60,503 nucleotides of DNA from a virus: the IMG/VR virus record IMGVR_UViG_3300051212_001597, positions 1 through 60,503 of that record; one strand, 5' to 3'. This document shows, piece after piece, positions 1 through 60,503 of this stretch; the first letter of the stretch is position 1; each line of letters starts with the position of its first letter. The notes under the pieces are model-generated. The model was not told the DNA's origin. It did no database searches and worked only from the letters and a program-made list of their open reading frames with translations. The position numbers were made by a program, and so were the translations under genes.

Positions 1-2
1 CT

Positions 3-257
3 CTGAGTTACAGCGGCACAAACTGGTCAGACTGTGAGTGTGTTCTGAATAACAAAACAGCAAGAGTTGCTGTAGTTTTCAGCAGCTATATTCCAGAAAC
101 ATATAAAGGATTCGTTGTAGTAAATGGAGATCTAGACGACTACAGATTCCTAGATAAGAAGGGGTGTATTGTTGGACTCAAGTACAAGAGCACTGGAAAA
201 AGCAATGACCTGATTGTAAGCGGCTGCGATGACCTTAAGTTTGTGGTAAGAAACTAG
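3..257 (+). CDS. 3' part of an unrecognised protein, cut by the window edge
   Basis: The frame is open from the first full codon to a TAG at 255-257, about 84 codons, and its start lies outside the window. The visible part is soluble, rich in Asp, Lys and Val, and has several Cys (for example SDCECV near its beginning and SGCDD near its end). I do not recognise the family. It lies 18 nt upstream of the sigma factor gene on the same strand and may be co-transcribed with it. Confidence 0.55.
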   Translation: MSYSGTNWSDCECVLNNKTARVAVVFSSYIPETYKGFVVVNGDLDDYRFLDKKGCIVGLKYKSTGKSNDLIVSGCDDLKFVVRN

Positions 258-275
258 TTTCTAGGGTAAACAAAA

Positions 276-836
276 ATGGAAAAACTGCGCCAAAACTGCG
301 ACGAAAGTGCGGAGTTTATCTCTAAGTTCAAATCCGGAGATCCTGAGGCGTTCAACCAATTTTGTGATAAATATAAGAATGTCATAATAATGGCTGTTTC
401 TAGTAGGTGTCTAAAATCTGATAGAGACGACATCGTTCAGGAAAGCCTGATGAAATGCTTTAGAATGAAAGATAAATACGATAGCGATAAATCTAGATTA
501 GCAACCTGGGTTTCGATGATCGCAAAATCTGTGGCAATGGACCTATTCAGACGCAAGAAGTGCAGACCAGCGCTAGCCATAAGTCCAGACCATCATAACA
601 CTGAAGCAAAAATCGACATAAACATCCTAGTAAGGATTAAGGGTTTGGAGTTTCTAGATGAGTCAGATATCGAACTTCTCAGGTTCAAATATATTGAAGG
701 TATGAAGTTCAGGCATGTCTCTGAGGCTACTGGTTTACCAGAAGGAACTGTAAGATCTAAGCTTTATAGAGCCACGGCAAAGATAAGAGAAAGGATCTCT
801 AGTGCAGAAAATGCCAAAGTACATTCAGACGATTGA
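276..836 (+). CDS. Sigma-70 family RNA polymerase sigma factor (ECF-like)
   Basis: This 186-residue protein has the two-domain layout of a minimal ECF-type sigma factor. Region 2 spans about residues 20-95 (DDIVQESLMKCF, then a Trp/Arg-rich stretch ending LFRRKKC). Region 4 spans about 127-175 with a helix-turn-helix (SEATGLPEGTVRSKLYRA). Region 3 is absent. By family it would bind host core RNA polymerase and direct it to a phage promoter class. It is one of three different sigma-like proteins in this window. Its target promoters are not known. Confidence 0.88.
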   Translation: MEKLRQNCDESAEFISKFKSGDPEAFNQFCDKYKNVIIMAVSSRCLKSDRDDIVQESLMKCFRMKDKYDSDKSRLATWVSMIAKSVAMDLFRRKKCRPALAISPDHHNTEAKIDINILVRIKGLEFLDESDIELLRFKYIEGMKFRHVSEATGLPEGTVRSKLYRATAKIRERISSAENAKVHSDD

Positions 837-851
837 GACTGTCATAGACTT

Positions 852-1328
852 TTGGATATCCAATACCCCAAAGTTTATGCAGCCAAAGTTTGTTTGGAAC
901 ATCTATTACTTCGTACTAGACAAAGCATGAGACAAGACTTTCTAGATAGGCTGCTCAACATGTCTATGGCTTTGATACCAGAGATTGACTCGGATTCAAA
1001 ACACGTATCCTTTGTAGTAAGGAAAAATAAGATTCTTGGGTTCGGTGTAAACAAAAGCATGCAAACCCATCCTTTGGCAAGCAAGCTTAATTGCAGATTT
1101 GGAACAATACACTCTGAGCTTTCAGCAATACTCAGAGCAAAGAAGATGTCGGATTTTGACAACGCCACGCTTGTAAATATAAGATTGAGTGCTGCATCAA
1201 TGAGGACTGGAGTTCCTATTTTGAGGAACTCAAGACCTTGTCCGTCTTGTCAGAAGCTAATTCTAGCCAATCCAGAGATAAAAGAAGTTATCTACACAAC
1301 AGATAGCGGATGGAGGCACTATGATTGA
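852..1328 (+). CDS. Cytidine/dCMP deaminase-like zinc protein
   Basis: The zinc-deaminase signature is present: HSE at residues 87-89 in place of the usual HAE or CAE, and PCPSC at 129-133 with C130 and C133 as ligands. The predicted reaction is hydrolytic deamination of a cytosine nucleotide, perhaps dCMP to dUMP, which would feed ThyX in this window. The start is a TTG 15 nt after the sigma factor gene, and no better ATG precedes the conserved part. The N-terminal 50 residues do not look like a known deaminase N-terminus. Substrate (nucleotide or RNA) cannot be told from sequence. Confidence 0.7.
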   Translation: MDIQYPKVYAAKVCLEHLLLRTRQSMRQDFLDRLLNMSMALIPEIDSDSKHVSFVVRKNKILGFGVNKSMQTHPLASKLNCRFGTIHSELSAILRAKKMSDFDNATLVNIRLSAASMRTGVPILRNSRPCPSCQKLILANPEIKEVIYTTDSGWRHYD

Positions 1329-1551
1329 AGAGATTGTTATTTATGTAGACTATATCGGGGCTTCTAAATACGGTGTTTTTGTGGATGATCCAATCAAGGA
1401 AAATCCAGACGCCGTCCATAAAACAGTAGACGCAAGCCTCTCCTACATAGCGGACAAATTCGGCATTGATACTCATGTTGAAATCTCTCATTGCGCAGAG
1501 ATTATCTTCAAGCTTGAGAGAAACCTAGACATGGACGAGAATCTGTCATGA
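1321..1551 (+). CDS. Small hypothetical protein
   Basis: This 76-residue acidic protein overlaps the end of the deaminase-like gene by 8 nt and the next gene by 4 nt (ATGA), so it looks translationally coupled. It has no membrane segment, cysteine motif or family signature that I recognise. The tight overlaps on both sides are the main evidence that it is real. Confidence 0.65.
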   Translation: MIEEIVIYVDYIGASKYGVFVDDPIKENPDAVHKTVDASLSYIADKFGIDTHVEISHCAEIIFKLERNLDMDENLS

Positions 1552-1958
1552 GCAAACAATTCTTTGAAACTCTTACAACTGAAGTTTGTGGAAATGTAAG
1601 AGTTGGCGTTTACAGGAATCTTCACAACGACCACTTTAGCGTAATCAACCCAAAAACAAGAACTGTCATTTATCACGCAAATAACATTGTTTTAAGTGAT
1701 GTTGTTTTTCATGTAAGAACTGGCGGCTGGAAGAACGTCTTTGAAACAGGGATAAAGAATGTACACGCATTTGTTTACGGCACTGTTTGCAAAGACAGGT
1801 TAGATCTTGAAAAAGACCTTAAAATTGTTACCTACAGACCAAAAGTTTCTATGTTTTTCTTTTGTCCTCAAATATCAGAAGAACCAGAAAATTCAAAGAT
1901 ATTTTCAAGTGAATACGCCAAAATGATTAACGGAAAGATTATTATGGCTAAAATATAA
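1548..1958 (+). CDS. Hypothetical protein
   Basis: This 136-residue protein starts in an ATGA overlap with the gene before it and ends one base before the GTG of the next. It has aromatic and beta-rich stretches (for example VVFHVRTGGWKNVF) and no transmembrane segment. I do not recognise the family. It is the last of a four-gene string that starts with the sigma factor. Confidence 0.65.
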   Translation: MSKQFFETLTTEVCGNVRVGVYRNLHNDHFSVINPKTRTVIYHANNIVLSDVVFHVRTGGWKNVFETGIKNVHAFVYGTVCKDRLDLEKDLKIVTYRPKVSMFFFCPQISEEPENSKIFSSEYAKMINGKIIMAKI

Positions 1959-1959
1959 A

Positions 1960-3009
1960 GTGACCGCTATAAGAGCAGCTGGTTGTTGTTGTGGAAAAGG
2001 CAATGTTGGAATATTTTGCCCAAACGATACAATTTTTAGACAAACTGTTAGTCCTGCTTTAGGTGTTCACACTCTTGAGCGTATATATCAATATATATAT
2101 GATGATAGAAAAAAGGGGAAGGTAGTTAGAATAGATTCAGAAGCGACCCTTATGGGTTGCGATGTTGCTTTTTTCGGAGTTTTAACTGGGGCTAACTCGA
2201 CAACAAACGCTGCCTCAGCTAAACTTGTATTTACGCCAGGCACAGGAACAACATCAACAGGATCGACTGGTAATGGTCTTGTTAGGTATCTCTCACCATG
2301 GTGGTCATCACCTTCTCTATCAGAAGCCTTAAGTAAATTCGTAGCAAAAGGAGGCAAGTTAGTGCTGCTTGGCGACGGTCCAGGAGTCAACGCCACGCCA
2401 GCATTTAGGGCTGCCGCTGTTACCGAGTGTAATTCAATATTAGTAGCCGCAAATAACAATAACAATGCTTCAACTTGCGTACAGTTTATCAATCCTCCAG
2501 CTTGTACTAATTGTTTCGGAGAATGTTCTTGTGCATCTCCAAAATGCGCAAAAGGAACAGCTCTTAGACAAGTTCTTCCAAACACGCCTTTTTCTTACTA
2601 CCCAAACAATGGTATCTGGACAGACCCAGAAGGAAGTGGTACGTACTTAGCATTTTTCTACCCTGGAAGCAGCAATGAATTTCAGCTTTTGACTGGTGGC
2701 ATTTCATATTTTTCAGCAAATTCTTGCGGTGGTGGATTACTAGGAACATATTATCCAGCTGCGTATTCACAGCTTTCTGGTGGTTATCACATAGTTATTT
2801 CTGATGTTAACTGTGTTCTCACATCACCAGTATCTATAGCTATGTTTTCTCAATTAGATCCAGATGATGGTGGATGCCCAGGAACTAATCAAGTTCCTGC
2901 AACAATTAATGCTGCTTGCAATCCAAATGGTATGTTCACTGGTCTAAATTTTTTAGATATAAACTTACCATTCTTATGGACATTGGCTCAGCCTTGTACA
3001 ACATGTTAA
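1960..3009 (+). CDS. Cys- and Gly/Asn-rich probable virion protein
   Basis: This 349-residue protein starts at a GTG directly behind the preceding stop. It is rich in Gly, Ser, Thr, Asn and Pro with many Cys: a CCCGKG start, a cluster CTNCFGECSC near residue 190, and a C-terminal CTTC. A stretch around residues 120-140 (KFVAKGGKLVLLGDG) resembles a Rossmann-like strand-turn, but I cannot place it in a family. Composition matches other Cys-rich proteins of this window that look like virion components, hence the tentative call. It has no signal peptide. Confidence 0.55.
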   Translation: MTAIRAAGCCCGKGNVGIFCPNDTIFRQTVSPALGVHTLERIYQYIYDDRKKGKVVRIDSEATLMGCDVAFFGVLTGANSTTNAASAKLVFTPGTGTTSTGSTGNGLVRYLSPWWSSPSLSEALSKFVAKGGKLVLLGDGPGVNATPAFRAAAVTECNSILVAANNNNNASTCVQFINPPACTNCFGECSCASPKCAKGTALRQVLPNTPFSYYPNNGIWTDPEGSGTYLAFFYPGSSNEFQLLTGGISYFSANSCGGGLLGTYYPAAYSQLSGGYHIVISDVNCVLTSPVSIAMFSQLDPDDGGCPGTNQVPATINAACNPNGMFTGLNFLDINLPFLWTLAQPCTTC

Positions 3010-3013
3010 CATT

Positions 3014-3610
3014 ATGGAAGAAAATAAATTTACAATAAACAAAGCCACAGAACTGCTGCAATCATTCTCAGGTTTAATGAAAGATGGTTGCGTATCTAGA
3101 GATGTTTACAACGAAAGAAGAAAGCTTTGTGAATCATGTGATCAAAACAACATAAATCAAAGCACAAAGAAACACTTCTGCGGAGGGTGCGGGTGCGGGG
3201 CTAGGCCTATGGCCGCACTTTACATAGAAGGCGTTCCTGTTGAGGAAGACCACAGTGTTAGACTATGGATGCCAAAATCAAACTGCCCAAAGAATCTACA
3301 TAAAGATGAGCGCGGCACTGGAAGCTTTAAAGAGGTTGGTGGTAGAATGAAACAACTAAAGGAGTTCACCCTCTCGACACTTGCTGAATCAATAGGAGCG
3401 TCTAGGAAGGACGACCCCCTTACGCCAGTTAATCAGACTATAGAAATAGTCGAGTCTGTCTCTGTTGACGAGAACGAGCTTGATGAGCTTGCAGACATAA
3501 TGGCTCCAGAAATCGAAAAAATCTCAGGCTCTGCAGCCTACAATGATTCGAAGGAAACAGCAAATGAAAAACACGATACACATTCCGGTAACAAGCAGCA
3601 ATCAGATTGA
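3014..3610 (+). CDS. Zinc-ribbon-like phage protein
   Basis: This 198-residue protein has a Cys array typical of a small phage zinc-binding module: C39-x2-C42, C56-x2-C59-x-C61 and C91-P. The second half is acidic and low complexity. It starts 4 nt after the Cys-rich gene 1960-3009, and its 3' end overlaps the next small gene by 47 nt. The biochemical role is unknown. Confidence 0.65.
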   Translation: MEENKFTINKATELLQSFSGLMKDGCVSRDVYNERRKLCESCDQNNINQSTKKHFCGGCGCGARPMAALYIEGVPVEEDHSVRLWMPKSNCPKNLHKDERGTGSFKEVGGRMKQLKEFTLSTLAESIGASRKDDPLTPVNQTIEIVESVSVDENELDELADIMAPEIEKISGSAAYNDSKETANEKHDTHSGNKQQSD

Positions 3611-3728
3611 TCAAGTTAGAATGATAGTTAGAGCTATCACTAACGGCACAAATCAAAACTACAGAGTTAGAGAACGAAAGAATCGCAAGGGGCGCTATCT
3701 AAGCGTCTCAATTGACAAGAACCGCTGA
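3564..3728 (+). CDS. Small basic hypothetical protein
   Basis: This is a 54-residue frame from an ATG at 3564; an upstream ATG at 3543 is also possible. It begins MKNTIHIPVT and ends in a basic tail (RERKNRKGRYLSV). It overlaps the zinc-ribbon gene by 47 nt and ends one base before the ATG at 3730. Its beta-strand/helix layout resembles the next protein, so the two may be distant relatives. Coding status is moderately likely. Confidence 0.45.
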   Translation: MKNTIHIPVTSSNQIDQVRMIVRAITNGTNQNYRVRERKNRKGRYLSVSIDKNR

Positions 3729-3729
3729 A

Positions 3730-3996
3730 ATGTACAGACTATTCATCGACTATCCAATCAATGCCTCCTCGACAGAGGAGGCTGTTCTTATCGCACGAAA
3801 GATTATTGAAGGAACTGTTGTTTCAGAAGATAACAAGTCCTTCATGCTGTCTTCTGGTATTGATCAGATCAATTACAGGCTTGGTCATGACGAGGACAGG
3901 CAGAATAGAAATTATCTTGTTATGACAGAATCGGGACACGGCTCCACGAAAAAAACCAAAGTTTTCTTGGAGAAAAAGGTAACAGAAGACGTATAA
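3730..3996 (+). CDS. Small hypothetical protein
   Basis: I chose the ATG at 3730, one base after the stop of the preceding small gene. An in-frame TTG at 3712 would add six residues. The product is 88 residues, starts MYRLFIDYPINA and has a basic tail. It is the last gene before the tRNA cluster, ending 10 nt upstream of the first tRNA-like element. No family is recognised. Confidence 0.55.
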   Translation: MYRLFIDYPINASSTEEAVLIARKIIEGTVVSEDNKSFMLSSGIDQINYRLGHDEDRQNRNYLVMTESGHGSTKKTKVFLEKKVTEDV

Positions 3997-4006
3997 TAAG
4001 ATGTAA

Positions 4007-4077
4007 GCGCTGTGGGCGGAGAGTTTCGCAGACCGACTTATAATCGGTTCAACAAGGGGCAGCACCTTGACGGCGCA
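4007..4077 (+). tRNA. Non-canonical tRNA-like cloverleaf with Ile(TAT) anticodon
   Basis: A full cloverleaf can be drawn. The 7-bp acceptor is 4007-4013 with 4070-4076 (one G-U pair). The D-stem is 3 bp (4016-4018 with 4027-4029). The anticodon stem is 5 bp (ACCGA/TCGGT) around a standard loop CTTATAA with T33, anticodon TAT and A37. The T-stem is 5 bp (CAAGG/CCTTG). The T-loop is GGCAGCA instead of the usual TTC-type loop, and the D-loop lacks the GG pair, so the usual elbow contacts cannot form. It ends 7 nt before tRNA-Gly. It would read ATA, a codon this phage uses often. No CCA is encoded. Confidence 0.5.
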
Positions 4078-4084
4078 TTTGGTT

Positions 4085-4157
4085 GCGAGTGTAGCTCAGC
4101 TGGTAGAGCCTTGGTTTTCCAAACCAATTGTCGCGGGTTCAAGTCCCGCCATTCGCT
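4085..4157 (+). tRNA. tRNA-Gly(TCC)
   Basis: Canonical cloverleaf: 7-bp acceptor GCGAGTG with CATTCGC (one G-U), D-arm GCTC/GAGC, anticodon arm TTGGT-TTTCCAA-ACCAA with anticodon TCC, and T-arm GCGGG-TTCAAGT-CCCGC. CCA is not encoded. It reads GGA. Confidence 0.93.
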
Positions 4158-4160
4158 TTA

Positions 4161-4260
4161 AGAGATCGCGTTGATCTCTACTAGACACAGAAGGTTTTAG
4201 CTTTTAAGTAGATTATTCTACAGAATAAAGGTGAGGACGGACGACGCACTTCTGTGTTTA
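4161..4260 (+). ncRNA. Hairpin plus 79-nt long-stem RNA element between tRNA-Gly and tRNA-Leu
   Basis: A 7-bp hairpin (AGAGATC/GATCTCT, 4161-4179) starts 3 nt after tRNA-Gly. It is followed by an element closed by a 12-bp stem, 4182-4193 with 4249-4260 (one G-U). Inside are two hairpins that exclude each other: GTAGA/TCTAC and TATTC/GAATA share bases. No open frame covers the region. It ends 3 nt before tRNA-Leu. It could be a tRNA-processing spacer or a separate small RNA. I do not know this element. Confidence 0.4.
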
Positions 4261-4263
4261 GAT

Positions 4264-4336
4264 GGCTTCCTAGTCCAAAGGCAGAGACAGAAGACTTAAA
4301 ATCTTCACAGTGTGGGTTCGAGTCCCACGGAAGCTA
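4264..4336 (+). tRNA. tRNA-Leu(TAA) with short variable loop
   Basis: Acceptor GGCTTCC with GGAAGCT (one G-T pair), short D-stem GTC/GAC, anticodon arm GAAGA-CTTAAAA-TCTTC with anticodon TAA, T-arm GTGGG-TTCGAGT-CCCAC, and discriminator A. The variable region is only 5 nt, whereas bacterial tRNA-Leu normally carries a long variable arm. The isotype is assigned from the anticodon alone. CCA is not encoded. Confidence 0.88.
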
Positions 4337-4363
4337 CTGTTAGAAATCCCAGTCAACGGAGGG

Positions 4364-4454
4364 GCGCGCACTCCGTAGAAGAACGCGATTAAGCAAAAAA
4401 TCGAACTCGTCGCAAGGGTTCGCAGAGGGATGCGGGCAATCTGTAGAAGAACGC
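4364..4454 (+). repeat. Imperfect direct repeat, 23 nt, 68-nt period
   Basis: The 23-nt segment at 4364-4386 recurs at 4432-4454 with 20 of 23 bases identical; both copies end GTAGAAGAACGC. The first copy overlaps a hairpin ACGGAG/CTCCGT. The 68-nt period is near tRNA length. The stretch fills the spacer between tRNA-Leu and the next tRNA-like element and contains no gene. Confidence 0.5.
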
Positions 4455-4458
4455 AAAA

Positions 4459-4544
4459 GGGCGAATGGTATAAAGGACGTGTGAGCCTCTTAGGGTATTA
4501 CCCACGGTTACCGTGGAATGTGGGTTCGAATCCCACTTCGCCAT
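4459..4544 (+). tRNA. tRNA-like element with intact acceptor and T-arm but no regular anticodon arm
   Basis: Acceptor GGCGAA (4460-4465) pairs with TTCGCC (4537-4542). The T-arm is perfect (GTGGG-TTCGAAT-CCCAC), and a strong hairpin CCACGG-TTA-CCGTGG sits where a class II variable arm would be. The 36 nt left for the D- and anticodon arms contain CTTAGGG, which looks like a Leu(TAG) loop, but its flanks do not pair. It may be a decayed tRNA-Leu, an interrupted tRNA or a functional tRNA-like RNA. Confidence 0.4.
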
Positions 4545-4551
4545 TTCGAAT

Positions 4552-4572
4552 CTAGGTTAGTGTTTAACCTAG
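4552..4572 (+). other. Strong hairpin after the tRNA-like element
   Basis: Perfect 7-bp stem CTAGGTT/AACCTAG with loop AGTGTTT; an extra A-T pair can form inside. It has no following T-run, so it does not look like an intrinsic terminator. A similar hairpin follows tRNA-Gly, which suggests a processing or 3'-end role in this cluster. Confidence 0.4.
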
Positions 4573-4573
4573 G

Positions 4574-4686
4574 TAGCGTGTGCCAAAATCTGTATAGGAA
4601 TGGCAAAAAGCCAAAAGAACCTGTACTTACAATGTAACTAAAGTTATAAAGGAAAACTCCTCCGAGTAACCTTTGGCAACACGCTA
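4574..4686 (+). ncRNA. 113-nt multibranched RNA element closed by a 14-bp stem
   Basis: TAGCGTGTGCCAAA at 4574-4587 pairs over all 14 bases with 4672-4686, leaving one bulged A. The interior can form TGGC-AAAAA-GCCA, TTAC-AAT-GTAA and either ACTC/GAGT or GGA/TCC. No gene overlaps it, and it ends 7 nt before tRNA-Lys. The 14-bp closing helix is the main evidence. I recognise no known RNA family. Confidence 0.45.
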
Positions 4687-4693
4687 TATTTTA

Positions 4694-4766
4694 GCTCTCT
4701 TAGCTCAGTTGGTAGAGCATTCGGCTTTTAACCGATAGGTCGTAGGTTCGATCCCTACAGGGAGCA
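4694..4766 (+). tRNA. tRNA-Lys(TTT)
   Basis: Canonical: acceptor GCTCTCT with AGGGAGC, D-arm GCTC/GAGC, anticodon arm TTCGG-CTTTTAA-CCGAT with anticodon TTT, T-arm GTAGG-TTCGATC-CCTAC, discriminator A, CCA not encoded. It reads AAA/AAG and lies 15 nt upstream of the next start codon. Confidence 0.95.
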
Positions 4767-4781
4767 TTAAAGGAGTAAGTT

Positions 4782-5132
4782 ATGAAATTCAAGAAAATCG
4801 AAACAAACAAAACAACACCTTCTGAGATTACAGAAAAAGACTTCAAAATGATTCGTGTAACAATTAACTTTCCAGTACACAAGTCTTTTGGTCTTCATGA
4901 CATCTTATCAGAACTAGAAGGAATCGTTTCTGCCTATCCTCCAGAAAGGAATAGAGAAGAATTTATGGTCATTGAAGAATCTGAAGTGACAAAGGAAGAT
5001 CTCTCAAAATGGGTATCAACAAGTAAAACAACATCTGGCTGGGTTTGCTATAACCTAGACTCAGACAAAGAATATGAGATTGGAAAAATTTTCAAGAAGT
5101 CTTCGCGGCCGAGTGGGAAACGGCGGAGTTGA
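4782..5132 (+). CDS. Hypothetical protein, paralogue of the 36248-36553 product
   Basis: This 116-residue protein begins with a good Shine-Dalgarno (AGGAG) before ATG 4782. Its core (MIRVTINFPVHK, then DILSELE and the later WVCYN/DKEYEI region) aligns with the product at 36248-36553 (MVKVTLMFPVWK, DILSEFN, WLFYH/DYEIYL). The pair is therefore an internal duplication. The last 11 codons lie inside a tRNA-like sequence starting at 5099. Function unknown. Confidence 0.7.
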   Translation: MKFKKIETNKTTPSEITEKDFKMIRVTINFPVHKSFGLHDILSELEGIVSAYPPERNREEFMVIEESEVTKEDLSKWVSTSKTTSGWVCYNLDSDKEYEIGKIFKKSSRPSGKRRS

Positions 5133-5211
5133 CAAGACTTGCTCTTGCGTAAAACGATTTATTAAATTAATCGACAAAGCAAATAAACTAGTTCGAATCT
5201 AGTCGAAGACT
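5099..5211 (+). tRNA. Large tRNA-like element with Ser/Leu-type D-arm, overlapping a gene end
   Basis: Acceptor GTCTTCG (5099-5105) pairs perfectly with CGAAGAC (5204-5210). D-stem GCCG/CGGC encloses AGTGGGAAA, like Ser/Leu tRNAs. The T-arm ACTAG-TTCGAAT-CTAGT is canonical. Between D- and T-arms lie 62 nt, too many for a normal tRNA, with hairpins CAAGA/TCTTG and CGATT/AATCG. No regular anticodon loop with T33 could be placed with confidence. The first 34 nt are also the end of gene 4782-5132. It may be a tRNA with an insertion or a tRNA mimic. Confidence 0.4.
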
Positions 5212-5225
5212 ATAAAGGAAACAAA

Positions 5226-5900
5226 ATGGATATTTCAGAATTACTAATAAGCCTATCTTTTAAATCAAACTTAAACGAATTTCCACAAGCAAGACTAGCT
5301 GTCCACAATTCTGCTACCGTGAGATCTGAAGATCTAAACGAGCAAATTTTAATTGGGCCTGCGTTCATTAATATTCAAGAATCTGAAAAGGGATACACCC
5401 TAAATCTCGCAAATTCTTTTGAGTGTCCTTTGTATTTTGTTTTAGACCTCAATATGAAAACTGACTCAGAGCCAAAGAGGGTCCGAATTCAAATTCCAGA
5501 AAGCGTCAAACAACAAATAGATGAACAGAATAAATCTGTTCAAGATACGGCGTCTATTAATTACGTAAAATGTCAAAACGAGTTTTCTTTTGATGGAACG
5601 CAACTAGATACTGTTAAAAGTACAGAAAAATACGTTGATCTTATTTGGGATGGAAGAAAAACATCCACACCTTATATGAAGCATCGTATAGTAACTAAAA
5701 TAGATACTAACGATAATATCGCCTTTAAGGTTGATTTTTTCGATATTACCGATATAAATATGGATGGCCAAACAGACAAAAAAGACGCAGAAATCTGTAT
5801 AGCTAGTTGGAATACAGCTGAAGGCGATGTAAATTTAGATGGAACTACTGACTCTCAAGATGTATCAATTATAATGAGTCGATGGGAAACGCATGAATGA
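5226..5900 (+). CDS. Protein with C-terminal dockerin type I-like domain
   Basis: Residues about 172-222 contain two calcium-loop repeats of dockerin type (DINMDGQTDKKDAE and DVNLDGTTDSQDVS), each followed by a short helix. The N-terminal 170 residues are beta-rich and unrecognised. By family, dockerins bind cohesin modules and fold on calcium. A phage could use one to join virion parts or bind surface scaffolds. AAGGA precedes the ATG. The gene follows a tRNA-like element and overlaps the next gene by 8 nt. Cohesin is not visible in the window. Confidence 0.68.
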   Translation: MDISELLISLSFKSNLNEFPQARLAVHNSATVRSEDLNEQILIGPAFINIQESEKGYTLNLANSFECPLYFVLDLNMKTDSEPKRVRIQIPESVKQQIDEQNKSVQDTASINYVKCQNEFSFDGTQLDTVKSTEKYVDLIWDGRKTSTPYMKHRIVTKIDTNDNIAFKVDFFDITDINMDGQTDKKDAEICIASWNTAEGDVNLDGTTDSQDVSIIMSRWETHE

Positions 5901-6129
5901 AGATATTAAATCTGGAGCAAAAACTAGTGAATTTTGGGTATCATTGGCTCCTTTAATTTTGAGCTTTTCAAAAATCTCAGAAGAAAACACAGAGAACTCA
6001 AAGTATATAATGATATGCGGCTGCATTTTGGGATGCTTTTATATAGCTAGCAGAACGGCAATAAAAATAAATGTTAGACGAACAAAAAATAAAGAAGAGA
6101 TACAGGTCGGCTATCAAAGTAATCAATGA
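5893..6129 (+). CDS. Small two-segment membrane protein, possible holin
   Basis: This 78-residue protein has two hydrophobic segments (about 14-28 and 38-56) and a basic C-terminus. The pattern of TSEFW before the first segment and Y-x3-SR-x3-K after the second is common in phage holin-like proteins. Holins form lesions in the inner membrane at lysis. It overlaps the dockerin gene by 8 nt and the following sigma-like gene by 59 nt. No endolysin lies next to it, so the call is tentative. Confidence 0.5.
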   Translation: MNEDIKSGAKTSEFWVSLAPLILSFSKISEENTENSKYIMICGCILGCFYIASRTAIKINVRRTKNKEEIQVGYQSNQ

Positions 6130-6571
6130 AGTAATAAAACATAAAAATATCAAATCAATAAAAGCAGAGGAAGTTGTAAACACAGCATATATAGCACTTG
6201 CTTCTACTGGTAAGGATATTAAATATCTTACAAACAAAAGCAAGTTCGTGCTTGTCGATATAATAAGATCAGAGTGCGGTAGAAGTGGGTCTAAAAGATC
6301 AGAAGCAAATAAGAATACAGTTTCAATAAGCGATTTTGATTTGCTAGCGTCGAAAACATATCATGACAATAAACTCAACGAAGATGAAACAAACTTTTTA
6401 AGGGTAGAATACCAGCTTTCGGAAAATGAATTCAAGATTCTATCAATGCGTAATTTAGATATGACGTTTAAAGATATTTCTAAAGTTGTTGGTCTTAGCG
6501 AATCTAGAATTTGTCAAATATCACACAGTTTAGCTGATAGAGTTATTAAGATGAGAAAGGCGAATAAATGA
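6071..6571 (+). CDS. Sigma-70-like factor (region 4 HTH)
   Basis: The C-terminal part (about residues 115-162) is a clear sigma region 4: LSENEFKILSMRNLDM, then KDISKVVGLSESRICQIS. The N-terminal 90 residues are helical and weakly like region 2. It overlaps the membrane protein gene by 59 nt and the next gene by ATGA. Its role would be promoter recognition on host RNA polymerase or regulation of it. It differs strongly from the other two sigma-like proteins in the window. Confidence 0.7.
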   Translation: MLDEQKIKKRYRSAIKVINEVIKHKNIKSIKAEEVVNTAYIALASTGKDIKYLTNKSKFVLVDIIRSECGRSGSKRSEANKNTVSISDFDLLASKTYHDNKLNEDETNFLRVEYQLSENEFKILSMRNLDMTFKDISKVVGLSESRICQISHSLADRVIKMRKANK

Positions 6572-6954
6572 AAAAGGTAATGACCACTGGTGAAGTTGCA
6601 AATCTTTTTTCCGTTTCTGCGAGAACCATCTCTAAATGGGGTGATTCTGGAAAACTTAAGCAATGGAAAGTAAATAACGACAGAAGGTTTAATACTTCAG
6701 ATGTTGTAAAATTTGCAATTGATAATGGCATGGAGTCTTTAGTCTCAGACCTTCATATTGTTGAGCCTACAAAAAGTTCATCATCAAAAGATTTTCATAA
6801 AGACTATTTAAATCTATTGTCGAAAATCAAGAGTTTAATAAATACTGGGAAATTTTGCCTTGAAGATAAGACATATAAAATTTCAATTGATAATAAGAAC
6901 GATGTTATTCAATCAATTGAATTGATGGAAAAAACAATTCAAAAATATAATTGA
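6568..6954 (+). CDS. Excisionase/MerR-type HTH DNA-binding protein
   Basis: Residues 1-55 form a winged helix-turn-helix of excisionase type (TGEVANLFSVSARTISKW, then a wing with RRFNTSDVVKFA). The rest is helical and may dimerise. It is coupled to the sigma-like gene upstream by an ATGA overlap, suggesting a regulatory pair. It probably binds DNA as a repressor, activator or architectural protein. No integrase is visible, so an excision role is unsupported. Confidence 0.78.
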   Translation: MKKVMTTGEVANLFSVSARTISKWGDSGKLKQWKVNNDRRFNTSDVVKFAIDNGMESLVSDLHIVEPTKSSSSKDFHKDYLNLLSKIKSLINTGKFCLEDKTYKISIDNKNDVIQSIELMEKTIQKYN

Positions 6955-6963
6955 TAGTGTATA

Positions 6964-7653
6964 TCAAATAGCCGAAGGCCGATTATCGGGTGGACCCTTA
7001 GGATCGTCAAAGTCCACGGAGTCATTAACCCCTTCGGCCTTTTCTATTTTATAGTAATAACTAGAATCTTCTCCCGATATAACCCATCTGTCGCTGACGC
7101 TTTCTGTTTTATATACTTTTGTATCAACCTTGTAATCTGGCTTTTCTGGAAAAGGCTTTGTCGTGAAAGACATGTCTCTCCAGAATATTCTATTATTTGG
7201 TTGTAATGTATAGCAACCGTTGTCTAGCTCAATCATATGCAAGCACTTGTACTGTGTAGGCTCATCTGAAAAAGAGTTTCTATACCAATCGAAAGTCATC
7301 ATATAAGAACCCCAGTGTTCAGACCCGTCTTTAAACACGATCTTACATCTCATCTCCGAAAGATATTCGTATTCAATGACTGTCACATTTTCGCTGTAGC
7401 AGTCCCAAAGTTGAAGGAAATCCAACGGCATTTCATCTGCGTCATCACAAGAAGCTAGCATGTGAATAGGAACCCTGCTGCGAAGAGTTCCATTGTCCAA
7501 CATAACATTAAAAAGAAGCGCTCTTCCAGCATTTGATTGTGCTGAAAAAACACAAACTTTCTCAAACCCATCTATTGATTCGTCTCCTCCGTACAGATGG
7601 CGCTTTCTAAGCAGGCAATAGAAGTGCGGAATGTTTACATTTAACTTAGGCAC
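6964..7653 (-). CDS. Conserved-looking hypothetical protein
   Basis: This protein of about 229 residues starts at a GTG (7653) that just clears the divergent gene at 7658; longer starts would run into that gene. Its N-terminus NIPHFYCLLRKRHLYGG and many Trp/Tyr/Cys residues suggest a folded cytoplasmic protein, but I know no family. It is convergent with the HTH gene (9 nt gap) and divergent from the methyltransferase gene (4 nt gap). Confidence 0.6.
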   Translation of the reverse strand: MPKLNVNIPHFYCLLRKRHLYGGDESIDGFEKVCVFSAQSNAGRALLFNVMLDNGTLRSRVPIHMLASCDDADEMPLDFLQLWDCYSENVTVIEYEYLSEMRCKIVFKDGSEHWGSYMMTFDWYRNSFSDEPTQYKCLHMIELDNGCYTLQPNNRIFWRDMSFTTKPFPEKPDYKVDTKVYKTESVSDRWVISGEDSSYYYKIEKAEGVNDSVDFDDPKGPPDNRPSAI

Positions 7654-7657
7654 AAAA

Positions 7658-8194
7658 ATGAATACACCTAAAGAAACTAGAAATATCATAAATCATTACT
7701 GGTATTGGGAACATGAAGCAATTCGTGCTGATCTAGATACCAAAAGGCATAATTTTTCTGTGCTATGCTGCAACCTAGGGCAAGACTTTAATATAAGCAG
7801 CATCATCAGAAACACTGGCGCCTTTCTACCCAAAGAGGTTATTATTTGGGGTTCCAAGCAGTATGATAGGCGTGGCACTGTCGGAACTCATAAATATATC
7901 CATGTAAAGCATTTTAAAGAAGAGTCTCTAGAAGAAATGCTGAAATACTTTGCTGGCTCTAAAATAGTCGGAATAGATAATGTTTCTAGCGCAGTAAACA
8001 TAAAAAATTACGAATGGCCAAAAGAACATTTTGTGATGGCTTTCGGCCAAGAACAGATTGGCCTAGACCAAAATATTATAAACGCATGTTCTGATGTAGT
8101 TTATATTCCTCAAGTTGGTAGTGTGAGGAGTTTGAATGTAGCTTGCGCAAGCGCCATTACTATGTATGATTACTATGTAAAACTTGACAGTTAG
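7658..8194 (+). CDS. TrmH/SpoU-family RNA 2'-O-methyltransferase
   Basis: All three SPOUT motifs are present: NISSIIRNTGAF (motif 1), AFGQEQIGLDQ (motif 2) and VYIPQVGSVRSLNVACA (motif 3, the knot). Family members transfer methyl from SAM to ribose 2'-OH of tRNA or rRNA. At 178 residues it is a minimal catalytic domain without an RNA-binding extension. The ATG at 7658 was chosen over 7631 to avoid overlapping the divergent gene. With the tRNA genes nearby, tRNA modification is a reasonable guess. Confidence 0.85.
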   Translation: MNTPKETRNIINHYWYWEHEAIRADLDTKRHNFSVLCCNLGQDFNISSIIRNTGAFLPKEVIIWGSKQYDRRGTVGTHKYIHVKHFKEESLEEMLKYFAGSKIVGIDNVSSAVNIKNYEWPKEHFVMAFGQEQIGLDQNIINACSDVVYIPQVGSVRSLNVACASAITMYDYYVKLDS

Positions 8195-8203
8195 GTGTAT
8201 ACA
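8193..8203 (+). promoter_or_regulatory. Promoter-like motif AGGTGTATACA
   Basis: This motif ends 5 nt before ATG 8209 and overlaps the preceding stop codon. The same core at the same distance occurs before ATG 32813 and ATG 48890. If it is a -10-type element, the transcript would be nearly leaderless. Confidence 0.4.
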
Positions 8204-8208
8204 ATATC

Positions 8209-8637
8209 ATGTATAGGATCAGAGTCTTTAATCAAGACGGAACTCTTGGAGGATTTTATTCAGAAAAAGGAATAGTTTCTAGTCCAGACTTGGCTAAGAC
8301 ATATTCCACTGACTCAGAATATCAAAAAGACTTAACTGCGGCCTTTTTCGCTAGCGGTGGATTAAAGTTCCCAAAAGTTAATTACGGAGTTTCTTCTGTG
8401 CCACTAGCCGACGCAGAAAAAACTAGATATGACAGTTTTGTTTCATCTATTGCTTCTCCAAAAACTATATCATACGATATAAACAGGCAAAACTCCTACC
8501 TTCCCCCTTTTGAAGACAAACCTTCTAGATCGCAGCTAGACGAGCCTATTTTCGTTCCTTCAATAGCCGATATTGATATAAATGGCGGCGATCTATCTCA
8601 AGACCAGGATCTAGATATTGACGGCGGTGGTGCGTAG
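8209..8637 (+). CDS. Probable virion protein upstream of tail fibre
   Basis: This 142-residue protein has an acidic, Asp/Gly-rich C-terminus (DIDINGGD, DLDIDGGGA). Its stop overlaps the GTG start of the fibre gene by one base, so the two are probably co-translated. No domain is recognised. Position suggests a tail, baseplate or fibre-associated protein. Confidence 0.55.
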   Translation: MYRIRVFNQDGTLGGFYSEKGIVSSPDLAKTYSTDSEYQKDLTAAFFASGGLKFPKVNYGVSSVPLADAEKTRYDSFVSSIASPKTISYDINRQNSYLPPFEDKPSRSQLDEPIFVPSIADIDINGGDLSQDQDLDIDGGGA

Positions 8638-10802
8638 TGTCAATATATAAGATAAGAGCTAGAAGAGACTTGGCCGCGACCTGGACTTCTAAAAATCCAG
8701 TTCTAGGCCTTGGCGAAATAGGTTTCGAAACTGATACAAGAAAACTAAAGATCGGTGACGGCTCTTCTTCTTGGACAGTGCTTGATTATGTTGCTTATGA
8801 TGTTGGTGCTCATAACCAAGATATATCTACAGTTAACGGACTTCAGGCAGCTCTTAACGCTAAAGCTAATTCATCGCACACACACTCAATCTCTGACGTT
8901 TCTAATCTTCAAAATACGATAAACAATCTTTCGCCATTAGTCCATAGCCACTACATATCTGATGTAACAAATCTTCAAGCATCCCTAGATAATAAGTCAG
9001 ATGTTGGACACGTGCATTCCATATCTGATGTTTCGGCTTTGCAAATAGCACTAGACTCAAAAGCAGATGTTGCACACACTCATGCATACACTCATATAGG
9101 CGCTCCAGGAATAGACAGAAGTGTTCTTTATAACTTCTCTGGTGGAATAGACTCTTCTTCTGGATTTCTTTACGACTACAACACAAGCCATCTAATAGTT
9201 TCTGGAATAATAGAGGCTAGCGGTTCAGTTGTGGCCCCGCATTTTCAAGGTGGTCTTTTAGGGGCTGTTCAGTGTCCAGTCAAAAACACAAGCGGTGGAG
9301 CTATAGGAAAAGGCGTTCCAGTTTACATAACTGGAACTGTAGGCGCAACAACAACCCTAGAAATAGCAATAGCTAGGGCTGATGATCCTACAAAAATGCC
9401 AGCTCTAGGTCTTTTGGAAGCAGAACTTTCCGCAAATGCCACAGGACACGCCACTATACTTGGAACCCTTTCAAATTTAGACACTTCAGTATTTTCCGTT
9501 GGCAACACGGTCTATGTTGGTCCTACTGGCGGCTTAGTAAACACTAGACCAACTGGCGTAAGCATACTAGTACAAAATATTGGCAGGGTCGGAAGAGTAA
9601 ACTCAAACAACGGTGAAATAATAGTAACAGGACCAGGAAGAACCAACGATGTTCCTAACAATATTACGCTAGACAGTCTTTCAGATGTAACATCTAGCGG
9701 GGCGGCTAGCGGCCAAGTCTTACTGTATAACGGTTCTTACTGGTCTTATGGAAATGTGTCTTCTTCAGGACCCGGTGGTTCTGACACTCAGGTACAGTTC
9801 AATGACGGTGGCAATCTAGGCGGTGACTCTGGTCTTACATACAATAAGACAACAGACTCTCTTACTATAACTGGAGATCTTGCAGTAAATGGCGGTGACA
9901 TTACGACCACAAGTGCCACAGGATCTTTATATAATAATACAGCAACAACAATCAATATTGGTACACAGGCAGCAATTACTACAAATATAGGTAAAAATGA
10001 AAGTGGATCGTCGGTAAGTCTTTTTGGTGGAAATATCCAATTTTTAAAAGTGGATACTGGTTCAGCGGTTCATTCCTATATTTTTGATGGTTCTTCTGAT
10101 GGAATGTGGATACAATCTAATGCTCTTGGCGGTCCTATAGAAATAGGTGATCCAGAAGGATTTAGTAACACCACAAGAATAATTGTAACACCAGATTTCG
10201 ACGCTATTCAGTTTTATTTTGCTGGGGGTGCTTACACATTCCCAAATGCCGATGGTAGCAATGGACAAGTTCTAACAACAGACGGGGCTGGTCTTTTATC
10301 GTGGGCAACCGCAAGTGTTGGAACAAAAACATACTCAGTATTCACTCCATTAGACAACCAACCACCAGCGTCCAACTACGCTACAGTTGATACTCGTAAC
10401 TCAATAATGGTTCTTGAGTTTGATGCTGCTACCGACGAATCTGCTGTATTTGTTGGTGTTATTCCAGAAGCAGCCTCTCTTGGTAGTGGACTCAAAGTTA
10501 GAATACACTGGATGGCAGATACTGCAACATCTGGAACTTGTAGATGGGGAGTTCAGATTGAAAGAATGAACACTGATGAAGATTCAGATTCGTTTGATAC
10601 TGCTACTACTGCTGGATCTACAACTAATGGTACTTCTGGTATTATAACAACAACAGAAATTACAATTACTACAATAGACTCTGTTGCTGCTGGTGAACCA
10701 TTCAGACTCAAAGTATACCGTGATGCTGACGGAACTTCGGGAACCGACGACATGACGGGTGATGCTCAACTCGTTGCCGTTGAGGTAAGGAGTGCGTCGT
10801 AA
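8637..10802 (+). CDS. Tail fibre protein with Mtd-like N-terminus and HxH repeats
   Basis: Residues 1-50 match the N-terminal domain of many phage fibres and of Mtd (RRDLAATWTSKNPVLGLGEI, then KLKIGDGSSSW). About residues 60-145 are fibre repeats of the form H-x-H-x-I-x-DV-x2-LQ-x2-L-x2-K, whose His pairs may bind metal along the shaft. The remainder is beta-rich and Gly/Ser/Thr-rich, as in receptor-binding shafts. The start is GTG, overlapping the previous stop. Its role is host recognition at the distal tail. No reverse transcriptase is present, so a diversity-generating system is not supported. Confidence 0.82.
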   Translation: MSIYKIRARRDLAATWTSKNPVLGLGEIGFETDTRKLKIGDGSSSWTVLDYVAYDVGAHNQDISTVNGLQAALNAKANSSHTHSISDVSNLQNTINNLSPLVHSHYISDVTNLQASLDNKSDVGHVHSISDVSALQIALDSKADVAHTHAYTHIGAPGIDRSVLYNFSGGIDSSSGFLYDYNTSHLIVSGIIEASGSVVAPHFQGGLLGAVQCPVKNTSGGAIGKGVPVYITGTVGATTTLEIAIARADDPTKMPALGLLEAELSANATGHATILGTLSNLDTSVFSVGNTVYVGPTGGLVNTRPTGVSILVQNIGRVGRVNSNNGEIIVTGPGRTNDVPNNITLDSLSDVTSSGAASGQVLLYNGSYWSYGNVSSSGPGGSDTQVQFNDGGNLGGDSGLTYNKTTDSLTITGDLAVNGGDITTTSATGSLYNNTATTINIGTQAAITTNIGKNESGSSVSLFGGNIQFLKVDTGSAVHSYIFDGSSDGMWIQSNALGGPIEIGDPEGFSNTTRIIVTPDFDAIQFYFAGGAYTFPNADGSNGQVLTTDGAGLLSWATASVGTKTYSVFTPLDNQPPASNYATVDTRNSIMVLEFDAATDESAVFVGVIPEAASLGSGLKVRIHWMADTATSGTCRWGVQIERMNTDEDSDSFDTATTAGSTTNGTSGIITTTEITITTIDSVAAGEPFRLKVYRDADGTSGTDDMTGDAQLVAVEVRSAS

Positions 10803-11464
10803 TGGCGTATGAATTTTTCAATTCTAGTGGACTGAATCAGACAGACTACATTCAAGGAACGGCATCCTTATTTACTTATCCATTCACAATAAATTTTTGG
10901 TTTTATCCGACATGGACAACCGGTGGAACTTTACAGATGTTTGTTTTACACAATACTACAGACAGTCAAAGACATATTATACAAATAAACACAAGTACCA
11001 CTAGACTTGCATATAACGCATTTACGACAGCAAATGCTGTTGCAGCGACAACTGATGGTTACACCCCAAACGCATGGAATATGGCAACCGCTGTAGGCAC
11101 ATCATCAACAAGTAGAACCATCTATGTGAATGGCGGTGGTGCTGGCAGCAACAACATCGCAAGGGCAATAACAACTCCAACTAAATGGTTAGTTGCTGCT
11201 AATTACAATACAAGCAATTCACCTCCAGAATCACCCATTTATGATGGTAGAATCTGTGAAATTGGAATATGGAATGTTGCATTGGGAGCAGCAGATATCG
11301 CATCCCTTTATAAGGGAACAAAATCACCGTCGATAAAACCTCAAAATCTCAAAGTTTATGTTCCTCTGATAAGAGACATTAAGGACGAGCGTGAGGCGAC
11401 AACTGCTATATCTAGCACCATTTCTGACACCACAATAGTAGAACATGTAAGGAGATATGGATGA
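10802..11464 (+). CDS. LamG/concanavalin-like adhesin
   Basis: This 220-residue protein has the LamG-type sandwich pattern: FTINFWFYPTW near residue 30, a central IYVNG strand and a late YDGRICEIGIWNVAL before LASLYKG-type ending. Such domains bind glycans and are common at phage fibre tips. It starts in a TAATG overlap with the fibre gene, so it probably sits in or beside the fibre. The glycan target is unknown. Confidence 0.75.
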   Translation: MAYEFFNSSGLNQTDYIQGTASLFTYPFTINFWFYPTWTTGGTLQMFVLHNTTDSQRHIIQINTSTTRLAYNAFTTANAVAATTDGYTPNAWNMATAVGTSSTSRTIYVNGGGAGSNNIARAITTPTKWLVAANYNTSNSPPESPIYDGRICEIGIWNVALGAADIASLYKGTKSPSIKPQNLKVYVPLIRDIKDEREATTAISSTISDTTIVEHVRRYG

Positions 11465-11922
11465 GTGTTTATGCACATGTTTACAACAACGAAATAATTG
11501 AGTTCAAAGAAATAGATGACGCTCTGTATCAGTCATGGGTTTCTTCGGACAATCCAAAGAAAGACACATACAGAATTGTTCTATATGCAAATCAACCTAA
11601 TGTTTCTTCAACAGAAACGGTAGATGAATCTTTTACGATTAATATAGATTCTGTTCAACAGGTTTGGACTGTGCGAAACAAGACAGCTGATGAACTCAGA
11701 AAGACATGGACTGCCTATGAGTTTCTTTTGAGGTTTACATCAGCAGAACGAACGGCGTATCGTGCTGCTGCTCAGACAGATGACTTAATCGCTGATTTTA
11801 TGTCGCTAGCCCAAGCAGCTCAAGAAATAATTTCAGACGATCCTACTACAATACAGGGGATGAATTATCTTGTATCTGTTGGTTTGTTGACTCAGCAAAG
11901 ACGAGATGAAATTTTGTCTTAA
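11461..11922 (+). CDS. Tail-fibre accessory/assembly-like protein
   Basis: This 153-residue protein has a C-terminal half (FLLRFTSAERTAYRAAAQ, then LADFMSLAQAA-type helices and GLLTQQRRDEIL) of the kind often encoded directly behind phage fibre genes. It is coupled to the adhesin gene by an ATGA overlap. It may assist fibre folding or form a baseplate part. Confidence 0.55.
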   Translation: MSVYAHVYNNEIIEFKEIDDALYQSWVSSDNPKKDTYRIVLYANQPNVSSTETVDESFTINIDSVQQVWTVRNKTADELRKTWTAYEFLLRFTSAERTAYRAAAQTDDLIADFMSLAQAAQEIISDDPTTIQGMNYLVSVGLLTQQRRDEILS

Positions 11923-12675
11923 ATGAAGCAAAAACTTTTTATATCAGACCTTCACATAGCATCCAACAAATGCAAAGCAAAACTCTTATCTGAATTTATT
12001 AAAAAAGATGAGAGTTCTTGTATTTACTTGGTAGGTGATATCATTGATATTTGGCGTTTCAATCAGGCATTCAAGATGGATATTGAAACACAGACCCATC
12101 ATGTAGATTGTATCCGTCGCTTACTCAAGAAATCAAAACATGGAGAAGTCCATTATATTTGGGGAAACCATGACGAGTTCATGCACCGTTTCTCTGAATC
12201 AAAATCTTTCGGTGGAGTTCATCTCCATGAAAGGTGTGATTATGTAGCATCAGATGGTCGCCGTTATCTTGTTCTTCATGGGCATCAATTTGATCTTGTT
12301 TGCAAATATAAGATTGGAACATTCTTATCAAAGATTGGTGATTTTGGTTATGAGTGGTTAATTGATATTAATGAATGGTATAACTGGGTACGCAGAAAGA
12401 TGGGGCTTCAATATTCTTCTCTTTCCAAATATGTGAAAGTAAAGTTTAAGAAGGCAACAATGTTCATTGGAAACTTTGAAAAGCACCTTTCAGAATACGC
12501 AGAGAAGCATGGATATGACGGAGTCATTTGCGGTCATATTCATGAACCAGCCGATAAGATGATTGGTAAGATTCATTATCTTAACTGCGGTTGTTGGACT
12601 GATGAGGCAAATCTCAACTATCTGATTGACAAAGGTGATGGAAGTGGCATAATTCTATGCAGACACGAAAGATAA
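11923..12675 (+). CDS. LpxH-like metallophosphoesterase
   Basis: Calcineurin-type motifs are in order: SDLH (8-11), GDIIDIW, GNHDE, HGHQFD and CGHIHEP. The spacing and the W-rich middle resemble LpxH, which cleaves UDP-2,3-diacylglucosamine in lipid A synthesis, and its paralogues. Most Arg codons are CGT/CGC, while neighbours use AGA/AGG, which suggests recent acquisition. The gene follows the fibre operon with no gap, so a role in altering host lipopolysaccharide is possible, but another phosphoester substrate cannot be excluded. Confidence 0.8.
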   Translation: MKQKLFISDLHIASNKCKAKLLSEFIKKDESSCIYLVGDIIDIWRFNQAFKMDIETQTHHVDCIRRLLKKSKHGEVHYIWGNHDEFMHRFSESKSFGGVHLHERCDYVASDGRRYLVLHGHQFDLVCKYKIGTFLSKIGDFGYEWLIDINEWYNWVRRKMGLQYSSLSKYVKVKFKKATMFIGNFEKHLSEYAEKHGYDGVICGHIHEPADKMIGKIHYLNCGCWTDEANLNYLIDKGDGSGIILCRHER

Positions 12676-12814
12676 ATTACTTTATTGAAGACTATGTTTT
12701 TATCCCCTAGTATATGTGTTGTTGTGTGTTGGAGCACTAGCAGCATTTGTATTTTTAAAGTGTGTGATTTTATTGAATTTTTACTAAATCTTGGAAAAAA
12801 GAAATAAAAATAAA
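12676..12814. other. 139-nt AT-rich spacer
   Basis: It contains no gene and no stable hairpin with a T-run. It holds TAGTATATG at 12708-12716, a variant of the promoter-like motif seen elsewhere, about 100 nt upstream of the next ATG. It may carry the promoter of the UV endonuclease gene. Confidence 0.3.
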
Positions 12815-13723
12815 ATGCCTATTAGAAATCTTGGATACGCCTGTCAAAATCTAACTATCAATGACAACAAAACTAAAAATGAAAAGGTGCTTACTGACAG
12901 GACTTGCCGTCTTGCTAACTTTAATCTTGATGTCGCTAGCGAGCTGATAAAAAGAAACACAAAAGATCTAATTTCTATTATGAAATGGAACTCTGAAAAC
13001 AACGTAAAGTTCTTCAGGGTGAGCAGCAATCTATTCCCTTTTTACGATCACTCAGAGATTGGATATAAAATCGAGCAACTCAAAGACAAGGAAGAGATAA
13101 TTGAAAATATGATGTTGGCTGGTGCATTAGCAAAAACCTACGGCATCAGATTATCCTGCCACCCTGGGCCTTACACATGTCTAGCATCAAAAGATCCTGA
13201 TGTCTGTATCAAAAGCATAAAGTCTGTCGAGATGCACTACGAGATAGGACAAATGCTAGGAGCTGAAAATTTCTGCATAAATTTTCACATAGGCGGCGCC
13301 TACCTAGACAAGACAGACACTGCAAAAAGATTCTGTAAAAACTTCATGTTACTAGACTCTAGCGTAAGAGATCAAGTGACGATAGAGAATGACGATAAAC
13401 CAGGAATGTGGTCGGTAACAGAGCTTTATGAAAAAATCTATTCGGAATGCGGCGTCAAACTTGTTCTTGACGTGCATCACCATAAATTTAGAAACGACGA
13501 ATCTATTGAGCAAGCTGCCAGTCTATGCTTTTCTACTTGGCAAAAAGAAACTCCTAAGATTCACTATTCTGAGTCTGCTGAAGGAAAAATGCCGCAAGCA
13601 CACTCGGATTTCATAGAATTTCGCATACCAAACGTAAGCGAAAGCGTATATTACGATGTGATGATTGAAGCAAAAGCAAAAGACAAAGCACTTATAAAGA
13701 ATAGAAGCACTTATGTATATTAA
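12815..13723 (+). CDS. uvsE: UV-damage endonuclease (UvdE/UvsE family)
   Basis: The start at ATG 12815 gives the family N-terminus NLGYACQNLT; an upstream TTG at 12791 is less likely. Family motifs follow: FFRVSSNLFPF, RLSCHPGPYTCLAS, NFHIGG with metal-binding His, TIENDD, and LVLDVHHHKF. The TIM-barrel enzyme nicks DNA 5' of UV photoproducts using divalent metal. Length (302 residues) is normal. It would protect phage DNA from UV in sunlit environments. Confidence 0.93.
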   Translation: MPIRNLGYACQNLTINDNKTKNEKVLTDRTCRLANFNLDVASELIKRNTKDLISIMKWNSENNVKFFRVSSNLFPFYDHSEIGYKIEQLKDKEEIIENMMLAGALAKTYGIRLSCHPGPYTCLASKDPDVCIKSIKSVEMHYEIGQMLGAENFCINFHIGGAYLDKTDTAKRFCKNFMLLDSSVRDQVTIENDDKPGMWSVTELYEKIYSECGVKLVLDVHHHKFRNDESIEQAASLCFSTWQKETPKIHYSESAEGKMPQAHSDFIEFRIPNVSESVYYDVMIEAKAKDKALIKNRSTYVY

Positions 13724-13925
13724 TATTGAAATACCAAGAGCGTCAAACGCAGAATCTTTAAATAAAATAACAGCAGCTCTAAACACTGAGCCATTTTTGC
13801 ACGAAAGCATGTCTTGTGGTTACAACACGATAAACGTATCCTATCAGTGTTCTAAGAACGAATATCTTAAGATAAAGAACCACTGGAAGAATATAATTCC
13901 ACACTGCCTAGTTGTGGCCGTTTAA
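13713..13925 (+). CDS. Small hypothetical protein
   Basis: This 70-residue protein overlaps the end of the UV endonuclease gene by 11 nt and ends 6 nt before tRNA-Arg. It starts MYINIEIPRASN, a strand-helix layout like the small proteins at 3564 and 3730. No family recognised. Confidence 0.5.
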   Translation: MYINIEIPRASNAESLNKITAALNTEPFLHESMSCGYNTINVSYQCSKNEYLKIKNHWKNIIPHCLVVAV

Positions 13926-13931
13926 AAAATT

Positions 13932-14005
13932 ACTCCCGTAGCTCAGTTGGATAGAGCAACGGATTTCTAATCCGTTGGTCAGAGGTTCGAGTCCTCTCGG
14001 GAGTG
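13932..14005 (+). tRNA. tRNA-Arg(TCT)
   Basis: Canonical: acceptor ACTCCCG/CGGGAGT, D-arm GCTC/GAGC, anticodon arm ACGGA-TTTCTAA-TCCGT with anticodon TCT, T-arm AGAGG-TTCGAGT-CCTCT, discriminator G, no CCA. It reads AGA, the main Arg codon of this phage. Confidence 0.95.
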
Positions 14006-14007
14006 TT

Positions 14008-14535
14008 ATGGCAAAGCCAGACTTTAAATCAATGAGCGATGATGACGCAAAGTCTTTCATTGCCAATCATATAAAAAAACGTTTTACTAAAAACGGGCCT
14101 ATAATCGGAAAGCTTCCAAGGGATCAAAGAGAAGACGCGATAAGTGAAGTTTTCATAGATCTATGGAATAACAGATTCAACTATGACCCATCAAAGGCTG
14201 ATTTTACAACCTATGCCTACAACAGGGGTCGAGGTGTTGTTAAATCTATGCTTCAAAACTATATAAAGATATCTAGAGTAAGGGATAGGATTTCTTCTCA
14301 GAAAAGAAAACCATTCTATGAATCTGAGTCTAATATAGAAGCTATAGAGTCGTTTAATATCCTAGTCTCAATCCTAACAAAGGAGGAGTTTGAGATTCTT
14401 AAAATGAGATTTATAGATTCAATTGATGTGGTTGATATCTCTAAAAAATTGAATTTAAACCCTCAAAAGATATACTCTATGATAAGAGAGGCTAAAATGA
14501 AGTGTATAGAAAACAAATGGAATATAAATATATAG
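14008..14535 (+). CDS. Sigma-70 family factor
   Basis: Start ATG 14008 lies 2 nt after tRNA-Arg; the longer in-frame start at 13975 would lie inside the tRNA and is rejected. Region 2 is at about 40-90 (REDAISEVFIDLWNN, then FTTYAYNRGRGVVKSML). Region 4 is near the C-terminus (KEEFEILKMRFIDSI, then SKKLNLNPQKIYSMI). At 175 residues it is a minimal sigma. It is a third sigma-like protein distinct from the two upstream. Confidence 0.85.
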   Translation: MAKPDFKSMSDDDAKSFIANHIKKRFTKNGPIIGKLPRDQREDAISEVFIDLWNNRFNYDPSKADFTTYAYNRGRGVVKSMLQNYIKISRVRDRISSQKRKPFYESESNIEAIESFNILVSILTKEEFEILKMRFIDSIDVVDISKKLNLNPQKIYSMIREAKMKCIENKWNINI

Positions 14536-14921
14536 CTAGAACAAGACTAAATAAAGACTACAAGCAGATCATGTCTGCTTTTAGTGCCATATGTACACAG
14601 CTAGAATTTGGCGATGTTTCAAATAAAGAAAAGATTCCTCTTTTTGCTTCGTATTACACTCTCGTGTTTTTAAAGGCTGGCGATATTCCACCAATAGTCT
14701 ACGCTATAGACGCCTACCTAGCTAAAAATCCAGAATTTGCTCTAGACGAAAACGATCTAGATCTAGCTGCTGAGATAATAACAGAAAATCACATACACGA
14801 ACTTAAAACAGAGGGTTTAATAACGATTAAACAAGCAAGCTCTGGCGTATACGAAATTTTCCTCACAGAAAAAGGCAAATCCGACTCTAAAGCTCAAGGC
14901 AAAGATATCAGGCTTATATGA
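14517..14921 (+). CDS. Hypothetical protein with winged-helix-like C-terminus
   Basis: I use ATG 14517; ATG 14502 is also in frame. Both overlap the sigma gene end. The C-terminal part (HELKTEGLITIKQ, then YEIFLTEKG) has the strand-helix-wing look of a winged helix. No family is recognised. It is coupled to the next gene by ATGA. Confidence 0.6.
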   Translation: MEYKYIARTRLNKDYKQIMSAFSAICTQLEFGDVSNKEKIPLFASYYTLVFLKAGDIPPIVYAIDAYLAKNPEFALDENDLDLAAEIITENHIHELKTEGLITIKQASSGVYEIFLTEKGKSDSKAQGKDIRLI

Positions 14922-15319
14922 AATCATCCATCCTTTCATCCTTCTTCTTTCTACAACTAGTAGAGAACTTTAAGAAATCCAATGTTAAACTAGCGAGACA
15001 ACCAAAGGTAGATGTTATTGACGGATCTGAACTAAATGCTATAATGAAAGTTTTTTCTCCTGTTTATACGATAATGGAGACTCAGGCGTATGGGCTTCCG
15101 ATTTGCGAAGAAGATCTTGACACTAGCGCAGCTTTGGTTTCGGCTTTCTCTTGGCACTACTGCCTAGGGATAACCGATCCTTACATTATCACACAGATTA
15201 TGTGGGAGGCCTATAGCAACGGAGATCTTTCTTTGTACAGCAAGCACTATAAAAAGATTTCAAATACAACAAGCATAATCCTCTCTGAAATGAGAGCAAA
15301 ATGCGGCAAGAATGCATAA
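14918..15319 (+). CDS. Hypothetical protein
   Basis: This 133-residue mostly helical protein is coupled by ATGA to the upstream gene and overlaps the downstream nuclease-like gene by 8 nt. It has no recognisable motif. It belongs to a string of about seven tightly overlapping genes from 14,008 to 17,781. Confidence 0.6.
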   Translation: MKSSILSSFFFLQLVENFKKSNVKLARQPKVDVIDGSELNAIMKVFSPVYTIMETQAYGLPICEEDLDTSAALVSAFSWHYCLGITDPYIITQIMWEAYSNGDLSLYSKHYKKISNTTSIILSEMRAKCGKNA

Positions 15320-15704
15320 GACAAATGTAAAAGGAAAATCTTCAGAAGTATTGTTTGAGCTTATGTGCGTGAACATGGGTTTCCATTGCTGTAAGCCTAT
15401 ATTTGATTTCATGAAGTATGACTACATAACAGACTTTGGGGAAGGTTTTAAAAAAGTACAAATAAAAAGTTTTTATTTAGACGAGAAAATCGGAGAATAT
15501 AGATGCGACCTGCGTAGAAATAACAAGAAGCGCGGTAGCAAGATTAGGTATTTAGACGGCGACTTCGATATTTTGGCCGCTTGCGTATCACCAAATAAGT
15601 GGTTGGTCGTTCCCTGGGAAAGCATCAAGGAAAAAACAGAGATAAGACTTTCGGACAGGAGAGTACACGATGGGACAGCTAAGCTTATCACGTTTCAAAT
15701 ATAG
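15312..15704 (+). CDS. PD-(D/E)XK-like nuclease
   Basis: This 130-residue protein has the endonuclease-like core E13 (GKSSEVLFELM), then MKYDYIT with the metal-binding Asp, then KVQIKSF as the (D/E)XK-like strand with Gln in place of the acidic residue. This arrangement is seen in PDDEXK families linked to introns and phages. DNA cleavage or a Holliday-junction role is plausible. Q in place of D/E is also seen in active members. Confidence 0.55.
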   Translation: MHKTNVKGKSSEVLFELMCVNMGFHCCKPIFDFMKYDYITDFGEGFKKVQIKSFYLDEKIGEYRCDLRRNNKKRGSKIRYLDGDFDILAACVSPNKWLVVPWESIKEKTEIRLSDRRVHDGTAKLITFQI

Positions 15705-16215
15705 AAGCTACGAAGAATGCATTTCTGATTTAGAATCAAGGAAAAATCTCAATATATCTTCAGAGTATATCCTTTCATTTTCGCCGCTTCTAATCGCTGG
15801 CAAAATTAAATGCTACGTAATGTATAACGAGAAAGAAGAAATTTGCGATTCTTTATGTACAAAATGCTTAAGTCGCACTGGACTCTCTCCGATATATAAT
15901 GGAAAATATGTCTATCCTCTTTGCAGGCTGTGTATGCTTGACCTAGAGCATTTAGATAACTCAGACAAAAGGAACGTAAAAATGACGAAGAACAAGAAGA
16001 ACAACGTGTCAGAGACAACAATTGACTGGACCGATTTTGAAAAGTCAGTCAATGAGCGAACCGCAAAGCTAGTAAAGCTTGCTGAAAAGTACAACCTTTA
16101 TCCAGCAGATATGAAGCAAGCAATCATCGATAAGTATGGAAAGGAAATCGCCTTCAAGAAGGGTCGTAACGGCGGTATTTTCTGGTCTGTATCAATGGTA
16201 ACAACAAATGTTTGA
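15670..16215 (+). CDS. Hypothetical zinc-finger protein
   Basis: This 181-residue protein has four Cys in two pairs (CTKCLSRTG and CRLCMLD), probably a zinc knuckle, and then a basic linker. An internal ATG at 15982 with an upstream GGAACG could give a second product of 78 residues covering the C-terminal domain (NERTAKLVKLAEKY, then FKKGRNGGIFW). It overlaps both neighbours. Function unknown. Confidence 0.55.
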   Translation: MGQLSLSRFKYRSYEECISDLESRKNLNISSEYILSFSPLLIAGKIKCYVMYNEKEEICDSLCTKCLSRTGLSPIYNGKYVYPLCRLCMLDLEHLDNSDKRNVKMTKNKKNNVSETTIDWTDFEKSVNERTAKLVKLAEKYNLYPADMKQAIIDKYGKEIAFKKGRNGGIFWSVSMVTTNV

Positions 16216-16843
16216 TTGGAACAAATCAAAAGTAATAGCTGTAGTTGGTCACACAGGAAGCGGAAAAACCGCTTCCTGTTATAACATTATGGATTCAATG
16301 AAAGGCAGGTCGAAGTACATAGTAGACCATCCGTTTCCAGAGGCTCTAACTGGCACTGGTATAGAGAATATTCCAAACGTTAATTTTGAGGACGTTTGCG
16401 ACAGCGCCGTTTGGATTGACGAGCCTCAATTGATCTTCCCTAAAGGAGAAAAGAAAAGCAACGATGCTCTTATGATGATGTGCTCTTTGGCTCGTCAGCG
16501 CGATGTAACTCTAATGTTTTCAACAAGCGACACAAGATGGATAAACAGGGGCATGGAGTCTTATGTTGACACATGGCTTATCAAGAACCTAGACTTTAAT
16601 CTAGTTAAGCAGGGAAGCATAACACAAAAAATCATCAAGCAAAAATACTATAACATCATGCCTAGCTCGTTCAGGCTTGAGAATTCAGAAGGTATTCTTT
16701 ACAGTCCTAGTCAGCTAGAGCGACCAGTCAAGGTAAACATACCACTACCAAAGTATTGGTCGGAAAAACTAAGCAAGCCATATAAGTTTTCAACGCAAAA
16801 GATAAGTGAGGTGTTTGGAAATGTTTGTGAAAATAGTATCTAA
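16208..16843 (+). CDS. P-loop ATPase
   Basis: Walker A is GHTGSGKT at about 14-21. A Walker B-like stretch is AVWIDEPQLIF near residue 78. A later SLARQRDVTLMFSTSD resembles the sensor region of HerA/FtsK- and Zot-like ATPases. At 211 residues it is a bare ATPase core. It may act on DNA or protein movement. It is embedded in an operon of unknown genes, so its partner is not evident. It overlaps the next gene by 23 nt. Confidence 0.7.
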   Translation: MFDWNKSKVIAVVGHTGSGKTASCYNIMDSMKGRSKYIVDHPFPEALTGTGIENIPNVNFEDVCDSAVWIDEPQLIFPKGEKKSNDALMMMCSLARQRDVTLMFSTSDTRWINRGMESYVDTWLIKNLDFNLVKQGSITQKIIKQKYYNIMPSSFRLENSEGILYSPSQLERPVKVNIPLPKYWSEKLSKPYKFSTQKISEVFGNVCENSI

Positions 16844-17054
16844 GATAAATCACGACGGCAACCATTATTATGTAACTGTTGTTTCTCCAGAGAGCAAAAT
16901 TCAACAGATCGCAACATCGGACCACCCCCTGATCGAGGGGATGACCTACAGGGCTAATCCAAAAATGCATTGGGTTAGCTATAGGGATTACGAGCCAGAG
17001 CTAGCGCATTTTAGAATATACGGAAGACAAATTCCAATGGAGCAAACCGCTTGA
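16821..17054 (+). CDS. Small hypothetical protein
   Basis: Start ATG 16821 (MFVKIVSKI) is preferred over 16806 because it reduces overlap and gives a typical beta-rich start. The product is 77 residues. It ends in a TTGA overlap with the next gene. No motif is recognised. Confidence 0.55.
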   Translation: MFVKIVSKINHDGNHYYVTVVSPESKIQQIATSDHPLIEGMTYRANPKMHWVSYRDYEPELAHFRIYGRQIPMEQTA

Positions 17055-17356
17055 TAAAGCTAAGTATAGAAATCAACGAGTCTGAAAATTGCGTGGAAGT
17101 AACTCTTCCAGAAAAAGAGCCGTCTATTGACGCGATAATAAAAACCGTTATGATATGTCAATTTGATCATAAGGCGACAGATTCGCTTAATTCTCAGATT
17201 AAAAAAACATATGGTGAAGAGTACCACTCTAAGGTTATAAACTCAATGTCAGAAATAGTTAATAGTTTCCGAGAGCTTGTTCAAAACTCTCTAGCTCTAG
17301 ACCCTGAGGCGCCAGCAACGCCTGTTGTTTTTCTTTCACCAAGGATGCAAAAATGA
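17051..17356 (+). CDS. Hypothetical protein with TTG start
   Basis: This 101-residue acidic protein starts at TTG 17051 overlapping the upstream stop and ends in ATGA with the next gene. It begins IKLSIEINESEN and is helical in the second half. No family is recognised. Confidence 0.55.
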   Translation: MIKLSIEINESENCVEVTLPEKEPSIDAIIKTVMICQFDHKATDSLNSQIKKTYGEEYHSKVINSMSEIVNSFRELVQNSLALDPEAPATPVVFLSPRMQK

Positions 17357-17781
17357 AAAAGGTAGACTGGACAAAAGAGCCTGAGATACGTTGGGAAAAG
17401 AAAATATGCCCAGTTTGCAGGGAGCCTACTGGCGAGTCTAGCATGTGCTACAACATGTTAGATAGATCTGGAGATATTCTTGGCGGCCCAGACGAAATAG
17501 ACGCAAAAACTATAGAGGTAAACGGTGAGATATTTCCTTTGTTTTCACAACAGTGCTATTATAGAACAAATAATGACTACTGGGTTTTTTTCAATTATCC
17601 GGTTTCTGTAGCTTTAGCAAATGTTATTGCCGAAACCGAAGGTGTAGAATCGGTAATTATAAGATCACCGTATAAAATAACCGTAACAATCGGTGAACAA
17701 TTTGATGATACCCAAGTCAGATCTTCAATCAATAAAAAATATCGTGAGTTCATAAATGGGATTAGAAAGCAAAAAATTTGA
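17353..17781 (+). CDS. Hypothetical protein with CPVC knuckle
   Basis: This 142-residue protein has an N-terminal CPVCREP knuckle, which may bind zinc with later Cys. Its C-terminal alpha/beta part contains ALANVIAETEGVESVI and then YKITVTIG. It overlaps thyX by 26 nt. No function can be assigned. Confidence 0.6.
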   Translation: MKKVDWTKEPEIRWEKKICPVCREPTGESSMCYNMLDRSGDILGGPDEIDAKTIEVNGEIFPLFSQQCYYRTNNDYWVFFNYPVSVALANVIAETEGVESVIIRSPYKITVTIGEQFDDTQVRSSINKKYREFINGIRKQKI

Positions 17782-18457
17782 TGTGCTAGACAACGGATTT
17801 GTTAGATACATAGACCATATGGGTTCTGATCTAACTGTTGTTAACTCCGCTAGAGTTTCTTTCAGCAAAGAAAGTTCTTGGGAGAAGTCGGAAAATAATG
17901 CGACAGGATTGTGTCTTTCTGAAAAAGACAAAAAGCTAGTTAAATATCTAGCAGATCACAAGCACTGGACGCCATTTGCGCATCCGCAGATTTCTCTTCA
18001 TTTTAAGGCGCCCATATTCATAAGAACTCAACTTTTTAAGCATAAAGTTGGATTTGTTGAAAATGAAATATCAAGAAGGTATGTAAAAGAAAAACCCGAA
18101 TTTTATGTTCCTTTTTGGAGATCTGCGCCTACAAATGGGGCTAAACAAGGAAGTTCTGCCCCAATGAAGTATACAGAACATATAACTGGTTACTATCAAA
18201 ATATTTGTGATGATGCTGTCGATCTATACCTTCATCTGATGGAAGAAGGCGTTGCTCCTGAGCAGGCTAGATCGGTTTTGCCTCAGGGTACTTATACTGA
18301 ATGGTATTGGACTGGAAGTCTAGCTGGCTATTCAAGAGTGTACAAACAAAGGGTTGATAGTGGCGCGCAATGGGAGGCTAGAATTTACGCCGAGACTATA
18401 GGAAAAATATTAAAAGAACTATTTCCAGTTAGTTGGGAGGCTTTAGTTGCCGACTGA
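17756..18457 (+). CDS. thyX: Flavin-dependent thymidylate synthase ThyX
   Basis: ThyX makes dTMP from dUMP with methylene-THF, FAD and NADPH. The signature RHRx7S appears as KHKVGFVENEISRRY: the first Arg and third Arg are Lys, while the His, Asn-Glu and Ser-x-Arg-Tyr parts are kept. HWTPFAHPQI and a C-terminal QARSVLPQGTYTEWYWTGS confirm the family. Length (233 residues) is normal. With the dUTPase, deaminase-like protein and RNR, it forms a phage dTTP supply route. Confidence 0.95.
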   Translation: MGLESKKFDVLDNGFVRYIDHMGSDLTVVNSARVSFSKESSWEKSENNATGLCLSEKDKKLVKYLADHKHWTPFAHPQISLHFKAPIFIRTQLFKHKVGFVENEISRRYVKEKPEFYVPFWRSAPTNGAKQGSSAPMKYTEHITGYYQNICDDAVDLYLHLMEEGVAPEQARSVLPQGTYTEWYWTGSLAGYSRVYKQRVDSGAQWEARIYAETIGKILKELFPVSWEALVAD

Positions 18458-19100
18458 TATAAGAGATAGGATAATATGCACTGCTTTTTCAGCAATCGCT
18501 TCTGAGAAAGAAATAAGATCATCTATGGCTGTAGCCTCAGAACAAGACCTTAGGGGTTGTGTTTTGGACTTGTCATCAATAGTCCGCATGAAAAATGAAG
18601 CCTCTGAGCATAAAAACATATTTTTAGCAATAAATTTTCCTTTTTCTGGCGGAGACGAAGGATCTTGCCTGGAGCTAATTAAAAAAAGTTCTGAGTTTCC
18701 ATTTGTTAAAAATATCTACGTATCTCTAGATAAATTTATTATACAGAAGCCAAACATAGGCGAGTTGAGGTCTTTTATACAAAAGACTTCAGTACTATAC
18801 AAGCATGAAATAAACTATTGTTTAGAGTACTGTTGGCTAAAAAATAAAGAAACTGTAGATAAAGTTTGCTCTATATTAGAACCCTACGAAAGACACGGTC
18901 TAGTTATATCAACTTATTCAAAAAAACCAGACAAGCTTTCAGAAATAACCGCTATAGGCAAACATTTAAACTCTAACGGTTCTTGTAAATATTCTTATTT
19001 TGGCGCTATGCCATCAAAAAAAGAAGGCGTCGTAGAGATACTGAGTAGTGGATTTGCCTATTGCGCAATGCCAAGACAGTTTTTAGGACCACTGATTTAA
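18447..19100 (+). CDS. Possible DeoC-like TIM-barrel protein
   Basis: TTG start, overlapping thyX by 11 nt; 217 residues. The pattern LRGCVLDLSSIV, then AINFPFSGGDEGSC, then a late LVISTYSKK resembles the strand order of deoxyribose-phosphate aldolases (VCVNP, GFPLG, KTSTG). The Schiff-base Lys region is not clearly conserved, so it may be inactive or act on another substrate. Its place behind thyX suggests nucleotide metabolism. Low certainty. Confidence 0.4.
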   Translation: MPTDIRDRIICTAFSAIASEKEIRSSMAVASEQDLRGCVLDLSSIVRMKNEASEHKNIFLAINFPFSGGDEGSCLELIKKSSEFPFVKNIYVSLDKFIIQKPNIGELRSFIQKTSVLYKHEINYCLEYCWLKNKETVDKVCSILEPYERHGLVISTYSKKPDKLSEITAIGKHLNSNGSCKYSYFGAMPSKKEGVVEILSSGFAYCAMPRQFLGPLI

Positions 19101-19138
19101 GTATCACTTTTATTTGTGTATTTAATTCAGAGGTAAAA

Positions 19139-19639
19139 ATGGCAACTACTGGAACAAACAACAACACACCCGCAGTCGTAAGAAGAGTTGGCGCTTCAAG
19201 CAATAAAAATACTATGACGTTTACTAGCGTGGCTCAAGGTCAGCTAGAAACTCCCGATGCTAGCGCAAACAAAACTACAGATAGCGTTATATCTAAAATT
19301 GATTACGCGCTTGGCGGATTAAGACAGGCGTCAAAACTTGGCGGAAAAAGAGACTTTACATTTATAACAACTGAAAAGGATTACAACCTTACAGGAACAG
19401 GAGCCACAAAAGTTCTTGATCAGTATGGTAGAGTTCTTGTTATAAACGGTGCAAATATTGAGGTTGAAAAAACCGCTGCTGGTCAGCCAAAGTTTTCGGC
19501 TACATCAACAACTTTCTCCGCAGACCTTGCGCCTGGAACAAAGTCTTACGAAGACAACAATGGCCTTGTGTACTATACAAAAATGACTGCTGGAAGCTCG
19601 GTAACAACACTAACAGTTGGAGATCAGCTAGCTAGCTGA
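19139..19639 (+). CDS. Probable structural protein
   Basis: The ATG at 19139 follows a good AGAGGTAA Shine-Dalgarno; the longer frame from 19061 overlaps the previous gene and is rejected. The 166-residue product is rich in Thr, Ser, Ala and Gly (MATTGTNNNTPAVVRR) with beta-strand spacing as in phage head-decoration or tail proteins. It opens a block of virion-type genes. A TTGTGTATT element at 19114-19122 may be its promoter. Confidence 0.6.
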   Translation: MATTGTNNNTPAVVRRVGASSNKNTMTFTSVAQGQLETPDASANKTTDSVISKIDYALGGLRQASKLGGKRDFTFITTEKDYNLTGTGATKVLDQYGRVLVINGANIEVEKTAAGQPKFSATSTTFSADLAPGTKSYEDNNGLVYYTKMTAGSSVTTLTVGDQLAS

Positions 19640-19647
19640 TAAATAAA

Positions 19648-20262
19648 ATGTCCGTATCTGGAACACAATCAACAACTTATTCATTTCAAAAAGGCGGCGG
19701 CTCAATGGCGGTTTCTAGCGCTGTGTCGCTAGGCAACGATATTGTTTCTAACGAGGCAAATCCGCAAAACCTTTCTCTCGGTCAAAACGTGCCTAGAATA
19801 CCAAAACTAGTAACCCCAGTTACTGGAACACAAGAGGTGTTTGATGTAAGACCAACAATGTTTGAAGATGACAACGAGGTATACTCGTTTTCATTTGCTG
19901 CGGCAGCAAATTGCGTAGATACACATGTAATGGTAGCGAATTACCAATACATAGTAGACTCGGTTAAAGCTAAATTCGTAACAGCTTCAACTTCTGGCAC
20001 AATAGACGTTAAAATCTGTGATGACGGAGAAGCTCCCTCGGCAGGAACAAGCGTTCTATCTTCAACTATTTCAATATCTGGAACTGCTGATACGTCTGTT
20101 TCTGGTACACTAACCACAACAGAGGCGGACAGAAAAATATCGAAGGGACAGTCGATAGCCCTTGATTTTGGTGGAACAATCACAAACATAGCAGGATTAG
20201 TGGTCACTTTAGTTCTCAGAAGAGTTATAGCTCCTGGTAGAAATGAAAATTATTTAGAGTAA
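19648..20262 (+). CDS. Probable structural protein
   Basis: This 204-residue Ser/Thr/Val/Gly-rich beta protein starts 8 nt after the preceding gene. Its alternating strands (VDSVKAKFVTASTSGTIDVK, then IALDFGGTITNIAGLVV) suggest a beta-sandwich as in decoration proteins. No named family is recognised. Context is the virion block 19,139-23,221. Confidence 0.55.
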   Translation: MSVSGTQSTTYSFQKGGGSMAVSSAVSLGNDIVSNEANPQNLSLGQNVPRIPKLVTPVTGTQEVFDVRPTMFEDDNEVYSFSFAAAANCVDTHVMVANYQYIVDSVKAKFVTASTSGTIDVKICDDGEAPSAGTSVLSSTISISGTADTSVSGTLTTTEADRKISKGQSIALDFGGTITNIAGLVVTLVLRRVIAPGRNENYLE

Positions 20263-20266
20263 TAAA

Positions 20267-20686
20267 ATGAAAAAAGAAAAACTTTTAGCGTCTCTTAGAA
20301 GAGTAATAAAAGCCGCAGATGAGATTATGTCTCAAATGCCAGAAGACCAATCATACTCAGGGACTATGGTAAGTCAAGATGGCAGTTCTTCGAAAGTCAT
20401 TGTAAAAAAAGCCGACTTTTCAAATGGAAGAATTAACTCATTAGTTCTTCAGGCATGTCCAGACGGCAAATGCCCACCATCAGAGTTCGAAGGTAGATGC
20501 TGCACTTTTGATCCAACTCTTGGTTGGAACTGCCAAGATGGAGTAATGGCTGGAGAGTGTGCTTCTCAAGGTGGAATATTTGAAGCAAATCTAAGTTGCG
20601 CAGATAAACCAGCATGTGGTGGAGGTGGTTTATTAGATAGTACTAATCAACAAACACCCATGCCAACCACAATGACGGAAATGTAA
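20267..20686 (+). CDS. Cys-rich virion-type protein with amphipathic leader
   Basis: This 139-residue protein has a basic amphipathic N-terminal helix (MKKEKLLASLRRVIKAADE) and then a Cys-rich domain with about ten Cys (CPDGKCPPSEFEGRCC and others), probably disulphide or metal stabilised. The leader resembles that of several other proteins here (20688, 58930, 59289, 44427, 47674). A Pro/Thr-rich tail follows. Function unknown. Confidence 0.55.
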   Translation: MKKEKLLASLRRVIKAADEIMSQMPEDQSYSGTMVSQDGSSSKVIVKKADFSNGRINSLVLQACPDGKCPPSEFEGRCCTFDPTLGWNCQDGVMAGECASQGGIFEANLSCADKPACGGGGLLDSTNQQTPMPTTMTEM

Positions 20687-20687
20687 A

Positions 20688-22139
20688 ATGAAAAAATTAG
20701 ACAGTCTTCTAAAAAGACTTTCAGAGGCGCTCTCTGAGAGAATGGCTGTTGCTGAATCAACAGGAACAACTCCTGGGGACGGAGACAGTCCTAGAGATAA
20801 GTCTAATACATTTGGTGGTTGTATATTTCAAGTTGGTCCAGCTAGAGTTTATATGCCTGCATATTCTGAAGAAGAATGTGCTGGATTTGGTGGTGAATTC
20901 ACATTAAGACAATGCAATGACGATACAGAGTTTTGTTATAGAGGACCACTAAATGAAGACAACAGATCTTCAGGATCTCAAATAGTTAAAGCTCAAGATT
21001 GCGATCTAAGGTTTAACAACCCTCCTCAACCACCATTCACAGATCCTGGCCCAATACCAGGTGGTTGGTACGGCGGTGGCAATACTTGTGGGGATCCTTA
21101 TATAGGTTGGCACCCTGATTGTAAACTCTATTTTGATAACCCAGTTACAAAAAATAGTAAAGCAAAAGGCGTTAACGGTTTTGTTACCTTGCACAGTTGT
21201 GTTGACAAAGACGGTAATCCTGTTAAAATGCCAGAAGGCGAAGTTCCAATACCATTAATACCAGTGGTTATAGACACTAGAACGCTTCCATTATCACCAG
21301 AAGGAAGTAGATACCCGCCTCCTGGTACGCATCTAAAGCCTGGCCCAAGAGGATCCCCTTGGGACGGTGGTATATGGCGAGGATTTAGGCCAGTAGCTAC
21401 TATAGCTAATCCTGAATTTATAAAATATATAAAAGAAAAAGTTCCTCAGTGCAAGCAGTATATTTGCGGCGGTTCACTTAATGGGTCAATAAGATTTGAT
21501 AGATATATACAGAACAGAAGGATGCCTCCTTTTGGTGGCCTTATAGTCAACAGGTGTATTATGTCTAAATTTGGTCTTTGTGACGACGATGCAAAATTTG
21601 AAGATTACTTTGAGAGAACATTTCCAGAAATAATAGCTGGCGGCACAGGCATTAGAGATTGCGAAAAGTCTATATGCTCTCTTTTAGAGAAGTATATATC
21701 TGATATTGAGTCGGGCCAAGATAATATATATAATTGGGATTCTAATTACGGCCCAGAAATATTTGACCCAAGAACCATGTGTCCAATATTAACTGGTTTA
21801 GGAAATTTAAATCCAGCTCAAGAACAAATTAAAAATGCTTGCGCTGGAAGTATGAAGTTCTTGGCTAATTTGTTTAATATTTCTAAACCACAAGCTGGAA
21901 ACCACCCAAGAGGCGGCGGCGCGGTAGACCCTGAAACCTGGAGTAAAGGTTGTTATAACTGTATGATATGGCTAAACCCAATAAATGGTCAATGGCTACC
22001 TGCAGATTTTCCTTGGCCTAAAGGTGATGGTGAACAGCTAGATGCCCTGTATCTTCTAGAAGAACAAGGCTTAGATATCTCTTGGTTTTGCGAGCAGGGA
22101 TGCAATTTTGATGCTCTTTGCGGAATAGAGGTGCCGTGA
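20688..22139 (+). CDS. Large Cys/Pro/Gly-rich virion-type protein
   Basis: This 483-residue protein starts 1 nt after the preceding stop. Its leader (MKKLDSLLKRLSEALSERM, then AVAE) resembles a capsid-targeting propeptide. The body has many Pro, Gly and Cys and long loops (PFTDPGPIPGGWYGGGNTCG). It has no signal peptide or membrane segment. It is coupled to the next gene by GTGA. Its size, composition and block suggest a virion protein, but no family is recognised. Confidence 0.55.
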   Translation: MKKLDSLLKRLSEALSERMAVAESTGTTPGDGDSPRDKSNTFGGCIFQVGPARVYMPAYSEEECAGFGGEFTLRQCNDDTEFCYRGPLNEDNRSSGSQIVKAQDCDLRFNNPPQPPFTDPGPIPGGWYGGGNTCGDPYIGWHPDCKLYFDNPVTKNSKAKGVNGFVTLHSCVDKDGNPVKMPEGEVPIPLIPVVIDTRTLPLSPEGSRYPPPGTHLKPGPRGSPWDGGIWRGFRPVATIANPEFIKYIKEKVPQCKQYICGGSLNGSIRFDRYIQNRRMPPFGGLIVNRCIMSKFGLCDDDAKFEDYFERTFPEIIAGGTGIRDCEKSICSLLEKYISDIESGQDNIYNWDSNYGPEIFDPRTMCPILTGLGNLNPAQEQIKNACAGSMKFLANLFNISKPQAGNHPRGGGAVDPETWSKGCYNCMIWLNPINGQWLPADFPWPKGDGEQLDALYLLEEQGLDISWFCEQGCNFDALCGIEVP

Positions 22140-23221
22140 CAAATTTTAAAAATATTATAAATAAAAATATAAATAAATTTGTAATAAAAAATTTGCAAGA
22201 AAACAAAGTAATTGCGCAGTACAATAATGAGACGCTATACGCTTGGGGTAGCGATAAGATTGTTAGAGAATACAAAAAAATTATAAATAATTACTCAAAC
22301 TTTGCAAATGAATTTTTCAGAACAGGTAGCCCAGATCCTTTATTTGAAATTACAACCTCTGGTACGAGTGTAGTTTTTAAGTTTTCTATTCCTGCCAATC
22401 TGCCAAACGCCCCTGTTGGAAAATACTGTAAACATTACTACTCTTTCTCTAGCACTGAATTTTTAAGTACATATAGAGGATTTGATCCTATTGAAATTGA
22501 AGCTCCAGAAAATTCTTTTTACATTATTGCTGGCAGAAAATCAAACAAAATTAAGATAAAAAAACAAGCAGTTTTAGACTCGAATAAAAAAGAAATATAT
22601 ATATCAGCGATTGTGGAGCTAGTTCCTCCAGCCCCATTTATTACTGGAGCGCCTTTTAGTGGATCAAATTATAGACCCCCAATATACATATTGCCTGATA
22701 TGGTTTTTATCACTGGTAGTGATATAAATGCGCAAACATTAGAGGACTACATAAAGCAGCTTAAAGAAAAAATTGACAATTCAAGGCAGCAAATCCTTGA
22801 TCGTCTAACAAAAGAAGACGTCATAGAATCCCTGTCAGAGTTAGAAGATAGCATAAAAAGACAAACCGAAAATATATCAGATAATATAGTAGTCTTACAA
22901 GATTTAGAATACACTTACGCAAAAGTCGCTGAATACATATACAGCAAGGGACTTGCGAGAGATTGGCTTATAGAACTATGGGACAGAACTACTTATGACT
23001 CATGGTGGGTTGGGTTGGGTTTACCCGGAACTGGTTCTGGTATTAACTGTACTAATGGAATAACAGCCTTGGCGGAAGCTGTAATGACCGCACTGAACTC
23101 TGAGATCAGAGATAAACCTTGCAACACTATTACTGACGAATTCCTTTTCAACAGATGGAAAGAACTAGCAGAAGAAATAGTTAGAACTCCAAGATTTATG
23201 GAATGGGAAGACTGCGAATAA
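22136..23221 (+). CDS. Virion-type protein with central coiled coil
   Basis: GTG 22136 overlaps the upstream stop as GTGA; an ATG at 22118 is a longer option. The 361-residue product begins with a basic Asn/Lys/Ile-rich helix, has a beta-rich middle (PPAPFITGAPF), and about 70 residues of predicted coiled coil around 205-275 (KEKIDNSRQQILDRLTKED). The C-terminus is helical with two Cys. Function unknown. Confidence 0.5.
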   Translation: MTNFKNIINKNINKFVIKNLQENKVIAQYNNETLYAWGSDKIVREYKKIINNYSNFANEFFRTGSPDPLFEITTSGTSVVFKFSIPANLPNAPVGKYCKHYYSFSSTEFLSTYRGFDPIEIEAPENSFYIIAGRKSNKIKIKKQAVLDSNKKEIYISAIVELVPPAPFITGAPFSGSNYRPPIYILPDMVFITGSDINAQTLEDYIKQLKEKIDNSRQQILDRLTKEDVIESLSELEDSIKRQTENISDNIVVLQDLEYTYAKVAEYIYSKGLARDWLIELWDRTTYDSWWVGLGLPGTGSGINCTNGITALAEAVMTALNSEIRDKPCNTITDEFLFNRWKELAEEIVRTPRFMEWEDCE

Positions 23222-23233
23222 CTAAAATAGTGT

Positions 23234-24136
23234 GTGAAAAAAGCGGCAATATATACTATAATAAAACCAAATAAGCCCGACAGTCACATGTCGGGCGGTT
23301 TTGCAGCTATAAATACTATAGCAAAATCACTTGAGGACATAGGTTATTTAGTTCAAGTAATAACTCCAGAGGACGAGTTCATTGATTGCAAAAATTTTGA
23401 CTTGTCCGTTTACGCCGATATATTTAATGACCCAGAAGGCTCAAAGTGGTTTGAAAACTATCAGTACTCTAGCTTTTTAGATTGCAAAAACTATTTAGTT
23501 GTTGAGTGCGCGTATACTGGCTGCACACCTAATCCTTACGGTCTTGGCGGCAAGGTTGATGGTGGTTCTTACGAACCAAACAAGATATCTGAATATATGT
23601 CAATGCTAATGAGCGGATCTAAACTTAACATATTCTTAAGTCCGCTTCACAGTCTAGAATTCTCAAAGTTTTTAGGCTTAACACCACCCAACATATATCA
23701 CTTCTTTCAGCCAATAGACACAGAGCTTTTTTACGATAAAAAGCTCCAAAGAGACATACCTTATCTTTTTGTCGGAGCCTTAAATTGGTTCAAAGGTCTT
23801 GGTGACGCTATAACAATGTTTGGGGATAAAGGACTACACATAGTTGGAAGAAATACTGGGGTAATTGAATCGCTTCCAAAATCTATAGTTTATTTGGGCG
23901 AGAAAACCCCAAGCCAACTTTCTGAAGTATACAATAGAACCCAAAAATTTGTTCATATACCAAAATGGCAAGAGCCTTCTGCTAGAACTGTTGTTGAGGC
24001 AGCATTATGCGGCTGCGAACTTATACTAAACGAAAATGTTGGAGTGCTTAGTTTTGGATACGATATTAGAGACCCAAGCCTAGGAAATACGTCTATGTTA
24101 GAGTTAATGAACAAGATCATGGATATAATAAAATGA
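23234..24136 (+). CDS. GT-B glycosyltransferase (group 1 type)
   Basis: A GTG start gives MKKAAIYTIIKPN. The protein is 300 residues, somewhat short for GT4. A Rossmann start and a Gly-rich loop (SGGFAAINTIAKSL) precede the C-terminal domain with YLFVGALNWFKGLGDA and the sugar-nucleotide site PSARTVVEAALCGC, where the usual E-x7-E is partly kept. It begins the first sugar island and is coupled by ATGA to a methyltransferase. Donor and acceptor are unknown. Confidence 0.75.
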   Translation: MKKAAIYTIIKPNKPDSHMSGGFAAINTIAKSLEDIGYLVQVITPEDEFIDCKNFDLSVYADIFNDPEGSKWFENYQYSSFLDCKNYLVVECAYTGCTPNPYGLGGKVDGGSYEPNKISEYMSMLMSGSKLNIFLSPLHSLEFSKFLGLTPPNIYHFFQPIDTELFYDKKLQRDIPYLFVGALNWFKGLGDAITMFGDKGLHIVGRNTGVIESLPKSIVYLGEKTPSQLSEVYNRTQKFVHIPKWQEPSARTVVEAALCGCELILNENVGVLSFGYDIRDPSLGNTSMLELMNKIMDIIK

Positions 24137-24684
24137 TTGATCATATTTATAATCAAGAAAAATTCGGAGAAGACTGGTTTAACTTTAAAGAGCTGTATAA
24201 ATTTTTTGTTGACTCTCACCACGACGAATCTCATTTTGTTGAGGTTGGAAGCTGGAAAGGTAAGAGCGCAGCTTTTATGGCTGTTGAGATAATAAACTCT
24301 CAAAAAAATATAAAATTTGACTGTGTTGATACTTGGTTTGGCAGTGTTGAGCATAAGGATTATTTATGCGTCAAAAATAAAGAGTTATACGACATATTTA
24401 TATCAAACACAAAAGAGCTTAATCATATAATAAATCCAATAAGACTCCCTTCGATTGAGGCGGCAAAACAATACAAAGATAAATCAATTGACGTTGTATT
24501 CATTGATGCTTGCCATGAATATAAATGTGTCATCGAAGATATAGACGCATGGTTACCAAAAGTAAAAAATGGAGGTATTCTTGCCGGTCACGATATACAT
24601 CATCCTGACGTTTTGAATGCCGTCAAAGAAAAATTACCAGGATTCTATTCAAGAGATGAATGCTGGGTTTTTGAGAAAAAATAA
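24133..24684 (+). CDS. Class I SAM-dependent methyltransferase
   Basis: This 183-residue protein has the SAM motif FVEVGSWKGKSAAFMA at about 34-50, then VVFIDACHEYKCV and GGILAGHDIHHPDV, typical of the Methyltransf_24-like group often found in sugar clusters. It probably methylates a sugar hydroxyl. It is coupled to glycosyltransferases on both sides. Confidence 0.82.
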   Translation: MIDHIYNQEKFGEDWFNFKELYKFFVDSHHDESHFVEVGSWKGKSAAFMAVEIINSQKNIKFDCVDTWFGSVEHKDYLCVKNKELYDIFISNTKELNHIINPIRLPSIEAAKQYKDKSIDVVFIDACHEYKCVIEDIDAWLPKVKNGGILAGHDIHHPDVLNAVKEKLPGFYSRDECWVFEKK

Positions 24685-25416
24685 ATGAGAACTAACGAAA
24701 TATCAGCATCTTTTTTTGTCGCGCCCTCTAGACCAGCATACTTCATAGAAGCCGTCAATTCTTTGATGCAAGGATCATTTATTCCTGAGCAAATATCAGC
24801 CTACTTTAATCCAATAAATCCATCAGAAGATTTAAATAAAGCCATAGATCTATGCAGTAGCTTGGGTATTTCAAAATTTGAATTTCAAGAGTTTCAATCT
24901 CTTTCAAAGCTATGGAATCATTCAATTAAAAACTCAAATTCAGAATATCACCTATTATCTAGCGATGATGTTATTTTTGAGCCTTTCGCTATAAAACAAA
25001 TAATAGACGCCCATAAATCTGGAGCTAAAATCGTTAAAGGCGCTGAAGCCTTTTGCAGTGTTAGTCTGTCAAAAAATCTTATAAATTCTATTGGATTGTT
25101 TGATGAAAATTTTGTGTGGTCTTGGGAAGATGCCGACTACAGGCTTAGATTATGTAAATTTGGTGTAATTCCATACGAAATAACCCCATATCCAATAACA
25201 CATCTTAGAATTCAAGCAGATAGAAATGACGAATACTGGGATAGAAGCTCTGATTATTTTTTCAAAAAGTGGAATGTAGCAAAGCTTCTAGTTGATCTAG
25301 GAATCTTAGAGAAAGAAAGAGAGCTTAACGCTGAAGAAAGAAGATCTCTTTTAATGAATGGATTTTTTAATGATGGTTTTTATGAAAACTATAGCAGAGG
25401 ATTGGATCTGAGATAA
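24685..25416 (+). CDS. GT-A (family 2-like) glycosyltransferase
   Basis: This 243-residue protein has a GT-A start, LSSDDVIFEPF as the DxD-type metal motif (about residues 90-100) and FDENFVWSWEDADYRLRL as the typical ED motif. These features place it with GT2-like enzymes. It starts directly behind the methyltransferase stop. Confidence 0.75.
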   Translation: MRTNEISASFFVAPSRPAYFIEAVNSLMQGSFIPEQISAYFNPINPSEDLNKAIDLCSSLGISKFEFQEFQSLSKLWNHSIKNSNSEYHLLSSDDVIFEPFAIKQIIDAHKSGAKIVKGAEAFCSVSLSKNLINSIGLFDENFVWSWEDADYRLRLCKFGVIPYEITPYPITHLRIQADRNDEYWDRSSDYFFKKWNVAKLLVDLGILEKERELNAEERRSLLMNGFFNDGFYENYSRGLDLR

Positions 25417-25417
25417 T

Positions 25418-26332
25418 ATGAAAATACTATTCATATCCTCTAACGAGCCTGATTATCAAAATGATGTGACCCTGCACGGCCTCAAGAGTTTATTTGGCGA
25501 TTCCGTTGTGGATATTCCTAAAAAGCCATGCATGTACACCAACGAGCACGACACCCAGCCAATATACGGAAATGGCTTTACAATATTTAAAACGCTCCAA
25601 AGTGATAGAGCTGACAGAACAGACATATCAAACAAAATCAAAGGCAAATTTTTCGACGCTATTGTTTACGGATCGGCTAGAAGAAATCTGCAGTTTGTAA
25701 ACGAGGCGTTCGCCGCCTACGATAAATCAAAAATAGCATTTATTGACGGGGAAGACGACACATATATTGGCTTTAATCTAGCAGATAGGGGAGTTTATTT
25801 TAAGCGTGAACTAGGAAATACAACTGAGGGCGTATACCCAATATCTTTTGGTTTTCCTGCTGAAAAAATACCTGCTATATTTATGGAAAAGACAAAGTTA
25901 ATATCTGACACTGTCCCAGGCATAGATCCGTGGAATAGATCTAGCAATGGTAAAAAGAATTACGCGTTCACTAAAGAGGAAGACTACTACGCTGAATATC
26001 AAAAATCAAAATTCGCATGGACATGGAAGAAGGCTGGATGGGACTGTATGAGACATTACGAAATAATCTTTAACAGATGCCTACCGCTTTTTTTCGAGCT
26101 GCAAAAGATGCCAACACAGACAATGGAAAAATTTCCTAGAGAAAAAATTGAAGCTTACCAAGATAAATGGTTTGAAAAATTGACCGAAGGATACGACAAA
26201 TCTCTCAGGATAAAGTGCGACATAGATAAAAATGAATACGATGATGTCGTTGAGTCAATATTTGAGTACAGTAAAAATAATTTAACAACAATAAACACAG
26301 CTAAATCCGTTTTGAATCTTTTAAAACTATGA
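25418..26332 (+). CDS. Putative glycosyltransferase, GT-B-like
   Basis: This 304-residue protein has a Rossmann-like start (MKILFISSNEPDY) and a late YQKSKFAWTWKKAGWD, then RHYEIIFNRCLPLFFE. These recall the C-terminal domain of CgeB-type or exostosin-type transferases, where repeated E residues contact the donor. It has no clear DxD. It sits between GT2 and an epimerase in the island. Confidence 0.5.
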   Translation: MKILFISSNEPDYQNDVTLHGLKSLFGDSVVDIPKKPCMYTNEHDTQPIYGNGFTIFKTLQSDRADRTDISNKIKGKFFDAIVYGSARRNLQFVNEAFAAYDKSKIAFIDGEDDTYIGFNLADRGVYFKRELGNTTEGVYPISFGFPAEKIPAIFMEKTKLISDTVPGIDPWNRSSNGKKNYAFTKEEDYYAEYQKSKFAWTWKKAGWDCMRHYEIIFNRCLPLFFELQKMPTQTMEKFPREKIEAYQDKWFEKLTEGYDKSLRIKCDIDKNEYDDVVESIFEYSKNNLTTINTAKSVLNLLKL

Positions 26333-27177
26333 CCATGCTATCAGTCTTCGGGTCTTCTGGATTCATAGGCTCTAGATATTCTGAGCTTTACGCTTCAGAA
26401 GCAATACAGATCAAAAGAGATGTGAACCGCCCAGCTACTCCAGAGCTGCTCTATTTAATCAGCACTGTCGATAATTACAATGTATATACCGATCCATATT
26501 TAGATATAAATACAAATCTAATAAAACTTGTAGACGTATTAGAGGAATGCAGAAAAATAGAAGATAAAGATTCTGTTGTATTTAATTTCATAAGCTCTTG
26601 GTTCGTGTACGGAAAAACCAATGACTTCCCAGCTAATGAAGATTCAGTTTGCAATCCGAAAGGGTTTTACTCAATAACTAAATACGCCGCTGAAAACATG
26701 CTAGCTTCGTATTGCAATACATATGGTATAAAATACAGAATATTGAGGCTAACAAATATAATAGGCAAGCACGATAAGAAAATATCAAAAAAGAAAAACG
26801 CAATACAATTCATGATAGAACGTCTGAAACGTAATGAAGATGTTGAGCTTTATAGTTCTGGAAACGTAGTTAGAGACTACATGTTTGTTGATGACTGCTG
26901 CCGAGCAATAAACATGTGCGTCAAAACAGCTCCATATAATGAAATAATAAATATATCGAACTCTGAGCCTATAGAAATAAAAGAAATTATAGAATACGCA
27001 AAAGCTAAAATAGGCTCATCAAGCCGTCTAAAATCCATAGATACGCCGGCGTTTCATAGCAAAGTTCAAATTGCAAACATGTATTTAGATAACACGAAAT
27101 TGCTGAAACTAGGATACAAACCAAGCATGACCGTCTACGACGCTATCGATGAAATATTAGAGATCACCAATGATTGA
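26329..27177 (+). CDS. NAD(P)-dependent sugar epimerase/dehydratase (extended SDR)
   Basis: The Rossmann motif GSSGFIGSRY is at about 8-17 and the catalytic YSITKYAAE gives YxxxK. SSWFVYG supplies the Ser. The C-terminal RDYMFVDDCC matches NDP-sugar epimerases. The N-terminal part is compact (282 residues total). It would modify an NDP-sugar at C4, C5 or C3/5, upstream or alongside the RfbH-type enzyme encoded next. Confidence 0.88.
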   Translation: MTMLSVFGSSGFIGSRYSELYASEAIQIKRDVNRPATPELLYLISTVDNYNVYTDPYLDINTNLIKLVDVLEECRKIEDKDSVVFNFISSWFVYGKTNDFPANEDSVCNPKGFYSITKYAAENMLASYCNTYGIKYRILRLTNIIGKHDKKISKKKNAIQFMIERLKRNEDVELYSSGNVVRDYMFVDDCCRAINMCVKTAPYNEIINISNSEPIEIKEIIEYAKAKIGSSSRLKSIDTPAFHSKVQIANMYLDNTKLLKLGYKPSMTVYDAIDEILEITND

Positions 27178-28513
27178 TTTAAACCTAAATCACTATAAAG
27201 AACAAATAAAAAAAAACGTAGAGGCTATAGTAAACGCAAAAAGTAAAAAGTGGATAGCTGGTAAGGACTGGGTGCAATACTCTGGGTCCTATTTTACAAA
27301 AGATGAATATATAGCTGCGATAGAAAGTCTTCTAGACGGCTGGTTAGCGCTTGGCGATTCTGGAGTGAAGTTCGAAAGATCTTTCAGGGGACGATTAGGA
27401 AAAGCTCGCGGCGCCCTTGTTAATAGTGGATCTAGCGCAAACCTTTTGATGGTATCTGCCCTCAAATCAAAAAGACTTTATAACCTTCCATCAGAAACTA
27501 AAATAATAACGCCAGTAGCAGGATTTCCAACAACTATAAATCCAATAATCCAAAATGGTTTTGTGCCATCCTTTGTAGATATTGAGCTTGACACCCTAAA
27601 TCTAAACCTTGATCAGGTAGAAGAATCGGCTAAAAATGGCGCTAAGGTGTTGATTTTTGCTCACGTATTAGGCAATCCTCCAAATATGGATCGTCTTATG
27701 GAAATAGTAAACAAATACGATCTAATTTTGCTTGAAGATTGCTGCGATGCGTTGGGCGGTAAGTACGGTGGCAGACTACTAGGTTCGTTTGGTAAGTTTT
27801 CGTCTTGCTCATTTTATCCTGCGCACCATATCACTATGGGAGAAGGTGGTTTTGTTGGCTGCAACTCCGAACACGACGAGACCGTGATTAAGAGTCTAAG
27901 AGAGTGGGGAAGAGGTTGTTATTGTTACGGAAAAGGCTCCGCATGTCTTAGGAACGGAATGTGCAAAAGAAGATTTAGCAACTGGCTGCCTAGCATGCCT
28001 GATGAGATATTTGACCATAAATATGTTTATGAAGAGATCGGATATAACCTAAAGCCCTTAGATATGCAAGCGGCAATTGGACTTGTTCAGCTAGAAAAAT
28101 TAGATGAAATAATAAGGATAAGAAACAAAAATTTTGACAGACTGTATAGTATATTTTCCAAGTACGAATCGGTGTTTCATTTGCCAAAGGCGACTGAAAA
28201 GTCAGAACCTTCATGGTTTGCCTTTCCGTTAACTATTCGCGATAAAACATATCTCAAAAGGAACAACTTCACCAGCTTTCTGGAAGATAATAAAATTCAA
28301 ACAAGAAACTACTTTGGCGGCAACATTTTGCTTCAGCCAGGATATTCACACGTATACCATGGCAATGCCAAGCTAGATTTTCCTGTGGCCACAAAAGCAA
28401 CGACAGACACCTTTTTCCTAGGAACTAGCCCTATAATAACCGAAGAACAACTAGACTATATAGAGGTAGTAGTAAAAGACTATTTTGACAAAGCGGAGAA
28501 TATAAGGGTTTGA
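27170..28513 (+). CDS. rfbH: RfbH/E1-type NDP-4-keto-6-deoxyhexose 3-dehydrase
   Basis: It has the DegT/AHBA fold but carries the E1 hallmarks. The PLP Lys is replaced by His in SFYPAHHITMGEGG (H220). The iron-sulphur Cys pattern C192-x57-C250-x-C252, with further Cys at 259 and 265, closely follows the reported E1 pattern C-x57-C-x-C-x7-C. Length is 447 residues. E1 uses PMP and a [2Fe-2S] cluster with a reductase to remove the 3-OH, the key step to 3,6-dideoxyhexoses. No partner reductase is visible in the window, so the host may supply it. Confidence 0.88.
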   Translation: MIDLNLNHYKEQIKKNVEAIVNAKSKKWIAGKDWVQYSGSYFTKDEYIAAIESLLDGWLALGDSGVKFERSFRGRLGKARGALVNSGSSANLLMVSALKSKRLYNLPSETKIITPVAGFPTTINPIIQNGFVPSFVDIELDTLNLNLDQVEESAKNGAKVLIFAHVLGNPPNMDRLMEIVNKYDLILLEDCCDALGGKYGGRLLGSFGKFSSCSFYPAHHITMGEGGFVGCNSEHDETVIKSLREWGRGCYCYGKGSACLRNGMCKRRFSNWLPSMPDEIFDHKYVYEEIGYNLKPLDMQAAIGLVQLEKLDEIIRIRNKNFDRLYSIFSKYESVFHLPKATEKSEPSWFAFPLTIRDKTYLKRNNFTSFLEDNKIQTRNYFGGNILLQPGYSHVYHGNAKLDFPVATKATTDTFFLGTSPIITEEQLDYIEVVVKDYFDKAENIRV

Positions 28514-28514
28514 A

Positions 28515-28997
28515 ATGTATTTAAAAATCCGCCTATCTGAGTCAGAATTAAAAATTTGCGAGTGGTTAGCAAAAAATCGTTATAAAAACAACAGAAAAGA
28601 CAATGTTTTAGATAAAAAAATTGGGCCTCAGAGTTGCGACATAACTGATTTAGATGGAATCTGTGGAGAGTTTGCATTTTGTAAAGCGTTTAATCTATAT
28701 CCAGACATGTCTATAGAGCCTAGAAAAGGCGGATTTGATTTAATTTGGAATGGTAAAAAAATAGATATAAAAACAACTAGATATAAAACTGGTAAATTGT
28801 TAGCAACAAAAGATAAAAAATTAGAGGATTCAGATATATACGCTCTAATTATTAAAAACGATCAAAACTACACAATTGCTGGCTGGTGTTATTGTGAAGA
28901 GTTAATAAAAAACAGTAACCTAGTTGATCTAGGTTACGGTTTAACTTATTGTTTGTCTCAGGAAAAGCTTAGAGATATATCTAAACTTACAGTATAG
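28515..28997 (+). CDS. PD-(D/E)XK-fold protein
   Basis: This 160-residue protein has GEFAFCKAF (Glu of helix 1), GGFDLIWNG (metal Asp) and KIDIKTTRY (DxK), a complete PD-(D/E)XK core. It may be a nuclease acting on host or competing DNA. It is placed at the end of the sugar genes, convergent with the minus-strand gene (6 nt gap). Confidence 0.6.
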   Translation: MYLKIRLSESELKICEWLAKNRYKNNRKDNVLDKKIGPQSCDITDLDGICGEFAFCKAFNLYPDMSIEPRKGGFDLIWNGKKIDIKTTRYKTGKLLATKDKKLEDSDIYALIIKNDQNYTIAGWCYCEELIKNSNLVDLGYGLTYCLSQEKLRDISKLTV

Positions 28998-29003
28998 TAT
29001 AGT

Positions 29004-29396
29004 TTATATAATCGATCCTACGGGTCCTACCTTTAACCAGATATCTGCTGAGTTTGGCGGATTCGATCCATACGCTAACACAACTTGTAAAGAAGGAATT
29101 GGTAAACCTTGACTACTATTTGCCATAGTACACGTAGCCCAGTGATTAGTTCCGGTAGGGGTAGCTGGAACATTTCTGCTAGCGTTCCATCTTCGCGCTG
29201 GATTTGGGCAAGGGGCGCCAGAAGCAACAACTGCTAAGTTTTGCGGTTTAAAAAACCCAGTAGCAGCACCTCCACCTGGCGCGTTTCCACAAACGGCACA
29301 GGCTTTTCTTGGTGGATAGGGGATACTATCAGCTCTTGCAAAATTTCTTGCAATATCGTTTAATGCTTGATTTAGAATTGAATTATTAAAACACAT
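29004..29396 (-). CDS. Probable virion protein
   Basis: Start ATG at 29396 (MCFNNSILNQALND) is used; the longer frame would overlap the divergent gene. The 130-residue product has CAVCGNAPGGG and a Gly/Pro/Ser-rich body like other virion proteins here. Its start codon lies only 17 nt from that of the divergent glycosyltransferase gene. Confidence 0.55.
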   Translation of the reverse strand: MCFNNSILNQALNDIARNFARADSIPYPPRKACAVCGNAPGGGAATGFFKPQNLAVVASGAPCPNPARRWNASRNVPATPTGTNHWATCTMANSSQGLPIPSLQVVLAYGSNPPNSADIWLKVGPVGSII

Positions 29397-29413
29397 ACTA
29401 TAATAGTATACAC
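29397..29413. promoter_or_regulatory. 17-nt divergent promoter region
   Basis: The whole gap between two divergent start codons is 17 nt and contains TATAATAGTATACAC toward the plus gene. On the minus side it reads GTGTATACTATTATAGT just before the ATG. Both genes need transcription from this point or from within the opposite gene, so transcripts would be leaderless or nearly so if this is the promoter. Confidence 0.45.
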
Positions 29414-30421
29414 ATGCGAATAGTCTTTGTAAACAACTTCTACAATGCCGGAGGATCAACAAAAACCGCTTACGCACTAGCCGAAAACTTCTCTAAAAAT
29501 CACGAAATGCAGTTTTACGGATTTTGGGATGGTATATACAGAGAAAAATTTTCTGAACTTGGTGAGACCTTTTTATTAAAATCAAATAATTTTGATTATG
29601 ACGATCTAATGGTTGAAAACATAAGAGTTTTTAATCCTGACATTATTCACATATTTATTCCTGGCAATCAAAATCCTAGCTATTTTAAAAAATTGCCAGA
29701 GAAAGCGAAAAAGTTTGTTACTGTTCTGTGTAATCAAAAACTAGGCTTTGAAAGCAGTAATTTTACTAAAGTTTTCTTTCTATCTAAGTACGGAGAATTA
29801 TTCAGTGGGCCGATTGAAAATGGCATGGTATTGAGGCCTGGTTTTGATTACTCTTTTGAGCACAAGCCGCAAAGACAAAACCCCGTAATCGCAAGAGTTT
29901 CTGCATTCTGCCCATCAAAGCTCGTAGATCACACTGTTTTTGCCGCAAAGAAATTTCCAAAAAACAATTTTATAATTGCTGGAGAAGTTCAAGACTTAGA
30001 ATACTATAAGTACATAATCTCTTTAAAAGAGACCGAAAACATAGATAATCTTAGAATTTTCTCAAACGCCTCAGACGATCTCGTAGCAAAAATTTTAGAA
30101 GAGTGTGACATATGGCACTACCCAACTTCATCAGAAGTTTTTTGTTTCTCTGTACTAGAAGCGATGGCGGCTAAAAAGCCTGTTATATCATATAAACTAG
30201 ACGCGGTAAAGGAATTTTTTGATTACAACGACTGGCTAGCTGATGATGTTGATGACATGATAAACAAAACTGCTGCAATGATAAACCTCGCCCCTTCGGA
30301 AAGAGAGGAAATAGGAGAAAAAAATTATGACTTATATCTGGAATACGGATCAAGAATCTTTTCTGAAAAAGTAATGAGACAATATCTAGAAACTGAATCC
30401 GAAGAAGACTTAGCGCTATAA
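29414..30421 (+). CDS. GT4 glycosyltransferase
   Basis: This 335-residue protein has N-domain GGSTKTAYALAENF. The C-domain has NNFIIAGEVQD and the donor motif SEVFCFSVLEAMAAKKPVIS (E-x7-E), standard for GT4. It is divergent from a virion-type gene and followed 11 nt later by the RNR gene. Confidence 0.88.
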   Translation: MRIVFVNNFYNAGGSTKTAYALAENFSKNHEMQFYGFWDGIYREKFSELGETFLLKSNNFDYDDLMVENIRVFNPDIIHIFIPGNQNPSYFKKLPEKAKKFVTVLCNQKLGFESSNFTKVFFLSKYGELFSGPIENGMVLRPGFDYSFEHKPQRQNPVIARVSAFCPSKLVDHTVFAAKKFPKNNFIIAGEVQDLEYYKYIISLKETENIDNLRIFSNASDDLVAKILEECDIWHYPTSSEVFCFSVLEAMAAKKPVISYKLDAVKEFFDYNDWLADDVDDMINKTAAMINLAPSEREEIGEKNYDLYLEYGSRIFSEKVMRQYLETESEEDLAL

Positions 30422-30422
30422 T
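30417..30422 (+). promoter_or_regulatory. TATAAT box before the RNR gene
   Basis: TATAAT ends 10 nt before ATG 30433 and overlaps the end of the glycosyltransferase gene. No clear -35 was found. A very short leader would result. Confidence 0.35.
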
Positions 30423-30432
30423 ACATACTAAC

Positions 30433-32361
30433 ATGCAAGAAAAATCACTTCCAACAGAATACCAGAGCTTCATACATATGTCTAGATACTCTAAATGGGT
30501 TCCTTCTGAAAACAGAAGAGAATCATGGGAAGAGACTGTCTCTAGATATTTTAGGTTTATGAAAAAGCACTTAAAAGAAAACCAAGGGTATGAACTTACC
30601 CAAGAGACGGAAAAAGAACTTTTTAATGCGATTCTAAATCTAGAGGTAATGCCTAGTATGCGAGCTTTAATGACTGCTGGTGAAGCTCTCTCTAGAGACA
30701 ACACTGCTGGCTACAATTGCTCTTATGTAGCAGTTGGTAATTTAAGAGTTTTTGATGAAATTCTGTATGTATTGATGTGTGGTACTGGTGTAGGATTTAG
30801 CGTAGAGCGTCAATATGTTGAAAAGCTTCCAACAATCAGTGAAAACTTTAGTCAATCTGATACGACAATTGTCGTTCAAGATAGCAAAGCTGGTTGGAAG
30901 AACGCCTTCAGAGAACTTATCGCTCTACTTGTTGGCGGCCAGATACCGAAATGGGATCTCAGTAAGGTTCGTGCTGCAGGAGAAAGACTTAAAACTTTCG
31001 GAGGAAGAGCGTCTGGACCCGAACCTCTTAATGAACTCTTCAAGTTTACAACAGAAACTTTTAAAAAGGCTGCTGGAAGAAAACTCAATTCCATTGAGTG
31101 CCACGATATTGTTTGTAAAATTGCAGAAATTGTCGTTGTCGGAGGCGTCAGAAGATCCGCTCTTATATCCCTTAGTAATCTCACTGATGAAAGAATGCGA
31201 GACGCAAAAAGTGGGGCCTGGTGGAATGAAAATCCTCAACGCGCACTGGCAAATAACTCGGTCGCCTACAAAGAAAAACCAGACGCCACAATCTTTATAG
31301 AAGAATGGCACTCGTTAATAAAGAGTAAGAGTGGTGAGCGCGGTATATTTAACAGAGATGCCTGTAGAAAGACTGTAGCAAAGCTTGGAGAAAGAAGAGA
31401 TCATAACCATGACTTCGGAACAAACCCATGTTCTGAAATAATCTTGCGAGACAAGCAATTTTGTAATCTTACAGAAGTTGTGGTACGCTCGGATGATGAC
31501 GAAAAGTCTTTAGCCAGAAAAGTAGAGCTAGCCACTATACTAGGCACTTGGCAAGCTTCACTTACTTATTTTCCACACCTGTCTTCTGCTTGGAAAAAGA
31601 ACTGCGAAGAAGAGGCATTACTTGGGGTGTCCTTAACTGGAATATTAGACAATGAAATGATGAGAACAAATAATCAAGAACTTTCAGGATTACTCACTCG
31701 TCTAAAAAATGTTGCTGTAAAAACCAACTCTATTTGGGCTAAAAATATTGGAATAAACAGGGCGGCCGCGATAACATGCATCAAGCCGTCTGGTACTGTT
31801 TCTCAACTTACAGATTCCGCGTCTGGAATACATCCTAGACACAACGAATACTATATAAGAACTGTTAGGGCTGATAGAAAAGATCCGCTTTGTCAGATGA
31901 TGTTAGATATGGGTTTTCCTGCTGAGCCTTGCGTTATGAAGCCAGACAGTGTTATGGTTTTTTCATTCCCGATGAAGGCTGTTGGATCTGTCACTAGAAA
32001 CGATATTGCTGCTATTGATCACCTAGAGTTATGGCTTGCTTACCAAAAGCATTGGTGTGAGCACAAGCCATCAATAACAATAACCGTTAAAGAAAATGAG
32101 TGGTTGGATGTAGGGGCGTGGGTCTACAAGCATTTTGATGAGATTAGCGGAATTTCCTTCTTGCCACATTCAGATCACTCATATAGACAAGCCCCTTATC
32201 AGGACTGCTCAAAAGAAGAATACGAATCTCTCCTTGTTAAAATGCCTAAGGGTGTTGACTGGTCAAATCTTAAGCTTTATGAAAAAGAAGACAGAACTTC
32301 TAGTTCGCAAACTTTAGCTTGCTCCGCAAATGGTTGTGAACTAGTTGATATAGGAGGATAA
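30433..32361 (+). CDS. nrdJ: Class II (adenosylcobalamin-dependent) ribonucleotide reductase
   Basis: The 642-residue product resembles the monomeric RTPR of lactobacilli. It has NTAGYNCSYVAVGN with the first redox Cys, MCGTGVGFSVER, FGTNPCSEIILRD with the radical-site Cys, CIKPSGTVSQLTDSASGIHP and a C-terminal CSANGC redox pair. It reduces ribonucleotides to deoxyribonucleotides in the cytosol using B12 and works without oxygen or small subunit. It is adjacent to dut. No intein interrupts it. Confidence 0.95.
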   Translation: MQEKSLPTEYQSFIHMSRYSKWVPSENRRESWEETVSRYFRFMKKHLKENQGYELTQETEKELFNAILNLEVMPSMRALMTAGEALSRDNTAGYNCSYVAVGNLRVFDEILYVLMCGTGVGFSVERQYVEKLPTISENFSQSDTTIVVQDSKAGWKNAFRELIALLVGGQIPKWDLSKVRAAGERLKTFGGRASGPEPLNELFKFTTETFKKAAGRKLNSIECHDIVCKIAEIVVVGGVRRSALISLSNLTDERMRDAKSGAWWNENPQRALANNSVAYKEKPDATIFIEEWHSLIKSKSGERGIFNRDACRKTVAKLGERRDHNHDFGTNPCSEIILRDKQFCNLTEVVVRSDDDEKSLARKVELATILGTWQASLTYFPHLSSAWKKNCEEEALLGVSLTGILDNEMMRTNNQELSGLLTRLKNVAVKTNSIWAKNIGINRAAAITCIKPSGTVSQLTDSASGIHPRHNEYYIRTVRADRKDPLCQMMLDMGFPAEPCVMKPDSVMVFSFPMKAVGSVTRNDIAAIDHLELWLAYQKHWCEHKPSITITVKENEWLDVGAWVYKHFDEISGISFLPHSDHSYRQAPYQDCSKEEYESLLVKMPKGVDWSNLKLYEKEDRTSSSQTLACSANGCELVDIGG

Positions 32362-32799
32362 ATGCAGGTAAATCTTAAATTTGTTGATGATAAAAAACTA
32401 AAGCAAATACCAAAATATTCAACAGTTGGCTCTGCTGGTATGGACGTTTGCTCTTCTGAAGAAATTATTATTCATCCAAAATCAATAGCTTTGGTAAAAA
32501 CAAATCTTTCACTAGAAATACCAAGCGGCCATGAAATACAGATAAGATCAAGGAGCGGTTTAGCCGCAAAAAGCGGTATTTTTGTTCTGAATGCTCCAGG
32601 TACTATAGATTCTGATTATAGAGGAGAATTAGGGGTAATACTTTATAACATAAGTGATAAGGAATTTATAATCAAACCAGGAGATAGAATAGCTCAGGCC
32701 GTTCTTTCTAAATACGAAAGAGCTGAAATCATAATCGTAGAATCGATTTCTGAAACAGAAAGAGCCGATGGCGGCTTTGGTTCTACGGGTATAAAATAG
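32362..32799 (+). CDS. dut: dUTPase
   Basis: All five trimeric dUTPase motifs are present: GSAGMDVCS, RSRSGLAAKSG, GTIDSDYRGELGV, GDRIAQAV and RADGGFGSTG. It hydrolyses dUTP to dUMP, limiting uracil in DNA and supplying ThyX. Length (145 residues) is normal. It starts directly behind nrdJ with GGAGG before the ATG. Confidence 0.97.
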   Translation: MQVNLKFVDDKKLKQIPKYSTVGSAGMDVCSSEEIIIHPKSIALVKTNLSLEIPSGHEIQIRSRSGLAAKSGIFVLNAPGTIDSDYRGELGVILYNISDKEFIIKPGDRIAQAVLSKYERAEIIIVESISETERADGGFGSTGIK

Positions 32800-32807
32800 T
32801 GTATATA
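32797..32807 (+). promoter_or_regulatory. Promoter-like motif TAGTGTATATA
   Basis: It ends 5 nt before ATG 32813 and overlaps the dut stop codon. It has the same core and spacing as the motifs before 8209 and 48890. Confidence 0.42.
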
Positions 32808-32812
32808 TTTTC

Positions 32813-33190
32813 ATGGCAATCAGCGCAGAAAAATATATAATGAAAAATAAAGTTGAATTGCTCAAGCTGTACTCGGCATTTTATGCTGGTCTTGAATTAG
32901 ATACATATATATACGAAAACGTCTTAGAAAAAGACATAAAAAAGAAGGCTTGCGAACTAGCCTCTCTTTGCCACAAGTATGCAAATAGCGATTTGGAATT
33001 TTCTATAAACAAGAATATTCTAATTACAAAAACAGACGAGTATATAATAGAGGAGCTTTACTCTGTCGTGCTATGCGAAGAGCAAGTAAAAATAGGAAAT
33101 CTAACTAGAGAAGGCGATTTCTATATGTCTTCCTCTTCAGAAGATTTTAAGACTATTCCTAGGTACAAAAAATATATAAGAGTTAAATAA
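32813..33190 (+). CDS. Hypothetical protein
   Basis: This 125-residue helical protein (MAISAEKYIMKNKVELLKLY) overlaps the next gene by 1 nt (TAATG). It has no recognisable domain. It opens a run of small genes between dut and the recombinase gene, perhaps driven by the promoter-like motif just upstream. Confidence 0.6.
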   Translation: MAISAEKYIMKNKVELLKLYSAFYAGLELDTYIYENVLEKDIKKKACELASLCHKYANSDLEFSINKNILITKTDEYIIEELYSVVLCEEQVKIGNLTREGDFYMSSSSEDFKTIPRYKKYIRVK

Positions 33191-33540
33191 TGCCAATATA
33201 CCCATTTTACTGTGACACTTGCGGTTTCTCAGAAGAGCTTTTTTTAAAAATGACAGACGAAAAACCAACCACTTGTCCCAAAAAATGCGGCGGAAAATAC
33301 ATAAGAGACTACTCTGGAATAAATACTGTAATAGACGCTAGTCAACCTAAAACAATTGGTGATTTAGCAAATAAAAATACTGAAAATCTTGTGAAAGAAG
33401 GCAAACTTCCCAAGTCTGCGCTAGAATTTGACTCTAAAAAGAAAGCCCTTAGAAAGAAGAGGGAGCACATGCGAGATTTGGCCAAAATGACTCAGGCGCA
33501 AAAGACTCATTATATAATGACAGGAGAGAAAAAAATTTGA
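33190..33540 (+). CDS. FmdB-like zinc ribbon protein
   Basis: Residues 1-45 fit the FmdB-type zinc ribbon: PIYPFYCDTCGFSEELF, then TTCPKKCGGKYIRDYS, giving C-x2-C and C-x3-C. The C-terminal half is basic and helical (KKKALRKKREHMRDLAKM). Such proteins are frequent in phages. Regulation or nucleic-acid binding is presumed. Confidence 0.72.
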   Translation: MPIYPFYCDTCGFSEELFLKMTDEKPTTCPKKCGGKYIRDYSGINTVIDASQPKTIGDLANKNTENLVKEGKLPKSALEFDSKKKALRKKREHMRDLAKMTQAQKTHYIMTGEKKI

Positions 33541-33836
33541 GCTTTAAAGTTGAACAAATAAAAAAAGAAGGATTTGAAGCAACTGTTGGAACCTTAATAT
33601 GTGACAACACAGGTCTTAAGATGGCTGAAATAATAATAAGACCTTCTGATATGGATAATTATATCGAGGCTCGTTGGCAAAATGAAAAGCTTCCAACTTC
33701 TGGCACGCATCTTGTTAAAGGAAAACTTTCTTGTAGCCCAATAGAAACTCCAACACAAAAAACGGCTATAATAAAATCAGTTGTAATAAACAAGGACGAC
33801 AAGCAAATAAATAGGCTTGTTGTTAAAAAAATATGA
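33537..33836 (+). CDS. Hypothetical beta-rich protein
   Basis: TTG start in a TTGA overlap; 99 residues. Alternating strands (EATVGTLICDNTG, then HLVKGKLSCS) suggest an OB-like or SH3-like barrel, but no family can be named. It is coupled to the next gene by ATGA. Confidence 0.5.
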   Translation: MSFKVEQIKKEGFEATVGTLICDNTGLKMAEIIIRPSDMDNYIEARWQNEKLPTSGTHLVKGKLSCSPIETPTQKTAIIKSVVINKDDKQINRLVVKKI

Positions 33837-34171
33837 AATTTATAAGCGAACAAAAACAAATAATGAATAATGATAGCCCTTCCGTTGAATACTACAATGA
33901 ACAAGGCATTGGTTGTGAAGCAGAAGAAAGCGCGGCAGCAAAAAAGACGCTAGCCGGGTCTACAACAAAACACTTTGTAAAGCAATCAAAAAGACAAAGA
34001 AGACTATTTAATCCTATAATAGACAAGATAGATCAGAAAAGCGTTCTCAGAACTGAAAATGAGTTTCTGTTCCAAGAAGTTAACAAGGAGTGTTTTGAGG
34101 AATATTTAAAGTATCTAAAAAATAGAAATAGTTACTTTTTAATGCAGGCAAACACATTTTGGAAAAGATAA
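33833..34171 (+). CDS. Hypothetical protein
   Basis: This 112-residue protein has an acidic, Ala-rich N-terminal half (EAEESAAAKKT) and a basic centre (KQSKRQRRLFN). Its stop overlaps the next ATG by one base. No domain is recognised. Confidence 0.55.
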   Translation: MKFISEQKQIMNNDSPSVEYYNEQGIGCEAEESAAAKKTLAGSTTKHFVKQSKRQRRLFNPIIDKIDQKSVLRTENEFLFQEVNKECFEEYLKYLKNRNSYFLMQANTFWKR

Positions 34172-34422
34172 TGAACAAGACAAAAATAACGAAGTTAAAA
34201 AAAGACGTATTTAATGCCGTGTCTAACAATTGCAGAGATTCAGATTCGGAGATTCTTTGTGAAAAAATTGCAGCAATTTTAGACGAACACTTTAACCCAG
34301 TTGAGCAGAAGGCGTCAGGATCTAAGCCATATCTAGCATCGACTGGATCTACTGAAAAGCAAACCTTTGCAATAAGAACCAAAGGCGAATCTCAGAGAGC
34401 TGATGGAGCGAGGGGGTTATAA
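34171..34422 (+). CDS. Small hypothetical protein
   Basis: ATG 34171 overlaps the preceding stop (TAATG); an in-frame TTG at 34159 is a poorer choice. The 83-residue product has a helical N-terminus (KITKLKKDVFNAV) and a Gly/Ser-rich disordered C-terminus. Its stop overlaps the next ATG. Confidence 0.55.
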   Translation: MNKTKITKLKKDVFNAVSNNCRDSDSEILCEKIAAILDEHFNPVEQKASGSKPYLASTGSTEKQTFAIRTKGESQRADGARGL

Positions 34423-34901
34423 TGAGAACAGAACCACACCAATCACTAGAAGTTTTTTGGGGTATTAAGTTTAATGATGGTTCTCATGCTCTTGAGGATG
34501 TAAAAACTGCTGGAGAAAAATCTGAATGGTTCTGCATTCAAGATTTAGTAAATAAAGAAAAATATCCAGTATTTCTTAAGTTATTTAAAAGAACTGGTCA
34601 AGGTAATAAAGATTATAAGAGCGTTTGCGTTGGAAATGGAACAGCTAAAAGCTTCTTCTTTTCAAAAAGGGCGTCTTTAATTCTCGGAGAAGATTCATCA
34701 AAAGAAAATTATGGCATAGGCTATCATGATAGTGAGTCACGCAAGGTTTTGATATCCTGGTATGACTCAAATTTGAATCTCGTTGAAAAAGAAGAAAGAG
34801 AAGCTTACATATGCCAGGATATATTGATCCCAAAGATTACGACAGTATCTTCGTACCAAAACTCAAAGTACCAATATCCGCCCACATCACAGAAATTATA
34901 A
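34422..34901 (+). CDS. Hypothetical protein
   Basis: This 159-residue protein starts in TAATG. It has Trp/Phe-rich strands (LEVFWGIKFNDGSHALED). Its last 30 codons overlap the next gene by 91 nt in another frame, an unusually long overlap even here. Function unknown. Confidence 0.5.
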   Translation: MRTEPHQSLEVFWGIKFNDGSHALEDVKTAGEKSEWFCIQDLVNKEKYPVFLKLFKRTGQGNKDYKSVCVGNGTAKSFFFSKRASLILGEDSSKENYGIGYHDSESRKVLISWYDSNLNLVEKEEREAYICQDILIPKITTVSSYQNSKYQYPPTSQKL

Positions 34902-35269
34902 TTGATAATAAAATTAAGTGGCGGGCAAAATCAGGGGCTGAAATAACAAGGCCCCTGGTTCCTTTTTGGAGAAAGTCTGTTTGCAAGGAAAATCCTGCGC
35001 TTAAACAATTATCCGAAGAGTACGGCTTAGAAATTTCGTACGTCAAAAACCTTCTTAAGGTGTTCAGTAGCAAAAACGTTTTATCATATGTTAAAGACAG
35101 GGGAATTGTAACATTTAGATTCTTGCCTTTAGATAAGCAAAAAACTGTTATATATAACCTATACCAATCAGAGCTTTCTAGCTCAAATGAAGAACAAGAA
35201 AAGAAAGTTGTCGATATCCCGAAGGACCTAACCTTTACTAGGAACACAAAGAAAGAATCAATAATATGA
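34811..35269 (+). CDS. Hypothetical protein
   Basis: This 152-residue protein overlaps the upstream gene by 91 nt and the recombinase gene by ATGA. The central part (LKQLSEEYGLEISYVKNLLKV) looks like a helix-turn-helix. A later start would remove the N-terminal strand region, so I keep 34811. Function unknown; position suggests a link with recombination. Confidence 0.55.
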   Translation: MPGYIDPKDYDSIFVPKLKVPISAHITEIIIDNKIKWRAKSGAEITRPLVPFWRKSVCKENPALKQLSEEYGLEISYVKNLLKVFSSKNVLSYVKDRGIVTFRFLPLDKQKTVIYNLYQSELSSSNEEQEKKVVDIPKDLTFTRNTKKESII

Positions 35270-36237
35270 GTAAATCAGATCTAACTCTAGAAAACTTTTT
35301 AATACCAATAACGTCGCTCAAGGAAGAGCAGGGAAGAACATTCAAGACAACACTATCTCTTGATATAGCCTTATCTGGCGGCATACCAGAGGGTTCTAGC
35401 GTTTTGATGAGTGGCAAGCCGAAGGTTGGAAAGACGACTCTTGCTCTGCATTACGTTCAACAATGTCACAGAGAAGACCCAACTAAAAAGGCATTCTTTT
35501 TTGATGTTGAGGGTCGTCTTAGAACAGAACTTCTAGACTGTTTTCCAGATTTGAACAGAGAAAATGTTGCAATAGTCAGATCAAATGAAAATAAGATACT
35601 CAGCGCCGAAGACTTTCTTAATCTGCTGTACACTACGCTCAAAGACTACCCTAGATGCATTTGCATATTAGATTCGATAGCAGCACTATGCCCTGAGGCT
35701 GAGCTTTCTTCAAATATAGGCGATGGCGTTAAAATGGCTGGAACTGCTAGTCTAATGTATAAAATGTTTAGACGAGTAAGCCAAATATTACCTGTCACAA
35801 AAAGCACCTTCATAGCACTCACTCACATGATTGCTAATCCTAATCCTGGGCCTGGGAAAAAGAGTTACGGGGTGGGTGGAAACGCACCTCAATACGGGGC
35901 GTCTGTTTGGCTTGAGGGCGGATGGAAACAGGATATAGAGGACACAAACAGTAAAACAATAGGCCAAAATGCGCATTTTTACATAGTCGCTTCGGCTCTT
36001 GGTTCGCCAGGCGCCGATGTGTCTATACCTATAATATACGGAAAGGGCGTAGATGAAACTATGGATCTTTTCAATCTAGCCTGTGAGTTTGGTATAATAT
36101 CAAAATCTGGAGCATGGTATACAGTTCCAGGAAACAAAGAAAAACTTCAAGGCCAAATGAATGTAATAGATCACTTGAGAAAAAACGAACAGCTAAGCAA
36201 AGAAATTTACGATCAAATAAGAAATATGGCGATATAA
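35266..36237 (+). CDS. RecA/UvsX-like recombinase
   Basis: Walker A is GKPKVGKTT at 50-58. RecA core features follow: FFFDVEGRL, CICILDSIAALCPEAE (Walker B) and an L2-like region KKSYGVGGNAPQYGASVW. The protein is 323 residues, slightly short, and lacks the long bacterial C-terminal domain. It would form filaments on ssDNA for recombination-dependent replication and repair. It is coupled to the upstream gene by ATGA. Confidence 0.88.
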   Translation: MSKSDLTLENFLIPITSLKEEQGRTFKTTLSLDIALSGGIPEGSSVLMSGKPKVGKTTLALHYVQQCHREDPTKKAFFFDVEGRLRTELLDCFPDLNRENVAIVRSNENKILSAEDFLNLLYTTLKDYPRCICILDSIAALCPEAELSSNIGDGVKMAGTASLMYKMFRRVSQILPVTKSTFIALTHMIANPNPGPGKKSYGVGGNAPQYGASVWLEGGWKQDIEDTNSKTIGQNAHFYIVASALGSPGADVSIPIIYGKGVDETMDLFNLACEFGIISKSGAWYTVPGNKEKLQGQMNVIDHLRKNEQLSKEIYDQIRNMAI

Positions 36238-36247
36238 GGGGGTCTAT

Positions 36248-36553
36248 ATGAACTTTAAAAAAGTAAACAAAAATAAAGTAAAAGATTTTGATGCCGACAG
36301 TGTAAAAATGGTAAAAGTCACCCTTATGTTTCCAGTGTGGAAACATGCTTCAGAAAAAGACATTCTATCAGAATTTAATGATATGAATACAGATTTTACA
36401 GAACGAAGTATAGAAGAGTCTCCGGTTACTGTAGCGGATCTAGAAAAATTTAAGGATAAAATCCCAGGGGATTGGCTTTTTTACCACAGAGATTATGAAA
36501 TATATCTAAGTGATATAATCAAAAACTCAAAGAAAAAGAGCGGCAATAAATGA
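36248..36553 (+). CDS. Hypothetical protein, paralogue of 4782-5132
   Basis: This 101-residue protein is preceded by GGGGG. Its core MVKVTLMFPVWKHASEKDI and DYEIYLSDIIK align with the product encoded beside tRNA-Lys. Both start with MxFKK and end with a basic Lys/Ser tail. Function is unknown; the duplicate lies in the recombination block. Confidence 0.65.
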   Translation: MNFKKVNKNKVKDFDADSVKMVKVTLMFPVWKHASEKDILSEFNDMNTDFTERSIEESPVTVADLEKFKDKIPGDWLFYHRDYEIYLSDIIKNSKKKSGNK

Positions 36554-36945
36554 AAGTAAAATCTGTGAACGATCCGACCAAGATAATAACTTGGGATCTT
36601 CGAGAAAGTTCATGGCCAATGAAATCATCCTATACTTGCAGGTCTAAAATACAACATGAGATAGGCAAGGTTATAAAGGGTAGATATCCGCTAGACCCAG
36701 TTCTTGAAGATATAACAATACCAGACACTAGACTTTCGTTAGATTTTTATATTCCACACAGGAAGATAGCAGTTGAAGTTCAGGGCGAACAACACGACGA
36801 AATGAATCCGTTTTTTCATAAATCTAATGCTGAGTTTGAAGATCAGAAGCAAAGAGACGAAACAAAGAAATTCTTCTGCGAGCTTAATAATATAAGACTA
36901 ATTGAGATCAGGAATATTAAAGATGCAGCAAAATACTTCTTCTGA
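36550..36945 (+). CDS. PD-(D/E)XK endonuclease
   Basis: This 131-residue protein has LSLDFYIPHRKIAVEVQGEQ, with the metal Asp and ExQ forming a restriction-like core, then H and FFHKSNAEFEDQ as in the DUF559/Vsr-like phage endonucleases. It may resolve or degrade DNA intermediates. It is flanked by the recombinase region and helicase genes. Confidence 0.75.
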   Translation: MKVKSVNDPTKIITWDLRESSWPMKSSYTCRSKIQHEIGKVIKGRYPLDPVLEDITIPDTRLSLDFYIPHRKIAVEVQGEQHDEMNPFFHKSNAEFEDQKQRDETKKFFCELNNIRLIEIRNIKDAAKYFF

Positions 36946-37399
36946 AGACAAGTCAATAAAAAATAAGATTCTGGAAAAGATAAACCAGATGCAAGGAACT
37001 GTCTCTTTAAATTTTACTGTTCCAGAAGAAATTGATACTATAATAAATCTATCTAGACAACAGCTTAAGAGCATAGGAGGCGAAGAGCTTTCTATAAACT
37101 GTATAAGACTAGCTCAATACGCGCTCTTTATAAAGACTGAGATAAATAAAATGAAATCAGCTAGGGACTGGTGTGAGGCAAACATAGATAGTATAATTGG
37201 AAGAGAGATATCAAATACAAACGGATACGGCTTGGGCGAGAAAAGTCTTATAATTAAAAGAAATGATCCCGTGGCTAAGGAATTAGAGTCTGCAAAAATA
37301 CAATTTGCCTCCAAAGTTACGATGCTTGAAGACATAGATAGAAAGATTGAATTTTTAGCAAACTCAATGAAATCTCTAGCTATAGAAAAGAGAGTTTAA
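36923..37399 (+). CDS. Hypothetical helical protein
   Basis: ATG 36923 (MQQNTSSEDK) is preferred to 36902. The 158-residue product is helical with coiled-coil-like stretches (ESAKIQFASKVTMLEDIDRK). It lies between nuclease and helicase genes, so a replication-accessory role is possible. No family is recognised. Confidence 0.6.
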   Translation: MQQNTSSEDKSIKNKILEKINQMQGTVSLNFTVPEEIDTIINLSRQQLKSIGGEELSINCIRLAQYALFIKTEINKMKSARDWCEANIDSIIGREISNTNGYGLGEKSLIIKRNDPVAKELESAKIQFASKVTMLEDIDRKIEFLANSMKSLAIEKRV

Positions 37400-37400
37400 A

Positions 37401-37901
37401 ATGAATGACAGAAAAGAACAATTACAAAAAGCAATAATGACGAATGATATGGAGCTTGTCAGGGATTTTTATGAATATGTGTTTGGAGATAAGCCGCCGA
37501 AGACTCTAGCATCTACAAATAAAAGCTCTGTGGCTGAAGACTATCGTAAAAAAATTCAAATGGCGATTCAGATACTTTCAGATGAAGAAGAAAATTCAGA
37601 TTATGTAGACATTTCTGAGACCATTAAGGAAAAACCAAAACCCACATTTACTAGCGGCTCTGATATGCAATTCATATCTAGCAAGGACTTTGAGCTTCCA
37701 GAAGATAATAATCCAGAGTACGAAAAACTAGCTAAATCAATCCCAAAAAGAAAAAAAGAAAAAAGACCAGAGTATAAAGCAAATGTAGTTAAGTGTGCGT
37801 TGTGTGGTTCTGATTTTGATTTCAATAAAGAATACCCAGTTGGTATGCTAGAATCGGGCGCAAATGCCAAGATCAAGTGCAACAAGTGTCGTGCAGGATA
37901 A
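37401..37901 (+). CDS. Protein with C-terminal zinc ribbon
   Basis: The first 120 residues are helical and acidic. The C-terminus has VKCALCGSDFDFNKEY and IKCNKCRAG, a four-Cys zinc ribbon. It overlaps the helicase gene by 38 nt. It may be a helicase partner or loader, by position only. Confidence 0.6.
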   Translation: MNDRKEQLQKAIMTNDMELVRDFYEYVFGDKPPKTLASTNKSSVAEDYRKKIQMAIQILSDEEENSDYVDISETIKEKPKPTFTSGSDMQFISSKDFELPEDNNPEYEKLAKSIPKRKKEKRPEYKANVVKCALCGSDFDFNKEYPVGMLESGANAKIKCNKCRAG

Positions 37902-39327
37902 GTCTTTCGATATAGACTCTGAGGTATCAATTCTGGGATACGCTGTCAAATGCGGATCTCAGAATTTTTATTCTGGCATATCAGATATAGACTCTTCCTT
38001 TTTCAAAGATAAAGATCACGGTCTTATTTTTGAATCTATCAAAAATTCATACGAGTCTCGCCATTCAGAAGAACCGTCAATAGAGGCCGTGGCAAATTTT
38101 GCTAGAAATTCCGCATCATGGACGACCCATGACAAAGAAACTTTCCTAGAAAAATTGGAAGCCTGTTACTCAAAGAATGTTAGCGAGGCCGATGCCAATC
38201 TCGCACTTAGGCGTGTCAAGTATTGGCATATAGTTAGAAAGCTAGGCAGTAAGCTAAAGGAGTCTTATTCAGATCTCTGCAAGACTAGCGGCGACGAAGA
38301 CATAGTCGAAATAGTAACCAAGGTAGAAGAGACCATATTTAGTTTCATTCCAGAGATAAAGAAGGAAAACGATTATGTAAATATATGTGACTTTGCTCTT
38401 GGGCATATAGAGTATATTAAAAATAATCCAGTAAGCTATGCTGGTATGCCGACAGGATTCCCTAGGTACGACCAGTGCATAGGTGGTGGATATAGGAGAG
38501 GAACGGTTAATGTAGTTGGCGCTAGACCAAAGGTCGGTAAAAGCACCTTTTGCCTTAACGTTGCAAAGAATGTTGCCTCAAACGGCGTTCCTGTTCTTTA
38601 CCTAGATACAGAGATGAAGAAAGAAACACAGACTGTAAAATGGGTTTCTCTTTGTTCTGGAATACCACAATCTGAGATCGAAACTGGCGCTTTCGCCTCT
38701 AGTGAGAGATCTTCATTTATAATTAAGGAAACTATAGAGAATCTTAAATCAACCCCTTTTTATCACACGTCTGTAGCAGGACTTAAGCCACAAGAGATAT
38801 TCTCGGTTTGCAGAAGATGGCTAGCTAGTGTTGTTGGTAAAAACAAAGATGGATCGACTAAAGACTGCCTAATTATTTTGGATTATCTAAAAACAATGGA
38901 TCTAGGAGACTTGGGCGATTTTCAGGAATACCAGTACCTAGGAGATTTTATAACAAAGCTTCACAACTTCGCCGTGAAAAGCGATGTTCCAGTTCTAGCA
39001 ACGGTTCAGTTGAATAGAGATGGAATAAACAAAGAAGACACTAGTGTTGTTTCTGGAAGTGATAGAATTCTTTGGCTTTGCTCAAGTTTAGCTTATCTAA
39101 AGAAGAAGACCGACGAAGATATAGCCGCCGGTGACAGCAAGGCTAACGGCGACAGAAAAATGGTTGTTGTTGAAACTAGATACGGAAAAGGCATGGACTC
39201 TTCGTCAGAGTACATAAATGTAGTTTCAAACATGGACAAGTCACAATTCACAGAAGGAAAGTTTAACTTTGAGGTTATTGGTGAAGGTCTAGAAAATGAT
39301 GACGACGACGAAGATCTCCAGTTCTGA
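37864..39327 (+). CDS. dnaB: DnaB-like replicative helicase
   Basis: The N-terminal domain starts near DSEVSILGYAV. The RecA-like motor has Walker A GARPKVGKSTF near residue 210, VPVLYLDTEMKKETQ, and CLIILDYLKTMD (Walker B). A late KMVVVETRYGKGMDSS fits the arginine-finger/motif 4 region. The start is uncertain: ATG 37864 or GTG 37891. It would unwind dsDNA at the fork and work with the primase encoded next (32-nt overlap). Confidence 0.92.
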   Translation: MPRSSATSVVQDKSFDIDSEVSILGYAVKCGSQNFYSGISDIDSSFFKDKDHGLIFESIKNSYESRHSEEPSIEAVANFARNSASWTTHDKETFLEKLEACYSKNVSEADANLALRRVKYWHIVRKLGSKLKESYSDLCKTSGDEDIVEIVTKVEETIFSFIPEIKKENDYVNICDFALGHIEYIKNNPVSYAGMPTGFPRYDQCIGGGYRRGTVNVVGARPKVGKSTFCLNVAKNVASNGVPVLYLDTEMKKETQTVKWVSLCSGIPQSEIETGAFASSERSSFIIKETIENLKSTPFYHTSVAGLKPQEIFSVCRRWLASVVGKNKDGSTKDCLIILDYLKTMDLGDLGDFQEYQYLGDFITKLHNFAVKSDVPVLATVQLNRDGINKEDTSVVSGSDRILWLCSSLAYLKKKTDEDIAAGDSKANGDRKMVVVETRYGKGMDSSSEYINVVSNMDKSQFTEGKFNFEVIGEGLENDDDDEDLQF

Positions 39328-40372
39328 ACTTAAAAAATTAGCAGATTCATACGATCTTCCAATCCTAGAAGCTCTAGGTTTTGATTCTATAACACCGAGA
39401 GGAATTCAGCAAAAATGCATCATACACGGCGGTGATAATCCAGCCGCATTTTCTTTTGACAGAAGAAGAATGTGTTGGTCGTGCTTTACTCACGGTTGTC
39501 ACAAAAAATATGGAAACGACATAATAGGCTTGATAAGAGCCGTAAAGAACTTCGGCTACAATGATTGCGTTGATTGGATTCTTCAGATTGTCAACAATCC
39601 AGAAATAAACGCTGGATATACACCTGAAGAAAAAGTCTTCACTTCAAATCCGCCAAATAAAATACTAGACGAATCAATATTAGAAAATCTAGAGGCTGAC
39701 TTTTCAAGCATATCTGATAGAAGGTTCTCGGAAAAGACTTTGTTTCATTTTCAGTCTGGGGTTCCCAAAAACAAAGTTAAAATGCAACACAATAGATTGA
39801 TGATACCCATAAGAAATGAGGACGGGCAGCTGGTTGGTTTTACTGGCAGAAGCGTTTATGAAAAAAGTGATAGAACTGGCGGATACCATCCAGAATGGGC
39901 AAATGCTGAGGGTAATTTCACTGCAATTTTTTCAAAATGGAGACACTACCCAAAAGGTCTTAACAAGAGCGGGGAGCTTTATAATTTTCACGAAGCAAAA
40001 AGATGGGCCGAAAGACTAGGATTTCTTATAGTAGTCGAAGGCCCATTTGACGCCTGGAGACTTTGGGAGTTTGGTGTTAAAAATTGCGTAGCTTCTTTTG
40101 GCTGCTCATTATCAAAGGATCAGTTTGATAAAATAAAGAAACATAATTTTAAATGCATAGCCCTAGCTTTTGACTCTGATCTTGCTGGTAAATCTGGCTT
40201 TGAAAAAGCTGATTCTATTTTTAAAGATAGAATTTCATTAGAAAAATTAACACTTCCTGACAACAAGGATCCTGGAGATCTTAACACAGAAGACTATAAT
40301 ATGTTCATAAGACCTCAACTATCAGTATTGAGAAGGCGCTATGAATACAAAGATAATAATCATAACGGGTAA
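39296..40372 (+). CDS. DnaG-type primase
   Basis: The N-terminal zinc finger uses C41-x2-H44 and C60-x2-C63. The TOPRIM domain begins with LIVVEGPFDAWRL (Glu) and continues with IALAFDSDLAGKSG (DxD). No helicase domain is fused. At 358 residues it lacks the long DnaG C-terminus. It makes RNA primers for the polymerase. ATG 39299 is an alternative start. Confidence 0.9.
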   Translation: MMTTTKISSSELKKLADSYDLPILEALGFDSITPRGIQQKCIIHGGDNPAAFSFDRRRMCWSCFTHGCHKKYGNDIIGLIRAVKNFGYNDCVDWILQIVNNPEINAGYTPEEKVFTSNPPNKILDESILENLEADFSSISDRRFSEKTLFHFQSGVPKNKVKMQHNRLMIPIRNEDGQLVGFTGRSVYEKSDRTGGYHPEWANAEGNFTAIFSKWRHYPKGLNKSGELYNFHEAKRWAERLGFLIVVEGPFDAWRLWEFGVKNCVASFGCSLSKDQFDKIKKHNFKCIALAFDSDLAGKSGFEKADSIFKDRISLEKLTLPDNKDPGDLNTEDYNMFIRPQLSVLRRRYEYKDNNHNG

Positions 40373-40994
40373 AGCACAAAGCGGAAAAGACACATCTGCG
40401 AATTTAATTAAAAAAAATCTGTGTTCTCTTGGTAAAACTTGCGATATATACGCATTTGCTGGAGAATTAAAAAATATATGCGAGAACATATTTGGGCTTG
40501 CTAATCATCAGTGTTGGGGTTCTGATTCTGATAAGAACACCAAAACAAATTTTAAGTGGCGAGATCTACCTTTACCAAAAGACAGATTAGCTATTATAAT
40601 GAATAAACCAAGTGCGCCAAAGCTAGACGATAGCCTAACTGCTCGTGAAGTTATGCAAATATGGGGCACAGATATATTTAGAAAATTTGACAACGATTGT
40701 TGGGTTCGCTCTACAATAAACAGAATCAAAAAAGAAAATCTTGATTTTGCGATTATTGCAGATGCTAGATTTCCAAACGAAATAGAGTATTGTTTGAAGT
40801 ATAAGCCTACAGTAATAAGATTGACTAGAAACGTTACATCAAACAATCACGAAAGCGAAGTGGCTTTAGATAATTACAATTTTGACGCCCTAAAAAGCTA
40901 CACTATAGACAACCAACTCATATCAATAGAAGAGCAGAATGAAAAACTAAAAAATATAATGAAAGAGATAATTAATGATAGTTGCGATGAATGA
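40341..40994 (+). CDS. Deoxynucleoside monophosphate kinase (T4 gp1-like)
   Basis: Walker A is GKAQSGKDTS at 10-19. SLTAREVMQIWGTDIFRKF and IIADARFPNEIEY match the T4 gp1-like dNMP kinase group. It phosphorylates dNMPs to dNDPs, completing dTTP synthesis after ThyX. The protein is 217 residues, a normal length. It overlaps the primase gene by 32 nt. Confidence 0.88.
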   Translation: MNTKIIIITGKAQSGKDTSANLIKKNLCSLGKTCDIYAFAGELKNICENIFGLANHQCWGSDSDKNTKTNFKWRDLPLPKDRLAIIMNKPSAPKLDDSLTAREVMQIWGTDIFRKFDNDCWVRSTINRIKKENLDFAIIADARFPNEIEYCLKYKPTVIRLTRNVTSNNHESEVALDNYNFDALKSYTIDNQLISIEEQNEKLKNIMKEIINDSCDE

Positions 40995-41415
40995 GTCGTC
41001 AACACTGTCTGATATATACGACAGCGATAACCCAGCAAGGATTAAGATATACAATTCCATAAGAAAATTTCTTGCCTCATTCCCAAAAGGAACCGTTTAT
41101 TGTATAGGAAAATACAAAAATGGAATATCAATGGATTTTTGCGAGGCTTGTTCTGAAATAGGTATTTTAAGAGAAGTAGCCGTTCCTTACGAAGACAATG
41201 ATCATAATTGGCCAGATCCTATAAAGAACAAGTTCAAAAAAATAATAAAAAGCTCTAGTTCTGTTGTTTTGGTTTCTACTGGCGGGTTTAATCCAAAAAA
41301 AATAAAAGATATGGATAATTATGTTTATAAAAAATCAGATTATATAATTAACATAGTTTCATCCGAAAAAAACTTAGAAATCAAAATGGTTAAAAATGGA
41401 CATAAAATTTCTTAG
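40975..41415 (+). CDS. SLOG/YpsA-like nucleotide-binding-fold protein
   Basis: This 146-residue protein has TVYCIGKYKNGISMDFCEAC, then VAVPYEDNDHNWP and a late SSSSVVLVSTGGFNPKK, then SDYIINIVS. This order matches the SLOG (DprA/YpsA-like) Rossmann fold. Such proteins bind nucleotides or nucleotide-derived signals. It is embedded among replication genes and overlaps both neighbours. Its ligand is unknown. Confidence 0.5.
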   Translation: MIVAMNESSTLSDIYDSDNPARIKIYNSIRKFLASFPKGTVYCIGKYKNGISMDFCEACSEIGILREVAVPYEDNDHNWPDPIKNKFKKIIKSSSSVVLVSTGGFNPKKIKDMDNYVYKKSDYIINIVSSEKNLEIKMVKNGHKIS

Positions 41416-42376
41416 AGCGTCTTCAATAAACTCTTACAGAGGATGTGAGTTTGCTTTTTTTATGGAGCAAATATTGGAGATACCAACAAAGAGCGGAAAA
41501 AAAGCCTTATTAGGAACTATCACGCATCATGTGCTAGAACTAATGGCAAAAGCAAAAAAGCTAGGCCACGAAGGCGGCTTGCTTTTTGACCATGAAAAGC
41601 TTCTCGATATATGTTGGAATAGATATACAAGAGAAAATCCAGAAATGGATTTAAAAAAGGGCGACAAAAAATTTTGTCTTTCATCAATTCAAAAAGTTAT
41701 AAATACTTTTTATGATCCAAAAAATCTCAACGTTCTACACACAGAAAAACAGTTTAGGATACCATTAACAGATCCTGTTTTTAAATATGAATACTATGAT
41801 ATAGTAAAAGGGGTTGTTGAAAAAGGAAATTACGAGATAAGAGGAACGATAGATTTGATAACCCAAGTTGACAACGAAACTATTGAAGTTGTTGATTGGA
41901 AGACGGGGTCTAGAAAATGTTGGAACACAGGAGAGAATAAGGAGTTTGATTATCTTCAATCAAAAGATATTCAGCTAAGAATGTATGATCTTGCCTGCTA
42001 TTTAATGTTTCCACAGTACAAGAACAGGCTTCTAACTATTCATTTTATCAATGATGGTGGGCCTTTTACTGTTGCTTTTTCCGACGAAGACAGAAAAGAG
42101 ACCCTAGCCATAATAGAAAAAACATTTAAAAATATTAAATGGAACCAGCTTCCAACTAGACTAAAAGAAAGCAACGCTAGCGACAGATGGAAATGTAAAA
42201 GTGTTTGCCACTTTGGCAAAACAAAAACAGCAGCTGGCTGCAGCATTTGCGACACAATACATTCTTACGTTGTTGGAAACGGTATAGACCAGACGATACT
42301 AGAGATAGATAAGCTAAAGAAATCTAAGCAAGAGCTAAAAAACAAGACTAGCGATAGGAGAAACGTTTTTGAATAA
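41396..42376 (+). CDS. RecB/Cas4-type PD-(D/E)XK exonuclease with Fe-S Cys set
   Basis: It starts SSINSYRGCEFAFFMEQIL (first Cys, C17) and continues with LGTITHHVLELM. Catalytic motifs are IRGTIDLITQV and EVVDWKTGS. A C-terminal set CKSVCHFGKTKTAAGCSIC completes the four Cys of an AddB/Cas4-like iron-sulphur cluster. It probably resects DNA ends for recombination. The protein is 326 residues. The polymerase gene starts 1 nt later. Confidence 0.87.
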   Translation: MDIKFLRASSINSYRGCEFAFFMEQILEIPTKSGKKALLGTITHHVLELMAKAKKLGHEGGLLFDHEKLLDICWNRYTRENPEMDLKKGDKKFCLSSIQKVINTFYDPKNLNVLHTEKQFRIPLTDPVFKYEYYDIVKGVVEKGNYEIRGTIDLITQVDNETIEVVDWKTGSRKCWNTGENKEFDYLQSKDIQLRMYDLACYLMFPQYKNRLLTIHFINDGGPFTVAFSDEDRKETLAIIEKTFKNIKWNQLPTRLKESNASDRWKCKSVCHFGKTKTAAGCSICDTIHSYVVGNGIDQTILEIDKLKKSKQELKNKTSDRRNVFE

Positions 42377-42377
42377 T

Positions 42378-44237
42378 ATGAACTACACACCACTACACGT
42401 ACATACATGCTGGTCACTATTAGACAGCACGGTTGATGTAAATGAATATGTCGCAAAAATAAAAGAGGCTGGAGGCTCTGCTTGCTCAATAACCGACCAT
42501 AATAATTTAAAAGCGGTTGTCCCATTCTTCAAAGCATGTAAGGCTAGGGGGATAAAGCCAATAATAGGCGTCGAAGTGGACGTTTATTTAACGGACGAAA
42601 AATTTATTGGCAGACTAACACTGATAGCCAAAAACAAAGTTGGCTACAAAAATCTAGTAAATATAGTCTCAAACGCTAGATCAGAGTCTGTGTTTAAAAA
42701 AGAGACTACGCCAAAAACTCTTTTCAAAGATCTTCACCAATACTCTAGCGGGATCATATGCATGATCGGTGACTTAAGAAGCGAAATTTTTCATTCTTGC
42801 TTTGTTAATTTTGAAATGGCGTATGGCTCAAATAGCGAGGAGGAGTGCGAAAGCCTTCTTAGGCAGGACTGGAAAGAAAAGGTAAATGAGTTATTAGAAA
42901 AATACAGGAGGGTATTTAGCGATGTATTTTTGTATTTTGATTATTCAAAACTTCCAATTATTAAGGTTTTAGGCCAAAAAATAAAACAAGAATTTGATGA
43001 AGCTATACCCTCTGTAAATGTTCACTACATATCAAAAGAAGATTATCAGATTCACAGGCTTATATCAAGCGACTCAGAGGCTTTGTCTTCAAACATAGAT
43101 GATTCTAGGATTTTTGAAGAAGAGTATTGCTTTTGCCATCTTACAAAAACAATTCCGTCTGGCGAAAAGACCAAATTGGTTGTAGATTTGGTTGAGGACT
43201 TCTCAATAGAAGAACGCCCTATGATACCAGATTTTAAGATTAAAGGACATGAAATACAGGATCAGGACGAGTATCTTAGAGATATTTGCAGAAAGGGATT
43301 CTTAGAAAAGATATCGCCAAAGATTTCTTCAGACGCAAACCTTAAAAACATCTACCTAGACAGGATTAGGCACGAGTTAGGTGTTTTCAAGCAGGCTAAG
43401 ATATCGGGCTATTTCTTAATCGTCAAAGACATTGTTGATCACATTAGGCAAATGGGCTTTCCAGCAGATAGCCGCGGCTCGTCTTCGGGCTGCTTAATTT
43501 CCTACCTAATAGGCGTATCGTCAATTGATCCAATAGTGCCAGATGCATCACTTGCATATGCAAAAGAAAGAGAGCTTCCTTTTGAAAGATTTTACAACGA
43601 AGGAAGAAATACCGCTAGTAACGTTTCTTTGCCAGACATTGATATGGACGTGCCTCCTTCCATAAGAGACGATGTTATTAAATATCTTCGCGAAAAATAC
43701 GGAAAAGATCAAGTTGCTCATATAATCACGCATTCTAGGTTCAAAGGCAAGGGTGCAATAAAAGAAGCTTTTAGAATATTAAAACCTGTTAATAATTACT
43801 TTGATGTATCCAATGAAATAACAAAGCTTTTTGTTGATGAGAGCAAGATATCAGATGAATTAAGTGAACTTCAAGAAGAAGACCCGTCATATGGAATCAT
43901 AAGATGGAATATAGATAATATTACTGATGTAAATAAGTTTTACAATCAGTACAAAGAAGCTTTTGATTTTGCTATAAAAATAGAAAAGTTGCCAAAAAAC
44001 GAAAGTGTTCATGCTGCTGGTATAATAATAGGCGATAGACCGTTATATAAGCACTTTCCAATGACATATTCAAGCAAGTTAGGTCAGATGGTGATTGATA
44101 TCGAAGGTTCAGATTTAGAAATTCTTGGAGGCGTTAAGTTTGATATATTAGGAGTTTCTGCTATAGAAAAGGTTTTCCAGATAGAGAAAATGATAAATAA
44201 AAAACTTAATGAGGTTAGATTTGGAGAATTAAATTGA
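42378..44237 (+). CDS. dnaE: DNA polymerase III alpha, N-terminal half (PHP + palm)
   Basis: ATG 42378 gives 619 residues. The PHP domain has PLHVHTCWSLLDS and SITDHNNLKA. The palm has GFPADSRGSSSG, the catalytic pair in SLPDIDMDVPP, and the third Asp in GVKFDILGVS near the C-terminus. It then stops (FGELN) exactly where intact DnaE continues into the fingers, which are encoded at 50162-51679. No intein sequence is present. The two chains probably assemble into one polymerase. PHP His/Asp residues look intact, so it may still have nuclease activity. Confidence 0.92.
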   Translation: MNYTPLHVHTCWSLLDSTVDVNEYVAKIKEAGGSACSITDHNNLKAVVPFFKACKARGIKPIIGVEVDVYLTDEKFIGRLTLIAKNKVGYKNLVNIVSNARSESVFKKETTPKTLFKDLHQYSSGIICMIGDLRSEIFHSCFVNFEMAYGSNSEEECESLLRQDWKEKVNELLEKYRRVFSDVFLYFDYSKLPIIKVLGQKIKQEFDEAIPSVNVHYISKEDYQIHRLISSDSEALSSNIDDSRIFEEEYCFCHLTKTIPSGEKTKLVVDLVEDFSIEERPMIPDFKIKGHEIQDQDEYLRDICRKGFLEKISPKISSDANLKNIYLDRIRHELGVFKQAKISGYFLIVKDIVDHIRQMGFPADSRGSSSGCLISYLIGVSSIDPIVPDASLAYAKERELPFERFYNEGRNTASNVSLPDIDMDVPPSIRDDVIKYLREKYGKDQVAHIITHSRFKGKGAIKEAFRILKPVNNYFDVSNEITKLFVDESKISDELSELQEEDPSYGIIRWNIDNITDVNKFYNQYKEAFDFAIKIEKLPKNESVHAAGIIIGDRPLYKHFPMTYSSKLGQMVIDIEGSDLEILGGVKFDILGVSAIEKVFQIEKMINKKLNEVRFGELN

Positions 44238-44440
44238 AACCTATATCTAGCGCTTCAATATCGATAAAAGAAGATAGCGATAGGATATTAATGCAACAAA
44301 ATGGTCAAACTATAGCTATATCTAATATAAATGATGTGATGTTGGCAATAGAAATTTTAAGCGCTTTTAAACACAGATTTTTTATCACCAAATCCTGTAA
44401 TTATAATTTTGTGTATAATAACAATAATGGATCGTCTTAA
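44234..44440 (+). CDS. Small hypothetical protein
   Basis: TTG start overlapping the polymerase stop (TTGA); 68 residues. It begins KPISSASISIKEDSDRI and has no motif. It overlaps the next gene by 14 nt, where its last codons contain the promoter-like GTGTATAATA. Confidence 0.45.
   Translation: MKPISSASISIKEDSDRILMQQNGQTIAISNINDVMLAIEILSAFKHRFFITKSCNYNFVYNNNNGSS
44411..44420 (+). promoter_or_regulatory. Promoter-like GTGTATAATA
   Basis: It contains a perfect TATAAT and the GTGTATA core, ending 6 nt before ATG 44427. It is a variant of the recurrent motif and would give an almost leaderless transcript of the virion-type gene. Confidence 0.42.
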
Positions 44441-45557
44441 TTTAAATAAGCACTTAAATTTAGCAGCAAAAGCTTACTTCATAGCTAAAAGCGAAGAAGG
44501 AGATACGTCTACTCCGCCTACACCTGAGGAAGAGGCTTTGTTTGAAGCTATTAGGCAGAGCATGAATCCTGAGACGGAGGAGGGTGTTTGGGAATTTATA
44601 CAGCAAAATCTTGCGTCTATTTTGGGTGGAAGTAGCATCGCGCTGACATTACTGCTTAATCAAAACTTTAGAAATTGGATGAAGAGAATAAGCATTAGTT
44701 TGTGGAATATGTTTAAAAGATCTGGTCTTTCTTCTTCCCAAGCATTACAAAAAGTAATCCTCTTCTTAAGAGACCTATTTAGAAGCGGTCCAAACAATCC
44801 AGATAATCCTTTATCGCAAGATTGCATGGACGCTCTCAGAGGTCTAAAGGATATATTCTTAACGATATCTCAAATGCCTGCCGAAACATCGATTACCGCA
44901 TTGATAGACGCTCTAACTGAAGCTGTTTCTTTAGCGGCTAGCATAGTAGCTAAACTAGCCTCTTGCACTGGTATTGGGGCACAATACGCGTATAATTTCA
45001 TATATGAATGGCTACTAACCTTGCTAGGTGATGGGCTATCAGCAATGGGACTTACTCAAGATCAAATAAAGCAATTTATAAAGAAACTGGTAGAATGGAT
45101 TCTTAACGGAGCTAAGGTTCCAGAAATTCCACCTCTGCCATACGTTGTACCATTTAGTCTTCCAAGATTAGATCCAAATTGTATAAATCCTAGAGACTAT
45201 CTAAAAGATTTAAGAATTCACAGAATGGAAAATAGTGAATATGTCGCGCCATTCTTAGCTGGATTAGCTTGGGCGGCGCTGATAGCGGCTGCTGTTGCCG
45301 CTGTTGTAGTTGCTCTTCCCGCAATATTGGCTGGATCAACAGCGGTTGGGGCCGTTTTAGCTGCTGCTGGTATAACGGCGCTAGGACTATCACAAACAGC
45401 CTCGGCCGCTGGCTATGAAATGACGGAAGAACAAATTGAGGCATTTATATTAGAAAAGGCTAAAGAAGCCGCTAAATGTAAGGGCGTAAGTGTTGAAGAA
45501 AATCCAGACACGCCAGAAGACAATCAAACAAACCCAGCACTTAGTCCTTCGAGATAA
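44427..45557 (+). CDS. Membrane-active virion-type protein with Ala-rich C-terminus
   Basis: Start ATG 44427 (MDRLNLNKHLN). The 376-residue product has a leader ending near KSEEGD, one hydrophobic segment at about 55-75, helical repeats, and a long Ala/Val/Gly hydrophobic tract near 275-325 (AALIAAAVAAVVVALP). The layout matches the minus-strand product at 47674-48606. It may be an ejection or internal virion protein that inserts in membranes. It is tail-to-tail with the next gene (17-nt overlap). Confidence 0.6.
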   Translation: MDRLNLNKHLNLAAKAYFIAKSEEGDTSTPPTPEEEALFEAIRQSMNPETEEGVWEFIQQNLASILGGSSIALTLLLNQNFRNWMKRISISLWNMFKRSGLSSSQALQKVILFLRDLFRSGPNNPDNPLSQDCMDALRGLKDIFLTISQMPAETSITALIDALTEAVSLAASIVAKLASCTGIGAQYAYNFIYEWLLTLLGDGLSAMGLTQDQIKQFIKKLVEWILNGAKVPEIPPLPYVVPFSLPRLDPNCINPRDYLKDLRIHRMENSEYVAPFLAGLAWAALIAAAVAAVVVALPAILAGSTAVGAVLAAAGITALGLSQTASAAGYEMTEEQIEAFILEKAKEAAKCKGVSVEENPDTPEDNQTNPALSPSR

Positions 45558-45843
45558 ATCTAAGATTTAATCTAAAAAGAATTTTCGCAATTGCTGAAGC
45601 TGTTTCAGAAACGCTTTCTTCTGATAATTCAGGGTGGGTTGCGTGCAACATTTCATGTATAATTGTATCTAACTTATCTTTTTCTGATAAATTCCTATTT
45701 ATCCAAATCTCTGGTTTCTTGTATCTGTGATCATCACATTCTCCAAAAGATCGTGGCATATCCTTAGATTTTACAAATCTAATAGTCCAATGCTTTCCAT
45801 TAAACTTAAATTTTACTTTTTCTTCTTTCTTTGCGGGTGGCAT
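45541..45843 (-). CDS. HExxH zinc metallopeptidase-like protein
   Basis: This 100-residue protein has TIIHEMLHATHPELSEE, giving HExxH with a downstream Glu in EESVSE, as in minimal SprT/gluzincin-type phage proteins. Small enzymes of this type occur in phage morphogenesis gene blocks. Substrate unknown. It overlaps the upstream minus gene by 31 nt. Confidence 0.72.
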   Translation of the reverse strand: MPPAKKEEKVKFKFNGKHWTIRFVKSKDMPRSFGECDDHRYKKPEIWINRNLSEKDKLDTIIHEMLHATHPELSEESVSETASAIAKILFRLNLRFISKD

Positions 45844-46196
45844 GATGGTAAAAGATCTACATCAAATGGCTTTCTCTTGAAAGACCCTGTCCTTAGAGCA
45901 TGAAGAAAACCGTTAACTCTACCATATCCCCACTGCTGTGGCCCTGTAACGTTTGGTCTTACACTTTCAGGATTGGTTTTATATGCACCAACGCCTCTTC
46001 TAAAAACGGCCATTAATGTTTTTGTAGATGTTTTTTTGCAAGAATCTTGACCATGTTTTTCATTATGGTCTGCCGCCTTTTTAGCTAGAGTTTCTCTAAC
46101 TGACTTGCTCTGCTCTTCGCCTAAGGCAAAAAAAATAACATCTAAAAAACTTAGATTCACTTCTGACATCGGTACTTCTATATCTTCATTGTTCAT
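45813..46196 (-). CDS. Virion/morphogenesis protein with RG-GAY-TNP-SVRP motif
   Basis: This 127-residue protein contains RRGVGAYKTNPESVRPNV followed by QQWGYGRVNGFLHAL. I know this pattern from uncharacterised domains of phage head-region proteins (DUF5824-like). The tail is basic. It overlaps both neighbours. Function is not known; head or packaging region is inferred. Confidence 0.6.
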   Translation of the reverse strand: MNNEDIEVPMSEVNLSFLDVIFFALGEEQSKSVRETLAKKAADHNEKHGQDSCKKTSTKTLMAVFRRGVGAYKTNPESVRPNVTGPQQWGYGRVNGFLHALRTGSFKRKPFDVDLLPSCHPQRKKKK

Positions 46197-46425
46197 TTTT
46201 ATTGTTTCTTTTAATCAATTCTTTGTAAGCCCAAAGTAAAGCTATTACAGCAACAGGAGCATACCAAAAAATCCAACCGTAACTATTACCACCCTGACCA
46301 GAATCTATACCCTTTTTAATTGCATATGTCATAGGCGAATCATTTCTTTCATCTGGAATGAATTGTGGTCCAGAAAAACAAGAACTCATAATTAGTGTTA
46401 GATAAATTATTGTTAGCTTTTTCAT
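46186..46425 (-). CDS. Small lipoprotein with C-terminal membrane segment
   Basis: This 79-residue protein has an N-terminal signal and lipobox-like LIMSSC, about 35 polar residues, a membrane segment (WIFWYAPVAVIALLWAY) and a basic tail. Lipobox plus C-terminal anchor is the layout of a unimolecular spanin, but the periplasmic span is very short. It is adjacent to a probable holin, so a lysis role is possible. Confidence 0.55.
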   Translation of the reverse strand: MKKLTIIYLTLIMSSCFSGPQFIPDERNDSPMTYAIKKGIDSGQGGNSYGWIFWYAPVAVIALLWAYKELIKRNNKNEQ

Positions 46426-46859
46426 GTTTTATTTCCCGCAGAGGCGCTTCCAAAATAAAAACCAACAATACTCAAAAGTATTTGCCTGTATTCTCCAGCA
46501 TACAGATATCCGTTTATCTCAACGAAAAAAGTTTTATTAAAACTAGGTATAAATCCTAAGAAATATTCTGGAGACTCTGTTTGAACTTCTACGAAAGTTG
46601 GTATTCCAAAAAACGGTAAAACGAATGGCGCGGCTAATGTGGCAAAAAGAACAGTAAGAACTATAAGTTGTCTTACGCCCTTTCCAATATCTATTGGCAC
46701 TCTTTTAACAGCGTTGTCCTTAGCTTTTTCTTTTTGTTCGTTTAAAGCTATAAGCCTCTCAAAAAGCTGCTTGTCGTTATCTCTTTTCTCTGCTAGATAA
46801 CGAAAAACAAAGCCTGTTATTCCGCCACCCAACATAGAAAGGAGTTCTACAGGTATCAT
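46422..46859 (-). CDS. Three-segment membrane protein, 3TM holin-like
   Basis: This 145-residue protein has membrane segments at about 5-22, 63-92 and 124-140. The final LLSIVGFYFGSASAGNK matches the C-terminal helix of 3TM holins of phages and gene-transfer agents, with the polar helix between segments 1 and 2. It is coupled to the lipoprotein gene. It may form the lysis pore. Confidence 0.65.
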   Translation of the reverse strand: MIPVELLSMLGGGITGFVFRYLAEKRDNDKQLFERLIALNEQKEKAKDNAVKRVPIDIGKGVRQLIVLTVLFATLAAPFVLPFFGIPTFVEVQTESPEYFLGFIPSFNKTFFVEINGYLYAGEYRQILLSIVGFYFGSASAGNKT

Positions 46860-47359
46860 GATTTATCTTTATTGAATTTTGATATTTTTTTATGCATCTG
46901 TTGTCTATTTGAGCAAGGCATAAAATAATTTGTGTTTGGTTTCAAACCAGGCTGTTTCCCATCTATATTAAAAAATCTTTGTATTGTATCGCAGCCTAAT
47001 TTTCTTGCGAGTTTTCTAGCTGCTTTTTTCTTCGTAAATGTATATGATTTATAATCTTCCTTGTCAATTTCTGAAGATGTATAATCAGTTACACTCTTTT
47101 TCTTTTCCCACATTCTGCAAGACCAGTATCTAGCCTTCCACTTTGGACCTGGATTGTCATCACAGCTGTGTCTCGATCTAAAATTCTTTCTCCTGTTGTC
47201 GCTGTCTCTTTTTATTTCCATGTTTGGATCGCCAAACATAACACGAACAACGTTTCCTTTATCATTTTTCACATAAACGTAAAATTTTTTCTTTCCGTAG
47301 CCAGGATCGCCTTTGCCTATCCGCCTAGGCTTGTTTAAAGTTACATTTTTCTTATCCAT
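46856..47359 (-). CDS. Basic phage head-region protein (RHSCDD domain)
   Basis: ATG 47359 has an AGGTGG Shine-Dalgarno; the longer start is rejected. The 167-residue product contains KKFYVYVKNDKGNVVRVMFG and then RSRHSCDDNPGPKWKARYW, a pattern recurring in uncharacterised phage virion/prohead proteins. It is very basic. Direct role unknown. Confidence 0.62.
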   Translation of the reverse strand: MDKKNVTLNKPRRIGKGDPGYGKKKFYVYVKNDKGNVVRVMFGDPNMEIKRDSDNRRKNFRSRHSCDDNPGPKWKARYWSCRMWEKKKSVTDYTSSEIDKEDYKSYTFTKKKAARKLARKLGCDTIQRFFNIDGKQPGLKPNTNYFMPCSNRQQMHKKISKFNKDKS

Positions 47360-47681
47360 TTTTGACCACCTCATTTATAAATGAAATAAACGAATTTGCT
47401 TTGGATTTTTTAATCTTTGCTAGTATATTTCTAGCCCTGTTTTGCAGCTTAGATTTTAGCGCCGCTGGTATCTTTGCTTGTGGTATTCTAGCAATAGCAT
47501 TTCTCACATGTATAATATCTATCTTTCCGCTAGCATCCTTATAAGGAAAGTGTCTTAACGACCTTGGGGTAGTCTTCCCTTCCGAGTCTTTCTTACCACC
47601 AGGCTCAATGTACATGAATGCCGAGTCTGGCAAATCGTTTTTATATTTTGTTGTCCATACTGCCGATATAGATTTATCCAT
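47352..47681 (-). CDS. Phage morphogenesis-type small protein
   Basis: This 109-residue protein has the pattern KNDLPDSAFMYIEPGGKKD, then TPRSLRHFPYKD and IDIIHVRNAIARIP. It is widespread in phages, often fused to prohead-protease or core proteins. Here it stands alone in a minus-strand virion block. Function unknown. Confidence 0.65.
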   Translation of the reverse strand: MDKSISAVWTTKYKNDLPDSAFMYIEPGGKKDSEGKTTPRSLRHFPYKDASGKIDIIHVRNAIARIPQAKIPAALKSKLQNRARNILAKIKKSKANSFISFINEVVKNG

Positions 47682-48606
47682 TTAATAAAGCCTGTTGTTG
47701 CTGAATTCTTTCTTGTATTAACTGCTGTATTTCACTATCAGGCATATCGGCCAGAGCCGCTCCTGAACAAGTAAGCGCTGCCCCGCCAGTTACCGCAAGT
47801 GCTATTGGTGCGGCTGCTCCACCAGTAAAGACTATTATTGCAACCGCACCCACACCAAGCGTAGTCCATAGAGCCACTTGACCCCAATCTACACCTGCCG
47901 TTGGTCCTTGCGTAGTTTGACAACCGTACTGGCGCACCACACAATCTGTAGCCCAAGCAGCCGCAAACTGTTCATTAAATTTTGTGAAAATAGCACCTAA
48001 GGCTAAACCAGGCTCTAATACTCCATCAAGCACTTTTTCAAAGTTTCCAAATACATCCACATCTTCAATACCACCAAAAGGACTAAATTCTATCAAAAGC
48101 TTTAAAAACTTTTTAAACTCTAGATTACAGTTCCCATCAGAAATTATGTTTAAAAGATCGCGCATCTCTTCAAGAATCTGTGCTATTGTTCTAGCAAACA
48201 ATACAAGTGATCTACTTGATGCTTCTCTAGGGTCGTTCAGAACTGTGTAAAATTGTCCGGCTAGATTATTTCCTGACATTGATTGTCTAAATAGATTGAA
48301 AAAAGCCTCTAGCTCATCAATAATTTTTTTCATTCTTGGATCTTTAAAATACTTTAAACAATTTGGTGGTAAATTTCTTAACCATTCAACGATTTTAGCA
48401 ATAGCCGCCATGCCGAAAAAAGCAAGAGAGCCTATAATCCAACCCCCTTCAACCTCAATATTACTTATTATTTCATTTAAGCCCAAAAACGGATCTTCTA
48501 CAACTTCCAAACTTGGTAAAGCTGTGATACTATCAATGCTGACATCTTCATTCGCGGCAGTGTTAAGTAAGAATTTAATATTTAATTGTTTTTTATTGTT
48601 TTTCAT
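47674..48606 (-). CDS. Membrane-active virion-type protein, layout twin of 44427-45557
   Basis: This 310-residue protein has a leader ending NTAANE, a hydrophobic segment (WIIGSLAFFGMAAIAKIVEW), a helical middle, and an Ala/Gly/Val-rich tract near 245-290 (TLGVGAVAIIVFTGG). It then ends in a Gln-rich helix (ERIQQQQ). The order of parts equals that of 44427-45557 on the other strand. It may be an internal or ejected protein. Not a known family. Confidence 0.58.
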   Translation of the reverse strand: MKNNKKQLNIKFLLNTAANEDVSIDSITALPSLEVVEDPFLGLNEIISNIEVEGGWIIGSLAFFGMAAIAKIVEWLRNLPPNCLKYFKDPRMKKIIDELEAFFNLFRQSMSGNNLAGQFYTVLNDPREASSRSLVLFARTIAQILEEMRDLLNIISDGNCNLEFKKFLKLLIEFSPFGGIEDVDVFGNFEKVLDGVLEPGLALGAIFTKFNEQFAAAWATDCVVRQYGCQTTQGPTAGVDWGQVALWTTLGVGAVAIIVFTGGAAAPIALAVTGGAALTCSGAALADMPDSEIQQLIQERIQQQQALLNG

Positions 48607-48860
48607 AAAACCTGCTCTAGTTGATCCTCTGTTTTTACCAAAACATCCCCATTTTTGTAAGTATTTCCAAAGTTTTCAACTTTATAGTGGATTAAGTACC
48701 CAGAATTGTTTGGCAGACTTTCAATCTTTACGACCTTTCCAACGCTTCCATAATGTAAACACTTCGTATTTATGTTCTTAACAGTATCGCCAACCATGAA
48801 TCCTTTATAGCTAGCGGTTAACTTGTTAAGGAGTTTTTGTATTGATCTTGATAGGGACAT
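48603..48860 (-). CDS. Small SH3/KOW-like phage head-region protein
   Basis: This 85-residue protein has a basic amphipathic leader (MSLSRSIQKLLNKLTAS) and then GDTVKNINTKCLHYGSVG, VVKIESLPNNSG and NGDVLVKTEDQLEQ, a beta-barrel pattern seen in several phage head proteins. It is divergent from the gene at 48890 with a 29-nt gap. Confidence 0.62.
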   Translation of the reverse strand: MSLSRSIQKLLNKLTASYKGFMVGDTVKNINTKCLHYGSVGKVVKIESLPNNSGYLIHYKVENFGNTYKNGDVLVKTEDQLEQVL

Positions 48861-48873
48861 TTAACTAACCCAA

Positions 48874-48884
48874 TAGTGTATACA
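48874..48884 (+). promoter_or_regulatory. Promoter-like motif TAGTGTATACA in a divergent gap
   Basis: It ends 5 nt before ATG 48890. It overlaps the palindrome GTGTATACAC (48876-48885), so a minus-strand copy faces the gene 48603-48860, whose ATG lies 16 nt away. The same core and spacing occur before 8209 and 32813. Confidence 0.45.
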
Positions 48885-48889
48885 CAATT

Positions 48890-49501
48890 ATGCCAACACA
48901 TCAGATCCCAGGTGATTTCTTAGATTTTGTTAAAGAAACTTGCGCTAGAAATGGCATTAAGCTTAAGATAGGCAGGGGCAAGTCTGTTGTTATGAAACCT
49001 TTTGGGTTTAGAGTTTTAGGATATTTTGACGAAGGCGGTTCAATACTTGCATGTGCCAGCGGAGGGTCCGCACAAGATTTTCTTTCAACACTAGTTCATG
49101 AGTTTGCGCATGTTTTACAGTGGATTGAGGGAGACAAAACGTACAAGTTCTGCGATCATAGAAAATATGGCAGTGTTCAAAATGCGGTTTGTATGTGGAT
49201 AAATAATGAGATAACTTTGAATAATAAAATCTTAATTAGGTACACTCAAAAAATGATCGATTGTGAATTAAACGCAGAGAGAAGAGCAGTAAAACTAATA
49301 AAAGAATTCAATCTTCCAATTGATCTAGACATATATAAATCTAAAGCTTCAGCCGTTCTTTATAGTTATTGGGTTTCAATAAAAACCAAAAAATGGGACG
49401 CTGAGATAGGTAAAAAGCAAATGGCTGCCAGTGGAAGATCGCTTAAAAGGTCTTTTAGGAGTCTTCCAAAAAACGTCGAAAGATCCTTCATAGGCGCCTA
49501 A
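48890..49501 (+). CDS. HExxH zinc metallopeptidase-like protein
   Basis: This 203-residue protein has STLVHEFAHVLQWIEGD (HExxH) and a later Glu in DCELNAERRAVKL that could be the third ligand. It has a basic C-terminus. It resembles phage-encoded minimal zincins. It lies directly before the DnaQ-like gene but may belong to the virion block. Substrate unknown. Confidence 0.68.
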   Translation: MPTHQIPGDFLDFVKETCARNGIKLKIGRGKSVVMKPFGFRVLGYFDEGGSILACASGGSAQDFLSTLVHEFAHVLQWIEGDKTYKFCDHRKYGSVQNAVCMWINNEITLNNKILIRYTQKMIDCELNAERRAVKLIKEFNLPIDLDIYKSKASAVLYSYWVSIKTKKWDAEIGKKQMAASGRSLKRSFRSLPKNVERSFIGA

Positions 49502-49509
49502 AATGATTC

Positions 49510-50160
49510 ATGGCGAACAATAAGAATTTCGTTGTTTTTGACTTAGAAACTAGCGGGTTAGATCCTAAAGACGGCGCTGAGATTGTTCAGATATCAGCTG
49601 TTGCTTTAAAATATTCTGACTACTCTGAAATAGAAAATGGTAGGTTTGATATACTTATAAAGCCCCAAAAGCCTGAAAAGGCTAGCCCAGACGCCATAAA
49701 GGTGATTGGAGAAGATCTCTGGAATAGGGCTAAATCTGACGGCCTTCACCCAAAGGTTGGTATAAGAAAGTTCAAAGAGTTTTTAGACTCTGTTAATCAG
49801 ACAAAGAAGTTTTGGACATCCCCAGTTCTTGTTGGCTTCAACATAGTAAACTTTGACATACCATTCCTTAAGCACCAGATGCTTGAATACAAGATAATAT
49901 CAGAAAAAGATGATTTGCCCTGGTCTAACATGCAAATAGACATGTTTCCCTTGATGTTTTGCATATTTGGAAGAGACGGTTTGAAAAACAACAAGATGGA
50001 CACGTATGCAGAGATAATAGGACTTAAGAGAGCAACCGCAAATCACGACGCTGCTGAGGATGTAGACATAACAAAAAAGATGTTCCAAAGATATATGAAC
50101 TTCATGAACTTTAAAATAAGACCAAAAATAAACGCTCAAAAAGAAACCCAAGCAAATTAA
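49510..50160 (+). CDS. DnaQ-like 3'-5' exonuclease (proofreading subunit candidate)
   Basis: DEDDh motifs: VVFDLETSGLDP (Exo I, D and E), LVGFNIVNFDIPFL (Exo II, D) and NHDAAEDVDITKKM (Exo III, H and D). The protein is 216 residues. It lies 1 nt upstream of the C-terminal polymerase half and likely proofreads with the split alpha subunit. It has no clear clamp-binding tail. Confidence 0.9.
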   Translation: MANNKNFVVFDLETSGLDPKDGAEIVQISAVALKYSDYSEIENGRFDILIKPQKPEKASPDAIKVIGEDLWNRAKSDGLHPKVGIRKFKEFLDSVNQTKKFWTSPVLVGFNIVNFDIPFLKHQMLEYKIISEKDDLPWSNMQIDMFPLMFCIFGRDGLKNNKMDTYAEIIGLKRATANHDAAEDVDITKKMFQRYMNFMNFKIRPKINAQKETQAN

Positions 50161-50161
50161 A

Positions 50162-51679
50162 ATGACATTTGAGACATCAAACATATCGTTAAAAAACGAC
50201 AAGGCTTGGCGGCTAATACAGAATGGTCACACTATAGGCGTATTCCAACTAGAGAGTGATCTAGGCAAGAAATGGTCTGCTACAATAAAGCCCTCTAATA
50301 TAAATGAGCTTAGCGCCGTAATATCATTGATAAGACCTGCATGCCTAGAATCTGGAATGACTGAGACTTATTCAAAGGTAAAAAGTGGCTTAATTGAGAA
50401 GCCCGATTACAATGATGAGTCTGTTAATTCGATACTGTCCCCGACAATGGGCGTTCTTATATATCAAGAACAGCTTATGAAATTTGGTGGCGAAATAGCT
50501 TGGAAGGATCTTCCATACCTTGATAGACTTGTGATTGTTGATAAGCTTAGAAAAGGCATTGGTAAGAAGGATCAAAAAATAATTATTGATCTTAGAGACA
50601 AATTCATAGCAGGATGTCTTAAGAACGGCAGATCAAAAGAAATGGCTGAAAAGCTTTTTTCTCTTATCGAAGGTGCTGGCAGATATGCTTTCAACGACGC
50701 TCACGCTAAAAAATATGCGCTTTGGGCTTACAAAACAGCCTACGTAAAAGCCAACTTTCCACTTGAATTTTATTGCGTCTATCTAACCTACAGCAAAGGT
50801 AAACAGAAGCCTAGAGAGGAGATAGAGGCTTTGATAAACGAGGCTAAGATGCTTGGGATAAGCATAGAAAAACCTTCTGTTTCAAATTCAAATTTTGACT
50901 TCTCAATAAAAGATGGCGTCATTCACTATGGCCTATCTCATATAAAACAGGTTGGTGAGTCTGATGCCGAACTGATAGAATCTCTTAGACCAGCTAGTTT
51001 TACTAGTTTACTTACCACACACTTCGCGTCTTCAGAAAAAATAAGATCACTAGCCCTAGAAAGCCTTATAAATTGTGGGGCTTGCGATGAATACGGACTA
51101 TCTAGATCGTGCATGCTATCTGTCTACAACATGCTTAAGCAATTAACTCAAAAAGAGATCGAGTTTATTTTCTCAAAAATAAATTCAGAAAGCGGAGTTC
51201 TAGATTTGATTGAGGCTGTTAAAAAATGTTCTGTTGAACAATGCGTAAAGAAAAGAAAAGACATAGTTATGTCAGAAGCTTTGTCAATTGACATAAAGTC
51301 TAGCGACTCTGCAGTGATTAAAAATTCTGTTGAAAAAGATCTTCTTGGAATAGCCTTTAGTTATGATTACAATGTAAATGTCGAAGACGACTGGAGTTGC
51401 AAGGAGTGTTTCAATAAAATGCGTGTCAACAAAAACATGATTGCGAATCTAACTGTAAAAATAAACGATATCAAGATTACAAAAACAAAAAAGGGCAAAG
51501 ATCCTGGCAAGGATATGTGCCAACTTTCTATTGCAGATAACACTGGTTTTATAAACGTGGTTTGCTTCCCCGACACATACGAGAAATTTAAAAACTCTAT
51601 AGCGGTTGGTTCATACTACTGCGTAGTGCTTAAGGGAACTGGATTCGGTTGGTCTGTAAATTCAATTAAAAACGTATAA
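50162..51679 (+). CDS. dnaE: DNA polymerase III alpha, C-terminal half (fingers to OB)
   Basis: The 505-residue product begins inside DnaE homology: HTIGVFQLES, VISLIRPACLESGM, TMGVLIYQEQLM and then GRYAFNDAHAKKYALWAYKT, all conserved fingers motifs. A helix-hairpin-helix-like region follows, then an OB fold (about 410-500, including ADNTGFINVVCFPDTYEKF). It lacks PHP and all three catalytic Asp, which are in 42378-44237. The N-terminus MTFETSNISLKND has no intein piece. Confidence 0.92.
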   Translation: MTFETSNISLKNDKAWRLIQNGHTIGVFQLESDLGKKWSATIKPSNINELSAVISLIRPACLESGMTETYSKVKSGLIEKPDYNDESVNSILSPTMGVLIYQEQLMKFGGEIAWKDLPYLDRLVIVDKLRKGIGKKDQKIIIDLRDKFIAGCLKNGRSKEMAEKLFSLIEGAGRYAFNDAHAKKYALWAYKTAYVKANFPLEFYCVYLTYSKGKQKPREEIEALINEAKMLGISIEKPSVSNSNFDFSIKDGVIHYGLSHIKQVGESDAELIESLRPASFTSLLTTHFASSEKIRSLALESLINCGACDEYGLSRSCMLSVYNMLKQLTQKEIEFIFSKINSESGVLDLIEAVKKCSVEQCVKKRKDIVMSEALSIDIKSSDSAVIKNSVEKDLLGIAFSYDYNVNVEDDWSCKECFNKMRVNKNMIANLTVKINDIKITKTKKGKDPGKDMCQLSIADNTGFINVVCFPDTYEKFKNSIAVGSYYCVVLKGTGFGWSVNSIKNV

Positions 51680-51696
51680 AAAACTTTTAGGCTTAC

Positions 51697-51702
51697 TATA
51701 AT
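51697..51702 (+). promoter_or_regulatory. TATAAT box for ssb
   Basis: A perfect TATAAT 17 nt before the ssb ATG, followed by a CGAGGT Shine-Dalgarno. This is the most conventional promoter seen in the window. No strong -35 hexamer precedes it. Confidence 0.4.
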
Positions 51703-51719
51703 CTTTCACGAGGTAAAAC

Positions 51720-52145
51720 ATGGCAAATTACAATAAAGTTATTCTTGCAGCAAACTTAGTTTCAGATCCAGAGCTTAAGAACGTTGGAGACTCCAATGTT
51801 GTTAGATTTAGAGTGGCTATTAATAGAAAGTTCACGACTAAGTCTGGCGAAAAGAAAGAAGAAAGCACATACATTGATTGTGAGATGTGGGGTGCTAGAG
51901 CTAGTGTCATTTCTGAGTATATGACAAAAGGCGACCCAATTCTTATTGACGGAATTCTAAAACAAGAGAATTGGGAAACAAAGGATGGAGAAAAGCGAAG
52001 CAAGCACATCATAAGCATTCAGGATTTTGAGTTTATGAGCAATAAGAAGACTGCCGCAACAAGTTCGTCTTCTAACCATGCAGTAAAAGAGAATAAGCGG
52101 CCAACAAGAGAAGCAGCAGCGCAGCTAGAAGATATTCCATTCTGA
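51720..52145 (+). CDS. ssb: Single-stranded DNA-binding protein
   Basis: Bacterial-type SSB, 141 residues: an OB fold from VILAANLVSDPEL through YIDCEMWGARASVISEYM and IDGILKQENWETKDGEKRS, then a Ser-rich linker and the acidic tail LEDIPF that binds partner proteins. It coats ssDNA at the fork, together with the polymerase, helicase and primase encoded nearby. Confidence 0.97.
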   Translation: MANYNKVILAANLVSDPELKNVGDSNVVRFRVAINRKFTTKSGEKKEESTYIDCEMWGARASVISEYMTKGDPILIDGILKQENWETKDGEKRSKHIISIQDFEFMSNKKTAATSSSSNHAVKENKRPTREAAAQLEDIPF

Positions 52146-52339
52146 TGAGCGAAGTAAAACTAGAAAAATTTTTAGAATTTTTAAGATCTCAGGGGCTGTT
52201 GAAAAATACGGCCCCTGATAACATGGAAATAATAAAGCAATATGCAAATCACGCAACAGCAGGACAACATAAAAGAGTTTTACCAGGGTACGAAGGATTC
52301 ACACAAGGATCGAAAAAAGCGGGTCCTACTAGTAGGTGA
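52145..52339 (+). CDS. Small hypothetical protein behind ssb
   Basis: This 64-residue protein starts in a TGATG overlap with ssb and has a helical N-terminus (EVKLEKFLEFLRSQGLLK). Its last 98 nt overlap the next gene in a different frame. Both frames are plausible. Function unknown. Confidence 0.5.
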   Translation: MSEVKLEKFLEFLRSQGLLKNTAPDNMEIIKQYANHATAGQHKRVLPGYEGFTQGSKKAGPTSR

Positions 52340-53960
52340 ATTTAGTCAATTAAATACTGGCTTCGCTGTTATGGCGAACGATCTATTGAAAGAGCTTCAC
52401 GCTAGTGGAAAATACGAAGTTGCTGAGGTTGCTTCGTATATTCAAGATGACGACGCTAGAATAGCAAGCCTTCCTTGGAAGGTTTATCCTGTAATTCCAA
52501 CAAACCCTCAAGATAGAGAAAACTATAATAATAATTATAGGACTGCGCAGTTTGGTTCTTTGGTTTTTGATAGAGCCGTGCTTGACTTTAAGCCAGATAT
52601 TGTTTTCTCATTCAGAGATTTTTGGCACGATGAGTGGATTACAAAATCTCCGTCTAGATATTTATTCAACTACGTATGGTCTGCATGTGTTGATTCGGAG
52701 CCACCAAAGTTAGAGTGGATAGGCGTTTATTCTAGCGTAGATATGATGTCTTCATATACAAATTGGGGCCTTTCTGTTCTAAAGGAATACTCTGGAAGAA
52801 AAATTAGAACAGCAAATGTAAACACAATGCCAGGTGTAGATAGGGATATATTTAAAAAATCTGACAAAAGCTTAGCTAGAATGAAGCTAGGTCTAAAAGA
52901 TGATATAAACATCGTTTTGACTGTAATGAGAAATCAACCTAGAAAGCTTTTTCCAGACTTGATGTACGCATTTTCAAAGGCCTTAGACGATTGGAAAAAT
53001 GCAGGTAGAGATGATATAGCTGAGAAGACTTATCTGTATCTCCATACTAGTTACCCAGATGTTGGCTTTGATATCGGAAAAGACATTATAAAGTATAAGC
53101 TTGGATCAAAGGTTGTTATGACTTACTGCTGTGAATACTGTAAGTCATTCTTTGCTTCATTCTTTAATGGAGAGGTCTGTACTTGTAATAACTGCGGAAA
53201 CTTCACTGCTCACGCTCCAAATACCGTTTTAGGTTTATCTAGACAAGATTTAGCTACAATATATAATTGCGCCGATCTTTACTGTCAACTCAGTGTGGCT
53301 GGCGCCTTAGAGATCCCTCTAATAGAAGCTAAGGCTTGTGGCGTACCTACTATCTCTACAGAGTACGCTGCAATGAAGGAAGTAAGCTCTTTAGGCGGAT
53401 CTTATGCTGAAGTCCCAGTCGCTTATTGGAGAGAGGAGTCTACCAATGAAACTGGTCAAATACGAGCAATGCCAGATCCAGATTATTGTGGAGAAAAGAT
53501 ATTTTCTTTCTTCCAAGAGTCTTCGGAGTTTAGAGATTATATCTCAAATGAAGCTTTAAAAACCGTAAATACCTACCATAAAAATCATACAACTTATGAA
53601 AAATGGGATCATATTTTTGAATCAATGCCAAAACTACCAGATGCTAGATGGTATTTGGAGCCAAATATTATCGATACATCTAGAATTGAAATTGATTCTA
53701 TAAACAACGATGAAGATTTTATTGATTATTTAATAATGAATTTTTCACCACCAAAATCTTCTCTTAAGTCATTTGCTGGAAGAAAAGAGTTTCACACAAT
53801 GCTAAAAAGCAAAGTAAAGAACTCACAAGAAAGATTTTCTAGAAATGATATAGCTGATATGATTAAAGGTATTGCTAATCAATTCAATATATTTGAACAA
53901 TACAGATATAAAATTTGTAATAATATCTTAGAGCAACCAAAGAGGTTTGAAATAGTATGA
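52242..53960 (+). CDS. GT4-like glycosyltransferase with internal zinc-ribbon insert
   Basis: The 572-residue product has the GT-B start RVLLVGEFSQLNTGFAVMAN, the linker NTMPGVDRDIF, NIVLTVMRNQPRKLFPDL, and donor motif GALEIPLIEAKACGVPTIST (E-x7-type). Between the two helices of the second Rossmann domain it carries CCEYCKSFFASF, then CTCNNCG, a C4 zinc ribbon, which is unusual for GT4. The N-terminus overlaps the previous gene by 98 nt. It opens the second sugar island. Confidence 0.82.
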   Translation: MQITQQQDNIKEFYQGTKDSHKDRKKRVLLVGEFSQLNTGFAVMANDLLKELHASGKYEVAEVASYIQDDDARIASLPWKVYPVIPTNPQDRENYNNNYRTAQFGSLVFDRAVLDFKPDIVFSFRDFWHDEWITKSPSRYLFNYVWSACVDSEPPKLEWIGVYSSVDMMSSYTNWGLSVLKEYSGRKIRTANVNTMPGVDRDIFKKSDKSLARMKLGLKDDINIVLTVMRNQPRKLFPDLMYAFSKALDDWKNAGRDDIAEKTYLYLHTSYPDVGFDIGKDIIKYKLGSKVVMTYCCEYCKSFFASFFNGEVCTCNNCGNFTAHAPNTVLGLSRQDLATIYNCADLYCQLSVAGALEIPLIEAKACGVPTISTEYAAMKEVSSLGGSYAEVPVAYWREESTNETGQIRAMPDPDYCGEKIFSFFQESSEFRDYISNEALKTVNTYHKNHTTYEKWDHIFESMPKLPDARWYLEPNIIDTSRIEIDSINNDEDFIDYLIMNFSPPKSSLKSFAGRKEFHTMLKSKVKNSQERFSRNDIADMIKGIANQFNIFEQYRYKICNNILEQPKRFEIV

Positions 53961-55054
53961 AAATAGCCTATATATCCGTATATAAAGACGGCACTGGTTA
54001 TGGTAATGCCGCATTATCTATGATAGAGTCGATAAGTAAGGCTGGACATGATGTTGTTCCAATCTGGATAACTTTAAATAAGACTCCATTTAAAAATAGT
54101 GATTTTGTTTCTAAATTGGAGAATAATAATTTAGACGATTGTGATATCGTAATACAACAATGTTTACCAGATATGTTTGTTAGAATATCTGGAGTAAAAA
54201 ACATAGGCTATTTCTTCTGGGAAACTGATAGTTTTAATTCTTCTGGATGGAAATCTGGATGCGAGTTGATGGACGAGATTTGGGTCACAACTGAAGAACA
54301 GTTTTTAGCTTGTGTCAATTCAGGTGTTAGTAAATCAAAAATCAAAATAGTAGACCAGCCAAAGGAAAAACCAAAAACAAGCAACTATTTGTTTGATCTT
54401 GGAAAAGAAGTTAAAAATACATATAAATTTTATACAGTATCTGATTACTCAAATAAAAAGAATGTAAACGCACTTATACATGGGTTCCTTACAGAATTTT
54501 CTGTTCACGATAATGTTTCTTTAGTTATAAAGAGCTATGTCAGCGGTAAAAGTAAATCAGAATCATCCGCTTACATAAAAAACGTAGTATCTGAGCTTAA
54601 AAAGCAAATAGGTAAGCGCGAGCAACTTTATCCCAAAATAGTTTTGATAACTGAAATGCTTTCTGATGACGATCTTTGTAGTCTAGAAGATACTTGTGAT
54701 TGTTTTGTGTCTATGTCTAGAGGTGAAGGGGAAGGCTTACCGCTTTGCTCTGCTGCCATGCGAGGTAAGCCAGTGATAGCTCCCAAAATATCTGGAATAA
54801 AGAAAAACTTTTTATATCAAGACATTTTAATATCTTCATTCACTCCTAAAAAGGTTTTTGGAATGAATTCGGATCCTTACTACAATTGGCAAGAAAACTG
54901 GCTAGACCCATCTACAACCGAACTATGTGAAAAAATGAGGTTTGTTTTAGACAATCCTGAATTAGTTAAAAACATAGTTGAAGAAAATAGAAAATTTCTA
55001 GAGGACAATTTTAGCATAGAAGCTTGTGCTAAAAAAATGGAGGCCTTGATATGA
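53957..55054 (+). CDS. GT4-like glycosyltransferase
   Basis: 365 residues. N-domain starts KIAYISVYKDGTGYGNAAL. Motif NIGYFFWETDSF and a C-domain SMSRGEGEGLPLCSAAMRG match GT4 enzymes that have an E-x-GLPL site. Coupled by ATGA to genes on both sides. Confidence 0.85.
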   Translation: MKIAYISVYKDGTGYGNAALSMIESISKAGHDVVPIWITLNKTPFKNSDFVSKLENNNLDDCDIVIQQCLPDMFVRISGVKNIGYFFWETDSFNSSGWKSGCELMDEIWVTTEEQFLACVNSGVSKSKIKIVDQPKEKPKTSNYLFDLGKEVKNTYKFYTVSDYSNKKNVNALIHGFLTEFSVHDNVSLVIKSYVSGKSKSESSAYIKNVVSELKKQIGKREQLYPKIVLITEMLSDDDLCSLEDTCDCFVSMSRGEGEGLPLCSAAMRGKPVIAPKISGIKKNFLYQDILISSFTPKKVFGMNSDPYYNWQENWLDPSTTELCEKMRFVLDNPELVKNIVEENRKFLEDNFSIEACAKKMEALI

Positions 55055-56070
55055 ATCCAGTATTGTTTGTTTCAAATAAAATAAATAGAAAATCTAAAGA
55101 GAAATACGATATATTAACATTCTCTACACACGAAGCTTATCAAGAGGCGATGGCTAGAACTGGCCATAACTTCTTCTTGCTTGAGATGCCAGGATCTAAG
55201 AAATGGAATGAAGAGTTTAGAAAGCTTCCTAAGAACTGCGTTATAGTTACCGATTTCGAAAAGATACCATCCTCGATAGATTTTATAATCTCACAAGAGA
55301 GATATTCTCAAATACAAAACTCAAAAAACCTAGCCAATGCTCTTAGACTTCCTTTGATACATATAGATCATGTTGAGCCTATTAATAATCCAGCCTTGCT
55401 AGAGACGATTAATATAAAAGCAGATTTAAATGTCTGTATAACAGAACACAACAAAGAAAGCTGGAAAAACAAAGACGCTATAGTCATAAATCACGGAATA
55501 GATACTAATGTCTTTTCTGGCTGGAAACCAAATGGTAGCAAAGAGGTTGTGTACACCGTAAATTATCTAAGAGATAGAGATTTCTTTTGTGGTCATTTTG
55601 AATGGGAATATGTTAAAAACAAAGCAACGTCTATAGATCCAAAAATCAAATTTACTCTTATTGGAGATAATCCTGGGATAAGCAGGCCTATATCAGATCC
55701 AAATAAAATTGCAGAAAAAATTAAAAATTCTGCCTGCTATATAAACACCTCAAAATTTTCTCCTGTCCCAATGTCTCTTCTTGAGGCTATGTCTTGTGGG
55801 GCGCCTATAGTTTCGACTAGATATCAAGAGGTTGCTAAGATATTAAATGAGGAAAACTCTGTTTCATCGAATGACTTAGATGTTTTGGCTGAAGCGGTTG
55901 TTAAAATTTGCAATAATGAGGAAGGATTTGAAAGCATTGGCTCAAACGCTAGAAGGTTTATTGAATCCAACTATTCTATGGAAACTTTTATTCATAATTG
56001 GAACTCAATATTTAATAAGGCCTATAATCAAAGACTAGGAACTGTAAATGAAATATTTCATATCAAATAA
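55051..56070 (+). CDS. GT4-like glycosyltransferase
   Basis: 339 residues. INHGIDTNVFSGWKP is the interdomain linker and SPVPMSLLEAMSCGAPIVST the donor site. The N-domain is divergent. It overlaps the next gene by 23 nt. Acceptors unknown. Confidence 0.82.
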   Translation: MNPVLFVSNKINRKSKEKYDILTFSTHEAYQEAMARTGHNFFLLEMPGSKKWNEEFRKLPKNCVIVTDFEKIPSSIDFIISQERYSQIQNSKNLANALRLPLIHIDHVEPINNPALLETINIKADLNVCITEHNKESWKNKDAIVINHGIDTNVFSGWKPNGSKEVVYTVNYLRDRDFFCGHFEWEYVKNKATSIDPKIKFTLIGDNPGISRPISDPNKIAEKIKNSACYINTSKFSPVPMSLLEAMSCGAPIVSTRYQEVAKILNEENSVSSNDLDVLAEAVVKICNNEEGFESIGSNARRFIESNYSMETFIHNWNSIFNKAYNQRLGTVNEIFHIK

Positions 56071-56455
56071 AGAATCAGAACATTTAAACTTTACAAAATT
56101 AACCGAGCAGGAATTTTTAGAAACAGTCGATACAGCAATAGATGAATTCTATATATATCCTGGAACTTTTGAAACTTCTGAGGCGCCAGAGGCGCTGCTT
56201 GCAAAAATTAAAATGCACTGTAAAAAAGACTCCAAAATAACAATTGGTTTTATAAATATTTATCAAGTTTTTGTAAATGTTGCAAATCATAAAATAGACC
56301 TAGGTATAGGTCACGCTACCTGTAAGTCGATAAAAAACGCATTTAATGTTCAAGCGGCTAGCAATTTCATTTTATCGTCTGGATTAGATATTTCTAAGGT
56401 CTACTTAGAAGATGGTTGCTCAATAATAAAGGTTGAATGCAATGTTAAATCCTGA
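56048..56455 (+). CDS. Hypothetical protein in glycosyltransferase island
   Basis: This 135-residue alpha/beta protein (KDSKITIGFINIYQVF) may be a shortened Rossmann-like enzyme, since its order recalls the second half of a class I methyltransferase, but no SAM motif is seen. It overlaps glycosyltransferase genes at both ends. Confidence 0.5.
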   Translation: MKYFISNKESEHLNFTKLTEQEFLETVDTAIDEFYIYPGTFETSEAPEALLAKIKMHCKKDSKITIGFINIYQVFVNVANHKIDLGIGHATCKSIKNAFNVQAASNFILSSGLDISKVYLEDGCSIIKVECNVKS

Positions 56456-57149
56456 AGTTTCTGTAGTGATAACTACATATAATGAAGAGAATTTTATAGA
56501 AAAAGCTATCAAAAGTGTTTTGAACCAAACGCTGCCAAAAAACATGTATGAATTGATAGTTATAGACGACGGTGGCGTAGATTCAACTCAGGACATTATT
56601 TCTAATCTTCAGTCAAAAACAGACTTTGAAATAAAGTATACAAAGAAAAATAATGGCGGAACGGCTTCTGCTAGAAATCTTGGTGTGAGCAAATCTTCTG
56701 CACCATTCATATCTTTCTTAGATGGAGATGATTTTTATGATCCAAGAAAACTTGAAGAATCTTTAAAGTTTATGCGAAAAGGTGATAGCGTTGGTATTGT
56801 TTATAGCGACTATATAGAACGTTATCCAGACAGAGCGCAACTAAGATTAAAGATGAATTTTGATAGAGAGCTTCTATTCAAAGAATGTATTGTATCAACC
56901 AATTCGATGGTTAGAAGAAGTGCTATTGAAAGAGTTGGCGGCTTTGATGAATCTTTTAGATATATAGAAGATTACGATCTTTGGTGCAGAATAATCCTAT
57001 CTGGCTACTTTGCGCTAAGAGTTCCAATTCCATTATTTACATACAATAACCACAAAGCAAGTAAAACTAATTCAACGAATGTAGAAAAGATAAATCCAGA
57101 ATGGGAAACTATATATGGAAGGATCAAAAAAAATGAGTGGAAAATATAA
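56442..57149 (+). CDS. GT2 family glycosyltransferase
   Basis: ATG 56442 gives MLNPEVSVVITTYNEENFIE; the TTG at 56433 is rejected. 235 residues. Other GT2 motifs are VIDDGGVDST, NNGGTASARNLGV, FLDGDDFYDP (DxD) and IEDYDLWCRI (ED). It is a complete GT-A domain without membrane anchor. It would add sugars to a virion or surface acceptor. Confidence 0.93.
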   Translation: MLNPEVSVVITTYNEENFIEKAIKSVLNQTLPKNMYELIVIDDGGVDSTQDIISNLQSKTDFEIKYTKKNNGGTASARNLGVSKSSAPFISFLDGDDFYDPRKLEESLKFMRKGDSVGIVYSDYIERYPDRAQLRLKMNFDRELLFKECIVSTNSMVRRSAIERVGGFDESFRYIEDYDLWCRIILSGYFALRVPIPLFTYNNHKASKTNSTNVEKINPEWETIYGRIKKNEWKI

Positions 57150-57651
57150 CCAGGATCCGATAAAAGAAACGTTTTTATTAGGAACTAGATTCCCAAATAG
57201 AAAATCAATTGCTATATGCATGGATTCGGTTAGGAGTCAAGAGTACTACGAAATAGTAAGCGCTCTATACAAGAAGAATACATATGATTACGATTATATG
57301 ATATTTACATCTGATAATAATTCACCAGCTCTTGTGAATCCTTGCGCTTTATATTATTACAATTATATAGAGCACTATAGAGGTGATGCTTTAGCGTTGA
57401 CAATAAGATCTGCTATAAATCTAATGCAGTCTGGATGCATTTTAAATAAAAAGGTTTGGTATATTTCAGACATAACTGGAATGAAAGAGATATCAAAATC
57501 TCTTCCAGCTATTTGCGATTTTTTTGATGAGATTGTTTTTGTAAATGAGCATATAAGAACAATTTTCCTTTCATTTTTCCCATTTTTAAATGAGTCTAAA
57601 ACCTCGACCGACGAACTAGATATAATGCTTTTGGAGAAACGCTTCACATGA
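57133..57651 (+). CDS. Hypothetical protein ending the sugar island
   Basis: ATG 57133 follows a GGAAGGA Shine-Dalgarno at 8 nt, better than ATG 57115. The 172-residue product has a Rossmann-like middle (SIAICMDSVRSQEYYEIV). It is coupled to the next gene by ATGA and overlaps the GT2 gene. Function unknown; sugar-related by position. Confidence 0.55.
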   Translation: MSGKYNQDPIKETFLLGTRFPNRKSIAICMDSVRSQEYYEIVSALYKKNTYDYDYMIFTSDNNSPALVNPCALYYYNYIEHYRGDALALTIRSAINLMQSGCILNKKVWYISDITGMKEISKSLPAICDFFDEIVFVNEHIRTIFLSFFPFLNESKTSTDELDIMLLEKRFT

Positions 57652-58445
57652 AGAAAGAAGAAATTATAAACGCAATTGTAGAAAACAGTGATATGCTTTT
57701 GGATGATCTTAAGACTAAGAAGGTTTCTGAGCTTAAGGAAATTTATTCAGAAGTAACTAAGAACATAAAACCAATTATTTGCGGAGTTTCAGAAACAGAT
57801 CCGGGTTGGTCAGACTATGTTATGTCTAACTTTTCTGAAAACGAATTAAAAGATGGGATGCCTACTTGCGATGGGCTTAGAAGAGTTTTTAAGAAACTTG
57901 TTGGTCAAATAATAAGCTGCTATATGGATGTGATAAAGGCTCCAACGCTTTCAGACCCGACAGCTACCGTGTCTTGCAGTTTAACTTTTCAAAGATTCGG
58001 AAGCTCAAAGTCGTGTTCTATTGGAGATGTGTTTGATGTTAATCCAGACAATACTCCTTGGCCCTATTGTAAGGCTAGCACCGCAACAGCGGCTACTAAA
58101 GCTGAAGCTAGAGCATTAAGAAAGGCGCTTGGATTAGTTAAGGTTTATTCCGCAGAAGAAATACAGGAAGGTATGGATGTTAACGACATATCAATGTCTT
58201 CATCTGACGGAAACAAAAATATCTCAGATAGCGCTAAGATAGCAATAAATACTATGTCAAATAGACTTGGTATAAAGCCTGTAAAACTCTTTGCTGTTAT
58301 GGGGATAGATAAGCAAGACGTTTCGACATTGACGTATTCAGAGGGCCATGCTGTGCTTTCTAAGCTAAACGCCTTCACCAGAGGAGAGGCTAACGGCGGA
58401 GAATCTATACCACAAGAAATCAAGTCATCGGAGATCATAATCTAA
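57648..58445 (+). CDS. Possible ssDNA-annealing (Rad52-like) protein
   Basis: This 265-residue protein has PTCDGLRRVFKKLVGQI, then VSCSLTFQRFG, and WPYCKASTATAATKAEARAL. The last resembles the TRAEGRALR stretch of phage Rad52/Sak-like annealing proteins. A helical C-terminal domain (IKPVKLFAVMGIDKQD) follows an acidic linker. It is coupled to the next gene. A replication or recombination role is plausible; certainty is low to moderate. Confidence 0.45.
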   Translation: MKKEEIINAIVENSDMLLDDLKTKKVSELKEIYSEVTKNIKPIICGVSETDPGWSDYVMSNFSENELKDGMPTCDGLRRVFKKLVGQIISCYMDVIKAPTLSDPTATVSCSLTFQRFGSSKSCSIGDVFDVNPDNTPWPYCKASTATAATKAEARALRKALGLVKVYSAEEIQEGMDVNDISMSSSDGNKNISDSAKIAINTMSNRLGIKPVKLFAVMGIDKQDVSTLTYSEGHAVLSKLNAFTRGEANGGESIPQEIKSSEIII

Positions 58446-58933
58446 TGGAGCCTAAGAAATATAATCCGTCATATAAAATATATAAGCCAAATCAAAAAGA
58501 ATTTGCAAAGGGTTCTGCCACTTCGTGGGAGTATAATCCTACAACAAAAAATTTCTTTCTGACAATTGCCAAGCAGCTAGAGTCTAAAGATCAAAATGGA
58601 AACGCTGTTTTTGATTGGAAAGAAAACCATGAAACGGTAAAACTAGACTTGGAAGAGCTTGCAGAGATAGCCTTGGTGCTTTCTGACAAAAAGGACCATT
58701 TAGGAAATAGCGATGGTCAGACTCAAAAAGGTAAGGGTCTTTTTCATCAGACCAAGGACGGTAATACAATAGTAAAGCTGTATAGAATTGATAGTGCGGA
58801 TCCAACATACGGCTTAGAAATAAGCTCTAAAAAGTCATCCAATCAATTTTGGTGCGGGCAAAGAATAACTCTAGCCGAAGCTAGAGTATTATTCATAATG
58901 TGTAGTAAAGCTATAGAAGATAAGATTTTTTAA
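58445..58933 (+). CDS. Possible PC4/Whirly-like ssDNA-binding protein
   Basis: This 162-residue protein has SWEYNPTTKNFFLTIAKQ, LDLEELAEIALVLSDKKD, GKGLFHQTKDGNTIVKLYR and a C-terminal helix LAEARVLFIMCSKAIED. Strands followed by one helix recall PC4-like ssDNA-binding folds in phages. TAATG overlap with the previous gene supports a joint role. Low certainty. Confidence 0.4.
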   Translation: MEPKKYNPSYKIYKPNQKEFAKGSATSWEYNPTTKNFFLTIAKQLESKDQNGNAVFDWKENHETVKLDLEELAEIALVLSDKKDHLGNSDGQTQKGKGLFHQTKDGNTIVKLYRIDSADPTYGLEISSKKSSNQFWCGQRITLAEARVLFIMCSKAIEDKIF

Positions 58934-59289
58934 TCGTCTTCCATTTCTAACTCTTCAGTTTCGTCTTCCATCTCTAATTCTTCAGTATCAACAGAATCTA
59001 GGATCTCGTATCCTGGATTTTGTTTTTCTGACTTAATATAGTTTGCAGCATCAACAATGTAGTCTGAAGCTAGTGTTATTTTTGATTGAACATGCTCTGG
59101 TAGATCTTCATTATCTGAGAGAAGGTCGTGCAACTCTTGCGCGTTTCTTATAATTGTTTTTAGGTCAGATTTTGCCATTCCCCCCTCTTCGCCGTATTCA
59201 CCACTATCTTTTTGAGGATTCATCATTGGCATTTCTACATCTTCATGCTCAGTGGCCTTTAAGAAATATTTTATAAAATTTGGTTTCAT
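58930..59289 (-). CDS. Virion/prohead-core-like protein with acidic repeat tail
   Basis: 119 residues. The leader MKPNFIKYFLKATEHED resembles a capsid-targeting peptide. The core LSDNEDLPEHVQSKITLASD matches a domain common in phage prohead-core proteins (ExLxxxVQSKIxxAxDY). The C-terminus is a 9-residue acidic tandem repeat with TEELEMED. It overlaps the plus gene end by 4 nt and the next minus gene by 1 nt. Confidence 0.65.
   Translation of the reverse strand: MKPNFIKYFLKATEHEDVEMPMMNPQKDSGEYGEEGGMAKSDLKTIIRNAQELHDLLSDNEDLPEHVQSKITLASDYIVDAANYIKSEKQNPGYEILDSVDTEELEMEDETEELEMEDD
58934..58987 (-). repeat. 27-nt tandem duplication
   Basis: Two adjacent 27-nt units (58934-58960 and 58961-58987) differ at 3 positions and encode the repeated acidic segment at the end of the prohead-core-like protein. 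Confidence 0.75.
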
Positions 59290-60083
59290 TAGTCAACCCT
59301 CTTTATTCCGCAATTAAGCGATAGCGAATTGTCTGCGTCTTTAATTGGATCTCTAGGTAATCCGTCACCTCCAGCGCATCTATTTCGCGCTAGTTTAAGT
59401 TGTTTGCAAAGTTTTGTAAGTTCTCTTCTTACTTTCTCACCACTACTATTTCCATCGCAGAACTCCTTAACTATTTTCTTTAGTCCCTTCCAATACTCTT
59501 CATGAATTCTGCAGTAGCATTTCATATCGGTTATTGTCATACCAGGATAACATCCGACATTGCCTTGTTCTGTGTGATAGCATAGAGACCTTACTTCTGG
59601 ACATCTATATGTACCCCAGCCAACAACTAGACCCCTGAGTAGCTTGGCTGTTGGATGATCTGCATTACTTCCAACCATTAATGTGTCTAAACATGCGGTA
59701 ACATCAGAAGCTTCTCGTTCGCAATCTGTTGGTATATTTATTGGAGAAGCTGGGCACGGAACTGGTCCGCCTCCACCACCACCGCCACTAGAGCCAGTGT
59801 CAATAATGCTTCCGTTGGGATCAACGGTAATTTCTTCTGATTCTATCGATGGTTTAGGCTTTGTGCCTCCTGGATATGAGTCATAACACGTATCTTCACA
59901 AGAAAGATTTGGATAAAAAGTACAAACCCAGTTAAAATATGGGTAATCTCCACAGGCTAATCCTTCTGAATAACCGCAGTGTTTGACTTCGCCAGTTTTC
60001 GGATCTCTACAACAACAAGCTCCGTATTCTACACCAGCTGAAACGGTTCTGAGCTTAGCTAAAATTTTTGATAGTTTTTTCAT
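59289..60083 (-). CDS. Cys-rich virion-type protein with leader
   Basis: 264 residues. The leader MKKLSKILAKLRTVSAGVE is followed by a Cys-rich domain (ACCCRDPKTGEVKHC, then CEDTCYDSYPGG), a poly-Gly linker and a second Cys-rich domain with helices. It shares leader and style with 20267-20686 and 20688-22139. It may be disulphide- or metal-linked in the virion. No family recognised. Confidence 0.58.
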   Translation of the reverse strand: MKKLSKILAKLRTVSAGVEYGACCCRDPKTGEVKHCGYSEGLACGDYPYFNWVCTFYPNLSCEDTCYDSYPGGTKPKPSIESEEITVDPNGSIIDTGSSGGGGGGGPVPCPASPINIPTDCEREASDVTACLDTLMVGSNADHPTAKLLRGLVVGWGTYRCPEVRSLCYHTEQGNVGCYPGMTITDMKCYCRIHEEYWKGLKKIVKEFCDGNSSGEKVRRELTKLCKQLKLARNRCAGGDGLPRDPIKDADNSLSLNCGIKRVD

Positions 60084-60084
60084 T

Positions 60085-60297
60085 TTATCCCTTAATCACA
60101 TGATTAATAAAAGTAACGCCTATAGATATAAATACCGCTATTATGGCTGATCCAAAGTACATTTTAGTCCTTAGAACAGCCAGCTCCTCCTTTATCGAGG
60201 ATAGGTCAGCCTCTATCCTAGACAATCTATCATTACTTCTAGTCAGTTCTGCGAGAATTAGTTTTTTATACTCAAGCCAACCATTATCTTCTGACAT
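60085..60297 (-). CDS. XhlA-like coiled-coil membrane protein
   Basis: 70 residues: a coiled coil (LTRSNDRLSRIEADLSSIKE) followed by one C-terminal membrane segment (FGSAIIAVFISIGVTFINHV). This is the layout of XhlA-like phage lysis-associated proteins. It is 1 nt from the next minus gene. A lysis or membrane-tethering role is possible. Confidence 0.6.
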   Translation of the reverse strand: MSEDNGWLEYKKLILAELTRSNDRLSRIEADLSSIKEELAVLRTKMYFGSAIIAVFISIGVTFINHVIKG

Positions 60298-60303
60298 ATT
60301 TAC

Positions 60304-60503
60304 CTACAGATACTCTATAATACACGCGAGTATTATAAAAGGCGCAACGTTTATGTCTGTTGGCTCTATGCACATGCCAATATGCCAATCGTGTTGATTT
60401 GATGGTATTCCTGTAGATCCTACCGCTGCATAAGCCCCGCTAGGGCCGGGGTTTCTAGTTAAATTTAACGAGTTTTTAGATAGATGGTAAAAGCTAGTCC
60501 AAT
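60304..60503 (-). CDS. 3' part of a hypothetical protein, cut by window edge
   Basis: On the minus strand the frame is open from the window end to TAG at 60306-60304, about 66 codons. It includes LTRNPGPSGAYAAVGSTGIP and ends in a hydrophobic stretch NVAPFIILACIIEYL. It lies 6 nt upstream of the XhlA-like gene on the same strand. Its composition suggests a virion protein with a beta-rich fold. Start not visible. Confidence 0.5.
   Translation of the reverse strand, partial: WTSFYHLSKNSLNLTRNPGPSGAYAAVGSTGIPSNQHDWHIGMCIEPTDINVAPFIILACIIEYL

What the first reader, a model, noticed from the sequence alone, without database searches (positions are those of the whole stretch)
42378..51679. DNA polymerase III alpha split between palm and fingers, halves 5.9 kb apart, no intein
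The N-half carries PHP, palm and all three catalytic Asp (DIDMD and KFDILG) and stops in the linker after GVSAIEKVFQIEKM. The C-half resumes with KNDKAWRLIQNGHTIGVFQLES-region residues that directly continue the DnaE alignment, so nothing conserved is lost. No intein motifs are seen at either edge. The cyanobacterial split DnaE is cut elsewhere (inside the FNKSH region) and rejoined by an intein. Here two chains would have to assemble non-covalently. About 12 genes, mostly virion-type on the opposite strand plus a DnaQ-like gene, sit between them.
Basis: partly seen in the sequence, partly recalled or inferred. Interest (0 to 1): 0.8.

Follow-up and report, generated by a model that had tools for sequence, protein, structure and literature searches.

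The report
Two-gene phage replicase with proofreader between
A phage's main DNA-copying enzyme is encoded as two separate genes, cut at the same loop in dozens of related uncultured viruses and nearly always with the gene for its probable proofreading partner in between, so two protein chains probably dock to make one working polymerase.

Summary
The window encodes a Pol III alpha (DnaE) in two ORFs, PHP+palm (42378-44237) and fingers+HHH+OB (50162-51679). They match PHROG 405 at 40-619 and 624-1053, so nothing conserved is lost. The cut falls in a loop between two helices (E. coli DnaE ~575/588), with no room for intein halves on either side and no intron found.

It is neither a decaying gene nor an oddity of one contig. 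I found 63 distinct N/C pairs cut at this site. All 21 representatives tested form one clade (100/99 support). In 60 of the 63, a DnaQ-like DEDDh exonuclease gene lies between the halves. A search started from the exonuclease gave N-exo-C in 73 of 76 loci. The ancestral operon is therefore N - exonuclease - C; the 5 kb block in the window was added later. Both halves are under strong purifying selection (dN/dS 0.04-0.06) and each is predicted to fold confidently. No PolA, PolB or second DnaE was found in 16 contigs searched.

Best reading: a two-chain replicase assembled without covalent joining. Among cultured phages, only Rossellomorea phage phiT1 was seen with the same cut, without the exonuclease. 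Phage replicases in pieces are known (T4-like gp43A/B), so this is a new variant. Assembly itself is inferred, not shown.

The parts
42378..44237 (+). dnaE N-half: PHP domain, palm and thumb with the three catalytic Asp (codons near 43635, 43641 and 44142); ends in the linker just after the last palm-side helix
   Evidence: Pfam/PHROG; PDB sequence matches; invariant residues; AlphaFold pLDDT 89.5, pTM 0.87; Foldseek to DnaE structures
50162..51679 (+). dnaE C-half: fingers, helix-hairpin-helix, OB fold; starts 14 residues before the conserved fingers sequence
   Evidence: Pfam/PHROG; PDB; alignments; AlphaFold pLDDT 89.4, pTM 0.77; Foldseek
49510..50160 (+). DnaQ-like DEDDh 3'-5' exonuclease gene, directly upstream of the C-half; constant partner of the split
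   Evidence: PF00929 E=2.6e-15, phrog_192 'DNA polymerase exonuclease subunit'; motif residues D11, E13, D116, H179, D184 invariant; lies between the halves in 60 of 63 distinct pairs
44234..49501 (.). Later-added block between N-half and exonuclease: small + ORF, 382-aa + ORF, eight - strand ORFs, 203-aa metalloprotease-like + ORF
   Evidence: Absent in L006/L017 (N-exo-C contiguous), L009 and L019; partly conserved in other close relatives; no virion function assigned
41396..42376 (+). PD-(D/E)XK (Cas4/exonuclease-like) gene, conserved upstream neighbour of the N-half in the close family
   Evidence: PF12705 4.2e-18; synteny
51720..52145 (+). SSB gene, conserved downstream neighbour of the C-half in the close family
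   Evidence: PF00436 2.7e-26; synteny

Best explanation
The phage's replicative DNA polymerase is a C-family (DnaE-type) alpha subunit made as two polypeptides, PHP-palm-thumb and fingers-HHH-OB. Each folds on its own, and they dock through the ordinary palm/fingers interface into one active enzyme without protein or RNA splicing. The DnaQ-like exonuclease encoded between them is most likely its proofreading subunit. SHOWN: the cut at one inherited site, the completeness and conservation of both halves, the lack of room for an intein, purifying selection, the linked exonuclease gene, and the absence of any other replicase in the contigs searched. INFERRED: physical assembly, polymerase activity, and binding of the exonuclease to either half. 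The split arose once at the base of this clade of uncultured phages; the operon N - exonuclease - C is old, and blocks such as the 5 kb one in the window were inserted afterwards.
For: Seamless halves. All three catalytic Asp invariant. 19 contigs fetched with the C-half; every one whose sequence reaches the N-half is split. 63 distinct same-site pairs, 60 with exonuclease; ascertained from the exonuclease, 73 of 76 are N-E-C, two more are cut off by contig ends, and one has a 6 kb block between N and exonuclease. Split representatives monophyletic, 100/99. dN/dS 0.039 for N, 0.063 for C, 0.077 for the exonuclease. Both halves confidently folded, with the break at a helix end followed by a low-confidence tail, matching DnaE crystal structures. 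One palm-domain match in 15 of 16 contigs searched, and in the last (G026) one gene broken into pieces; one fingers match in each of 20 contigs. No PolA or PolB in 16 contigs. A PF00929 exonuclease in 17 of 19 split contigs, one gene each. Precedent: phage 25 gp43A/gp43B co-purify and have polymerase activity (PMC2988022).
Against: No biochemical data exist. The contigs are fragments or of unknown completeness, so a further polymerase outside them cannot be excluded. The tau-binding C-terminal region of bacterial DnaE is absent, and how the enzyme gains processivity is unknown.
Confidence: 0.85

Rival explanations
1. The halves are joined after translation by a split intein, as in cyanobacterial DnaE.
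For: Inteins do occur in this family: L091-L094 carry what reads as a split intein at GRG|S in the palm and a mini-intein at FNK|SHA, and L165 carries an HNH-like intein at RPG|C.
Against: At the palm/fingers break, no locus has more than 32 extra residues on N or 42 on C. The tails lack the N-terminal Cys/Ser block and the C-terminal HN motif that are plain in the inteins found elsewhere in the same family.
Confidence: 0.02
2. The halves are joined at the RNA level by a trans-splicing intron.
For: Group I introns sit in some phage polymerase genes (PMC2993671).
Against: No group I or II intron in the window or in nine relatives at Rfam gathering thresholds. Both halves have their own stop and a conserved Met start. 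In the window an opposite-strand block intervenes.
Confidence: 0.02
3. The gene is broken (pseudogene, frameshift or assembly error) and the phage uses the host replicase.
For: A broken gene also gives two ORFs; a few relatives do show extra frame breaks (L130, L195).
Against: Same break in 63 distinct pairs from independent assemblies, dN/dS 0.04-0.06 on both halves, own gene starts, exonuclease between, invariant active site.
Confidence: 0.03
4. The two chains work separately: the PHP-palm chain as a nuclease or regulator, the fingers chain as a DNA-binding or host-takeover protein.
For: Each half is predicted to fold alone.
Against: Full conservation of the polymerase active site in N and of the fingers in C, co-inheritance, and no other replicase found, in a window that also encodes DnaB-like helicase, primase and SSB.
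Confidence: 0.05

Closest known systems
T4-related phage gp43A/gp43B (Aeromonas phages 25 and 44RR) and NrdA of phage Aeh1 ('genes in pieces')
   Same: An essential phage replication enzyme encoded in two separate genes without an intein; 43A/43B co-purify and polymerise, split NrdA is fully active (PMC2988022)
   Different: Family B polymerase or ribonucleotide reductase, a few phages, with homing endonuclease or untranslated insert in the gap; here family C, a large old clade, and a proofreading-type exonuclease in the gap
Cyanobacterial split DnaE
   Same: DnaE alpha subunit encoded by two distant genes
   Different: Cut at FNK|SH and rejoined by a split intein; here cut about 180 residues earlier and no intein
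Rossellomorea phage phiT1 gp20/gp18 (PV767480)
   Same: DnaE cut at the same site into two genes
   Different: 49-aa ORF between, no PF00929 exonuclease found in its genome; placed with intact phage polymerases (89/83), though one clade with the split group is not rejected (AU p=0.165)
Bacillus phage vB_BauM_KLEB27-3 gp166/gp164 (OM634661)
   Same: DnaE in two genes
   Different: Cut ~50 residues into the fingers, HNH endonuclease between
PolC
   Same: A DEDDh exonuclease and a C-family polymerase tied together in evolution
   Different: In PolC the exonuclease is inserted in the chain within PHP (own knowledge); here it is a free gene between palm and fingers genes

Membership tests
C-family DNA polymerase III alpha (DnaE) | PHP domain and palm with three catalytic Asp | tested here: met
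   PF02811, PF07733; D420, D422, D589 invariant
C-family DNA polymerase III alpha (DnaE) | Fingers, HHH and OB domains | tested here: met
   PF17657, PF14579; OB fold PF01336 just below Pfam's cut-off but Foldseek and the model support it
C-family DNA polymerase III alpha (DnaE) | Single polypeptide | tested here: not met
   two ORFs 5.9 kb apart
C-family DNA polymerase III alpha (DnaE) | Polymerase activity | not testable with these tools
   needs purified halves
Cyanobacterial intein-split DnaE | Break at FNK|SH | tested here: not met
   break ~180 residues earlier
Cyanobacterial intein-split DnaE | Intein halves at the break | tested here: not met
   tails 7-32 and heads 7-42 residues
T4-type genes-in-pieces polymerase | Replicase in two ORFs, no intein | tested here: met
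T4-type genes-in-pieces polymerase | Homing endonuclease or untranslated insert in the gap | tested here: inconclusive
   no homing endonuclease family match among the window genes between the halves; a DnaQ-like exonuclease instead
T4-type genes-in-pieces polymerase | The two chains co-purify and are active | not testable with these tools
   needs expression
DnaQ/epsilon-type DEDDh exonuclease | DxE, D, HxxxxD motifs | tested here: met
   D11, E13, D116, H179, D184 invariant in 18 sequences
DnaQ/epsilon-type DEDDh exonuclease | Binds the polymerase | not testable with these tools
   needs complex prediction or pull-down

The most novel reading that the evidence does not exclude
The exonuclease gene is the founder and keeper of the split: it entered dnaE between palm and fingers once, and the core became an obligate three-chain complex (alpha-N, exonuclease, alpha-C) in which the exonuclease bridges the two halves, so that the proofreader is also the clamp that holds the polymerase together. 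Against a founder role: the deepest split lineage (L069/L073) has no such exonuclease in its gap.
Probability: 0.2. Interest if true: 0.85.

Novelty: new variant of a known kind. Interest (0 to 1): 0.66.

Why it matters
A replicative polymerase is among the least likely proteins to tolerate being cut in two, and here one has been inherited in two pieces across a deep viral clade. It gives a natural, evolved two-chain Pol III alpha for asking how palm and fingers find each other and whether a proofreading subunit can act as the glue. It also shows that single-ORF annotation misses the replicase of a group of phages that appears to be absent from the cultured phages searched.

Tried and rejected
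Intein (lengths and motifs), intron (Rfam), pseudogene or assembly error, alternative replicase, and homing endonuclease in the window gap. A cultured member of the clade: the best cultured hits to the N-half are 30-35% identical, and apart from phiT1 and KLEB27-3 the records opened were intact; the exonuclease's best cultured hits, in Bacteroides phages, sit beside terminase and ligase genes, not a polymerase. A related prophage in bacterial genomes: only distant relatives at up to 39% identity, ordinary dnaE where examined. A joint model of the halves could not be made with the one-chain tool.

Full report
WHAT IS THERE. The window is a 60,503-base IMG/VR virus record. It carries a replication module: DnaB-like helicase, DnaG-like primase, PD-(D/E)XK nuclease, the DnaE N-half, a block of other genes, a DnaQ-like exonuclease, the DnaE C-half and SSB. 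The N-half holds PHP and palm, the C-half fingers, helix-hairpin-helix and OB fold. Against the full-length phage polymerase profile phrog_405 the two hit positions 40-619 and 624-1053 of 1190. Against E. coli DnaE they reach residue ~575 and resume at 588. In intact relatives typically 28 residues separate the two reference positions; in the window 22 + 14 residues remain on the two ends. Nothing conserved is missing.

NO SPLICING. The longest N tail after the last conserved helix is 32 residues and the longest C head is 42, over 88 loci. That leaves no room for a split-intein N part of usual size (about 100 residues; own knowledge), and no intein motif is seen in the tails. Where the family does carry inteins they are obvious: L091-L094 have what reads as a split intein at GRG|S in the palm and a mini-intein at FNK|SHA, the cyanobacterial site, and L165 has one with HNH-like sequence at RPG|C. 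Rfam finds no self-splicing intron in the window or in nine relatives.

A CONSERVED ARCHITECTURE. Searching with the C-half brought 19 viral contigs at 46-99% identity. Those that reach both halves carry them as separate genes, with the exonuclease upstream of C, at most about 0.65 kb away. Profile searches extended this to about 30-35% identity. In total 63 distinct N/C pairs share the break, 60 with the exonuclease between. Starting instead from the exonuclease, 73 of 76 loci read N-exo-C; two of the rest are cut by contig ends and the third has N 6 kb upstream. 17 of 19 split contigs searched whole hold a PF00929 exonuclease, one gene each, and it is the one in the gap; the two without are L069 and L073. 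In 20 records with intact or differently cut polymerase genes (and phiT1), PF00929 is absent from 14, and in the others lies away from the polymerase gene. The operon N-exo-C is thus the ancestral form of the main clade. In the window family a block was added between N and exonuclease (absent in L006, L017, L009, L019), and in L356 an unrelated block with metabolic genes. The exonuclease and C-half stay close while N can drift away.

EVOLUTION. In a careful maximum-likelihood tree of 41 sequences the 21 representatives of the split clade are one side of a branch (bootstrap 100, SH-aLRT 99). The deepest members, L069 and L073, are cut at the same site but have other genes in the gap, so either the split preceded the exonuclease or they lost it. 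Cultured Rossellomorea phage phiT1 has the same cut with a 49-aa ORF; it groups with intact phage polymerases (89/83) but a single origin is not rejected (AU p=0.165). Bacillus phage KLEB27-3 is cut elsewhere with an HNH endonuclease between.

FUNCTION. Catalytic Asp are invariant, the exonuclease keeps all five DEDDh residues, and dN/dS is 0.039, 0.063 and 0.077 for N, C and exonuclease between the window and a near relative. AlphaFold models of the halves are confident (pLDDT 89.5 and 89.4) and match DnaE crystal and cryo-EM structures. PolA and PolB families are absent from 16 contigs of this clade, up to 244 kb long, and no second alpha was found there (G026's three matches are one gene broken by an apparent split intein and a further frame break). 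The simplest account is a two-chain replicase with the neighbouring exonuclease as proofreader. Assembly and activity are inferred from this and from the precedent of gp43A/gp43B (PMC2988022).

LIMITS. The records are fragments or of unknown completeness. Loci were capped at 80 per scan, so prevalence is a lower bound. The cultured-phage collection may leave out records close to the window. The literature search covered open-access papers only. No complex could be modelled.

Noticed in passing
L091-L094 (e.g. L094:1274-2473, 2590-2895, 5986-7980): Polymerase of this clade further broken by what looks like a split intein at GRG|SAAG in the palm and carrying a mini-intein at FNK|SHA, the site used in cyanobacterial split DnaE; in L094 the palm piece is broken again near the catalytic DxD.
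   Followed up: partly
L165:8500-10863: 272-residue insertion in the fingers at RPG|C with intein-like ends and an HNH-like sequence.
   Followed up: partly
L077, L078, L080, L081, L083, L085, L089; also L105: DnaE cut at another place, near the catalytic DxD of the palm (about 450 + 820-845 aa; L105 521 + 763 aa), in contigs up to about 175 kb.
   Followed up: no
L285 (Bacillus phage KLEB27-3), 5926-10296: DnaE cut ~50 residues into the fingers with an HNH endonuclease gene in the gap.
   Followed up: partly
L356:1-5011: A block of metabolic genes (aldehyde dehydrogenase-, aminotransferase-, UDP-sugar dehydrogenase-like by eye) between N-half and exonuclease, unrelated to the window's block.
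   Followed up: partly
window 44409-45557 (+) and 47674-48606 (-): Two large hydrophobic proteins on opposite strands with similar-looking C-terminal membrane stretches, no family match; possibly related.
   Followed up: no
window 45541-45843 (-) and 48890-49501 (+): Two small metalloprotease-like proteins (HEMLH and HEFAH motifs) within the block.
   Followed up: no
L069:5516-6004: In the exonuclease-less basal members the gap holds a small protein resembling a PD-(D/E)XK nuclease by eye; no Pfam match.
   Followed up: no
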